DNA of 64,000 nt from contig NC_061061.1 in the NCBI RefSeq assembly GCF_021917145.1, positions 9,185,390 to 9,249,389 on the forward strand, given 5' to 3'. The DNA comes from Hypomesus transpacificus. Lineage: Eukaryota; Chordata; Actinopteri; Osmeriformes; Osmeridae. Each line of letters opens with the position of its first letter. Within the stretch, counting starts at the first letter, position 1. The notes under the pieces were generated by a model. It saw nothing but the letters and a program-made list of their open reading frames with translations, made no database searches and was not told the origin of the DNA. A program made the position numbers and the translations under genes. This document shows positions 1-64,000 of the stretch, in pieces.

Positions 1-147
1 GGAAAGTTCCCAACCCCTCACAAGACAATTGTTCTCACAACATCATCCATTTCATTATACAGTAACATTGTCATGATGGTGTGCGTTTGAGATTTCTTAA
101 TTGCTGAAGTAAAACAACTAAACGTCAAAACGTGTTTGTTCTTCCAG

Positions 148-2323
148 ACCGTCAGATTCGCCAGCGTGCCTGCGCTCTGAAGGACACAGTCCACGCCATC
201 ATCCGAGACGAGCTGGACGAAGACTTTGAGAAGATCTGTGAAGACATCAAGGAGTCACGCAGCACAAGAGGTGAGTGTGCTTCGTGTTCCCCGTCTGGAA
301 AGACCCTCAATACGCTTTCTCAGCTGTGGAGTAAAGGTAGCCTAGACCATTTCAACAAAACTGTCATTAAATGTTTAGTAAATGCACCCCTAAGGAGTCT
401 GTGTCTCAAAAACGTCCCTGAGACAGCCTCCTCTGTGTTCCCTGTAGGCTGCTCAAAGTCAAGGTTCGCTCCATCCTACTACCATGTCCTGCCCAGACAG
501 CCCCAGGCAGTGGAGCCCCCCACCGCTGAGGCTGCCCCTCCCAGAGATCTGCCACAGGCCTCTCTTGCAGTCGCCAGCACTCCTCGACACCCAGGTCACC
601 ACCTACTGATGCCCCTGGGAATACCGGCAATACAGAACTACAACACCCAATATCACTAATCAACCTGATATCTAGCTATGTGTTATTTGTATTTGGCTGT
701 GGTTCTTTAGGTCCCTTTTTAGAGGGGTATGGTACATTAGGAAGATGCTTCCTTCTTTTTCAGTCCCGTACGAGAGGTTGCAATCCTAACTGGTTCATTC
801 AAATTCCTTGCGTCTTGTTCCACTGTTTCTCAAAGTGGCTTGTTCCCACAGCAGCCTATAGGAGGAAGAGGAGGAAGGGCCGCTGGTGCAACGGCTACCT
901 GACCAGGAAGAAGGCTTCTCCTCACGCGTCCAAAGACGACTCAAACCTGCCTGACTCTGGGGAAGACGAGGAGGAGGAGGAAGAGGAGACTGACGGAAAA
1001 GTGATGGAGAGTGAGGAGGGTGAAGAGCAGGACACAGAGGGATTTAATGCTGAGCATGCCCAGACGGAGCAGGAGATCCAGCCAATGGAGGAGGAGGAGG
1101 CTGGGGAGATGGCCACTCGGGAACCTGCAGAGAGGGACAAAGCAAACAGCCATGCGCCAGGGGAGGGGGGAGACGGGAACAGCCAGGCTGCAGTAAAAGG
1201 GGGAGAGCAGACCAGCCAGGCGTCGTTGGAAGGGGGAGAAAGGAACAGCCAAGTGTCAACGAAGGGTAGAGACCAGAGGAGCTGTTCCCCCTCTGAAGCG
1301 GGAGACCAGAAGCTCCATGGCCCAGTAGAGGTAGGGGATCAAAGCAGCCAGGGCCCGTCAGACGAAGGAGAACAAGGCCAGAAGTCCACCACTCAGATCA
1401 CCGAAGCTGAGACACTAAAGCCAGCTGTGGAGGAGGAGGCTAGTACAGGTTAGTGCTAAAACATAACCACTGCCGAGTCACCAAGTGCTTTGCTTGTGCC
1501 AGGAATGCTGCTGGCTAAGTGCTGTTTGTTAATATATTCATGGGCTCCAGTAAGTCCCGTTTTTTTGTATCATGTCTCAGAGAAGGGCACAAGGCGTATG
1601 ACCCGTGGCCTGAAGAGCCAAGTTCTGCAACAGCAGATGATCGATGTGGACAAAGCCCTGGAGATCCTGGACCAGAAGATACCTCCACTCGTCGTGGACA
1701 GAGATAAGCTTAAGGTGAAATATCGCTGCCATGCTTCTCAAGCAAGGAACATTACCCATTCACATAAATCAGCCTCTGCTGTGTGGTCAGTTGGTATAGA
1801 AGCCGCTTTCTTGTGTTTCAGGAGCTGCTACTGAGAGTGGTTTCGAAAACAGAGGGCTATGAGGTCTATCAGCTAGAGAAGCTATACGCTCTGCTGTCTC
1901 AGAGCATCTACAGACACCGCAGAGACTATGACAAGACCAGTCTCCTACAGGTTGGTTGTTTATTCAGTTTTTCTACCTTCTTTTCCTAATAGTCTGGACA
2001 TGTTGACATCAGATCTAAAACAGGCATGTAATCAACATACAGGATATCTGAATGTGTATGGACAGCTGTGGTTCACAGCTAATAATGAAGAACGCTATCT
2101 GCAGTTTCCAATTGTCCACTTACATTAACATAAAAATGTAGATGTGAGATGAGATTTTAATTAAACATTCAAAGAGCCCCAATTAAGACCTCACATCTTT
2201 TTTTCTTGTATGAAACCACCAAATTGTATTATTTGTTTCAAATAATTTCATTTGTGTTTACGCATTTTGGCCTCTATTGTGTCTTTCTAGGAGATGGAGA
2301 AAGAAATTGAAGATTTTTGCTAG
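148..2323 (+). CDS. atad2: ATAD2, 3' part (C-terminal six coding exons)
   Basis: ATAD2 is a nuclear AAA+ ATPase with a bromodomain that reads acetylated histones. Only the C-terminal end lies in the window; the ATPase and most of the bromodomain lie to the left. Coding exons read as 148-270, 448-594, 852-1448, 1581-1714, 1822-1950 and 2291-2323 (TAG), and all join in frame at GT/AG sites. The first exon holds the last bromodomain helix and linker (RQRACALKDTVHAIIRDELD). The second has the conserved APSYYHV motif. The third is a long acidic, Glu-rich, poorly conserved exon. The last three give the conserved tail (TRGLKSQ, YEVYQLEKLYALLSQ, IYRHRRDYDKTSL). The tail supports ATAD2, and the position beside zhx1 matches human synteny. 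The third exon contains degenerate repeats of about 14 residues built around GGE/GDQ-SQ. The exon model comes from splice consensus and homology, not transcripts. Confidence 0.93.
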
Positions 2324-2452
2324 TCACGATGATATGACCTGCTAAAAGGACCCACACTTTTTTGCTTAAAAATGTATGAATTTTGATAGAAATATACAGA
2401 TTGTATTTTGTGTATTTCCTATGAATTTTTATGTTTTTTTTAATTACTGTTT

Positions 2453-2545
2453 AATTAAAGTTTGCCACATTTGATTAGAGTGGTCTTTCTCTCTTTACTT
2501 TTAAATATGTCACTTAACAACAGTGTAATGCCACTAAAAATAAAT
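2453..2545 (+). terminator. Candidate atad2 polyadenylation signals
   Basis: An ATTAAA variant signal lies about 130 bp after the atad2 stop, followed by an AATAAA near 2539. Either would give a short 3' UTR. This is inferred from motif and position only. Confidence 0.4.
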
Positions 2546-2549
2546 TTCA

Positions 2550-3965
2550 CCTGTGTTGCTGACTTGTATGAAGAGGATTCTGAGGCTGAGACAGACATGA
2601 TATGTCAGATATATGTCTGATCAAGCAGTGTGACTAAAAATAACCCAATCTTCACCAGCAACAAGCCTGTTGATGAATTATGTCGGGCTTTGCTTTTACA
2701 GACCGAATGCCCGTGGATATGGCTGTGCTTGTGAATGTTTCTTTCTGGAGTTAATTAATTTTTCACTAAAGGGATCAAAATGGAGGCAGCTAAGCCTTTT
2801 GAAATAAAGTTGAAGTGGCCCAGTACTAATTTTTGTAATATGTCTCTTCACTCCTGAAAAGGAAAAGTGGCGTGGACATATTTTGAAATTGAAAGCGGCA
2901 TGTTGTCAGGTCACGTGAGGTCTGCTACTTTGCACTGTCAAATAAATTATACCACGAACTCAATCGAGTCGTATGTCAAGGTTGCGTATTACAGGAACAT
3001 GAAACATGATTTTACACATTAGACTTTGATTTTGTCCACTGCAGAGTCGCTGTGGAATGACGTCAAGACGTATCACATTGAATGATGACGCCGTTTCATC
3101 ATTAAAACTGCCATTAAAAAGAAATGAAATTCAGGTTTGTTGATACATTGCATGACTACATGTGACAGACTTAGTTCACCTTTGGAGCTGGTTGGTGTTT
3201 CAACAAGTTTGTTAAGCCGTAATAGTTAGAAAGTAACTGTTGAGCTAGGGAGAATGTCAAATTCGAGCATCTGCAGACAGAGGTAGACTGGATTCGGCTG
3301 ACTCCCCTCCACGCACTGTCTCGGAAGACCCGCTAGCCTGCGAGTACTGCAGTCCGGCCAGGCGCGTCATGCCGAGGGCTCGCTAACCGCAGACCAGAAC
3401 ACATTTAAGACGTTCGCCCCCATTGTTGCTGTAAGCTATGCTTGTTTTAATAAGTTAGCTAGCTGTTGAGCTATCTTGCTATCAGACCAACGTTAACGTT
3501 ACCTGACTGCATAGAGTGGCAGACAGTGCACCTATGGTGCTATGAAACAGTACTGCTAGCATTTTGGATAAGCTAACTATAGCTAGCTAGTAGGTATGTA
3601 TTGTACAGTAAGCATACCTATTGCTGTATCGTTTTACAGTATAATGGTTGATAAGACAATGTGATGAGTTTTATTAAACTATAAACTGTAGACAACTGAC
3701 AAGTTTACATTTACAAGTTGAGTACACAGTGCAATAAATAATTTTATATCACTGTCACTGTAAAAACAATGCTTTAAACAGATATCAAAAGGATGACATT
3801 CCACAGTTGTATCTCAGAAGTAATACAGATGGAACTGATCTTGCATTTGCTCTCATGTGTTTCAGCAGGAACATGAAGATGTGAATCCAACCATCTGCTG
3901 CGCAAAGACCCAAGTTGGAGGCTAAGTAGATTCTTCTTCTCTCAGTTTCCCAACGAGTGTGAGCA
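2550..3965 (+). promoter_or_regulatory. atad2-zhx1 intergenic region: putative zhx1 promoter and 5' UTR exons
   Basis: No ORF with homology is seen. A perfect CRE palindrome, TGACGTCA, lies at 3058-3065, followed by a more GC-rich, CpG-containing stretch (about 3290-3430). A possible 5' UTR exon ends at a GTAAGC donor near 3432. A matching acceptor (GTGTTTCAG) ends near 3866, about 100 bp before the zhx1 start codon. Mammalian ZHX genes also have non-coding first exons. The exact start site cannot be read from sequence alone. Confidence 0.45.
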
Positions 3966-6665
3966 ATGTCCAGCAGGAGGAAGTCAACCACACCCTGCAT
4001 GTTGCTGCCATCTGATGTGGAGGAGCAAGAGGACCCAGACATGGAGGTGAGCGAGGAGAGTGTTGGAGGTACGGATGGCTCCTCTGAGAAACCTGCTGAA
4101 GCCCTTGGTCCAGCTGAACCTGACGCAGGTGAGGAATTAGATTATCAATATTTGCTCTTAGTGGACAACATAAAATAAACATAACACTAGTCCATATTCT
4201 GATAACTAGTATCTCTTGTTCTCTGATTGAACTCAAAGCCTCTTTTCATTCCATGTGTATTTTCAGAGCATGACACCAGTCTACCTGAGGGGGAGGACAG
4301 TGTCAATTTTGGAGCAGTCAGACGTAGCAACCATTCAGAGGAGTCCATCAGTGACCTCATTATGGATGGGGGGTTTGTTGAGCCGGATGCTGATGGTAGC
4401 GAAGACCCAACCGTAGCTGCAATTTCCCTCAGCAAGACTCCCATCATGAAGATGAAGAGCAAATCCGAATCCAAGAGGATTGCGCTGTCTCTGAAAGCGG
4501 CGGAGGAGAGTGATGGCGTCGGGGAGAGTGAGGGAGAGCAGGAACCGATTGAAGCGCCTCTGGGCTCCCTCACGCCGGCAGAGCTGATGAGTCCGCTGCT
4601 ACATGCCGAGGCACTAAAACCTGGCCTTTTGCTTAACTTCCCCACCAGCGCTGACCACAAGCAGAAATCCGTGCTGAACTCAGCCTCGATGCTGCCAGCG
4701 GGCCTTGCCCAGGTGCTGTCAGCCCTGCAGGCGCAGCAGAGCGCTGCCCAGGCCCAACTCCTCATCCCTCTGAGCAGCATCCCCTCCTACAACGCAGCCA
4801 TGGACACCAACACTCTACTGGTCAACACTTACAAGAGGTTCCCTTACCCCTCGATGGCAGAGATCCTTGGTCTGGCCTCCCAGACTAAGTTCAGTGAAGA
4901 GCAGATCAAGATCTGGTTCTCGGCCCAGCGGCTGAAACATGGAGTGAGCTGGACCCCAGAGGAAGTGGAGGATGCTAGGAGGAAGCAGTTTAATGGCACG
5001 GTGCATACAGTACCCCAGACCATTACAGTCATCCCAGCGCACCATCTCTCTGCAGCAGCCAACGGCCTTCAGTCCATCCTCCAGACCTGCCAGATCGTGG
5101 GCCAGCCAGGCCTGGTGTTCACCCAGGTGGGCACCACCAGTAGCTTGCCTGTCACCACCCCCATCACCTTGACAGTGGCTGGGGTCCCCAACCAGAGCCA
5201 TACCCCTAAGGCCTGCTCAAGCCAAACTAGCCCAGCAGGTAGTGAGTTGAAGAGGGCTACCACAGTCCAGCCCCCTTCTCTGACCCCCCAGGAGAACTCT
5301 GCCCTCAGCGCCGACCATTTCGGGATGCGACCCAAGAAGTCGAAGGAGCAGTTGGCGGAGCTGAAGGCCAGCTACCTTCGCAACCACTTTGCCAGTGACG
5401 CTGAGATTGCCCGTCTGATGAAGCTGACCAACCTGACAAAGGGGGAGATTAAGAAGTGGTTCAGCGACACACGCTACAACCAGCGCAACTCCAAGAACAG
5501 CCACGTCATTGTGTTCCACGACGGCAACCGAGGCGGTGGAGGTGGCAACGCCACCATCGTCATTGACTCCAGTGATGAGACTCCTCAGTCCCCTCCCCCC
5601 GCAATTCTGCCACCGGTCAAGGAGACACGACCCAAAACCTGGAACCCCTTCCCAGACTTCACCTTGCAGAAGTTCAAGGAAAAGACTCCAGAGCAGCTGG
5701 TGGTCCTGGAGGAAAGCTACCAGAAGTGCGACATGCCCTCCGACGAGGAGCTGAGCCGACTGAGGACGGAGACCAAGCTGACACGGCGAGAGATCGATGC
5801 CTGGTTCACGGAGAAAAGGAAGACCCTAGCTCCCTCGGCAGCTGCTGCCCCTGAGTCCCCTGAACCAGGTGGCGAGCAGATGGATCAAGAAGCAGCAGGC
5901 ACCTCTCCCTCATCCTCGAGGAAGGGCTGTCAGACCCCACCGGGTGGCAGGCGAGCCAGCAGGGACAAGGTGGTGAAAAAGAGCCCTGAGCAGCTCCACG
6001 TCCTGAAGAGCACCTTCGTCCGGACCCAGTGGCCCTCAGCCGAGGACTACGACAGGCTCGCCAAGGAGAGTGGCCTGCCCAGGTCCTACATCGTCAACTG
6101 GTTCGGAGACTCGCGGTACGCATGGAAGAACGGGAACCTCAAGTGGTTCTTCTTTTACCAAAGCGGCAACGTGGAGGGCATCAACGGCAACAAGAACAGG
6201 AAGCGGCGGGTCCGGAACCGCGGCTGGGGACGTTCCCGGAGCAGGAGGGCCAAAAGGTCCGCTGGCGTGGAGAAGTCCCCACCTGTCAAGTTTAAGACAG
6301 GCAGGGACATCCTGAAGGAGTACTATCTCAAGCACAAGTACCTGAACGAGCAGGACCTGGACGAGCTGGTGGCCAAGTCCAACATGGGATATGAGCAGGT
6401 GAGAGAGTGGTTTGCCGAGGTCCAGCGACGGGAGGACATGGGGACGGACCCGTTTGAGGGAGCTGCTGAGAACGATGAGCAGGAGGGAGGGGAGGACCGA
6501 GAGGGGAGGGAGGGGGCAGAGCTAGCACCCGAAGAGCAAAGCAGCACAGTGGTGGAAGAGGAGGAGGATGATGAAGAGGATGATGAAGATGACACTGATG
6601 ATAGCGAGGCCTGGGAGCCTTCTCGGGGGGTCCGGAGGTCAATGTCGGGCCCAGAGGACCAGTGA
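3966..6665 (+). CDS. zhx1: ZHX1, zinc-fingers-and-homeoboxes protein 1, lacking the zinc fingers
   Basis: ZHX1 is a nuclear transcriptional repressor that dimerises with ZHX2/ZHX3 and NF-YA. Two coding exons join in frame: 3966-4128 (starts MSSRRKSTTPCM, the family N-terminus) and 4267-6665, giving about 853 residues (human 873). Five homeodomains are visible, each with a WF pair in helix 3: about residues 235-295, 411-470, 524-580, 624-685 and 728-785. An Arg/Lys-rich segment that looks like a nuclear localisation signal lies between the last two. The C-terminus is highly acidic. The segment after the splice (EHDTSLPEGED) aligns with the second histidine-bearing half of zinc finger 2 in relatives. 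Neither CxxC pair of the usual two C2H2 fingers exists in the exons or in the 138-bp intron. Orthology is clear from the homeodomains, such as WTPEEVEDARRKQFNG and TVHTVPQTITVIP, and from synteny. Confidence 0.95.
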
Positions 6666-8662
6666 TGGTCAGATGATCCCAGAAGTCCAACAGCACAACA
6701 CAAAGTAACCAACAGACTGACAATAATCTGTGTCTTTTAAGGGGCACCAACTGAATAGGTCCCTGGTGTACCCACACAAAACATGCACCTTTTACACTTA
6801 GTGTTGTGTAGATGTATTTGTTTGTCTTGCTAATACTACCAGTTGTTACACAGAGAGTGGACATGACAAGATCAGATGTTTTAATATTGGAAAGGATCTA
6901 GTTCGTTATGGCTAATGAAAAATTTAAAAACCTTGATTTAATCACCACATGTATGTATGTGCATAGAAGTTATATATGTTAACTTCTCTATGTCAGTGAA
7001 AGACAGTAAAAACCTTCTAGTGAATCATTTGGAACATGATGAGGATGTTCCGTTGGAAGTTATGGGATGCAAGGAACGGCTGTGCCAAAGTAAATTGAAT
7101 GTGTTGGTATCTGTGCTACAGATGAGCTGGTAGCCGGAGGTCCAGCGTAGCATGGCCTCTTTGGGTGAATTGACATTTGTAGTACAGACAGACGTGCACT
7201 TTTGACTCATCACTTGATAAACGTGTTGTGGAATCAAATCTTGATTGGGCACCTTAGATCTCTCACACCATTAAATGGCTGTGAGAGACCAGATCTGTTT
7301 TCTCTGAACTAACCAGTATTTTGCCTTTTTTTAGTCCTCTGATTGTAAGTTCAAGAGGATGAACCACACTGACTGCCCCTGTTGATGTTTCAAATACAAG
7401 TCCAGAACGGATATTCATTCAGCACAATAGATCATTATTAACTAGCCTAGCAGCTTTTAACAACATTTAACTATTAACATTGTAGCAGTGTCCACATTTA
7501 TAAAGCTTTGCTGCCTTGAAAGTTTGCATGAATTTTGCATTCATTTAGCATTTTTTACAAAATAAGCTTTATGCAAGTTCAAAAGAGTAAGCTTCAAATG
7601 TTTTCTAATTTATGTCCAAATGCATGTTTGTGTTATAACATTGCTTTTATTTTGTCCATGTGCAGAGGGCTCTCTTTGACACTTATTGCAATCTAAATAC
7701 CAGTTTACTTTGTATCATTTTCTTTAGTCAGCTTTTTCCACTTCTGTAAGCTGTCCTAAATGTCCTAAAAGCCTGTTGGATTGCTGCCTGCTAAACGGTT
7801 GAATATATTAATGAGGTAAAGACTGGATATCAACCTTTGGCCTGAGATCTAAAGCTAAATTAAGCCTGGCTCATTAAAGTGAGCTCAAGTAAACTGTGGA
7901 ACAGATTCTTATCTGAGATGATTCACCAAATACTGTGGTCTTACCACCACTCTGACCCTGACATCCAACTGAGGGATGGTTTCAGCACCTTTTGAAGAGA
8001 CACACCTCTGTGCCTGACAGTACTACACATGGCTCATTCATTTTTTAGGGGGAATTTAACGATAAGCACTGGGAGGAAAGAATGCCTTCTGCTCAAAACG
8101 TTTTGATGTTTTGCATGAGCGTCGAGCATATAAGGTGCTTGTGTGCATTTGCTCAAAAGTTTGCATGTACGCTTACTTATATACTAAAGTATATATCGAT
8201 AGAGATGTCTATGGCCCTGTCTGAATTCTCTGAAAATGCATCTTTCCTACCGACCTTTTATGTTAGAATAGGTTATCCCACATCTTTCTCTACACAACAG
8301 TTTTCTAATATCAATGTACAATTAGGGTTCTGTTTAAGCAAGGGAGATATGAGGTTGCATTTTAGAGAATTTTTATGGGTCTGTCAATTCCCCATGAAGT
8401 TGAATTTGAGACTCCATGCCCTTAATTCTATAGTGCATGCAATAATCAAAACAGGAGCTGATTTTGTAAATATAATATTTGATGTATTTGTATTAAGTAG
8501 CCCCCATTTTGTATGTTTCTATTTATGATCATGATGAATCCTGTCTTAAGTGTATGACATTGATTTAAATGTACAGGTTTTTGAAATGGATAAAGTTTTA
8601 GAGCGTAGTCCTTTTGCAGTGTTCCCTGTGGCTTTGTGTTACACACCTGTCAGCAACACTAT
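6666..8662 (+). other. Probable zhx1 3' UTR, proximal part
   Basis: AT-rich sequence with no credible coding potential; the short ORFs here match nothing I recognise. I see no AATAAA between the zhx1 stop and the Harbinger element, so the transcript probably runs on to the signal near 10494. This is inferred from the motif search and from the absence of another gene start. Confidence 0.45.
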
Positions 8663-9953
8663 GGCTGGGTTGCACCAACATGGATTAAATTAATCCTGGT
8701 TTAGAGTTAATCTAGGGTTAGTAAATCTATGTTTAAACTGGTTTATAATTAATCAGAGATGTGTTGCACATCTTAATTTTAACCCTGGATTAGCTAAACT
8801 AGTTTAAACAAGGGTTAAAACGGGATTAGTTTATGTTCAATGTCCGCCATGATGGATTCCGACGAAATGTAAACAAATTCACAACGTATGTTTAACATAT
8901 ATGGAACTAAATAGCCTTAAATGAATGAATGCACTCTTTCCTAAACTAGCTGCTATTTTGCCTGGGTCTCAGAGTTCAAAAGTGGAGTCATCAGGTATGG
9001 GCGACATGCATAGCCATTGTCCCCCACTTGATGTCCACGGATCTCCCCTCTCTCCAGCAGTGCACAAAGTTGACTGTTGTCAAAGATTCGGCTGTCATGT
9101 GTGGATCCTGGCCATATTGCAACAATGTGTGTGATCTGGGCCTGGTCATCACACACAACTTGGACATTAATTGAGCAGTAGCCCTTTCGATTCCGAAACA
9201 GCTCCCCAGTCTCACCACCTGGGTTGGTAATGGGAATGTAGGTGCAGTCGATAGCCCCAATTACTCCTGGAAAACCTGCTCTCCCATAGAATCCAGCTGT
9301 TGTCTCTCTCCTTGGTACAAAGGGAATGTACTGAGCCTTTAAACTTGCAATTGCCTTGGACACTCTGCTGACAATTCTGCAGACTGTGGATTTATGAACT
9401 CCGAAAAGATCTCCATCAACCATCTGAAAACTCCCTGTAGCATAAAATCGCAAAGCAACTAGGAGCTGGAGAAGCGGTGGCACAGCAAAATTCCTCTCAC
9501 TTCCATGCTTGATTGCTGGTCCAACCTTCCCATTTAGGTATATGACAGACTCTTTTGTAAATCTATACCGCTGTGAAAACTTGCTGTTGTCATAGAATTC
9601 AATTGGGTTTAGCCTAACTCTAATTTTCCTGCGAGGAACTCTTTCGTCTAACCCCATTCAGTGAAGATATGCAGCCATGTTGTCAATAAAACTGAGATAA
9701 ACCTCCTCCAGGGGTGGTTTAAATATAACAGCTAATCCAGGTTTAGACTAGGTTTAAAAGGACTGGTGCAACAGATTTAAATTTAATCTAGATTTAAATG
9801 GAAATTAAACAGAGATTGTCAAAGGGTTAGATTTACCCAGGATTAATTGTTAACCAAGGTTAAACTAGGTTTAAAGTTTGGTGCAACTGGATAAAAATAC
9901 AAACCTGGTTTAAACTCAATTTAAGAGTTAATCCTTGTTGGTGCAACCCAGCC
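8663..9953 (-). mobile_element. PIF/Harbinger DNA transposon, partly degenerate
   Basis: Terminal inverted repeats GGCTGGGTTGCACCAACA (left) and its exact reverse complement (right) bound 1,291 bp. They are flanked by a 3-bp direct repeat TAT, a length typical of PIF/Harbinger. Both subterminal regions are packed with short GTTTAAAC / GGATTAA-type motifs in both orientations, usual transposase-binding architecture. The element encodes a truncated HARBI1-like nuclease on the minus strand. No Myb-like DNA-binding partner ORF is present, so it is non-autonomous. It appears to sit inside the zhx1 3' UTR. The intact 18-bp inverted ends suggest a fairly recent insertion. Confidence 0.9.
8953..9657 (-). 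pseudogene. Truncated HARBI1-like transposase (DDE_4 nuclease)
   Basis: An ORF of 234 codons with the PIF/Harbinger nuclease fold. It has a helix-turn-helix-like segment (FGVHKSTVCRIVSRVSKAI), the first catalytic Asp in GAIDCTYIPI (about residue 137), the PGSTHDSRIF motif (about 187) and the second catalytic Asp in GDNGYACRPYLMTP (about 213). It stops shortly after this, at SETQAK. The C-terminal helix that carries the catalytic Glu in intact family members (an IER/VERAFG-type segment) is absent, and I cannot find it in another frame downstream. Upstream in frame, a TGA separates a short MAAYLH stretch from the start methionine and may replace a Trp codon. It is therefore probably inactive as a transposase. 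Confidence 0.88.
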
Positions 9954-10493
9954 TATGTATACAAGTTACTCCTGTACAGTAGATCAAATGTGTCTATAGA
10001 AGTTACAATTGTCTTATACAAGTATGTAGAAGTACTGTCCTCTTTGCAATTTTTGCAATTGTTCTGTATTTACAAGGAATTCTTTAGTAGTGAGCCGAAG
10101 TTGAATACAAAAATGACTTTTAAGAATGTGTCTGACCAGAACTTCAAACATTACAGACTGCACAGTTACTTTTCCCTCTCTATTTAATTGGAGTTCTAAC
10201 TACAGATTGGATAATGCATTTCTTTTCTCAGCTTTATTTATTTATAGTAAAGACTTTGTTTCAGAAAATATTTTGTCACAATGTTAAGTTTCTTAATTGT
10301 GTCAAGATTTGAGGAAAACGTGAAAGATGGTTGCAAACTTTGAAATATAAACCACGGAGATATGTTACTGTGGAGCTTTGAAAAACACTATTGGAATCAG
10401 CTTTATCCCATGAGATAGACTTTGTACAATGCATTTCTTAAGTCTGAATCTTTGGTTAGACAAAATTTATATTTTATACTTGTTTGAGGACAA

Positions 10494-10499
10494 AATAAA
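10494..10499 (+). terminator. Putative zhx1 polyadenylation signal
   Basis: AATAAA about 225 bp upstream of the next gene's start codon. It is the first such signal after zhx1 that lies outside the transposon, and it leaves very little space for the promoter of the downstream gene. Confidence 0.5.
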
Positions 10500-10722
10500 G
10501 TGCATTTCGATTAAAATACATTCATGCATTGGTCGTCATTTGTAAACATTCTGAAACCTCTCGTCTAAGACCGGAACGTAGGTTTATCCGGAACTAACGT
10601 TTACAACCCTTTTGTGTGCTATCGTAATGCAGAAATGGTACACATCTAAAATCAACACATTAGTATAACTCTATGGTTTAGGGCAGCTGGCTGGGATATA
10701 ATATAGTTTTTCATACAGCAAA

Positions 10723-12685
10723 ATGGATATATTTGGGAGTACCTTTGACGATTCAATGTTCGAAGAAGCAAGAGACAAAGCCACTGTTCCTCTTTCTTCC
10801 TACAAGGCAAAGTTCTGTGCGGCAGAGGTATGAATCTAGAAACACCAGGGCCAGCTATCTAGCTGTCTCTCTCTGCTAACACTTTTACCTTAACCAGGGC
10901 CAGCTATCTAGCTGTCTCTTTCTGCTAATACTTTTACCTTAACTTGCTATATCAAAACACTGAGTCATAGGTGCATTCGACTTCATGCAGCGCCGGCGTC
11001 GCCTGTAACCGCCTGCAGCCCGGCTGACGAAGCAGCCAATAGCAGTCTCAGCTTCAAGGCAGCTGCCTGCAGGCGCCGCCGGTGCTGCATGAAGTCGAAT
11101 ACACCAAATGATTGAATGCTGGAAGTCTAGCAAAATATTTATATAACGTTTAACGATCAGTTTTGTGTTCCTCCCCCCCAGTGGTTTTGTGAGACAGATG
11201 CTACTGATACAGATGACTTGTTGGACAGGCAAAAAGTGTTCAAATTTCGGGCTGATTTGGAGTTTAGGAAAGGAAACTACCAGGTACAGTAGCTAATGGC
11301 TAATTCAATCAGTCAATCAATACCTTTAATTGTCATTGCTAATAACTGCACAACGAAATTCAGTGCCTCGCAGTCTCAGTGGTACACGCAGACATGGGAA
11401 AATGCTATATACAACAGATATAGACAAAGGACCTAAAATATTTTTTTAAATATATAAAATCTCTATAGTAAAGTGACTTTGCATCATTGGCTTTGTTGCC
11501 ATACTGATTTTACTGTCATTCCACTATCTTTTCTGTTTGTTTTTTAGAAAGCGTTAAACGACTACACCAGCTGCCTTGCATTGGTACCAGAGGGTAATCT
11601 AACCATCAAACGAGATGTGTTGGAGGCCATGGCGCGATGCCTGTCTCACATTGGACATATGGAACAGGCACTAGAGACTGTAGAGCAACTGGTAAGAACA
11701 ATTGTGATAAGCAAGGAATTTTCCAGTTGTGTAACTCATTGGTCTCTTAAATAATCTCAAATTGACCTGTGTTACCCCTTGCAGAGTAAAGAAGCCACAA
11801 ACACGTGTCACCTGACATGCATCCTACTTCTGAAGGTGAACATCTACCAGTATTGCAGAGACCTTGGAAACAAGATAATTGCTCTTCAGCTGCTCTGCTG
11901 TCTCCACCCCTACAATCAGTGGCACTGGACTGCTCTCGCGGACTGCTACATCAGCCAGTTGGAGTCACTGAGTTCTCAGGCCCCAGGCTTGAGCTTTCTG
12001 TCACAGGAAAATACACTGGACATGATAGGGCAGCAGCAAGTGATTCGGTTGTACCCTACAGCACCAGAGAGGGAGGACAGAGACAGTGTCTGGCTGAAGG
12101 CCTGCATGTGTTTGCTTAGAGCAGGGTAAATGCATACTCTGATAGACGTGAACCACATCTCCTACCTCCCACATGTTGGCAGACATTGTCTTCGACAAGG
12201 ACAAAGACAAGGAAGCTTTTCTTGCTCAAAGTGTGTGTGTGTGCGTGTGCGCGTGTTTAGGCTGCTCCTGAGGATCTTGAGGAACCAGCAGTCGTCCTTC
12301 GTGCTGCAGAGCAGTGAGAAAGCCCTCCAGAGGACAGAAGAGGCACTGCAGCACCTGCATCCAACAGAGAGGACTTTACAGCTCGTCACTGAGGTCAGAA
12401 ATTGAGACAAAACTTAGCGGCATTTTGTGTTCTTGTGTGTGCTTTACCACTGTGCTGGGGGAGTTCAGGCCATAAATGGCCTCCATGCTTTGCCTGCAGG
12501 TGATGGGAGAGGATCTGGTCCCAGAGAAGATGCGAGAGGAAAACCAGGATGGGGAGAGTCTAGACAACATTAGTTTGAAGAACTTTGAAGACAGGTGGTG
12601 GAACAGGCTGCTGCAGACTGGACTGCTGGGTCCAGATGGAGGAAAACTGACCACAGAAAAGACTGAAAGTGTATCAGAAACTTGA
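10723..12685 (+). CDS. C8orf76 orthologue (TPR-like protein of unknown function)
   Basis: Six coding exons join in frame: 10723-10827, 11182-11283, 11548-11691, 11785-12125, 12261-12393 and 12500-12685, giving about 336 residues (human 380). The start MDIFGSTFDDSMFEEA resembles the human N-terminus. Conserved blocks are WFCETDATDTDD, FRKGNYQKALNDYTSCL and KRDVLEAMARCLSHIGHMEQALETVEQL (two TPR-like helical hairpins). Others are LHPYNQWHWTALADCY and the C-terminal VMGEDLVPEKMREE ... FEDRWWNRLL. Function is not established; the repeats suggest a protein-interaction role. It lies head-to-tail after zhx1, as in human, where read-through ZHX1-C8ORF76 transcripts are known. The middle of the protein is shorter than in human. 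The order between zhx1 and fam83a supports the call. Confidence 0.9.
10845..10942 (+). repeat. 49-bp tandem duplication in intron 1 of the C8orf76 orthologue
   Basis: Two adjacent copies (10845-10893, 10894-10942) beginning CCAGGGCCAGCTATCTAGCT and differing at two positions. The copies lie just downstream of the exon 1 donor. Confidence 0.9.
10970..11105. mobile_element. 136-bp MITE / foldback element
   Basis: A GC-rich palindromic unit: the left arm GGTGCATTCGACTTCATGCA is repeated as its reverse complement at the right end with one mismatch (GGTGTATTCG...). The centre is CpG- and CAG/CTG-rich. It can fold into a nearly complete hairpin. No clear target-site duplication is seen, so the superfamily is not assigned. 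It lies in intron 1 of the C8orf76 orthologue. Confidence 0.75.
11305..11440 (+). repeat. Dispersed teleost-type repeat fragment
   Basis: The motif CTTTAATTGTCATTGCTAAT...ACAACGAAATTCAGTG resembles a repeat tail commonly seen in fish genomes (TTATTGTCAT ... ACGAAATT). A related-looking sequence occurs near 63260-63330. Family assignment is uncertain. Confidence 0.4.
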
Positions 12686-13017
12686 CATTTTTTTTTCGAA
12701 AAATATATGTTTTGCATACCTCTCAAGCCAACACAATGGGACTTCAATATGCCAGATGGAAGGTCAACTGCTAAACCAGTATTGTAAAAACTCATACCTG
12801 GGAGTTAAATATCATTGGTTTGCAACAGAACAAATGACATTTGTACCCTGCTCTGCATTGTAGCCCTTTTAAGAACATTTGGCTGGCATTTTTGCAACAC
12901 TATATTATCTAGAATTACTGGCAGGGTCACTCAGATGCAGGCCGCAGCTTCCTGAAGCCTACCATGTCTGGACGTTGCAGTGTGATCCGGAAATGTCACC
13001 AACTTGAAACAGACATG

Positions 13018-13023
13018 AATAAA
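13018..13023 (+). terminator. Putative polyA signal of the C8orf76 orthologue
   Basis: AATAAA about 330 bp after the stop codon at 12685 and just before repeat sequence begins. Confidence 0.5.
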
Positions 13024-13144
13024 GAGAAAGCCCTGAGTCATCTTTAAATGTGATTGCACATAACATTTTGTGTCACACAATTGTACTTTTGTCTCGTCTA
13101 CAATGTAGACGTTCTGTGAAGCATTTAAAAATGTAGTGAATATA

Positions 13145-13880
13145 ACGTTTACGCATTTAGCAGACGCTTTTATCCAAAGCGACGTCCAAGAGAGAGCTTT
13201 ACAAAAGAGCATAGGTCACTGATCATAACGAGGTAGCCCCAAACATTGCAAACAGTCAGAACATCAAGCACACATTGTGAAAAACCAAATAAGTGCCAAA
13301 GGGAATAACCATTAGAGCATGTAGTTAAACAAGTTACAATTAAATAACATGAAACCCAAAAAGTGCAAAAGGGTACCTGTAGAAGAACAATCAACAGTAA
13401 AATATTTCACAGCGAGTACAAAGGTTTAAATCCGTTAAAACAACAAGAGCAACAAGTCTCTCAATAAGAGTCATTGTGAACCTGGAGGAAACTAACATCA
13501 GGTCCAGCCAAGCATTCCTAAGTGCTGTTGTACTCCCGGAACAAGTCTGTCTTGAGCCTTTTCTTGAAGGTGGGGAGATAGTCTGTGTTTTGGTGGAGGT
13601 GGGGAGCTGATTCCACCATTGGGGGGCCAGACAGGAGAAGCGCTTGTGTTGGGACCGGGCGCTCTTGAGCGGTGGGACCACCAGACGGTTGTCAGAAGAA
13701 GACCGTAGGTGGCGGGTGGGGGTGGAAGGCTGGAGGAGAGACTTGATGTAGTCGGGTGCAGTCCTGTTCACCACTTGGAAGGTCAGTACCAGAGTCTTGA
13801 ATCTGATATGGGCCGTGATGGGAAGCCAGTGGAGGGAGATTAAGAGCGGGGTAACATGGGAGCGTCTGGGTACATAATAT
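13145..13880 (-). mobile_element. 5'-truncated L2-like LINE fragment
   Basis: Read on the minus strand, the segment gives the C-terminal end of a reverse transcriptase of the fish L2 type: an LHWLPI..RIRFKTL block near 13830, then NRTAPDYIKSLLQPSTPTRH, then a PLKSARSQHKRFSCLAPQWW segment. A frameshift follows near 13590. The 3' end contains the CATTTAGCAGACGCTTTTAT / CCAAAGCGAC motif that is very common in teleost genomes. It is a dead, truncated copy between the C8orf76 orthologue and fam83a. Confidence 0.7.
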
Positions 13881-13999
13881 CACTTCCATTATGTGGACTT
13901 GACTTTGTATGTGACGTATGACATGTTTTGGTCTTTCACCAATACAGTATTTCTGAAAATACATAAAAGTCAATAGCCGTTGATTATTACCTTTTTCAT

Positions 14000-14360
14000 G
14001 ATTGATTTTATTTATTCAACCAGGAAGGGCTCATTGAGATATACTCTCAATATCTCTTTCCAGAGCGTCCTGGCCAAAATACACAGCACCAAGTCATTAC
14101 ACCATTACAACATGAAAAAGAACAAGGAATCTAGTCAAATAATAACATAGTCCCTGGACTATAAAATCATTGGCAAATTATAAAACAAATATTAAAACAT
14201 TTACAGGTCAAGGAATAACTTCAAAATCCTTCATAAATTATAAAAAAACGCTAATCTGGAAAAGTTCCTCCAGTTTAAAACTAATTTGGAAGAAGTTCCA
14301 AGCTAATAGAGCAGTACATAGAAGCCCTTTTACCAAATCCAATTCTGAAATGGTTGTTGG
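14000..14360. repeat. Unclassified dispersed repeat
   Basis: The stretch beginning TTTATTCAACCAGGAAGGGC and including AGAGCGTCCTGGCCAAAATA resembles an interspersed repeat I associate with fish genomes. No ORF with homology. I cannot name the family. Confidence 0.4.
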
Positions 14361-15254
14361 CCAGTCAAAACTGGCAGGTCAAAAGCTGAAACGACAGTTG
14401 ACAGGATAACTTGCTGCAGACGACGTGTGTATGCTTCAAAAAGTATTAAAACACAGAATGGCTTTATACATAAAAGTATACCAGTGAGTGAGTTTACAGG
14501 GGAATAGAGGTGCCCAGCCAACCCTATAATAGGAAGTGCAGTGGTGCGTAAGTGTTATGCAGTTTTAAATAAATCTCAGCGCTCCATGATTAAGGATGTT
14601 GATTGTCAACCTCAGACATTGAGTTGAAGCAGTGAACCTCCACGTCATCTTGTCACTTGTGCACATCATAAAAGTAATTTCTCATTATTTTGAACAAATT
14701 GTCAATGCTCTGGTATAATCATGCACATTATGTAATTGTTTTTGTTGCTCCTGACGTTGGTCAAAACATATCAAACTAGTTTTCTACTGAATAGTCTAAC
14801 ACCCCAAAACATCTGAGCATTTGCATAAGTCATTACCTGCCAAATGGTTGAACCAGTTGTCCTAATTGTAATTCCCCATACAGTGCTGACTGAACAGTTC
14901 TGCAGTTCCAGTTAAGGGGTCTTTCCACTGCTTACAGTTCTACTCTTTTGTATGTTTTTCCTTTGTGCTATGCAGTGCTGTATAACAGTCTAATATTTTT
15001 TCTGTATCACAATGACCTGGTGAACAAATTACAGTACAAACAGGAAAAGCATAAATGTGAATCCTGTCCAATCTCTTGCAATCTCCTACATACATTAACC
15101 ATTAAAGTTTTGTATAAAATGTCAAAGGAACTGATGGTCATTTCGGAAAGGCCTCAGAAAATCTCTGCAGAAAACACAAGTTGACAAAAGGCAGATTTTT
15201 CGACGACATTCATATATGTGAATCTAAGTGAAATTTTGCCCAGTCACTATGGAG
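14361..15254. other. Intergenic, no gene seen
   Basis: AT-rich sequence between repeat debris and the 3' end of fam83a. I see no ORF with recognisable homology and no structured RNA. It may contain the fam83a 3' UTR (minus strand). Confidence 0.5.
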
Positions 15255-17062
15255 TTATTCAGATGACTTATGTGTGAACCACAGATTGGTCATGAGCAGA
15301 TGGTGCCTATATATCAAGCCCACTGTCCCTCCTAGAGGTCTGGCATTGCTGTTTGGGAAATGCCAGGGTAAGTATCCAGCACTGAGATCACGAGAGAAAA
15401 CTCTCTGGTGCGCCATGGGCCTGTTGATGTTGCTGTGCCTCTGGGGCATCCATTGGAGCCCTTGGGGGGCCATGTACACCCGCTGGTTCCCCAGGCCCAG
15501 GGAAGCTGGCTGGACGTCTGGCTGGGGAAGGTGGGGGCTGGGCTGGGCTGGGGGAGCTGCTTGTTCCAGCTGGGTAAGGTCGGTTTGAGTGAATGTAGAC
15601 GTTGGTTGTTTCTCTTGGAGATGGAGGACAGATAGAGGAAGTTTTGACTGACCGATAACATGGAGACCTGGTATAGGTTGGGAACAAGCGTAGAGTCGTG
15701 TGAATTCCTGGTGGAAGGGTTGGACTGCACTGCCCTTGAAGAAGGCAGCCAGGTTCCTGTGGACCTGCCAGGAAAGCCAGGTGAAACTGCAAGAGGAGGT
15801 ACCAGGAAAAAGAGGATATCAGTTTTAAAAGGCAGACAAACAAGGTAAACCGGTAAACGAGCATTGTTACCATTGTAACTGATCATCATTTTTACAAAAG
15901 CCAAAAATATGCTACCATAGTACCAAGTTAAATACTTATTCCATTACATAAATCAAATACCTATCATTGTTAATATTACTGGGGGCCAGTCATTCCTTTT
16001 CCAAGGTATGTGGCAGCAGACATACCTGTATGATCCAGCCAGCACCTCGATGCTGTCTAAGATGATGAACTTCTCTTTGATCTGACCAGTCACTATCCTG
16101 CCAGACTTTGAACAGTAGGTCTCCCCTCGCACACTGCGAACAGACATATTCTGCGGGAAGAACAGAGACTTTCTGAGAATCCACATGAGCTAAAGCACTA
16201 GCGATAGCTAGAAAGCACTGCCTGTTTGGGAATGCTATGAAAATGATCTTCAACCACGTCCAGTGCACAATGTTGTATCAATGAAGTCTGTTTAGTGTGG
16301 CTCACAGTAAGATGGGTGCAACTGATGTGGAGATCCCCACACATGTTCTCAAACAGGGCCACGTTGAGATGGTCCAGGAGGAGATGGACCGACACGCCGC
16401 GCTTCATCGCTTCCAGAATGTCACAGAACACCTCCACATCAGTGAAGGTGTCCATAACTATTGCAACCTCCTGACACACACAAACATTTTATTAATGCAA
16501 TTTTTTGTGGTGGAAAGATTATGCAGACACACCCAAACACACGCATACTTCTGATTCCTCCTACCTTGGTGGATTTGCTGATGAACTCCCTGACTAAGTC
16601 TTTCATGCTGGTAGCTCTGTCTGACTGGAAGCAGACCTCCACACTGGGTGTGCCCTGTAGGTGGTGGTCAAATCTTGCCTGCCAGCTATCTTCCAGTGTG
16701 GGGACGGTCCTCTCAGACACAAGGGGGCAGCAGCTCTGGTCATCAGACTGCAAGAACTCGGAGGGTGTCGACCCTACGCCATCTCCTCCTTCCTCCTCTG
16801 CTTCACAAACGCCGCAGCTCTGATCCCTGGCGCTCTCCAAAATGTACCGCTTCTCCTCAGAAGACAGGAAGTCCACCTCTCCTTCTCTGGCCAGCACTTC
16901 CTGGTAGGCCTGCCGGCCTTGGTCGAGGAGGGCATCGGTGGCCAAACGGATGTTCTCGTTGTGGCTGAGATCTAGCAGGGCCACCGGGGAGGTGGGGCTC
17001 CTGATGTCCAGGAGACGCCCTCTCACCTTACCCAAAGGCTTGGACCTCCGGTACGACAGCAT
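15255..17062 (-). CDS. fam83a: FAM83A (DUF1669 signalling scaffold)
   Basis: FAM83 proteins share an N-terminal DUF1669 domain with a catalytically dead phospholipase-D-like fold that anchors CK1 kinases. FAM83A is linked to EGFR/RAF-MAPK signalling. Four exons on the minus strand (17062-16565, 16470-16306, 16150-16026, 15786-15255) join in frame to 439 residues (human 434). The start MLSYRRSKPLGKVRGRL is preferred because it aligns with the human start, although in-frame Met codons occur further upstream. Conserved landmarks are ENIRLATDALLDQG, EGEVDFLSSEEKRYI, VMDTFTDVEVFCDILEA, SVRSVRGETYCSKSGR and GQIKEKFI. The last exon opens SFTWLSWQVHRNLAAFFKG, and a Pro/Gln-rich tail follows. Its last exon is only identifiable by splicing; the tail is weakly conserved. 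It lies 3' of tbc1d31 in the same orientation, as in human. Confidence 0.93.
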
Positions 17063-18161
17063 AGACAGGCCGTTGTTCTGCAGGATCCAGAGTGGCAATG
17101 TTGCCGTTTCTCCACCTGTGAGAGGAGCAGCCACGCACACACGCATCACATCTCCAACCGTCACCACCCCTTCTGTGCCCCGGAGCTTTCGGCTGAGGTG
17201 TGTAGAAGTGTGTCAGACAGGTGGCGACAGCGTGTTTTGAACATGTGAGCTTTGAAGAGAGATAAGCATTGCTTGGTAGTTGTTCTGACACCTCCCTACC
17301 TGGAGGGGTGTAGGAGGGGCCGGGCAGCGGACAGTGATTGACAGGTGTGAGCATGGCTGTCACATCCCCTCAGTGAAACCTAACCGTTCACCTGATAGGC
17401 TGTCACCTGTCAGTGTGCAGCCATCACTCACCACTCCCGCCCTCCCAACTCCTGTATGAATACTAAACATCCAACCTTCCCCGTCTCCGACATGGAACCT
17501 CCCCTTTCCTCATGAGCGGATAGATGAATGCCGCCCTACACAGCTGTTACCAATCTAGGCATGCCAGATCAGTGATTTCTTGAAGGAGGAGAGGAAGGGA
17601 GCATGCATGTTGAGACTATTCACTCAGCCCTCGTACGTTCTTGTCCAGCTGTAGTGGTGTAACGTGTGTGCATCTGAGAACAGGTTCTGCTGCCTGTAAA
17701 CCCAGGAGGAGATACATGATATCCGTCACCGCAACACTCCAAAATTCCCCCTCTCTACCGTAGGTACTGGTAAGGATTTGAAATTGAAACGTGAGAAAAT
17801 CATTCACACATCATCCATGACTCAATGTTATTGATTCATTTTTATCCAATATTTAAAAAAACGAATACATAATAAAAGCACACAGGAGAGATTCAACAAA
17901 TGCACTGCCATTTTGTGGGATCTGGGTGTTAGTACAGCTGGTTGGAAATTTTGATTTGTGGTTTCCCCTCTCGCTTCACCACAGTGAACACCTGGGCTGT
18001 GAGGGAGTTGGTCTCCACGCTGAAAGTGAGACTATGCATTCCCAGTCATGTCTCCTTTAAAAAACACAAAAACATACAGTCTCTCTTTCAAGTCTAGCTA
18101 TAGAAATGTCCCCAGCTCCGGCCAGGGGAGGGGGGAGGGTGGTGCAGAGGGTGTGTGGTCA
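17063..18161. other. fam83a-tbc1d31 intergenic region
   Basis: About 1.1 kb between the fam83a start and the tbc1d31 stop (both minus strand). It must hold the tbc1d31 3' UTR and the fam83a promoter/5' UTR. No additional ORF is convincing. I see no clear minus-strand AATAAA near the tbc1d31 stop, so its cleavage site is undetermined. Confidence 0.5.
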
Positions 18162-21100
18162 TTAGGAGATGGGGGACAGAGAGGCGGACGAGAGCGTCCT
18201 CTTGGCACGGGCTGCCAGCTTGAGGCGCAGGTCCAGGATGTCCTGCATCATCTCCCTCTCCCTGGTGTCCAGCTGTTCTCTGCCTCGGTCCAGAGAAACT
18301 TGACACACACACACACAGAATAAAAGGAATGAGTCAGCAAAGGAGATTACACCTGTGAGCCTTTGAGTTTATTTGTTTGTTTTTGTGTGTGTTTGTAAGC
18401 ATCTTGCCGAAGCATCCGTACTCACAGCTGGTGGAGTCGTCGGAGGCGGACTGGTTGTTGAGACACACGGGGGAGCCGTCTATCTGGGCGGGGGCCAGGG
18501 CGGAGGTGAAGGCTGCAGCAGCTATCTCTGGTCTGGGAGGCAGCCCTCTGGTGGAGCAGGGCGACGTCGCTCTCTTCTCCCTCTGTCCGTCTGACACACA
18601 CACACACCTCTGTCAGTTACCATACACCACATCTACCAACATCCACCTGGCCCTGCCAGGCAGAGTCCACCCCCAGCTGGCCCGCCTCGGCCAGGGACTC
18701 CTCCAGCACCTGAGGGGTGGGGGGAGTTAGAGGAGACGGCTGAGTGAACAATAATTAGGGGAGCTGTGTTGAGCTGTCATACTCTGAGTCTCTCTTATTT
18801 TGTATTACGCCCCCCCCCCACCCATTTTTCAGCTGTATCTATATGGTTTGTAGATCATTTACACAAAACATTTAATTCACTTCAGCTTGAAGTATTGATT
18901 GTCATGGTTAGAATGAAAATAAAAGGTACAAATGAGAAGGAATTGTGTGAGAATGTGTGTTGTGGCATGGGTACACGCATAAAAGGTTTTTGGGAGCCCA
19001 GAGAATGTGAATTGTGTGTTCATTGTGTGTGACACAGACAGTGTATACGCACCTAGTGTGTGTTGCTGGCTGCTCCGGAGGTTGTTCAGGTGCTGCTGTG
19101 TCTCCAGTCTGTCCTGGCTGAGCTGCTGTGTCCTCTGAGCCTCGGCTACGCAGCCCGCTTGTCTGTCCTGCTGCAGCTGGCCCTGCAAACACACCACCTC
19201 CTCCCACTGAGGCACGCACGCCAGGCATGCACACACTGGGTTTATATTTGCTCAAGAGATGATGACATTTCTGTCTTCCCTCAGTATTTCTCCTTCCCCA
19301 TCCCCTCTCCCTCCTCCTCTCCTACCTTCCTGCCCTCCGTGTCCCTCAGGGTGTGGAGGAGCTGTTCCTCCCGGACGCGGGCCTCCCTGTGCAGCCTAGC
19401 CAACCGCTCGTACCTCCTCCCCTGCTCCTCCTCTGCCCACCCCAGGCGCTGCGCCACCTGGCCCTGCCAGGCAGAGTCCACCCCCAGCTGGCCCGCCTCG
19501 GCCAGGGACTCCTCCAGCACCTGAGGGGTGGGGGGAGTTAGAGGAGACGGCTGAGTGAACAATAATTAGGGGAGCTGTGTTGAGCTCTCATACTGAGTCT
19601 CTCTTATTTTGTATTTATGCCCCCCCCCCATTTTTCAGCTGTATCTATATGGTTTGTAGATCATTTACACAAAACATTTAATTCACTTCAGCTTGAAGTA
19701 TTGATTGTAATGGTTAGAATGAAAATAAAAAGGTACAAATGAGAAGGAATTGTGTGAGAATGTGTGTAGTGTTATGGGTGCGTGTACACGCATACAAGGT
19801 TTTTGGGAGCTCAGTGCACCTTGAGGTGAGAGAACGCAGGCGCTCTGTCACGTCTGTTTCGGCCGTGTCAGGGTGTGTTAGCATGACTCACTCTTCTCGT
19901 GGCCGGGCCCAGCTCTGTGTCATCGTCTAGGCTCAGGAGCCGCTGCTGGGCAGCCGCCTCCAGCTCAGCCCTCCTGGTCCTAGTGTCCACCTCCACCCTG
20001 ACCTCCTCGCTCACACGCTCCTGCTCCCTGGCCAGGCGCTGGAGGACAAGGACACTCCATTCACTTCACATTACAGTCCATACAACACAACTTGACTGAA
20101 AAGTAAACAGTACACGCTGACTGAACGATAGACTATAATGAGTGTTTCTCTCCCTCCGATCTAAATGTGCTTAGTTTTGCGTTGAGAAGCTGTATGGATG
20201 GAGCTGTGCAGGAGCAGTGTTCTCCAGGCTGGTCCACCTGTTCCAGCAGCTTCCTCTGAGCCTCCAGCTCCATCTGCCTCACTTCCAGATCCTGCACGGC
20301 CGCCGCAGTCTCCTGGTCCCGCAGGTCCATCTGCACACACACACACACACACACGTTATATTCGGTAGTACACCCCCGCAGACAATACCTGCATGCATAC
20401 ACAAACACAACATCACAAATGTATAACACACACTAACACCCACGCACACAGAAATCATTTACTCTTCACACTAGAACTCAATAAGAGCGTTGCTGCTAGG
20501 GCAGAGTGAGGGAGCGTCAACAGCAGGTTGCGTGAGAGGGCTTTCCAGACCTTTCTCTGGATGTCGTGGTCCAGTCTGTGCAGCTGGCTGGTTCTCTGGT
20601 CCTGTGTGTGTTTCAGGAAGCGCGTCCTGGCAGCATCCAACAGCTGCAGCTCTTTCACCTTCAGCTCTCTCTTCATAGCTGCTACCCTGCACACACACGT
20701 ATCAGAATTGGACTAATCTGTCCCTCTCTATGTATTTTTTGTATCTGTGCTTCTATATCGGCGGCTTGTGTATGTACATCATTTGTGTGTGTCGTACATC
20801 TGTTTTTACATATGTGAGTGTGTTTTTTTGTGTACAGTATTTTAGATAAGCATATTTTAGATCCACTTTCATGCACGGGTGTAAATATGTCCTGGGGTTG
20901 TCCCAATACCAACATTAGGACTTGGATACTGCTGCCATTGAAAGTATCAAGGTACTGGACACTAATGATTTCACGAAAAAGGGGGCAATTTGACCATGTA
21001 ATAGTCGGCTATTTTCAATTGGAACCTCTCTGTGGCCAGTGCTAATCGGCGTCTCTCCAGCCCCTCGGTTCTCTCCCACGCCAGCAGCATGTGGGCGTGA

Positions 21101-24100
21101 TGTCACACAGTCCTGCTCGTCTTAAAGACACAGGTCAGCTTTTACCACTACTGTACTACAGCCTGTTTATCTCTAAAAGCCAGTTTAGTACCACAGCTAG
21201 TAAATTGTATCTTGACATGGTAACATTTCTTGTTTATCGTGCAACAGTAATATGTCTATAGCTGTGTTTTATTTACGTGTGTATGTCTGCACGCGTATGT
21301 GTGTATGTCTGCATTTGTGTGTGTATTTCTGCCTGTGTGTGTGTGCATGTGTGTGTATGTGCATGTCTGCGTGTGTGTGTGTATGTGCATGTCTGCGTGT
21401 GTGTGCATGTGTGTGCTGACTTGGTCCTCTGCAGGGTGAGCCTGGCCTCCTCCTCCTCCAGGATCCTCCTGCGCTGCTCCTCAGCCTGCTGCAGCAGCTC
21501 CTGCTGGCTGTACCACGCCTCCTCCTCCGCCCGCCGACGCACCGTCTCCACCCGCAGCTGCTGCAGCGCCTGCCTGCACGCACACACACACACACGTACA
21601 TGCACCCAAGCACATACACGAACACACGTATACACAAACATATGCACGCATTCGCACACACATGCACACACAAACTATTTAAACCTGGAGATAGTCAACT
21701 ACAGCGACACAACAATGCAGCAAGAAGCTACTTATACTGCACTTCAGTCGGCTAACAGGGAGCAAAAACTGGACCGGTTCACACATATTCATTGCTAACC
21801 AGCCACACCTGACTTGTTTTTGAAAAAAAATAATAATAATGGCGGACGTCTTTATGGCTTCTCCAGTGTCCTCACCTCTCCCTGAGGTAGTCCAGCTCCT
21901 GCTCCCGAATCCTCTGGCGTTCCTGGGATTGGTACTCCACCACGCAGGAGGGGTACTTGTTGAAAACGGGGTACTGGCCCCGGGTCAAGGGCTCTGCGTC
22001 GGCCAGCAGGCCCCTGGGGTGGAGCTCCGCCGGGGTGCTGTCCATTAGCCGGTACGCCTCCTTCACCATGGAGACCAGGTCCAGGTTGTTACGGTGGTGG
22101 AAGAAATACTGGAGGGGGGGGAGGGGTCAAGTTAGTACAGGAGTTAGGAGGGACAGACCTAATGTTTTTCTTTGTCTTTAAAATGAATACGGCTGGGGAG
22201 GGGGCGGGGTCCAACCTCAAAGTCCTCCTTGCGGGAGCAGAGGAGGAGGGGTGCCCTGCAGCTGGTGACGTAGGCCACTGCGGCCATGAGCAGGAAAGAG
22301 GGGTGGTTGGAGAACATGTTGTCAAACAGGCGCAGCCACTCGTCTCGTGTGAGCACCTCGGAGAACAGGGTCTCCAGCAGGGGCCATATGTACAGCTGGT
22401 GTGGGGGTGGAGGAGGTGGGGGCAGGGAGAAGTAGATGGAACATGGGAAAAATATAAAATGTTATCTACGTATCCTCTCTGTAATGCTGCTGGCTTCAAC
22501 TTTATTTTCTATATTATAACTGCGCAATAAACACAAACTCCAATAAGCTACTTTCCATGCATAACATGCGTTGTTCACATTCATCATTGACAGGAGAAAA
22601 GACTTAAAATATATATACAGAATGACACTGTCAAATCTAAAAAGATGTTCAGTTCAGTACCTGTGAGGTCACCCCACAGTCTATGAAGTGCTGCAGGAGC
22701 TCCTTGTCGTGGTGTGCCAGGACGTTTTCGGCCATGCTCAGCACGTTTAAGGGCGGGTTTGGGAAGTACTCAAACCAATGTTGGCACCAGTTCACTGCAA
22801 CAAAGGAGAGGACATAAACTTTCTTTATGTGATAGCCATTGGGCTGGGTTTCAATCGAGGAAGTTTGACTGCTTTTAACAAATCTGACAGGGTAGGTGTA
22901 CAGGGTAGGAGCGATGGAATGGAACACAGCCCAGCAAAGAATACAACAGCTTTCCAGTAGGATGCACAAGTCATTCAATCTATATGAACGTCAGTATATC
23001 AACTTATGTGCTATATGTACCTATAACGGTGGCGACCACCTCGAAGCAAACCAGTGGATTATTCTGGAAGAGCTTGACGAAGGGGAAGGCCACCAGAGGA
23101 AGGTAGTCTGTCTCACCAAAGATGGCCGACCAGTGAGCCAGGGCAGAGAGGACCCTGCGCAAACAGAGGACAGGCGACGACCGAGGGTGAAACACACATT
23201 CAACGATTTCACGAATCGAATATTCAAATGACTTTCATATCAGGGAGAAGATGACACTCGGTTTTGAGGTGGCAAACGCGTGCCTGACACTATGTAAATG
23301 CACAACAGTGCAATCGGGTTCGATCCGATCCAGCCTGGCATCAACCGTCCAGCACAGACCTCTGGAGTCCTCGCTGCAGCTTGTGGCTCTTGATGGGGTA
23401 GCGCTCCTGCAGGCTGGCGTAGGCTGGGTGGAGGCCCTTGTCCGTCAGGCTGCTGAAGGCCGCGTGGTTCTCCGGCAGACGCAGCAAAGAGCGCCACACA
23501 AACATGCTGTTGGGGGGGTGAGTCTCAAATTTACAAAAGATCCAATAACGGGGGAACCGTGATTGGAAATTGGAACTGTACGTGTCAGCGACCGTGATAA
23601 TCTTCCCCATGTCCATGTTGGCGGTGACGTCTCTGTGGCTGTGACTCACCGGTATTTGGCAGGATACTCTCCAAAGGCCTTCAGTAGAGCTACCAGCCTT
23701 TTCTTGTTCAAACCGTCGGGCAGGTCGTTCTGGACAAAACCAAACCAAACCAGTTCACTAAGGTTCGGATTGAAAATGGAATTCTATTAAAACTAGGCCT
23801 ATTAATAGTTTTTGTGATATCTCTTAAATCAAAACTATTGGATGTGCCAGGTGTATATAGAATCCTACTGCCATCTGTCTAATATGTGGGGTACTGCGGT
23901 GCCCAGATGCAGAAAGCTGCGCTGAGGTGGCGGAACAACATCCCTCACCTCTTTGTCTTCTGCCATGGAGACAGCTGGAGGTCTGAGCCCTCTGGTCTGC
24001 ACCCTCCGTCCCGATGTCTTTGCTGGTCTCTGGACCTTCTCAGACTTCACCTTAACCCACAGAGCCGACTGTTCCTCACTGTCCCCTCCAATCACAGCCT

Positions 24101-25134
24101 TCACCAGGGGTGGGGGTGGCTTGGGGAGGGGCAGAAAGCAGGTGTGTATATAAAGGCATATAAAGGCAGATATGTATTAAGATACTGTGTTGTTGTTCTA
24201 CTGTTTGTTACACAAAAGCCAGCATTCTGCAGGTACTGAGGGGTTTTTAGAACCTGGGAATGGCTACCTTGTTGAGGTCCTGGGTGAGGCCCTGAACGCT
24301 GTAGATGTTCAGGCTGCCGTCGTCCATGACAGCGACCACGTTACGCCCGCTGGGGCTGAGCGCCACCGAGGTGATGGCGTTCTCGTGGGAGCCGATGTCA
24401 AACAGGAGCTTGCATGTCTGAGTGTTGATGAAGCGCATGATGCCGTCCTGGCTCAACACACCCAGGGTCTGAGCAACACCACAACACAACCAAACAGGCG
24501 CAATGAGTTAGCTCGATAGTTCGTTGTCAAATAAATTTGCATAACTGTATAGAAAGAACAATGGAATTCTTGCTTGCAAGGAGGTTAACTATGATAAATT
24601 ATATAATAATAAAAGTGGGATCACTATTCAATTAATAATATACTCAGAACATGCTAAACGAAAGCAAATGAAAAATGATAACACCAACTAGTATGTGCAT
24701 CTTTATCTCTTCTTTAACATAAACCTAAGCTCTTACCGTCCTAGTCTACAGACATATTTTCAATATGCATGATATTTTATCTTAATTTTGACTTTCCAAA
24801 AGGGAAATGTATCTCATATGCTGTTTTGGTGTAAATCAACAGCAGTATAGTGTGAAGAGACACAAGAAAATGAGTAATCTCCTGATATCTCTCCAAACGT
24901 CATTATCACACATATCAGAAGATCTAGAAGTTCCCCTTATCCTGCCCAGTACCTGGCTGGTGCCGCCATCCAAACTGTCATGGAGGAACTCCAGCTGTCT
25001 CACGGTGCGGACCTTGGGGGGCATCTGGACAACCCTGAGGAGCTGCCTGCTCTCCAGACACCACAGGTGCAGGAGGTTGGACCGCCCCCCTGCAGCCAGA
25101 GTCTTACCGTCACTGCAAACACACACCAGAGGTC

Positions 25135-25166
<32 letters not shown>

Positions 25167-26786
25167 AGTAGAGATATTCAGATATCATTTGAATTGACAT
25201 AACCGAGAGATGTGCAAAAAGTTCAAAGTGACCTGGGCATCAGTTAAATCTATTTTTGCAACAATAAAATAACGGGTATATTTGTAATAAATATATGTAA
25301 ATGTGGATCTTTGGTAAATGTCAATTTACATTTTGAAACACATCTGTATTTTATCATAATGACCAATGTTTTAAAACAGCCAGTTTTAATAAAAAAAATG
25401 TATATACAATTTTTCTTTGTTTTACACACAGACATACACCCGAAAAACGAGTTAAATCTTGGCTCCTGTAACTGAACCTCGGACCCACCTTGTGACAGAG
25501 AAGGCCTTGTAGTGGAGCCTGGGCCCCTGGTCTGGGACAGGCAGCTGGTATTTACAGGACAGCGTGTCGCTCTCCCAGGCAAAGATGGAGTCATCACTGA
25601 AGCAGCTCAAAATGGTGTTACTCAGAGGAAGGAAAAACACCTGAACACACACAAACAAACACACACAAGGCCAAGCATCAGCATTACTATTTGAACCGTT
25701 CCATTCCACCAAGCGAGACCCCAAATCTCACTCAAGTGACTGTCTTGTGTCTTCAGGCCAGCCTTCTGTGAAGGAGCTCACCCTCTGCATGGCCACAGAC
25801 TGGCGGACGTTGAGCTTTCTCTTCCTCTGGAAGGTGTCTAGGTCCCAGAGTTGAGCAGCGTCGGCCGACGTGGTGATGGCGTAGCGGCCAGACCCGTGGA
25901 CAGACAGGTGGGACACCGCCCCCTCGTGGCCTCGCATCCAGCTCACTAGCTGCATGGTGTCTGGCAGGGACAAGACACCACACCCTTCACAATCAGTGCT
26001 AGCCATTTTCGGAATTGAACAAATAACAGATGTCAGAAATGAGAATCAGCAGAGTTTCATAAAAAAAATCTTAACACACCAGCCAGTACCAATAAATAGT
26101 CAGTAAAGTTTCAGCAATATTACTACCTTTGTCAAAGCACTTGATGGAGTAATCTGCAAGAGCAACCAAGTATTCTGTTGTCCTGCGCAGGTTGAAGGCC
26201 AATGCTGTGCATGCTTGCCCAGTTCTCTGAACAAGTCTAAACCTGGTGGAAAAATATGAGAACATAAAAGAGGCCAGCATCGTTGCAGTTAACCAGTTCA
26301 GTAAGAGACAGTACATTCTTTATATCCGAGAAACCAAGTTAAATCACCTGTTTCTGGTGATATCAAACACATATATGTTCCCATGGTGGTCTCCAGCCAG
26401 AAATGACTCCCCTGTCGTGTCAAAGGCGACATGTAGAAAGCGCACAGTTTTTGATTGATAAGCAGATGCACTGCGAATCACTGTAACAATAACCCTGAAA
26501 AAGTCAAAATAATGATGCATTAAGTTTCAATCCCTGATGATCTTAAGTAACTGTGTAATGTCTTTCTCTATGTAAATTGTTTTAATGTAGTCGCCATCCT
26601 CACACTCTGCAAAACAGCTGGAAGTAAGTGATTTGATTGAAAACAAAGGTTAACTATCCACCTAGCAAGGTGTCAACAGCACACGTAAAGATACATATTT
26701 TAGCAAGCCCACCCATTGCTAGTTGGTGTTGGTTTACGATGCCACACTTTCCCCTCCTCTTTGGTTCCTATATCTGTCACCTGCAT
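18162..26786 (-). CDS. tbc1d31: TBC1D31 (WDR67), centrosomal WD40/TBC scaffold
   Basis: TBC1D31 sits at centrosomes and centriolar satellites and scaffolds PKA and the praja2 ubiquitin ligase in ciliogenesis. I traced 22 coding exons in frame, about 1,095 residues (human 1,066). They are: 26786-26713, 26494-26348, 26242-26127, 25960-25782, 25640-25489, 25112-24953, 24468-24268, 24119-23949, 23729-23650, 23506-23360, 23154-23021, 22794-22661, 22395-22216, 22108-21876, 21573-21421, 20686-20551, 20330-20238, 20038-19892, 19520-19326, 19206-19053, 18590-18426 and 18298-18162. The WD40 propeller fills roughly residues 30-370 (e.g. RYAITTSADAAQLWDLDTFQ). The TBC domain runs about 400-640 (YRMFVWRSLLRLPENHAAFS, NWCQHWFEYFPNPP); I see no canonical IxxDxxR or YxQ fingers, so Rab-GAP activity is doubtful. 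Arg/Glu/Gln-rich coiled coil follows. The tail (about 830-1,095) is the least conserved part. Confidence 0.93.
18643..19003 (-). repeat. Partial copy of tbc1d31 exon 19 and its 5' intron
   Basis: This segment is a near-identical direct duplicate of 19454-19814, displaced by about 811 bp. Differences are a few substitutions and small indels, mainly in a poly-C tract and near the right end. In transcript orientation it carries the 3' end of the preceding intron, the CCCCTCAG acceptor and the first 63 nt of the exon, ending at a GTGGAT that could act as a donor. It lies in the intron after exon 20. The intact exon is in the other copy, so this one is the derived duplicate. Confidence 0.92.
19454..19814 (-). 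repeat. Source copy of the tbc1d31 exon 19/intron duplication
   Basis: The partner of 18643-19003. It contains the 5' part of genuine exon 19 (19520-19326) and the adjoining intron up to about 19814, where similarity to the other copy ends. Confidence 0.9.
21271..21420. repeat. GT/CA-rich microsatellite in a tbc1d31 intron
   Basis: Interrupted (TG)n with GTGTATGTCTGC and TGTGCATG units, directly adjoining the donor of exon 15. Shorter (CA)n tracts occur at about 20332-20353 and 25136-25161 in other introns of the same gene. Confidence 0.85.
24490..24952. other. tbc1d31 intron, no additional feature
   Basis: AT-rich intron between the coding exons ending at 24953 and beginning at 24468. Nothing else recognisable. 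Confidence 0.6.
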
Positions 26787-27460
26787 TTTATTTGAGGAGT
26801 AAACTTCTTGGAGGGTAAACTGCTACGTTGCAGTCTGACTGAACATTTGTTAGTGTAGAGCTAGCTCGTTAGCTAGCAAACTTTAACTAGCCAGCTTGCT
26901 AAACCTATCGTCTGGCGGTAAGTACAGCGCGAAATTTTAAAAATGAACATAGCTACTTATGAACAGTGTGAATAAGTCAAAATGACACAATAATTATTAA
27001 CCCTTATACGTCTTGGCTATACAAAGTAAAAACTGGTGTATCACATTTAGAGATTTTCTTAGTTTCTAATTAGGTTTTTTAATAGCCAACCATCCACTTG
27101 TTCTAGTAGTGATGTCAGTTACTCTTGGTCGCCTGATAGTGGCGTATTGCATGTAAATAGATTGATGCATTGTGGGTATTGAAGTTCATTTATAAACTCA
27201 ACAACTCCCTCTTAGCTTCTGTCAGTTAGCCCCCGCCGTCCTATAGCTAACTTTGACAGCATTTACATTTGTATCAGTGCTTGCGCTGATAACCACTTGA
27301 AACCAATAGGAACTTTTATTAATGCAAAACGTAACATTTATAAATAATAATAGTAGTATTAATTTGTAGTCCTCACTCACCTGTAAGCAAATCATACGCC
27401 CCCTTTCCGCCGCTTGCTGTCCGTTCCGTATCTTCGTGGATGCCTATGGGTGGATGATGT
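26787..27460 (-). other. tbc1d31 5' UTR and first intron
   Basis: On the minus strand a GTGAGTGAGG donor at 27380 would end a non-coding first exon (about 27381-27460). A GTAGCAG acceptor near 26821 would open the exon carrying the start codon. The start ATG at 26786 begins MQVTDIGTKEEGKVWHRKP, matching the human N-terminus. UTR limits are inferred from splice consensus only. Confidence 0.55.
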
Positions 27461-27659
27461 GCAAATTTGACAGGAAGTAAGCAAAGCAAGAGCTAGCAAT
27501 GAGCAGCCACGTCATGTAACCTTAACTAAGGAAGAAAACGCGTAAGCAGAGTGTAGATATCAAAACCAACTATTCATAAACTGACCTATTCGGAGTATTT
27601 TCTTTTTTTGGAGGACCTTCATTCGGCTGTGTTTATTTTTGCCGATATCATATGGAAAG
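27440..27659. promoter_or_regulatory. Divergent (bidirectional) tbc1d31-derl1 promoter with UPRE-like site
   Basis: The putative non-coding first exon of tbc1d31 (minus) and the derl1 start codon (plus, 27660) are separated by only about 200 bp, so both genes probably share one promoter. The octamer CCACGTCA at 27507-27514 is TGACGTGG on the minus strand, the core of the unfolded-protein-response element bound by XBP1/ATF6. It lies 146 bp upstream of the derl1 ATG. Derlins are ER-stress-responsive genes, so the site is plausible. It is a motif match only. Confidence 0.55.
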
Positions 27660-30600
27660 ATGTCTGACATCGGGGACTGGTTCAAAAGCATACCGTTCAT
27701 CACCCGGTATTGGTTTGCTGGTTCAATTGCTGTTCCCTTGATAGGGAAATTGGGATTGATCAGTCCTAAGTACCTTGTTTTATGGCCTGAGTATTTCTTT
27801 CACAAGTTTCAGGTGAGTGTTGAAGAGGTGGTTAATGTTGTATTTAGTTATCTTTGCGCAGTTAATTAGCTAGCTATTTGCTAGTTAGCAACGCTTGCAG
27901 GCCTTGTTGGTCCTGATTTTGAGAGATGTGAATTGTGTCCAATCACAAAGCGAGTATCAAGAACGTGAGGTTGCCCTTCCGGAATGTATGACTCTTCAAA
28001 ACTCAATCCATCGCTGATGGTATCATGATGATTGTCTCTTCATAAGCAAACTTCAAGCACATTTTTATGTGAATGGCAACGTTATGGTGAAATAAATTAA
28101 TTGATTTGACTAAGGGTTTGCAACTCAAATTAATAATTCCACCAGATGGTGCCATTTAATCCCGTAACACATACAGCACATTCGAGTATCAACAACTAAA
28201 TCTATGGTTATAGTTAGATGACAGACAACTGTCAGGCAGTGACTCAATGGCCCATCCACCAGCCAGTGAGATTACACTGAGGCTGCTCTATAAATATACT
28301 TGTGTGTGTCTATGTACTGTGTTGTAGTAAGCTCATGTGAACAACTCGTATGCTACAGATGAGATACATGCTAGTCTACTAAACAAACAGGCCAATGTTC
28401 AAGACCCCCCCAAAAAGATGGCAACGAAGATTAAATTGTGACACAAACATTGTTTCAATAATCTATTATGTCATACATTTAGTTTATGTGACAGATATGA
28501 GCAGCAGACACACTGTAGCTGTTAGAACAGCTTAGTGCCTGGCTAGACATCCCATTCTAGGATCTCACTGTTCATTAATGTTTAAGTCATGTCTGGGCCT
28601 AGGTGACATTAGGGAGAGTCTGTGTGCAGTCATTTATAAAACATGGGGAGCTGCAGTAGTCTATACAGACTACATGCCTCTGGCAGTATATGATTTGAAC
28701 TATGAGTTTAGCATGTTTAGATCTCAAGGCCCTCTCTTGTGCTCTTAATAGGAATGAAAACCAAACTATATTCTTGTTCCCTGGGCTGAATTGTATTTTA
28801 TCTATAGTAAATGTTGTCTGGTAAAAAAATATTTTTCCCACTTCTGGACAGATATGGAGACCGTTGTCCTCGACACTCTACTTCCCTGTGGGTCCAGGGA
28901 CTGGCTTTCTCTACCTGGTCAATCTGTACTTCCTCTACCAGTACTCCACTAGACTAGAGACAGGTAAGGTCACACAGTGGCTGGCTGGCTGATAGACTTT
29001 TCTTGTTGACTTGTTTGCTGACTATCCAAAAGCCATACTTCCATCAGTTATGTTTACTATGGTGTCTGGATCTTAAATAATCCATGTTGTGCTGCCACTC
29101 TGGTAACTGTCTGGTTTGCCATGTAATGGTACAACTGAGTCTTGGTTGCTCTGTCTAGGTGCGTTCGACGGGCGACCAGCTGACTATGTGTTCATGCTGC
29201 TCTTCAATTGGATCTGCATTGTTGTATCCTTTCACATATGTACACTGGCCTCCCATCTCACCCGCCTGTGAGATGTATTGCTTTCCAGTGGTACAGTGGT
29301 ACTCATGAGCTGTTGTTAGATGCCTAGTAAACAGTGGTGACAACAATGACCCCTGGAAGGGACATAATAAAGAGAAAATGTGAATTTCTTGCTTAAAATG
29401 GGTTGACTCCAAAATATGCTCTTGGTTCTTGGATAAAATAATACATGATAGATCATTCTCCATCCTAAGTATTCACCTAGTGATTACAATATGAACCAGG
29501 CAGTGATTAGAATTAAAAGTAAACATTCTACATGTTCTTCTCAACCCATGCTGCCCAGGCTTATACTGCTGCTGTGGTATTATGTTCCGCAGCCTGGCCA
29601 GTGTGCCAGGTTGACTGGCACTGTGCCCGTGGCACAGTGGCATACAATCTCCCTGCACAGTCAAGCACTTAATCTAGGTCATGTGAGGCTCAGCTCACAT
29701 TAGAGACTGGGTTAAGTCCCACACACACTGCCTCAAGTCTTAGCCTAGCTTTGGTCAAAATGAGGTGTGTGCATTTTAAATAAAATCTCTGTGTGAGCTA
29801 TGTGCGGTGGTGTGCTACCTATTGATAAATCCCTACAGCAGTGAAATCATCAAGCTCTGTAACACAGATCTAAAAATGTCACTTACTTGAAAGGATGTTG
29901 TCCTTGACCCACATGGTGTAGATAACTGGCTTAATGATGGACATGCAGGTAAGCGTCTCCTTCTCCTATCAGAACACTACTGATGAGAATGAAAAGGCTG
30001 ACTGCAGAACTTTGTGTTCTTCAGCTAGCTATGATATTCCATTCTGTTGCTTTCACTGTTATTAGCTACATCACATCATAGTGCTGTGTGAACTAGCAAA
30101 ACAGTATAAATCTTAGATTAGATCTTAGATTCTAAGATGGCTGATGTGTTTTGTGTGTGTGTGTTCCTCCAGCTCCTGATGATCCCGCTGATCATGTCTG
30201 TGTTGTACGTGTGGGCCCAACTCAACAGAGACATGGTCGTGTCCTTCTGGTTTGGTACACGCTTCAAGGTACAGCAGGCTTTTATAAAATATTCTTTAAT
30301 GGCAATTTCCTACTGTAAATATAATGTATATATAATTGATGTGTATTTTTTCCTGAATATATATGGATTTCAAATGTTTTCCTCACACAGTATCTCTTGT
30401 CCTCTAGGCATGTTATCTACCTTGGGTTATACTGGGCTTTAACTACATAATCGGTGGCTCGTAAGTTTTTCGATTCTCTCATTGGTTTTGGTCGTTATGA
30501 CAATAGTTTTGTGTGATAAGTGGATGGTCCAAAGACAACAATGGTATCTCTCACTCTGTACATTTATTTTACTGTACATTCATGTCACGACCTTGTGCAT

Positions 30601-31425
30601 TCTCGACTCGCATGTTTTGCCTTCTGAACTGCAGCCTCATTGTGGAAGACAAGCTGCCACCTAGGGGGGAACCAAATGAGTAACCATTGCGTTCTGTTGT
30701 GTCATGCTCTCAGGGTTGTCAATGAGTTGATCGGGAACCTGGTGGGCCATCTCTACTTCTTCCTCATGTTCAAATACCCAATGGATCTAGGAGGCCGGTC
30801 TTTACTGTCCACACCAGAATTCCTGTAAGTTCCTTAGTATCAACGAACCTCAGTCCCCTTGCTCATACCCTCCAGTTTATCTCCCAATTTCCTGGTCTTT
30901 TAAAATATGTGTGTGTTGTCTTCCTAGTCGCCCTACATAGAATCACCTCTCATCTGTAGTTTTGGTCTCTTACAACAGTCTTTAGTCCTACTACTTTACA
31001 TTGCTGTAGCTTCACCTGTAGTCCTTTACCTCCTATACTTGTGGCCTATAGCTTGAACTCACACACGTTTCCCAGTAGTCCCCATCTAGCTTACAGTCCT
31101 ATTGATTTAACCACATATCCTAATATCAAATATCTAGCTCTTAGACAATAGCCTCCTACTGTATGTAGAACTATCTTTTGTATCCAGCTCTCTGCTTCCA
31201 TCCTTTTCTAGAAGTCTCTAAATGTTCCTCTCTGTGTACAGGTACCGCTTCCTCCCCAACAGGAGAGGGGGGGTGTCAGGATTTGGAGCCCCTCCAAGCA
31301 GGAGACCTGCTGCCCAGGAGCAACAGGGGGGTGGGGCTGAGGGTGGTGGTGGTGGTGGTGGCGGCGGCGGTGGCGGAAGAGGCCGTCACAACTGGGGCCA
31401 TGGCTTCCGCCTTGGGGATGACTGA
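27660..31425 (+). CDS. derl1: Derlin-1, ER-associated degradation rhomboid pseudoprotease
   Basis: Derlin-1 is a multi-pass ER membrane protein that helps retrotranslocate misfolded proteins and recruits p97/VCP. Eight exons join in frame: 27660-27812, 28852-28963, 29159-29223, 29922-29948, 30173-30268, 30408-30460, 30714-30824 and 31242-31425, giving 266 residues (human 251). The start MSDIGDWFKSIPFITRYWF is the family start; an upstream in-frame Met at 27639 is less likely. The conserved WR motif is at residues 53-54 (IWRPLSST). Membrane segments include FMLLFNWICIVITG and LLMIPLIMSVLYVW. The C-terminal SHP box that binds p97 is intact (HNWGHGFRLGDD). Between the last membrane segment and the SHP box there is a Gln- and Gly-rich insertion with 12 glycines in a row that human Derlin-1 lacks. 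Sequence is otherwise very close to human. Confidence 0.97.
29224..29921 (+). other. U12-type (minor spliceosome) intron in derl1
   Basis: The donor GTATCCTTT at 29224-29232 is a perfect U12 5' splice site. Near the 3' end GTCCTTGAC (29900-29908) matches the U12 branch consensus TTCCTTRAC at 8 of 9 positions, with the branch A about 14 nt before the AG at 29920-29921, the short spacing typical of U12 introns. It splits the codons for ICIV and ITGL and keeps the frame (phase 0). Confidence 0.85.
31344..31376 (+). repeat. GGT/GGC trinucleotide repeat coding poly-Gly in derl1
   Basis: Consecutive GGT and GGC codons giving an uninterrupted glycine run in the cytosolic tail of Derlin-1, just before the SHP box. 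Such repeats are prone to length polymorphism. Confidence 0.85.
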
Positions 31426-32100
31426 ACGGGCAGAGGCGAGTCTCTGGGGCTGTCACCCAACTCTGCAGGTAACAGGACAAAGAGACTGTTGACGCCCAAG
31501 TTCTCCTTCCAGAAGACCACTGCTGCGGACCTCCAGATGATGCATAAACAGAAACATGGATTTTATACTCTGGTCTCTCCTCCCCCCTCCTCTTTTCTCC
31601 CCCATCCTTTGGACTGGTTCAGAAATGATGTTGCAGCTGCACACAAACCAGCATGTTGTTATTTTGTTCCTGCGCTCTCACAAGATGCCATATCAGATTG
31701 CACTGTAATTAACCAGTTGCTCTGTGTGTGTGTGTGTATGTGCAGCCACATTCAGCCTTTATAGAAGATTGCATTGTTTGTTGGGGCATAAGGAGAGCCT
31801 ATACGCCCATCCCTCCTCCACTTCTGCGTTCACACTCTCACACGTTCTTCTCTGTATAAAAAGGCTCATATAAACTCCATTCATAACCGGTTTCCATTTG
31901 TTGACCGTGCTGTTACGGTGTTTGTGTTGCCATGTCATGCCTGATTCTTATATTGTTTGAGTTACGAACACGTTAAATTGATTCTAATACACACAGCATT
32001 TTTATTTGCCATCATGCTGGGGTAGAGCATGCCACACAAGTGGTCAGATTGTCCTAGTGCAGCTGTAAATATGGTAGATGGCTGGCTAGAATGTTTGTCA

Positions 32101-32453
32101 AATAAAACGGCAACACTGGCTAGGATTCCCTCCTTTTCTTTGCACCACAGAAAAGCAACTTAAATGAAACCGTGAGATTTCAATGATGTGTGTGATAAGA
32201 TACTGAACTGTGAAAAAATATGAATCAACAAGATGCTTGGTCCACCAATATTTTAGATTAGGACGTCATCAGCATCTGTTGTATTGCTATATGCCCCGAG
32301 GTTAAGAATGGTACAAACAGATGGACTGTGACCATCGACACTTGAGTTGTCTCAGTTGCATAGCTTATGACTGCTGTCTGCTCTTTTCATATGGGATGGG
32401 TCTGTGCCTTCTTCTGTTGACTTTTGTACAATAGTATTTTGTACTTCAATAAA
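32101..32453 (+). terminator. derl1 polyadenylation signals
   Basis: AATAAA occurs at 32101-32106 and again at 32448-32453, about 0.7 and 1.0 kb after the derl1 stop. The second, followed by sequence that looks like intergenic DNA, is the better candidate for the main site. Confidence 0.5.
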
Positions 32454-32459
32454 CAGAAG

Positions 32460-34164
32460 GATGCATCTCTGGTGAATACTGTCAATCTGAAATATTGAGG
32501 ATGAGGTCCTGAATTGATTCACTCAAACGGCATTTTGTATGGCAATATCCTAAGGTGAAATGTATAGAGGTACTACAAGGGACACCGTTTTCAGTTGGTT
32601 GTGTTTTATTAAGTTACAGCAGACTGATAAAAAAAAAGAGAGCAAGCAAGACTTCATGGTAGTCCTACAGTATCCCAGATACATGAATGAACATGACACT
32701 AAAGCAGTAGAAGCGGAATAGTCTCTTATCTGCCTTTGAAATGGAACACCTAAGAGATCTAGATAGCCATCGAGAGCTAGCGCGTTATGTGCAGCAGCTG
32801 TATTGAAAAATTAGACCTACGGGAAAAAAACTAATGTACAGTGCATTTTGTCTTAATGATTGACATTATCCATTCCTTGTCCATCTTAGCGTATCAGTAC
32901 AGAATTACATGGGGGTGTATGACGATGATTCTGGTTTAACAGAAATACAGTGCACTATATATTCTATTAAGTACTCAGGATGGTTATTAAGAAATCCATT
33001 ACTAGTCTGTGTAATATTTGTTTTAAGTGCCATCAATGACTAGCTGGTGGCCACATTCAAATTTTCAAAATATTACATTTCCCAACTGATTTAATGGCTT
33101 TAACTTGATCTTAAAGTAGCGAAACATTCCTCATTTAAGGGGTTATAGGGGGCTCCTAATATAAATGTAACAAAACCATTTCCCTCTAAAAACATTGTAC
33201 AAAGCTTTTTGCAATACAGAAAAATATTTACAAGGGCCCTTTTTTTTAAGTGTAATAACAATAATGCATCAAGTCCAGCTTTGGCACTCAACGGTCCCAC
33301 CCCCACAGTCAGTGCTTCATGTGAACTTTCTTCAGTGAACTTCCTGTCCACATCCTGGTGTCAGAGGCAAGGTGTGATATCATTGGTTCCCGATTCAACT
33401 TTCCATAGATAATCTTCAGCGTAACTCCAGCATTCTTCAGAACGTCTATCTAAAAGACTAAATCACAAGACAAATAGCATTAACAGTAGACACAATGTTG
33501 TCAACTAACACACCATATTTTATCTAACCACCACAAGCCTGTTATAAAAGTAGCTTTCCCCACTACCTCACTGGCCAATTGGTTTGATAGAACCTAGTGC
33601 AGAGACCCTATTCAATAATCAAATAAATGGCCCATTTACACTACAGTATGTCCAGATCTAGTGTGAACTGGCTGGCAACCCTCTTCCTGCCAGGATGTTT
33701 TGCTAACCAACCAATCAGGCTAAATTATAGGTTCCCTGCTTCCTGGGTGATTACAGCAGCTGCTAGATTTAAAGAGATAGCTAACCCATTCCACAACTTG
33801 ATAGACCAGATTCGTATTACTTATTTCAATGGGGACCATCATTAATTTCACTGATTACATAATGACTATTTAAATAAAAAGATTAGAGTTGCAAGGATGA
33901 ATACACATGATCATTGTTTAGAGGAATGACCATCATACGAGGAACTTATGGTATGAGCATTTATTAAAACTTGATCAACTTGGAAAAATTGTGTGCTGTA
34001 AAACTTTTCAACAGCAACAGCATGAACACTCAATCCAATTTAAACAGGGGCCAGTGGCTCTGTGGCCCACCCTTTATGGCGTGGATAATAACATAACCTT
34101 TGTAAACTTCAATAAAAAAAAAAGATTTGTTGGCATGTTGGGAGATTACCTTACCATGCTTATT
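32460..34164. other. derl1-zhx2 convergent intergenic region
   Basis: The two genes converge here. The right part is likely zhx2 3' UTR (minus strand). No ORF with recognisable homology and no clear repeat family. Confidence 0.5.
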
Positions 34165-36627
34165 TCAGCCAGTCACCCTTCCAGGGTGGTCCACAGCCAG
34201 TACCTCTGCCTCTGGGCCTAGCCGTTGCATGTCAAGACCTTTCCCCTCCTCACCCACAGCCATGGTCACTTTCACCCACCTCCCCCGGTCAATGGCGGCC
34301 TGCCCAGGCTGGTCTCGGGCACGACTCAGGTCAGACATGCTCTGTCCCAGCTTGTTGGTGAACCACTGGACTATATCCTTGTTGGAAACTGGCTGGAGTT
34401 TTGAACACTCAGGCATCTTGTCCGCATCTTCCTCCAACTTCAAGACTTTGGCTGGGGAAGGTTGGAGAACGCTCTGGGTCTTCTCTGTGACTGCTAAGGA
34501 GCTCTGGCTGTTTTGAGCTTTGCTGTTCAGGTTCTGGAACTGTTCCATCCACTCCAAGGTTCCGTTTTTCAGCGCTGAACGGTTGTCCTTGAACCATCGG
34601 ACTATATCAATGCGAGCCAGGCCTGTTTGGACCTCCAGATGGTTGTACTCCTCGGGTGAAGGCCACTGTGTCTGTGTAAAGACCTCTTTGAGGAGGCCTA
34701 GTGATTTGCTGTCTATGGGTTCAGGGCTAGTGGAGGCTAAGAGGAGAGGGAGGGGGAGAGGCAGAGAGGAGGATTGGATCTTGCCATCCTGCTGCTCATG
34801 AACACCGTTCTGCACCCCTCGATAATCCTCTGGGATTTTGGGACCCATCGAGTTCAGCAGGGCTTGCTCCAAGTTATCCCTCAATGCCCTTCGCTCCAAA
34901 AACCAGCAGTCAATCTCAGTTTTGGAGAGCCTACTGTTCTCCACCAGCTGGTCCACCTCAGCCTCTGTGGGCGAGCTGCTCCTCTGAAAGCTCTCCTCCA
35001 ATGTCTTGAGCTGCTCAGACGACTTGCCTTTGACCCTCTCCAGGAGAGGAAAGTGCGTGGGGATCGTTATTTTGGGCAGAGCGTCTTTAGAGGGGAGCTC
35101 GCTCTTCACCTGGGGGGCACTTTTGAGGTTGAGCAGACGCTGCTCGCTGAACCACTTCTTGATTTCCCCCCTGGAGAGACCGGTGGTCTCGATGAGGCGG
35201 TACACCTCCTCCTCCTCTGGGAACTGGCACTGCGTGTAACTAGCCTTCAGCACGGCTAACTGGTCAGGGGTCTTGTTCGAGTCTGCTGTGAAGACAAACT
35301 TTGGGGGGACAATCTTGGGGGCGGTCTGAACGGTTTGGATTATAGAGGGACGTTTGATCTCTGTCCCGACAACGACAGGGGACGCCAGTGGACGTTTGAC
35401 AGACTGTGCAACCTGATTGGCCAGAGTTAAGGCTATGGGAGCACAGGTGACAGTTGAACCATTAGTCACTTGTGTCAGAACTAAGCTGGTCTGCCCCAGA
35501 ACTTGGCAAGGGATGGTCTGAAGGAGGGAGTGGGGCGATTTGGTGGACTGAGGGGTAAGCTGGGCGGGCAGTACAGTGAACGTATGAGGAACTGACTGGA
35601 TGGTACCATTGAACATCTTCTTCCTGGCCTCTTCCACCTCCTCAGGGGACCAGCTTATGCCCTGCTTCAGCCTCTGGGTGGTGAACCACACCTTGATCTG
35701 CTCCTCTGGGTGTTTGGAGGCGGCAGTCAGCCAGGAAAGCTCTGCCTGGGTCGGGTAGGGGAACTTGTTAAAGGAGGTGATGAGAGTCAGGTTACCATCC
35801 AAGGAAGGGTTGTATTTGGATGTGTTTAAAGGAACAGCGATTTTTGGTACCAAGTTGTAGTTGGGGGGTCGCTGTAGAGATGGCATGATGTGAGAGAGAC
35901 CATCTTTGAGAGTGGCCTCGGGGATGATTACGGTTCCGTTCACGTTCAGAGCCGTGATCTGCTTTTTACTCAGCTCCGGGGTCAGTTTTCCCAGCTGGCT
36001 TTCTGGCAATGTCCGTTTGTTGTCCGTTTTTGACTTGCCAATCTTCACGGTGGTGGACCTGCTCAGAGGAAAGGTGGCAATGTCTGCTCTGGACACGGCA
36101 CCACTGGTGTTGTAGATGACTGCATTGCTGGAACCTTCTATTGTCTGCTCTAATATGGTCTGGTTGTTCAGTTTGACCCTCTTGAACTTGAAGTTGCTTT
36201 CACCAGGATGAAACCTCTCATTGTGCTCTGTCAGGGTGTCAAACTTCTTGGTGTTGAAGTTGCAGACTGCGCATAGGTAGAGAGGGTTGAGGATGACGTT
36301 TGGGTGATTGGCATCCACGTGCTCTTTGAACTCGTTGATGTTCTGGGTCGAGAAGGGGCAGTACTTGCACTCATAGCCTCCTCCTTGATGCTTTCTTTGT
36401 GGGGGCTTTGGGTCTGTCTCTGGCCTCTCCAGTGCTGGAGAAAGCTGTGGTGGGCAACTGGGCTCCACGACTGGGGGCTGCATCTCACTGGGAATGTCCA
36501 TCTGAGGCGGCCCCTCCTCAGCAGGACTGTCCCTAGACGCCTCCATCTCATCCTGCTCTGGAGCCCCCTGGTCCAGAGCATTGGGCCGGATCATACAGGG
36601 GGTGGTGGACTTCCTCCGGCTGGACAT
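34165..36627 (-). CDS. zhx2: ZHX2, zinc-fingers-and-homeoboxes protein 2
   Basis: ZHX2 is a nuclear transcriptional repressor, known in mammals as the alpha-fetoprotein regulator Afr1. The whole coding region is one exon of 820 codons, as in mammals (human 837). The N-terminus MSSRRKSTTPCMIRP is shared with zhx1. Two C2H2 zinc fingers are intact: C87/C90/H103/H108 (YECKYC...) and C119/C122/H135/H140 (YLCAVC...). Four homeodomains follow, with helix-3 WF motifs in IKVWFTTQRLKQG, EIKKWFSEQRLL, EIDCWFLERRAL and DIVRWFKDNRSALKNG. ZHX2-specific blocks such as WLTAASKHPEEQIKVWF and ARKKMFNGTIQSVPHTFTVL separate it from ZHX1/3. Near the C-terminus KDIVQWFTNKLGQSM looks like the remnant third helix of a fifth homeodomain. 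Non-coding 5' exons probably lie to the right of 36640. Confidence 0.97.
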   Translation of the reverse strand: MSSRRKSTTPCMIRPNALDQGAPEQDEMEASRDSPAEEGPPQMDIPSEMQPPVVEPSCPPQLSPALERPETDPKPPQRKHQGGGYECKYCPFSTQNINEFKEHVDANHPNVILNPLYLCAVCNFNTKKFDTLTEHNERFHPGESNFKFKRVKLNNQTILEQTIEGSSNAVIYNTSGAVSRADIATFPLSRSTTVKIGKSKTDNKRTLPESQLGKLTPELSKKQITALNVNGTVIIPEATLKDGLSHIMPSLQRPPNYNLVPKIAVPLNTSKYNPSLDGNLTLITSFNKFPYPTQAELSWLTAASKHPEEQIKVWFTTQRLKQGISWSPEEVEEARKKMFNGTIQSVPHTFTVLPAQLTPQSTKSPHSLLQTIPCQVLGQTSLVLTQVTNGSTVTCAPIALTLANQVAQSVKRPLASPVVVGTEIKRPSIIQTVQTAPKIVPPKFVFTADSNKTPDQLAVLKASYTQCQFPEEEEVYRLIETTGLSRGEIKKWFSEQRLLNLKSAPQVKSELPSKDALPKITIPTHFPLLERVKGKSSEQLKTLEESFQRSSSPTEAEVDQLVENSRLSKTEIDCWFLERRALRDNLEQALLNSMGPKIPEDYRGVQNGVHEQQDGKIQSSSLPLPLPLLLASTSPEPIDSKSLGLLKEVFTQTQWPSPEEYNHLEVQTGLARIDIVRWFKDNRSALKNGTLEWMEQFQNLNSKAQNSQSSLAVTEKTQSVLQPSPAKVLKLEEDADKMPECSKLQPVSNKDIVQWFTNKLGQSMSDLSRARDQPGQAAIDRGRWVKVTMAVGEEGKGLDMQRLGPEAEVLAVDHPGRVTG

Positions 36628-39600
36628 GACTTGGCTCTGCTGCTCTGGCTGGGCTGTGGAGGGGGGGACAGCAGGGGGAGAAGGTGTGTGTCAGCGGTGT
36701 GGAGGCGCTGCTGGGACTGACTCAGCTGACGGTCAGTGTCAGCTACACTGGGTGACTTCATGAGACTTCATCACACACCACCCAACCTAGAAGGGTTTGA
36801 TGATAAAGATAATGGTGTATTAATACTTGTTCTGATTATTATCATTATTATTTGTAAACAATAACCTAAAACAAATGTAATATTAATTTGATTACCATTG
36901 AGACAAATTCCCTAAGCATCCATGTTTGTTTGTGAGAATTAATTAATATTTGGCTAGGACTAACATTAACATTACAATTTTATGGTTATATTTGGAAAGA
37001 GAGCCTGTATGCAAAATAATGCACAACTTGATTTCCCTGGGTGATATTTTAATGAAGGATCAGCAGAACTAATACAGCAGACTGTAAAAAAAAAAAAAAA
37101 AAGTAATTGATATTCTGTCTGCCTCACGCACCGACTCACATTTCAATAAAGCCAAATGAAACGACGACCAAAATGGAAATACCACTGCAGAGAACTCTTG
37201 TTGCATCTGACAATTCAAGTCTCAATCAAAGTAGAAACTGCATGAGAACTTTTATTCATCATCACTAGAAGTCACCCATTTTAGTTCTCTGGTACTGGCA
37301 TTCTACCAGATGACAGGTGTGGAGAGGATTCGATTTCAGTTGTGCCCCATGCTACATCACTGACCATATTAGCGCTAAAATTAATAATCACCTCAAATTT
37401 ATAAAACAGCTAGCACCATCAAAAAACCAAGTCGAGCCTCAATTCCATGTTGTAGCCATGGCAACCAAAAACATAGAAAGCTGCTCCAGTGCCACCGTTA
37501 CCATTGACTATGGGGAACGTTTTGCCATCTTGCTTATACCCATCAAAAATCCCTGTCATCTCTAAACAACAGAAGTGCGGGCTGGTTTATTTCAGGCAGG
37601 GCCGTGGTCTGATGAGAACAGTTTCTGTGCTTTGTCACTCACGGCCAACAGACTCTACGGCTAGCCTATGTCAGACAGGGAAATGGGAGCAACTGAGGTA
37701 CTGGTGCTGCATCCTGTCTGACTGGACCTAGCTTGCAATCAGAGGCCAATTTCAGTACAGCATACTGGTCTTTGTGGCAAGTATCGCTAGCTAACTAGTT
37801 AGCATGTGTCAGACAGGAACAGAGGAAGAAACCCTGGCCAGCCTGCTGCTGTGGCCATGCTAGTGTGACCGGGGGCTGGGACATGGAAGGAGGGAGGGAG
37901 GGGAGCGCCATACTGGTGCCTCATTAAACTTGCAGGAGATTCACGCCGTCTCATATCACCGCTTTAGCTCGTCCTCCCAAAGCCAGACTGAGGAGAAAAC
38001 AGCGCAGCCCTGGCCCCTTCTGCTAGGACCCGGGCAGATCTTCTATTACAACTGGAGAGATAGAACAGCAAGATATAGGCAAGGTAGTGCAGATCATTCA
38101 ACCTCAGACGGTTCGTTTGAAGAACATAAAAAGGGACTATATACACACAACGGCCCTTCTGCACAACCGACTATGCTACCTTCTTCACACATTCCAGTAA
38201 CCATGAACCTTGGGAGTTCGACAGCCATCAGAAATGAATATGGCTTGAAAAGAAGCTGCACACCAACAGCATTATTCTTAATTATTGTTGATACGGTGAA
38301 TAATAGATTACACAGTTTACAAGGCCAACACAAACTGAACGAGGCCTGGCCTAGGACAAAGGCAGACAAATCTTACACTCACACACTCACTCATAAAAAT
38401 ACACTGGCCAACCCGATAGGACAAGACACAGAGAGTGATCACCCCTACATGCTTGGCGTACTCTGCGAGACAGAGAGAGAACTTGATCTGACAGCAGGTA
38501 AACAGTAACAAACCTGTCATACTCTCGACTCTCTCTCACACAGACACACGCCAGCTGCTGGTAGACTGTTCCAGGAGACATCTAACATCTCTACAACGTT
38601 CAAAAGACAAGAGGCTAAATCCACAAAATGCTGTCGACGGTAACGGTAATGCAGACACTGATGTTGCTAGGAATAACACTGCTGAGAGTTTGAGTACGAG
38701 GCTGCCTCGTGTGTGTTCGTGTGCAGCGTTCAGACGCAGTGTAGCAGAGGACAGCGGGGGGTATGGGGAGAGGGAGGTGGTGGTGGGAAGGAGGGGGGGG
38801 GTCGTTGGAGAACCGCTGTGTGGGCGGAGACACATCTCCACAAGTACAGCCTGTCCCAGCAGGGGTGGGGGTGGAGGAGGGGAGGCTGTATTTGGGATCG
38901 TCGCAGAATTAATTTAAATCTCATCAAATGGCTTCCTAAAACCAACCCAACCCCCGTAGAAGCAATGCATGGAAACGGACAATCGCTGGCTCTCTCTGCC
39001 CTTGCCTCAGTGCTCTATTCCGCTAAGCCTGGGAGAGGAAAGCTGTCAGTTTTGAACAAATTCAGAGAGAGACACTATGGAGGTGCTCTACTTTTGAGCT
39101 GAAATGGTACTGCTGTTACTAGTTGACATTTAAGTGAAAAAAAAGTATACAAGTTTGAGAGAAGAGCTTGCTAGACTACTTTTGGGTTGGTGTGAAAACA
39201 GCTTTTGCTCTTTTTTCTCTTTATAATAAATAGGTGATTCTGATTTAGGTGTTCTAAATCTGAGTACCGGAATACTAGCCATCCAGACCCTAAGGCCACA
39301 CCAAACTACGCAGCAGTAACCAGGCAAAATATTTCCAGCACTGACTGACACTATAAATAAACCAACCTACATGCTGCAATCCAGAAGAATTCCGAATAAT
39401 TGTTGGCAATGATGACCATAATCAGTGGCTGTTCATATTTAGTGCATGCATGTCATCCTACACACATTCTCCCATTTTTTACTTTGACCTATCAGACTGC
39501 CTTCTCTGCAGTGGGCCGAGCTTAGAGGGCTCGCTAGGCGGGCGGGATTGGTCCAGAGCTGGGGAGAGTTTCTCTGCAGTAGTGATATGTGAGAACTTCT

Positions 39601-39670
39601 GCCTCCTCTCTCTCTTCCAAGACCTGAAGATCAAGACAGAGGATGATGGGCTCATTCATTTAAACTCGAA

Positions 39671-39691
39671 GGGGGGGGGGGGGGGGGGGGG
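39671..39691 (+). repeat. Poly-G homopolymer run
   Basis: 21 consecutive G residues followed by (GA)n. Length is likely to be unreliable in assemblies. Confidence 0.9.
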
Positions 39692-42484
39692 AGAGAGAGT
39701 GATAGCGTGACCTGGTTCCAGCCCCTGCTCACACCTATACAATGCTAAGTATTCACATTATAAAAGTTAGAATGGTGTGGGTATGGCATAGAGAAATGAT
39801 CTGCCCTATTCTCGTCCTCTCCACACACACACGCACTCAGAATCCTCCTCTGAAACCCATACATAACTGTGTGTGTCGCTTCCAACAGGCTATTTACCAT
39901 CACCATCAGTGGCAGTAGATAACGTTACTGCTCAATGCCAAAGCCCTGCTAATGCTCTGCAGTGGTTATAAGGACAAAAGCGCTTCGTCTCAATAAACAA
40001 GACCTCATCTCAACATCAAGAGGGGCTAGTCAGCATAATATCTCAATGACTAATTAGGGTGGTGGATTATGTTTGGAGTATGAGAGCATTTTGACCTTGT
40101 CTGAACTCTCTCACGGCGCACCCCCTCCTCAAAACACACATAATAACTGCTATTCTATGATGACCTACACTACCATTTATTTCCCGTTTGTCATCTGAGG
40201 ACACAGGAATCAATACTGCACATTGGACACCTACCCAGCATGCTTTGTCTAGTTGTGCAGGGATAGTGACGGAGACAGGTAGGAAGTTGAGACTATAGAG
40301 ATGGTGCCCATTCCCACGAAACAGCACTTTGTCCATGGCTGTGACTTCATCAGTCAGGCAAGGGGCCTGAGTCACTTCCAGATCGTGTAGGAGCTGAGCT
40401 GCAACAACAGCCCTCAGAGGTGAACACCCCCTGAGTCACACACAGGCAGCCATCTTTAATCAGGGCAACTGGCTGGAACAGGATGAAGGATGTATGGGGA
40501 AGGAAGAATGACCTGTTATGTTACGATTTTTGCGTTGAACTTGCCAGTTCTGTCTGAAAATTGAACGTATGCGCGGGTATCAAGCACATGAAAAAACTGT
40601 TCTTTGAGAGCGTGCTATTATTATTATCATCATCATCATCAAGCCATTGGTGTAGCATCTTACATTCAACTCATCTGACGCCAGGCTGTCTCAACTCTAG
40701 ACTCCCTTTAATGCCAGTCAGTCAGCCCTAAAGTCCTGTTCTCTCCATTAGCATTATTTGACTCCATAAGCAGCAAATTCTGATAGCCCCAAATTAATCA
40801 CACCACAAACAGAAAACATATCTACACGAGTACATGAATACACGAGTTGATTGATTTTGGCCAACTCTGGCTTTGAGATATACAGCATTCAATTGCATTA
40901 TGGGATGTCTACTTAGGCCTTGAGTTTTGCACAGAATGACCCATCAGTAGCTAAAAGACAATAGTTAGCTGCATCACTGAATTTGAAGTTTATAAAATCA
41001 CCATAATAACTATTTTATCGTTTCCTCTGATAAATAACGGGATTAATAAAAAAAACAACAATGAGGACTTGCAAACAACATCAGACGTATCTTGCAGCAG
41101 ACACGTGTTGGCTGTAATCAAAACAACTTGCTACTGAATGATCAGTGGGTTATATCTGAGGCTGGATCGACTTGTTTTGATAAATTCAATCGGGAGCTAT
41201 GCTGCAACGAGGCGTCACTGTGCTACAGTTTCGCCACTGTGAGTGTTGCAGCCTATGGCCGCGGTGGAAGGCGTCACCTTCTACATCATACCACAAACCC
41301 GAAATCAAAGTAACACGCTGGCCTCTAAAGTAACCTTCTGTGTTTTGCACTAGTATGACTTTACTATAGAACGTTCTAAGAGTGGTCTGGCAATATCATT
41401 GTCCCAATCCCTTTTCTAGGTTGAAACGCAAAGGGACAAAATCTGCTCCAAATTCTTCTCTCGCCATCGACGTAACGCCATGTCGGCATTGGAGGCCATA
41501 TTTTGCTGGTTATGTCGACATAGGGGAAAAGTAGACATGTTCCCTCAATCTCGTTTGACGGTGCACGATAATTATACCCAAAACTTTTCATGCGTAAGGA
41601 TGTCCATAAATGCATTGACTTGCCTTATTTATAAGCAGACATATTGTAACTTCGCGGGTAGTCAGGTGTACACCGGGGCAACAAAAGTTCAGTGGCTAGA
41701 CAAGTTGAAACATTTATACAGTGGCGTGTGCAGTCTATGAACAACAGCAGCCGCGGTGGTGGTGGAAGGTAAAGCATAAAGCTTTAACTTTTAGACTTTT
41801 TTTCTCCATGTAGGCTACATAATGATATAAATACTTGAGCCGAATCTTACCTGTCCACCGCGAACGATGTGATGTGATGCCGGGGCAGCTGTCCCAAACC
41901 GACTTGTTTCCAATAGAAACACAAAACTGGGAATTATTCTTGGGATACGTCCGAATCCTACAGACAACGACTGAAAAGAATTGGCGTTCACGAGGGGATC
42001 TACGCCAAAAACCACATGACCAACTACGTCAGCATACGTATTTGCATACGATACAAGCAGTCCTTCCATAGTGAGGGTCTTATAATGGTTCAGAAAAGTT
42101 CGGTAATTGGACGTAAAAAATGGCATGTTATCTTCGAGAACAGACAATCAGTCGGAGCTTGACACGCTCAGCTTCCGATTTCGGAATGAATGAATTGCTG
42201 TTGCCGAGTTGCCTCTGTTGACGTCCTCTGCGCCAGATCAACGTTCGATATCTCATGGAATATTAAGTAACTCAACACTTGGCCCTCCTTCTCATTGTCA
42301 TACTCTCCGCCCCTTAGCTCCAGCATTGACGCCTACACCTCATGCCTTGCTGCAGTGAGTTCAGGTGAGCGTTACCTTGCGGTTGCACTGACCCCAAACA
42401 CTCACTCACAAGCAAACTCTCCCCTTCTAATAGAATAGAATGTACATCCCCCCTCTATTTTAAGTGTGTATACAGCTATACACA

Positions 42485-42610
<126 letters not shown>

Positions 42611-43295
42611 ACTGTACGCAGCATTGCATACTACTCAATCCTCAACATCAACCACAATCCTAATTATATTGGGATGATATTTAACAGTAATGTTCTGCTG
42701 CATAGGTAACTGTATTAATGCATTATTCATAAGAGTGAGCAGGGCTGCTCCAGTTTGTGTAGACTAATTTACATACAAATTACCACCTAATAGAATATTA
42801 ATAATTCATTTACAAGGTCTGTTTTTGTGCTGTCATTGACACTGTTAACCTTGACACATATATCTTCTTACGTATAACAAAATATACCTGAGTCTAGCAT
42901 AATGGCAAAAATATTTAGGATTTCTCAGTTTGTATCTGAACTATGTCATCCACTAGATGGTGCCAAGGGATTTTATCAATGCATTCCTAATTTGTATGCA
43001 AAGCTTGATCATGAATTTGAACCCATGGCAATACGTAATATAACCAGTTTTGGTTTAAAATGTAGCTGTTGTAGGAAGGGACAGCAGATTTGAAATTATA
43101 GTCTATTAAAACAAGATTCCAAAAGCTTTCTTTTTTGATGTAATGTTGTCTATTCATTCAACACAAAGATCTATCACACCCACCACATTATGAATGAGCA
43201 GCTGGATGGTTGGAGAAGGAGGAATGGACAGTCCTCTCACAATGGACGTATTCAGGAATAAATGTCAGCACGTGGATGAGAATGATCTGCATCTA

Positions 43296-44375
43296 CAGTT
43301 AGGTACATAAATATTTGCACACAGACACAAGTTTTGTTATTTTGTCTGTTTACCAAAACATATTCAAGACTCAGTTAAATAATGAATATGGGCTTAAACT
43401 GCAGTCTCTCAGCTTCAATTTGACGGTATTCACATCCAAATCGGAGGGAAGGTTTTGGAATTACAGCTTTATAATATGCAGCCCCATTTTTTTCATATCC
43501 ATTAGAGAGATAGCAGGAACACTTGGAGTGGCCAATTCAACAGTTTGGTACATTATGAAAAAAAAAGAATGCACTGGTGAGCTCGCAACACAAAAAGTCC
43601 AAGGAAGACAACAGTGGTGGATGATCACAGGATCCTTTCCACTGTGAAGAAAAACCATCCAGCCAAGTAACAAACACTCTCCAGGAGGCAGGCATATAAT
43701 CATCCAAGTCTACCATAAAGAGAATACTTTATGAGAGCAAATACAGAGGGTTCACCACAGGTGCAATGCAAACCACTAAAGTCTCAAGAATAGAAGGGCG
43801 AGATTAGACTTTGTCAAAAACATCTAAAAAAAGCCAGTTGATTGGATGACACATGAACGCAACCCAGGAGGAAGGACAAATAGGTAAAATATTCCGCATT
43901 GGCTGAGTGAATCACCTGATCTCAACCCGACTGAGCATGCATTTCACTTGCTGAAGACAAAACTTTAGGCAGAAAGACCCACAAACTAACAACAACTGAA
44001 GACAGCTGCAGTAGGAAAAGGCCTGGCAAAGCATCCCAAAGGAAGAAACCCAGAGTTTGGTGTTGTTCATGGGTTCCAGACTTCAAACAGTCATTGCCTG
44101 CAAAGGATTCTCGACAAAGTATAAAAAATGAACATTTTATTTATGATTATGTTCATTTGTCTAATTACTTTTGAGCCCCTGAAATAAGGGGACTTTGCAA
44201 ACAAACAGTTGCATGTCCTAAACGTTTCATACAATATTTTTGTTCAACCCCTTGAATTAACGCTGAAAGTCTGCACTTTAATTGCATCTCGGTTCTTTCG
44301 TTTAAAATCCATTGTGGTGATGTACAAAGCCAAAATTAGGAAAATTGTGTCTGTCAATATTTAATGACCAAACTA
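43296..44375 (+). mobile_element. Degenerate Tc1/mariner transposon
   Basis: Starts CAGTTAGGTACATAAATATT after a TA, and the right end is an imperfect reverse complement (TTGACAGA-type tail to CCAAACTA) before another TA. Internal plus-strand remnants of a Tc1 transposase helix-turn-helix region read as REIAGTLGVANSTVWYIMKK. Remains of long terminal inverted repeats are seen on both sides (for example TTTGAGCCCCTGAAATAAGG near 44170). The reading frame is broken by stops and large deletions, so it is a fossil. Confidence 0.8.
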
Positions 44376-44379
44376 TAGC

Positions 44380-47300
44380 TCTGTCTGCTGACCAAGTCAT
44401 TGGAAGAAGAAAAAAAACCTAGTGGTCACTAGGTCAGACCAATAGGCAGGGGAATCTCCTCATCCATCACTCCTTCTCACATCCCTGTTGTCTCTTTTGG
44501 TTGCAGCTGAGGTTGCAGATGGGTAGAAGGGATGTCAGATGACAGAGCCAGATACATAATACAGAGTATAAGCCTTTAAACCTGAAGTGTACCATTTTTT
44601 GCTGACTTTACATTAAGGTTACATTCACTATCAAGTCAGTATGTGGCAAGTACAATTTTTTTAGGAACTTATATGTAGTTACACTTTGGTTTAGCAGTAA
44701 AAGTTACTGCAGAAATAAAACTTAGTATGGGAGTGGTTGGGCTTGCTTGTGGATATACATGTTGATCTTTTTGGTATCGTTGGTTTTGGTATCACAACCT
44801 TCAATTGCCCCCGTATGACATTCACTTAACCTAACACCCTTCCCCCGTACTGTGCCTTCGTACACTTTTGTAAACTTACAGCTAACACGTATTTCCATTT
44901 ATTTATTTATTGCAATTCCTATCTACCAACAATGTTACAACTCTAGGTATTTCCATGTAATTGAATGGTAGTTAATGCATCTTCCTGTTTGACATTCTGT
45001 CCTCCAAGGGTAAAAAGGGCCTTAATCAGGCCCTTTGGAAAGCCATGTCCATAGGCTGGCTTGAAACACACCAAGTTATCATAATATACATGCATGTAAG
45101 ATTACCACAGCTGTTTAGGAAGTGAACGTAACAGTTTAGCATTTTGAACATTATCTACTCTACAGTGTGCAGTGACTCCAGCTGACCAATGGAGGGAGGT
45201 GTAGTCTGTCTTTCAGAACAATTGACTCACATCAGTGACTCCTCTTGGAAGGAGGTGAGGAGTGAGGGGGTCTGGCTAGCAGCATTGGCTTTGCAGACCA
45301 GTAGACTATGTTAAAGACATTTGGAAAAGATGTACTAAACAAATGTTTCTCAGGAGGCCTCTAAAACATACAATTACAAGACCACAACTTTTCCCACAGT
45401 TCAGTTGGTTGTTGGGTCTATGGAACCAATCACTAAATGAAAAATACTTTGCAAATTAATATGAAGGGACTTTGAGGGACTAACAACTCATACATTACAT
45501 GTACAAGATACAAAGCAAATCTTATTGGGCTTGTCATGTGTTTGTTCTACTTCTATGGCATCTCCCAATTGCACATATTGTGTCAGTTCTGACACTACAA
45601 ATTTTGACCACTCCAAGCTCCTCAACAAAGACTGCATCATCAGCTGAACTACTGAGTACTGCCATGAAACTACTACATGTCAGGAAACAAGGTTAAAGGA
45701 TGAACATCCGAGAGCTTTACTCTCCATTGTCTCAAAGTATAATTCAGATACACAGCAGATTGAACTGGCTACTGAATTTGGTGCTCAAAAAGAAACAAAT
45801 TTGTGGATAAAATGGCCAACTGGGAAGAATGCAAGTGTCTCATTCTCACAAACGAATTGCTTGGCGTAAATACCCCAAGTAACATCCCTTAAGTAAGTGT
45901 GTAAACTGACTTGGTGGAGACAGAAATGTAGGCTCTCCAATGGACAAACTAACCAGAGTGGATCTCAGTTTCACATGACATAGCCCAAGACTCCGACACA
46001 CACTCCTTTTAATTGATATGTTTAGGAGTTCAAAAGATGACTCAAACACACTTCACTCATTGAGACCTGCTTGCGTTAAACAATAATTATGTTGGATGAA
46101 AGACCTGCCTGTTGTGGATAAACTACCTGAGAATCTCTTTCCTCTTGCTCTCTCTAACTCCAGCCATATGCTCTAATTGCAAACACATGTGGCTTTGATA
46201 AAGGCTCGCTCAGTGGTCGTTCAACATTTAGTTCCCTCGGAGCAGTTACTGTAACACAGAGGAACAGTGTTGCTAAACTGACCCAAGAACCTCTTCCATC
46301 ACACACGTCAGACAGACAGATGCAGATGAAGACAACACCAGCACTCTCATGAGAAAGCAAGTCACAAAGATCCACAACCCAATAAAATATTGTGGTAAAA
46401 TGAGGTAAAGTATGAATTTATGGGATATCAAGAAACTGAAACAAGCAATCATAAATCACAGGGTTTAATATATCAAAGAAACCAGTGACACTGGTACAAT
46501 CAAAATATTGTTGAATGACAGAGTACAGTAGAGTAAAAGCAGAGAAAAATGCATCTATTGTTTCTTATAAAGGGTGGCTGACTATAACTGACAGGATTGG
46601 TTTTAGCAGTGACATCAAAGATCAAGATAAAACATTATCCCTATAAACATTTGTAAATGTGAATTAATCTCTGTAGGGATCTTTGCGGGGGTTCCAGCGT
46701 GCTCACTTGTTTATGAACGAGTAGTCTTATGTTTTAAGATTAACCAAGACTCAACACACTGTACAGTATTTTTATAACGTACTGTATTGGCCTTGTTTGG
46801 TCTTTTCATCAAGTACAAAGTATAATCTTACATTTCAACATGTTGGACTTTTCAAGTTGAGCAAAGGCCTTTGTGAATAGAACAGAACAATGCTGCAGCA
46901 TCTAAACAGCAGTTAGTAAAGAAAGCCCCCTATGTTTATATGAGGTTTATTGCTAGACTTGGCAGTATATTTCCCAGTTTTATGTGGCATCTGACAAAAT
47001 TATTTTACAGCAACTCACTTTCTCTCATTGTTTTGGGGCCATGATGAGGACTTGAATACGACCATCCATTATATTTTAAAACAGCAATCCTCAAGGAACC
47101 TTAGGGCACCACTATTAAAGTAAAGAAGCTTGTTTCACAAATAAAAACATGTTTTTGGTATTTCTGTGATACTAACAATTTATGACAAGAGTATTTGAGA
47201 CTATCTTATAGTGGCTGATCTGTAGAACTGTAGAAATCTGCCAGTCCCTCACACTCCTCCCAGAATACTTGTGCTACTGTACTAATTTAGTGATCTGGAA

Positions 47301-48536
47301 CTCTTGGTGGGCTACAGACAAACTAAACCCAATATCACACTGGACTGCTCCAAGACAGTTGTACCTCACAACAAAGCATGCATTCTAGACAAGCTCTTTC
47401 TTTCTATCTCAAGGTTGAATGCAAACCCACAAAGGTCCAGCAGTGTATGCAACTCTATGTAAACAGTGTGTACCAACGTGGTATCTTTTTGTAGCATAAT
47501 CTTCAATCATAGTTAATGGGCCCATGGTAACGACTGACTGTTGGTTAGGTCAGACTCAGATACTTAGCTAAAGAGCTTACTCACACTCCAAGATCAATAG
47601 ACAGACAACGTCTCTCTGTTTCAATGATGGGGAAATAGTTGTGCAGCGCATATTCTTTTTCTCCAGTTATTAGATTGATAGATCGCAAAAGCCTTTCCAG
47701 GTTCTATTGAGAAACGTAACGTATAATGTAACTGTTGATGAGATGATTCTCAGAACCCCAATATCATGCTGCTGCTTAATTCTAGGCTTAGTGACGTACA
47801 ATACCAGTCACATCTGCTGAAACGTTGGTATAACTGTGGTAAGATGAGTCGCAATGTTTTACTTTTTTATCTGTACCCTGTATGTATTTTGTTAGTATTT
47901 TGACAGTGGTTGTACATGTTGGATGCTTTTCAAATTGGACTCTGAGTCTGACAATAAAGCTGAACTAAACATGAGTGTGTCTTAAACCCATGAGTAAGCT
48001 GACTTGTCATTCTTTCTCCAAGCTTGAAGACAAGGGGAAGGACAGAGTCAGTAGGATGATCGCCTAAATTTGCATAGGTAAAGGAAATAAAGTGTAACAG
48101 ACGTGGTCTTGCAAATTCCGTCAGAGGTATTCGGGCCTCCGTCCGCTCCCACAGGGAGTCCAACTCACCACCTCTGACTTCCCAAGCGCCACCACTACCA
48201 ACTACGCCAACGAAAAGCTAGCAATATTTTGACGCGGGTGGCCTGTTACATACTTGAGGAGTGAGTTTCACCACACACCGGCTACAAAATCACTTGGTCC
48301 AGTACATTTCAGGCCCTTCCTCACCTCTCTTCCCTCCTCTTCCTCCTCCCTGCCACCTCTCCTCTTCCTGACAAACACGTGACCTGCCGGACATTCCTGA
48401 CCAGTTCAGCCTCTACCTGAATGTCTAATCCTACTTGTGGCAGCCACTGGCAGATTACGGCCCTATCCCCTGTCCTCATCTCCGCTAGAGGAGAGCTAAG
48501 AGGGGCCCACAGACCGAGTGTGTATAAAGCATCTTA
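44380..48536. other. Non-coding region without recognised gene
   Basis: AT-rich, low-complexity in places. No ORF over about 75 codons shows homology. A possible dispersed-repeat tail (TGACAATAAAGCTGAACTAA) lies near 47948-47970. Confidence 0.5.
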
Positions 48537-48544
48537 ATTGCCCT

Positions 48545-49411
48545 CAAGGCCGGATTACCCATGAGGGCAACTGGGCACTTGCCCAGGGGCACATGACATC
48601 TAAGGGGCCCTGGACAATGTTGCTTCACTCGGTTACCTGCGCGTCGTCCGTTACTGTTTACAACGTTAGCTTGGCTACTTGTTTGGCGTTGCCTTTTCAG
48701 CGTGAGGTGTGGCGTGAGAGCGTGAGAAATTGTTGAAATGCGTGTGTCACACGGCGAAACCGTGAGAGTCGGCAGCTCTGTAGTCAATTTCTTATCTTGT
48801 TAGTTAGCCTACTGCATCCAATCAGCGCTGAAGTGCAGTACATACCCTTTCCATTCAGAGTTAATGTAATGTGTTTTTTAGTTAATGTCATGTAGTTTTC
48901 CATTTAGGGGAGCGTGTTTTTGTATTGGGGGGAGGTGAACAAGTCATCCGATTTGGGGGGAGTTGACTCGTATTCGGGGGGAGTGTTTTCATTTGGGGGA
49001 TGTACTCATATTAGGGGGGTGTTTTGCACTTCAGGGCCACAGTATTGTATGCCCCGCCCAAATAAACAAAACAAATACACACTCAACTTCCCAAGCTCGC
49101 TGTGGGTGCCCTTCCCTCAGTGGGCTGACAAACTTTTCTAAAATGGTCTTAAAACGATAACAGGAGTCTGGGGAAGAAACAAAGAAAAAAAGAGACTGCG
49201 AAATGGTGCCCGTGCATCACTTTCAGGTAAGTCCATGTTTAATCATTGTTAAATACGGGAAATGTGCTGCTAATTTAATGGTTAGCCTATGCATACACCT
49301 CAAACCTGCTGACGTTATTGCTAAATTGCCGTAACTAGCATCACATCAAACACAGGGGGGGGCGATTGAGACTTGTTGCCCAGGGCACAGAAAATTGTTA
49401 ATCCGGCCCTG
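48545..49411. mobile_element. Non-autonomous hAT element with 8-bp TSD
   Basis: Ends CAAGGCCGGATTA (left) and TAATCCGGCCCTG (right) form an inverted repeat with one mismatch. They are flanked by an exact 8-bp direct duplication ATTGCCCT at 48537-48544 and 49412-49419, the hAT signature. Length is 867 bp. No transposase is present. Both ends continue with GGGCAACTGGGCACTTGCCC-like sequence and its counterpart. The interior has a G-tract array (about 48926-49022). Confidence 0.9.
48926..49022 (+). repeat. G-tract array inside the hAT element
   Basis: Five runs of five or six G residues, spaced about 20-25 bp, in units resembling TTTGGGGGGAGTTGACTCGT with diverging spacers. The spacing is long for a single compact G-quadruplex. 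Confidence 0.8.
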
Positions 49412-49419
49412 ATTGCCCT

Positions 49420-52057
49420 GTGTTCCTTCATGAGTTTCCTGGCCATAGCAGAGTTTTTGTCATTGTTATCAGAGCGATGTGTCTGTAGCAGTGAGTGTGT
49501 TGGAGGGGGGGGGGGGGGCACTTCTGAGATCACAGCACTCCTATTCAGGTCAGATCTGTATGATAGGAAGGATACAGGTCTGGGTCCTCTAACACCACAT
49601 TTGACAAGACTCCTCTTACCAGTGTTCTGGCTCCCTTGATTTTGACTGAGTTTGTGTGTGTGTATGTGTCTGCCTGCCTGCCTGGTTCTGCCAGACGGAC
49701 ACCAGAGCCATTCTGGTTTTCTTTTACAAAGACTTATAAAACCAGGGGACCATTTGTTCCATGTTTTCAACTTCAGTTATGTACAACCATCTGGACCACA
49801 ACCCTAAACCACAGTTTCACCAACAACTCTCAAAATGGATAAGCTTAGTTTGTATTTGAACCCATTTCCCAGCTGTCCTGTGTCATTTTTATTTAGCCAA
49901 CAAATCAATTTCTCTTATTTGGTGTAATCAAGATTGTTTCTTTATTTGCTACCTCTTGCAAGGCCCGGCAATAGAAGGATATATCCAAAGATGCGTGGGT
50001 AAATGAAAAAGGAAACAAAATTAGGGTCTGAATGAATGTCATTAATTTATTGTCCGGCATCGTTCAGAGAATGACAGCTGGTTGAAGCTGTCCAAACCTC
50101 AGACGCAGATGTGCATATGTGTACAGCCAACACTGAAACCAACACAGAGGACCAAACATTCACAGCCAAAACTAAATCTGTTTAAGGACTGAGCAGTACT
50201 GTAGATGAACAGTGTGTTTTGTTGGTTGTTACAGCTCCTGATCTCTTCTACACCAAGGAACTGAAGCTAGAAGATCAAGCTGGGCTTGAAGTGGTGAAAC
50301 ATAGCACAGTACCTACTGAATACTGACCATTTACTGTGACATAGGAGGTGGTTTGGAACCAACTTGTTTGTCACAGACTTCAAGACCTGTCCTTGAGGAC
50401 ATACAAAAGTTATTTTGGGTAAATGGGTAGACTTTGTCAGTGGGAGGTCAAAATGTGAATGTGAGCAACTCAACCCTTACTGATGTGATAGTTCCCTTGG
50501 GCATCCAGGCCCCATCTGACCCTGTGGTTCTGCCCTTGGAACAATTTGGGGAGGTGTGGGTTTACCTGAGAGGCAAACAGGTCCACCAGTGTCTTCATAA
50601 ACCTCTTCCAGATCTCGGAGTACTCAGTGAGAGTAGCTTGCCTACTCCTAACCCCTTGCTTTGATGTAATTCTATAACCCAAAAACCCCTAGAAATAGCA
50701 CTTGAAACTTCCTCACAAGTTCACATTTTCCTTTTCTTTACTATTCTTGCAGGCATTTCAGGTCCCTACAGCCATACAAGCTCATGGACACACACAGGCC
50801 TGTGGTTAGGGAGTAAGGAAGACATGGGGAGAGAAGCGTAAAAGTAAGGAGTGAGAGATAAGTGTGATGAGGAACACGTCTGTGTGATGGCTCTCCTCCA
50901 GGTCTATAGTGTCTTCTCTTTGTTGTTGTCCCGATGTTACGTCTGTTCTCTTTCATCAAAGTGTTTATGGCAGGGGAAGACCACATCCCACCATAGACAC
51001 ACACACCTACCCCCATTCACACCAAGGAGGACCCCGATGTTTACTGTTCTCTGGTAGATATCGCCTGAATCACCCATCCTCAGCACATGCCTTGTGGCTG
51101 ACCATCCCACTGCCTGGTTGAGACATGGCCTTATAACAGAAAACTAATGCATTTACCCGTTATGTTACCACTTCAGTCACTGTACTGTGTTGTTGTCTTA
51201 ACACCACTGTCGGTCAACCACCTTTGACATTATGAGGGGCACACAGGAGGCTCCTTCCCGCAGTGTGTCTGAAAGATCAGGAGCTAGGAGAGGAAGAAAA
51301 AGTCTAAACAACAATCTACTTATTGAGAATAAGCTTACTGCTCAATAGATGAACTGGTTCATGTAATCATGCACGGTAAGTAATCTAATAGGGATGTCTC
51401 ATACTGACTGTGGGGCGCTATTAGAACGTTTTTGTTGTTTACAAATCAGACTTTTGTAAGGTGGTCTTGGCAGTCTTGAAGGGTCTTGGAGAAAAGAAAA
51501 TTACATAATACTGTTAATGACACAGTGGGAAGCATCAAGTCCCTATACTTGCAGTCTGTCTCATCAAGCTTGATGGAAAAAACATCCTAGGGAGACCTGA
51601 ATTCTCAGTCCAGGAGCAGTGCTCACTGGATTCCAAATACACAACAATAAATGATGTCACTCAGGCTCAAGGTGGTTAGAATAACCCACTAGTGTCTCTT
51701 ACCATGAGTCCTTACTCTATCCATCTGCCTGCCAACTCATCTCATATCAGCATAGACATCTGAAATGCTATTAAATACGGGAATAATGTGTTGATTACTT
51801 GGTGAGACAATTTCCATACATATTGTTCCACGTAGCCTTAAATTACATTCACCTCAAGGACATGATTCTTAACAGTATTCTTAATTAGGTGGAGCGAGAA
51901 GGAGAGAGATTTTGGAGGAGGATTCAGAAGGCAAAGGATAGATGGAAAAGAGGATAGGAGAGTTGCAGCAGACAGAAAGGAAAAAGTACATTTGCATGCA
52001 CAAGATTACAGAGCCCGGTGAACAATATAATATAATGTAGTATATACATATATATTA
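49420..52057. other. Non-coding region without recognised gene
   Basis: No ORF with recognisable homology. Contains a poly-G run of 14 at about 49505-49518. Otherwise nothing stands out. Confidence 0.5.
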
Positions 52058-52179
52058 TACCGTAATTCTTCGATTATTACACCAAGGCTCTCAAGTTTTG
52101 AAGACACGCAAGAGTGACATTCTCTCCCCACCCCCCACCCCCCTTTAGTTTAAACTGACCATCGAAAATACCCTCTTGG

Positions 52180-53327
52180 CATGGACGGATTAAGAAACCA
52201 CGGGCTCCTGGGCCTGGACGTGTAGAGGCCCCCCCCCCTGCCGTTTAAATTTTTTTTTTTTTTCACGCCGTTCAATTTTTTATTGCGAGATTAAAGCGAG
52301 ATTTCTTTGTTCAAAAAACTGTTACAAATATTTTTTTAAAGCTCATGTAAGGAATCTCACTTGTCCTAGTTAAGGCCTACCAGTAAAACATATTTAAAGG
52401 ATCATACAGTGAAATGTTATGATGTGTTATGATTGAGGGGCTCCATTCAGACAGATCAGGGGTGGATAACATCAGAATGGGGTCTTCATGAAGAACAACT
52501 TTACAGAAATGCCACATAAACAGCGCATTTGTGTGTAGGTTGGGGGTGGGGGTGCTTAGACAGAGCTCTAATGCTATTGTTTTGCACTTGCTTTTTGGAT
52601 TTCTCCCTACAGAGTTGAAGGGCCCATATTGCATGGAGTACTCAACCCCTCTAAAGTCCTATAGATAAACTGAGGGGATAAACACTCATTTGAAAGGTAT
52701 CATGATGGTTTCTTTCTTGTGACATCTTCAAAGTGAATCTTTAGGCTATTCTTTAATTTTACAGTAGGACTTTTGGGGCCCTGTTATTGACATGAATGAC
52801 TTAAGCCTAGCATATACCGGCTATGGCACATCGTGTCATATCATCATAATAATGCAAAGTTAATAAAAGCTACTTCACGCAGAGGCTCTGTCTTAGGGGC
52901 CCCCTGAGCTCATGGGCCCCTGGTGCCAGTAGGCTTGTTCGGTAATCCATCCCTCAGTAGGACTATTCGGGCCCTGTTACAGACATGAATGACTTAAGTC
53001 TAGCATATACCGGCTACAGCGCATCGTATCATATCAATACAAAGTTAATAGCAGAGACATCACGCAAAGGATCTGGCTTAGGGGCCCCCTGAGCTCATGG
53101 GCCCCTGGTGCCGGTAGGCTCGTTCGGTAATCCATCCCTCAGTAGGACTGTTGGGGCCCTGTTACTGACATGAATGAATTAAGTCTAGCATATACCGGCT
53201 ACGGCGCATCGTGTCATATCATCATATTCATATCAATACAATGCGCGGAGGCTCTGGCTTATGGGCCCCCTGAGCTCATGGGCCCCTGGGCCTGGGCCCG
53301 GTAGGCCCGTTCGTTAATCCATCCCTG
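52180..53327. mobile_element. hAT element with 8-bp TSD and reiterated right end
   Basis: Ends CATGGACGGATTAA and TTAATCCATCCCTG are inverted repeats. The flanking 8-bp direct duplication CCTCTTGG is exact (52172-52179 and 53328-53335). Length is 1,148 bp. No transposase. The right half consists of three tandem units of about 185-193 bp, each ending in a copy of the terminal motif. Confidence 0.9.
52762..53327 (+). repeat. Three tandem ~188-bp units within the hAT element
   Basis: Units 52762-52954, 52955-53139 and 53140-53327 share CAGTAGGACT...GGGGCCCTGTTA, TCTAGCATATACCGGCTA, GGGGCCCCCTGAGCTCATGG and TAATCCATCCCT. The last motif is the element's terminal repeat, so each unit ends in a terminus-like sequence. 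Confidence 0.9.
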
Positions 53328-53861
53328 CCTCTTGGCATCAGCATTAGAATGTGAAAGTCCTAAACCAAGACTGCAATCTTCCACCTGGACTGTGTCTTCC
53401 TTTGTCTCTTCCTCCGTCTCCTCCTCTGTCTCCTTTTCTGTTTACTCCTTTAATGGGCCTACCCTTTCCGCCACCTTCTCTGGGCCAGCATCCTCTAACC
53501 TGGCCCTTTTAGGGGGCTTTCCTCTCAGGGTGAATGAGAGGATGCTTAATTGCTATTTACCTGACATCTTTGAAAGATCAATTCCGAAAGACTTTCGGAG
53601 GACGTTCACAGAATCACGTGAACAATTCCAGGATATGCTTTTTTTCATTGGTTGTTGCGTTAAATCTTACCCAGATACAATAGTACTATTTTCTGATAGT
53701 TCCATAGTGAGAGCGGCCCGGCCAAAGACATTTTGGTTGGGCTGTGGCATAATAAATATATTATAAATAGTTTTCCGCGTGAGAAATACAATGTGTGGCG
53801 GGAGTGCGTGACAAATGACCGAAATGAGTGACTGTCACGCTCAATGCGTGACACTTGAGAG

Positions 53862-54921
53862 CAGGGTCGGTTCTTCACGGGGGCCTACAGAGGCCAGTGC
53901 CCTTGCAGGGTTTATGCAGGAATCCTGAAGTTAATTTCAATACCTTTTTAAGACGTTTTGAAGACCTTCTCAAAATATTTTAAGACCTCATCGCCACTTC
54001 AAGTTCTAATCTGCAAAAAACCTTAAACTTAATAAACAGTTGTAGTTTGCAAATAAATCTATAGAGCACAACCATACAACAGAACTCAGATAAGCTCGGA
54101 AGAAACAGAGCTCAAAATAATGAATTAAAGAATAAAAGGTAAGGTTTATAGAAATATTTGAATGTTTGAGTTCAGTGAGCAGTGATTCACCGCAGTATTG
54201 AGACACCAGATAACCTCCGCGCGCATCGTTGTTGTGCCACCTATAGCCACCCTGATGTCGGCAGACGATGGGACAGAAGTCGCTGTCGTAGCCGTTTTGT
54301 TCAGCTGTCGTGTTGGGTAGTGTTGTCGCTTGTGGAGCACAGAATCTGGCAATGGACTGCTGCGAGCACGTCATTGTTTATAATAGTGTTGGGGAGGAAA
54401 ATAAATATATTCATGCATACTTTTTGAAGTCAAACTCTTTGGACAAAGCGTGAACAAAATGTATTACCTCATAAATTTGGGATTAAGACTTTTTAATACC
54501 TTTTAAGGGCCTTAATTTTCCCTAAATGGATTTATCAACTTTTAATACTTTTTAAGACCCCGCGGATACCCTGCCTTGTAAAAATTTGCCTGGCCCCCTC
54601 TGAGCTGACCGAATAAAAAAAATAAAAAAACGTTTTAAACAAGTTTTTCTTCTTCCAGTAGTCATCGTGAAACGAGTAAGGGACATTGCAGCCTTTTTTG
54701 CCCAGTAAATAAAAAAGTTAGGAAACATATCAAGGTATTGAGAGAGCTGAGGAGCTGGAAGAGGGAGAGCCAGAGCCGTTTGTATGACTTTAATGTTGAG
54801 CAAAATTTAAAAAGTATTTAATGTTTAAATATCATTTGTTTACGTTTTTTTATGTGCCCCTCTGATTAAACACTGCCCCCCCCTTGGCCCCCCCAGTAAA
54901 ATGTGTATAGAACCGCCACTG
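53862..54921. mobile_element. hAT element with 8-bp TSD, itself interrupted
   Basis: Ends CAGGGTCGGTTCT and AGAACCGCCACTG are inverted repeats with two mismatches. They are flanked by the exact 8-bp direct duplication CTTGAGAG (53854-53861 and 54922-54929). Length is 1,060 bp including the nested element at 53906-54573. No transposase. Confidence 0.9.
53906..54573. mobile_element. Innermost nested MITE
   Basis: Begins CAGGGTTTATGCAGGAATCC and ends GGATACCCTG. The subterminal blocks AATACCTTTTTAAGAC (left) and CTTTTTAAGACC (right), rich in TTTAATACC-type motifs, are recognisable at both ends. A 5-bp direct repeat CCTTG flanks it (53901-53905 and 54574-54578). It is probably hAT-related by its CAGGG ends, but a 5-bp duplication is atypical, so the superfamily is left open. 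Confidence 0.65.
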
Positions 54922-55679
54922 CTTGAGAGCCCTGTTACAAAATTTTAATTGTTGGTGCGGCGTTTATTCAAGGGTGGTGTTTATTCGAGGGCGGCGTTTA
55001 GTTAGTAAGAGAGTTCGTGAATTGTAACTGCAGTGCGGCCATAGACAAACAAATCCCGGTATTCTAGGCTAGCTGCGCTAGCATGCTAACGTGTCTTTAG
55101 ACAAGCTTGCTAGTTCGCTACATTAAATGTTCTTACCTAGTTTGAACAGTACGGTCTTCTACCGATTAAGCAACGAGCATATGTCAATGTTGGCTCGACT
55201 AGCTCTATCTCATCTGCTTTTTATTGACGCTGATTTGCAAGTAGCCTAATGCAAGAACAGCAAGATTGCGAAAACACCTACCGTAGCCATGTAAACTAGT
55301 TTAGCTTGTAAACGTAAGGGCACCTGACCTGCCTCTCTATATTTCTTTCAATAGTGAGTCATGCTACTGCTTTTCACTTTCTGCTCATTTTTTTGTAAGC
55401 TTCCCTTCTAATGCCGACTAACAGCTATCTCTAGCTAGCGTCATTTGCTAGGTAAGGTAGCACTATGTTGATGTGAAATTTGAAACGTATTTAGCTAGCA
55501 GTGTGCTCCTATTGCAACATGTTCATTAAAATGACATGCTGCTACTACTTTATCTCTTCCGCCTTTATTACACAATGTTCATTTTTGTTGCGGCTTTCAT
55601 TCTGCGTTTATTATTACACAATGTTCGTTTTTAGTGCGGTGTTTATTCGAGGGCGGCGTTTAATCGAAGAAATACAGTA

Positions 55680-58600
55680 TTTAAACAATCCCCCATTAAG
55701 TATATTATATATTTACTTTAATCTTACAAACTGTGTAGAAGCCTCTGACTAATTGGAGAAGAGCGAGAAAACAGAACTGATTATAGTAAGAAAGGCGATA
55801 AATACCATGGACATATTACACTCACAATGGCAATATAGCCCTATAGGTAAAACAAATCTCAATGATTCAATACATTTCAATAACCCCCAATTAGTTTAGA
55901 AATAGAATTAGCCTATAAAAACTGGAGACATAAAACATGCTGTCATCACTTGTGATGATAACACAGTAATGAAAGAAAGTATTTGCACACAGAGATGGGA
56001 GTGTGATTACTTAACCGATAAAAACTCGAAATCCCTGCTGGGACATGTATTGGGCTGATTCCAAAAACAAACAACACAGGTTGGGGGGGATTTAAGTTGA
56101 AAAGGAAGAAAGGTTATGACATATTTGACAAGGAAAACAGGAAACCTCCTGTTTAAAAACGAATGTATGTAAAGAGCTATCAACAGAGCTCTAAGCCAGC
56201 TCTTTTCAGCTGTATTTAAAACACATGCATGGACAATGTATGAAACTTCTACTGGTTTTACTAATCACAGAATTTAAGATTTCATCAACACCTATTGTAT
56301 GGCCGGAACAATAATTTAATCTAAGTCAGACATGTTGACCAAATAAAACTGTACCCAGTGTCGTTAGACTGCTGTTACTCCTCTGACCTGGAAACCAACT
56401 TGAAACTTAGCAGGAATGTGAGCAATTCCCTTGATCCAATTACAGAGGGTCTTGGCATGTCAAGAAAAATTAGAGTAAGGTGCTGGCGTTCGTTAGGGAA
56501 GCTAAAGGCAGACCAGTAATTAGCCTGCAGCTCGTGGCTGTGTTAGCAAGCATGTGTGCCAGTTACTGGATAGGGGATCTCTGTAACACAATGCTTACCT
56601 GAAAATCCATGTCTCGTGCTCCCGCTGGGAAATAGGTGAGACGAGGGAGAATGAAAAACATGTCCAGTAATCAGAACAAATCCTTCAGCTTGGAGATTGG
56701 TTTCCTCCCATATTTCAAATAAAATGTTCAGTCACTAAAGAGTAAATTATTAGTAGCATCAGAATTATGATTAAAGACAATGGAATCTAATTTTCAAGTC
56801 ATGGACTTGCTCTTATGTAGGCCTACAACTAAAATATGTAACAATAAATTAAATTGGGCGGGGGGGGATTTTGCAAAACTGTTGGCCAAAAACCTGAAAA
56901 GAAAAAGCTGTTTTCTGTCAAGGTATTGTTCCCTACATGGATGATTCATGTAATTTTATTAAAAGATATTCTTCCTCAATTTGATTTTTTTGATTTATGA
57001 GAGCTAATTAAGTGGTCCAAATGTTTCTTAGTCACTTCAATTATTCCACTAGAGGCATCATCAGAGGACCTAAAGTTGCCTGCGGGGGAAAACAGTGGGG
57101 TTCAAATTGGTGTTGCACAGAACCTTTCATTGTTGTCCAATATTATTTAGGAGCTCTCACGCTTTCTTCCGCTAAAGCAGGAGTGGGATGATGGAGCCAA
57201 GACCCAGGTTTCCAACAATAAAACCAGCAACACAACACAAAAGTTACAAAATGACAATACTCAAATACACTTTTTCATATTAAGCTGATGTTGAAGATTG
57301 AGTTTTGATAGACAGCTCTAGATGTCTGGATTACTCATCAAGTGTGACTCTTCAAACAATCATGGTCCCACAACCACCTCTTTACACTTCACACTTGTTT
57401 TAGCATCCACTTCCTCCTGAATGTCCCTCTCTAAGTCACTAAATGACAAACCTGCTCAAAAACATAAAACAAACAATAAGTTAATTTAACATTAAAGAAC
57501 AAAGCACAAAACAGCTGGGCGTCCATCCGCTTTGTAAAGTCCACAAATCTGCTGGTATGTTGCCAGCCGTTTTCAACACCTTATCATCATCAAAGGCTCT
57601 CTTGGATCTCAGTCCACATGCCTGACTTCACTTGACAGAGAAATGTCTCTTCTTACAAGGCAAGCTGAGGTAAGAGAGAACCCTACACATCGGGCCCTAC
57701 AGTACACTCCGGCTTTCCCAAACAAGTCACATTAATCCTGCACACCAGGACACTCTGACCTAACGGATGACCACATAAGCAGCTGCAGCTTGTTCTCTTA
57801 TCAGCTAAAGCTAGCGTGACATACGAATTACACTTAGGAGGGGCCTGCAGTCAGTAGTAAAAACAATACAATTTCTTTCCTTTCCCCACCTCCATTTCTC
57901 TCTCTCTCCTGCTCTTTATCCAACTGTTCTCTCTGTCCCTGTTCGTGTGTGGAAGCGTGACAGGCTCTGCTCCCAGAGGTGGAAACCAAAACATCCAGGC
58001 CACTTCAGTACAACTACACCCAGCTCTGGTCTGCAACAGAACCATGGTCGCTCTGAATTATTTAAAAAATCGAGTTAAATGATAAGATTCTCCATGTCTG
58101 CACGGATCTTTTGTGTCCGCGGCCAGAAGTGAACGGGTGTGTGACGTCTGTAAGTAAATCAACATCAACATGTATCCCCCGCGTTACAATTTGTCTACCG
58201 AAGCAACAAGTCCCTTTGTACTGTGCCTCCATGAACCTGGAGGTCAGCATGTTCTATTCCCAGATTCAAGTGGCAAAGTGGTGCTCCGATCAATCGCCTC
58301 GTTACCATTGCTAAATGAATAATTGGCGGCGAACGTTAAAGGAGTGGATTTTTGGCCCGGTTGTCATCCAGCAATGTGACATTTACCCACCTATGTATGT
58401 CATCTGTTCTCTATGCCGTGAACGTACCATTGGTTCCCATTGAGCCATTTAAATGGTGACAGAGCCCCAGTTCTCACCATGATGACACCAGAGACCACAC
58501 CACTCCTCTGTTAACAAGCTGTGGCAGAGACCCACCCTGGTGGAGCCCACACCCCCATGGTCCATGGCCAGACAGTGTTGAATGGTCAGAATGAAACATA

Positions 58601-59600
58601 TTCAAATTAAAATATGTTTGCAGTGGGCACATCACGGTTGGAATCGTATTCATAGAATGATGTACTGCATGAGACTTGTAAAATGAAAAGGAGGTTGTCT
58701 TGGCCTAATGGTAGATGCTGTGAGATCTGGGATTTAATGGAGAGAATGTGAAATATTTTGATGGTTATTGGTGAAAGATTAAAGAGAAATTCCTCAGTCC
58801 AAAGGAAAATAGCAGAGTCACAGTGTCAGAGTAGTGAGTGTGATGGGTTGGAGAACAAACCCTTCTTCTAGTAATTTCTCCGATTCCTCAACAGAACATC
58901 TCATTAGGAGGCGATAACCATGCATGAAGAGGATGGAGGGATAGAGGAAGGAGAAAGTGAGAGAGGGCCACATCACTGGTGTTTATATCACCATAAAATC
59001 TACAAGCAGATTAATCTCTTCCTGTGGCGACCTCTGGGGGAGGAGTCAGCTGATTAATCTTGCCTGGTTGGCCGTCTGACCCCTGGTGAGTCGTCTGTCA
59101 AACAGGGCCAAGAGCACAATCACAGTCAGCCCTTTAAAAATGAATGAGGTTCTGTTCTGGGACGCTGTGTGGCAGGCCATGTACTCTCTCAACCTAACCC
59201 AACCCAACACCACCACACCCAAATACTCTCCCTCTCATACACAAACAAATATTTTCTCTCTTCATCTTTCTATTTCTTTTTTTTGGCTGATCAAATATTA
59301 ATTTTTCTTTTCAAGTTTCCAACACAAAAACAAAACAACACAAAACACACCCCCGTGGCAACCATCCCTCCCTCACCCTTCACAATTCAGACATATCTAA
59401 TTCAATGTCAAGTTGCATATAGTAAAAAAAGAAAGAAAAGGTAAGTACAAAATTATCAGAAATAGAACTTCCATGATAATTATATATACATCATTGATGT
59501 AAATTATGTTCCGTGTACTTATATGTTATGTTATGCCAGGTGCTTGCGTTGTCTTAAGAATTTCAGTGCCCAGTCTAACCTTGTGTTGTTCTGTGTACCT
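55680..59600. other. Non-coding region without recognised gene
   Basis: No convincing ORF. AT-rich, with small pyrimidine-rich patches (57890-57930, 59220-59290). The sequence around 59560-59625 (CTGACAAATAAAAGACTTGA) looks like the tail of a dispersed repeat. Confidence 0.5.
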
Positions 59601-61484
59601 GACAAATAAAAGACTTGAACTTATAGTAACAAAAAAATAGGAATAATAATAATATTCTTATAAAAATAAAAAATAAATATTTCAGACCATGTTGCTATCG
59701 TCGTTTCGCAGGCGCCGTGCATTCTGGCCACAGAAATTTCAGAAACTGTTATGTCAAGAAATGTGTTAAGCCATTGTAATCGAGTCAGTGTATGTGGTGG
59801 TAGCCAGCGTTGAACTAGGATCTTTTTAGCAGCAGTCAACCCAGATAATGCTATTCATTTTTCTAATTTGGGAAATGGAAACATATTCAAGTGTGGCTGT
59901 GGTGGTGCAAGGTAAGTCCGTCCCTAACAATTCTGATAGTGTAGATGTCACCATCTTCCAGAAATGAGCCACAGGGTCACAATACCAGTACATGTGCATA
60001 AATGTTCCCACATGACCACCAGTGCACAGATCACAAAACACAGGATTCTTAGAGGATTCTATAATTGAACCCCACACTTTATCCCATTGTATCGAGTCAT
60101 CATTTTGATTCAGGTCCTTTAACCCAATTTTGTACATAAAGAGAAGTGAAAGAAGATAATATAAATTGGGAATACAGGAAAGACACTATACCCTTTGGAT
60201 TGCTTTTGCTTAGAATATTATGCAGGGGATGGATCACAAGTGTTGTGTTCCAGGGAACTCCATAGGCTTTCATAGAGGACCTTAATTGAAGGTACAGGAA
60301 GAAAGCGAAGCCAGGCAGATTATATAATTTACATAGGTCATCAAAAGAACGAAGGCCATTATCATCAAAAACATCCCCTAAGACATGAATACCTCTGTCC
60401 CTCCAGGCAGGAAAATTAAATGGGGTTTTACCAGTTAGGAGTGAATAGTTATTAAATATTGGGGTATTCAGATGCCATTTCTGGGCAGGTTTTAGTGATT
60501 TTTCGGTGGCACAACAGACAATGAGAAGATAAGAGACTACTGGACCTAATCTTTGCTTAGCTTGTTTGCAAGAGAGTGCTGAATGAATCAGATTTTGGAG
60601 TCTGTGGGGGGGAAGCAGGACTCTCCTCTACAGGCCTCCAAGAAACCGATGCATTTGGGTTTAGCCAAACTGAGATTGGACGGAGAATGAAGGACGAAAA
60701 GTATAATTTAAAATTTGACACTGAAAGACCACCCTGTGCTCTTTGTGGAATGTGGACATTTTAATCCGAGGCTGTTTCCCCTTCCAAATAAATGTAGATG
60801 CTATTGACTGGCGTTTTTGTAGAGGTTTGGGAGGAGGGGCTAATGGTAACATGGAAGAGAAAAAATTAACCCTTGATAAATCTCCATCTTTACCACAGAG
60901 ACACGGGCCCGCATTGTAAGCGGGGTGTGTAACCATCTGTCAAGGTCCCTATCAATGCAGTCAAGGATGCCCTTAATGTTTTAATATGCTGTGTTTGACA
61001 AAGATGGATAGACATCAATGCCCAGATATTTAAAGTGCTTTACGATAGGTATGTCAGGGGGCAGCAAAGAGGGGATTAATCTAGAGTTAAGTGGTAACAG
61101 TGACGATTTGGATCAGTTAATTTTATAGCCTGACATCTTACTAAAGTCTCTGAATGTATCTAGGATGTATTGAATAGAGGTGACTGTCTGATCTATAAAT
61201 AATATTATGTCGTCGGCATATAACGCCAAGTGATGTTTTGTATTTTTATAAGTGATTAAGAGGATGTTGTCGTATCGACTGAGCAAGTGGTTCTAATGAG
61301 AGAGCAAACAACAAAGGAGAAAAAGGGCATCCTTGGCGGCAAGAACGTGAGACTAGGAATTGACAGGAAATATTAGGTTCCATAACTATTACAACAGAAG
61401 GGTTACTGTTAAGTAATTTTGTTGAAGAGATTGATGAATTGATGGTCAAAACAATAAATATCTAAAATCACCCATAAATAATCC

Positions 61485-62223
61485 TAGCCTGGCTGCCAGC
61501 CCGATTTAGCCCCGCCCACAAAAATAATTGGTCGGGAAGTTGGGTCTGGAGGTAGCCTGACGTTGTCATACTCATAATTCTAGTCAGAATATGAGTCTGA
61601 GAACTCTCCGTTGGGCTTTGACTACAGGGCGTGTTTCAAACGAGCCTGGAAAACAAATGCCTCTTCACTTAATTGGATAGATCTACAACCAATCAGAGCA
61701 ACAGAGTATGTGACGTATGTTAAGCACCAGTTATCAACAGAACTAAACTACAAGCAGACTTGAAGTATGCTTGAAGAATGAATACAAACGATTTTTGCCT
61801 GTGTTGTAAAATTAATTTAAGGGTAGGGAGAGTACTTGTTCACACGGTTAACCTTTTTGAGCGAAACAATAAAGGGCAATGCATATACGAAGTTCTCCGT
61901 TTAGGATTACAACTCCATCGGGGCCAGCTGATAAATTAAACTTTTACCGAATCCCGTAGGAAGGACGGCAAAAACATATTTTCCATCGACAAATGCCTTG
62001 ATTGCGTCTCTCTGTTCCTCTTTCAAAATTAATGCGCTGTATCATAGTATCATAACATCCCAGATCTCCAGCGGTAGCCATGTTGGGCTCCAGCGGTAGC
62101 CAATTGAGCGAAGAGGCATTTGTTTTACGAGTTCGGTTGAAACACGCCCCGTAGTCACAGCCCAACGGAGAGTTATCAGATTTATATTCTGACTAGAATT
62201 ATGAGTATGACAATGTCAGGCTA
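61485..62223. mobile_element. DNA transposon with long TIRs and 9-bp TSD, carrying a helicase fragment
   Basis: Inserted in the LINE reverse-transcriptase region. An exact 9-bp direct repeat AAATAATCC flanks it (61476-61484 and 62224-62232), and precise excision would restore LINE sequence continuity. The ends are TAGCCTGGC and GTCAGGCTA. From 61553 a long inverted repeat of more than 100 bp (TAGCCTGACGTTGTCATACT onward) pairs with 62110-62223. A 9-bp duplication with long TIRs is characteristic of Mutator-like elements, which are known to carry host gene pieces. No transposase is seen. The superfamily is an inference. Confidence 0.75.
61907..62032 (-). pseudogene. RecQ/DEAD-like helicase Walker A fragment inside the transposon
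   Basis: In one minus-strand frame, 41 codons run without stop and read LILKEEQRDAIKAFVDGKYV followed by FAVLPTGFGKSLIYQLAPME. This has the Q-motif-like EEQRDAI and the Walker A P-loop TGFGKS typical of RecQ-like SF2 helicases. It ends at TAA (61907-61909). An ATG at 62081 opens a different frame (MATAGDLGCYDT) that runs through the same DNA out of phase, suggesting a small indel between a start exon and the helicase segment. Helicase motifs II-VI are absent. It is a captured or vestigial fragment. Confidence 0.75.
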
Positions 62224-62699
62224 AAATAATCCCATTCCAGTTGGTCAAATGCTTTTTCTGCATCTAAAGACACCACCGCACACGGTGACTCAATATCCCG
62301 AGCTGCATGGATGATATGTAGCAGTCGGCGCATGTTGTCTGATTCTGAACAAGACTTTATGAAGCCTGTCTGGTCCTGATGTATAAGTTTGGTAATGTAT
62401 AAATCTACCCGTGTGGCTAGCACTCTGCCAAATACCTTTATTTCTGTGTTTAAGATAGAAAGGGGTCCATAGTTGATACACAATATGGGGTCCTTGTTGG
62501 GGTTTGGTAGCACTACTATTATGGCTGAGTTAGCATCATTAAAGAAGGAGCCTTGTTTGATTGATGAGTAAATCATATCCCAAAATAGCTGGCCAAGTAC
62601 ATCCCAGAATTTTATATAAAACTCAGGGGGAATCCCATTCAAACCAGGCTATTTTCATTTTTTCATGCCAGAGATGGCTTCAAATAAATCAGAAAGCAT

Positions 62700-64000
62700 G
62701 ATGGTTCTACTTAGATGGTTGGCTTCCACTTATTTCTCTTGCCTTCACCTGTCTATCTCTTCTGTCTCTCTTGTGTACCCCCACACTCTATCTTTGTCTC
62801 TCTCTCTTTCTCTAACTTTTCAGTCACCCCTCCGCCTCAGCTACTTTGTCAAATGTATTTTAGTTCCTTACTGTTGAGATAAGAGGTAAGTTCTGCATCT
62901 TTTGAAGGTAACACTATTGGACCATATACATGTATGGTCATGAAGAAAATACCCTTACCACCAGGTCACAGACACTGACAACATCATTGGGCATTTTTTA
63001 CTGTATTTTCATAAACAAAAGCTAAAAACTAAAGAAGGCCTTTTAGACTGGCTCCTCTCAGGGTGGTCCACGCCAGGACCCTAGAGAACACTCAGGGGTC
63101 AAAGGTTGCTCATTAATCACGAATAAGAACTCTAAGAACAGCTCATTTATTCTGAGGGATTCACACACAAAGTCTCACAATATACTTTTAAAGGGTATAT
63201 ACAGTATATTACTGACTGCCTTAAAATGTATATTAGGTTTACAGGCTGAATAATTACAGTACATCAGAATCTGTTTTATTTGTCATGTAAGTTCACACAA
63301 ACAAGGAATTTACTGTGGCGCATACAATGAACATATACGGATCTTAAATAAAAAAGAGGAATGTACAAAAGTCTAATTAATACTAAAGAACTAAACAATA
63401 TGTAAGCTATAAAATCTAATATAAATATAAAAATAGGACAACATAACATAACTGTGAGATGATTTTTTTTATTACTGAGGTAAGTGTGCTGGCTCAAGGT
63501 AAAAAACAAGAGGGAAACTACAAAACGGTTAAGACTCAGGCCTAGAAATCACTGAACAACCATAGCCATTACCTTATTTTACAACTGGTCTGCCAAACCA
63601 TTCTTCTCTTCTGCTAGACATTTTTAAGTCTCTTTACCAACGCAAATTAACCAACATCTCAAGTACTTGTTGAGGTGTAAAACACAAATGGTCTTGTTAG
63701 GGCCCAAGATGTCATTAGGGTAAACGTTTGGGGAGGAAAAAAGTGATTAAACATGGTGGGTTCTGCTGACACTGGTTAAGTGCTGGTTGGCTGCAGAGTG
63801 AGAGGTGTGACCGTGTGACACCTGAAGGGACGGATGTTTTTCTCTCTGCATTCACTCATAACCTCCTACATCAGCGGAATTTGTATCCATCAACAGATTT
63901 TAGGGCCATTTGGCTTTCTTGATAACAATAAAAAAGTGTTTATGTCAGAAAAATTAATGTAACTTGTAATCAGCATACAAAGATAGTCTAACACATAGTG
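62700..64000. other. Non-coding right end of the window
   Basis: No recognised gene. Near 63257-63330 the stretch TTTTATTTGTCATGTAAGTT ... ACAAGGAATTTACTGTGG resembles the dispersed fish repeat noted at 11305-11440. Nothing else stands out. Confidence 0.45.

Follow-up and report, generated by a model that had tools for sequence, protein, structure and literature searches.

A zhx1 paralogue of Hypomesus transpacificus with an intron in place of its zinc-finger-coding stretch

In human and in the other mammals the coding region of ZHX1 is contained in one exon. The human protein (chains 2ghf, 2ly9, 2ecb and 3nar) has two C2H2 zinc fingers, homeodomains and an acidic C-terminus, and ATAD2 is the neighbour of its gene. 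It has been reported that mammalian ZHX1 dimerises via the homeodomain 1 region and represses via the acidic C-terminal region (PMC9570228), and that the gene order ATAD2-ZHX1-ZHX2 is found in both salmon and human (PMC2846915). Within the ZHX/HOMEZ group, HOMEZ is described as lacking zinc fingers (PMC2211742). Two lines of work on the origin of introns are also relevant here: the intronization of coding sequence observed in human retrogenes, mostly without frameshift (PMC3565874), and the introns of the MC2R, MC5R and P2Y genes, which were gained in unbroken coding exons of ray-finned fish with compact genomes (PMC3151243). Among titles and abstract openings in the literature, we found no fingerless ZHX1 from fish.

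The gene analysed here, which we call zhx1a, shares with human ZHX1 the homeodomains, the neighbouring ATAD2 and the acidic C-terminus, but it has no C2H2 fingers and an intron lies inside its coding region. It is fingerless as HOMEZ is, and both belong to the same group; however, HOMEZ forms a separate clade, whereas the homeodomains of zhx1a are of the ZHX1 type and the start MSSRRKSTTPCM is kept. Like those of MC2R, MC5R and P2Y, its intron was probably gained in a ray-finned fish, within a coding exon that had been unbroken, but it stands in place of a domain, while those introns are not known to have come with domain loss. The closest comparison is offered by a sister paralogue in the same genome, zhx1b, which has the same neighbour and homeodomains equally conserved, but keeps both fingers in one open coding exon, where zhx1a has neither the fingers nor the unbroken exon.

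The window, that is, the whole stretch of 64,000 nucleotides under analysis (G000:C2:9185390-9249389), contains no N bases, and the genome searched amounts to 437 Mb in 376 contigs. The features of the locus are collected in Table 1. The ATG of zhx1a is at position 3966, the donor at the end of exon 1 reads CAG/GTGAGG and the two exons together give 853 codons, in frame and with no internal stop. When 16 joins around the exon ends were tried, the only in-frame GT-AG one was 4128/4267, and the 138-bp intron that the first-pass annotation had placed there is therefore borne out. By a simple consensus score over positions 3966-6660, the donor was the best of 118 GT sites, and the acceptor came ninth of 281 AG sites; the GT sites at 6399 and 4047 ranked 2 and 3 as donors by the same score and, thus, further splice forms of zhx1a are possible. 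That zhx1a is spliced in this way in the cell is a prediction from the DNA.

Table 1. Features of the zhx1a locus and of the genes compared with it; positions are those of the window except in the last row
Feature	Position	Strand	Remarks
atad2 3' exons	140..1937	+	matches at 140-238, 1627-1717, 1819-1937; neighbour of zhx1a
Candidate 5' untranslated part of zhx1a exon 1	3866..3965	+	candidate acceptor tttcag ending at 3865; read from sequence, splice-scored
zhx1a coding exon 1	3966..4128	+	54 codons plus 1 base; starts MSSRRKSTTPCM; N-terminus common to zhx2, zhx1b and both zhx3-type copies
Conserved N-terminal 12-mer of zhx1a	3966..4001	+	from 5 aligned genes of this genome
zhx1a intron in place of finger-coding stretch	4129..4266	+	138 bases, 32% GC
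zhx1a coding exon 2	4267..6665	+	five homeodomain stretches, acidic C-terminus
Finger 2 remnant from first His, plus C-terminal extension, decayed	4267..4364	+	alignment to relatives
Homeodomain 2 (by position)	5310..5510	+	matches human ZHX1 chain 2ly9
Homeodomain 3	5646..5834	+	matches human ZHX1 chain 2ecb
Homeodomain 4	5940..6170	+	matches human ZHX1 chain 3nar
zhx2	34168..36627	-	one open coding exon; fingers at 36304-36369 and 36208-36273
C18 zhx3-type introns (G000:C18:12847001-12857000)	5185-5277, 5389-5522, 7290-7427, 8253-8505		AG/GT at both junctions, 4/4

The ZHX architecture consists of two N-terminal C2H2 fingers and four or five homeodomains. Of these elements, zhx1a has five homeodomain stretches (Pfam, E-value limit 1) and no fingers. 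In fact, a six-frame scan for the C2H2 pattern found none before position 8500 of the window, with both zhx2 fingers recovered as a positive control; none of the five cysteines of the spliced zhx1a protein stands in a C-x(2-5)-C pair; and Pfam gave no finger match in either exon, the ZHX finger model matching zhx2 at E 7.5e-18. The claims of the first-pass annotation that zhx1 is without both fingers and that the zhx2 of the same window keeps them therefore hold. Its statement that no CxxC occurs in the exons or upstream stands for the spliced protein, but has to be amended for the upstream DNA, in which ECEQCP is readable at 3955-3972 in another frame, without forming a finger.

Of the fingers, the only remnant found in zhx1a is the terminal part of finger 2 with the tail that follows. 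The opening of exon 2, EHDTSLPEGED, aligns to the end of human ZHX1 finger 2 and the tail with a score of 41; with the human chain 0 of 5000 shuffles reached the score, and with zhx2 the proportion was 0.0006. The identification of this peptide as the end of finger 2, already proposed from the letters, is confirmed. In a tblastn comparison with the whole window, the zhx2 fingers recovered their own gene and matched the exon-2 tail at E 3.9, and the many other lines were noise; one noise line, at E 0.001, was considered as a finger remnant and rejected, having a stop inside and lying at the far end of the neighbourhood of zhx2. A genome search with the zhx1b fingers gave E values of 4e-8 or lower in four genes; the ten remaining places had E of at least 0.036.

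The sister gene zhx1b lies at G000:C4:1880234-1883161 and encodes 975 residues in one open coding frame; both fingers are present, as judged by PF18387 (E 1.2e-21) and by the human ZHX1 double finger 2ghf (E 4e-45). When the genome was queried with the N-terminus of zhx2, the matches were zhx2 and one other place, on the same contig C4. A finger-keeping second zhx1, which it had been suggested to look for, is thus found; the species keeps a finger-bearing ZHX1 and the case of zhx1a is more ordinary than the first-pass annotation suggests. A second atad2 precedes zhx1b, and all three of the exon peptides tested match the atad2 of the window with 67-79% identity. The order ATAD2-ZHX1-ZHX2 is also observed in the window, with the atad2 exons upstream of zhx1a and with zhx2 in the position given in Table 1. 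From these neighbourhoods and from the tree described below, zhx1a and zhx1b most likely descend as a pair from the teleost genome duplication.

The family was surveyed by searching the genome with exon 2 of zhx1a, which gave 15 matches at seven loci, counts to be read as lower bounds. The loci, at least seven, are zhx1a, zhx1b, zhx2, two zhx3-type genes (contigs C9 and C18) and two HOMEZ-type genes (contigs C10 and C89). Among the 21 genome-wide matches to PF18387 listed with E up to 10, four passed the cut-off, in zhx1b, zhx2 and both zhx3-type genes, and none of the four is at zhx1a; fingers are therefore kept in four of the five ZHX1-3-type genes found, zhx1a alone being without. In the two HOMEZ-type genes no fingers were found by plus-strand pattern scan, tblastn or Pfam. 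In a tree of the seven family members, zhx1a and zhx1b are sisters (99/100), with branches of 0.37 and 0.39, and the two HOMEZ-type genes are split from the five ZHX-type genes at 100/98, a value to be read with a long-branch warning on the HOMEZ pair; a grouping of zhx1a with the HOMEZ homeodomains is not seen. The assignment of zhx1a to ZHX1 rests on the gene order in the window, on its position as sister of zhx1b and on the best three of its 15 listed solved relatives, which are human ZHX1 homeodomain chains.

As zhx1b, zhx2 and the C9 zhx3-type gene each have one open coding exon, the intron of zhx1a is likely new. The origin that we favour, with a confidence somewhat above an even chance, is that the finger-coding DNA itself turned into intron: most likely, new splice sites came to flank the finger-coding stretch, which would have ceased coding and become intron, and the excised finger DNA would then have decayed and shrunk. 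Three points favour such a conversion. The intron stands exactly at the lost finger segment; at the codon boundary of the acceptor, the ACA GAG CAC of zhx2 gives AG, while the CTG GAG CAC of zhx1b does not; and at the donor site zhx1b has CAG GCG where zhx1a has CAG/GTG.

A second possible origin, which we hold with limited confidence, starts from the deletion put forward by the first-pass annotation: the fingers would have been deleted, and the junction, repaired with unrelated filler, would have become an intron. Indeed, the overall resemblance of the intron to finger-coding DNA is not significant, either in comparison with the linker-finger stretch of zhx1b (p 0.23 for the global alignment, 0.48 for the local one and 0.45 for the 3' end) or with the finger DNA of zhx2, where an equal score was reached in 203 of 500 shuffles; moreover, the intron, with 138 bases, is shorter than the matching stretch of zhx1b, which has 199, and intron gain is reported in compact fish genomes, where it is linked to break repair (PMC3151243). 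However, the filler would have to carry good splice signals, and at its 5' end the intron weakly resembles the linker of zhx1b (p 0.034, uncorrected). A mobile intron was also considered and rejected: in a search of the genome that skips very common words, the intron DNA matched one place, itself, and no second copy was found.

It is rather unlikely that the intron was inserted without coding loss and that the fingers were removed by a separate deletion. Insertions of this kind seem to occur in the ZHX family, judging from the C18 zhx3-type gene, which has four apparent coding introns that are absent from the single-frame C9 copy and that show no visible coding loss. On the other hand, the junction of the zhx1a intron, CAG/gt...cag/AG, is unlike the AG/GT of the C18 introns and this, together with the absence of coding loss in the latter, indicates that the zhx1a intron is different in kind; furthermore, two independent events would not require that it be sited exactly at the lost segment. 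A tandem-duplication origin of the C18 introns was tried and rejected, the expected similarity being present at just one of the four flanks (p 0.019). The first C18 intron, of 93 bases, is stop-free and could be coding.

The stretch that follows the lost finger has changed selectively. The finger-2 tail of zhx1a is identical to the human one at 11 of 35 positions, against 28 of 35 for zhx1b (Fisher p 9e-5), and between the two sisters its dN is 0.51, with a dS beyond the computation of the method. The tails of the two zhx3-type copies, which have their fingers, are also poor (13/35 and 9/35), so that tail decay alone is no proof of finger loss. A title by Wienk et al. reportedly mentions that the human ZHX double finger is extended at its C-terminus; with the finger gone, the tail would lose its partner. 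These data, from the one genome compared, suggest that zhx1a probably lost its fingers long ago, and that their absence is not due to a fault of assembly. A fault of assembly or annotation, by which fingers that exist would be missing from zhx1a, is conceivable in that the structure is known here from assembled DNA alone, but we regard it as very improbable: the window is free of N, the GT-AG intron is clean and in frame, and a decayed tail is not what would be expected from a gap.

The homeodomains present a different picture. In the comparison of zhx1a with zhx1b, dN/dS for homeodomains 1-4 is about 0.09-0.20, with dS near saturation (0.7-1.2), and the differences by codon position are 40/24/102 across 262 codons. 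Homeodomains 2-4 of the two genes are equally close to human ZHX1, with 138 of 187 residues identical to the human chains in zhx1a and 134 of 187 in zhx1b. Of the five homeodomains under strong constraint that had been claimed, five are present as Pfam stretches at the limit mentioned above, and the constraint applies to the first four. That zhx1a is a dying pseudogene, with the finger loss as one among several lesions, would fit with the keeping of the full architecture by zhx1b but is scarcely credible in view of the 853-codon open frame, of this dN/dS and codon-position pattern and of homeodomains 2-4 as near to human as those of the sister.

Taken as a whole, the comparison points to zhx1a as probably an old, paralogue-specific loss of a domain, and we think it quite likely that the gene is an expressed, paralogue-specific fingerless zhx1. 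The structure of the gene, the absence of its fingers, their presence in the sister, the selective change of the finger-2 tail and the constraint on homeodomains 1-4 are well supported as DNA; splicing in cells, the duplication, the sequence of events and the function of the protein are predictions.

The N-terminus of the protein is well preserved. In the five aligned ZHX genes (zhx1a, zhx1b, zhx2 and the two zhx3-type) the first 12 residues have M-x-S-x-R-K-S-T-x-P-C-M invariant, and the RRKSTTP of zhx1a has the same spacing as the NuRD-binding motif RRKQxxP, in which an R, the K and the P are reported to be essential for docking in ZNF512B (PMC11602157). By analogy, ZHX proteins might dock a corepressor through RRKSTTP. 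In the literature we found no paper joining ZHX3, NuRD and RBBP4; ZHX2 and NuRD occur together in 10 papers, and 'ZHX' is not mentioned in the main text of the ZNF512B paper.

The homeodomain 1 region and the acidic C-terminus are both present in the sequence of zhx1a. The 853-residue product would be a homeodomain-only ZHX1 which, by analogy to mammals, would retain dimerisation via homeodomain 1 and repression via the acidic C-terminus; docking of a corepressor may also persist at its N-terminal peptide, which is unchanged. The product would be without finger-mediated contact, a role left to zhx1b, zhx2 and the zhx3 copies. The likely function of zhx1a would then be that of a homeodomain-only ZHX1 that pairs with its relatives and makes no finger contacts, and its partner or DNA contacts may be altered, as the first reading of the DNA had suggested.

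In zhx1a the functions of the ZHX1 fingers may have been separated naturally from those of the homeodomains, the finger-bearing sister in the same genome serving as a control, and the comparison of the two genes would offer a direct route to what the ZHX fingers do. In addition, zhx1a is a candidate vertebrate case of domain loss through exon-to-intron conversion. A wider reading can be proposed only tentatively, and we consider it rather doubtful: after the genome duplication, a whole DNA- or protein-binding domain would have been removed from a transcription factor by an exon-to-intron change, giving a homeodomain-only ZHX1 that would serve as a natural modulator by pairing with the ZHX proteins that bear fingers, and that would be common to a broad teleost group.

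Some further observations were made on the other genes and on the rest of the window. Four Pfam homeodomain stretches, not five, are found in zhx2, and its C-terminal end looks unusual. The C9 zhx3-type gene (G000:C9:7730001-7740000, 3939-6653) keeps its fingers, but at E 0.001 Pfam recognises a single homeodomain stretch in it; its branch in the tree is long (1.5) and its homeodomains look degenerate. Two mobile-element fragments lie on the minus strand of the window: a DDE_Tnp_4 transposase fragment at 8956-9657 (Pfam E 1.2e-19), which we take to be Harbinger-like, and a reverse transcriptase fragment at 62202-62648 (PF00078, E 3.4e-9), presumably LINE-like.
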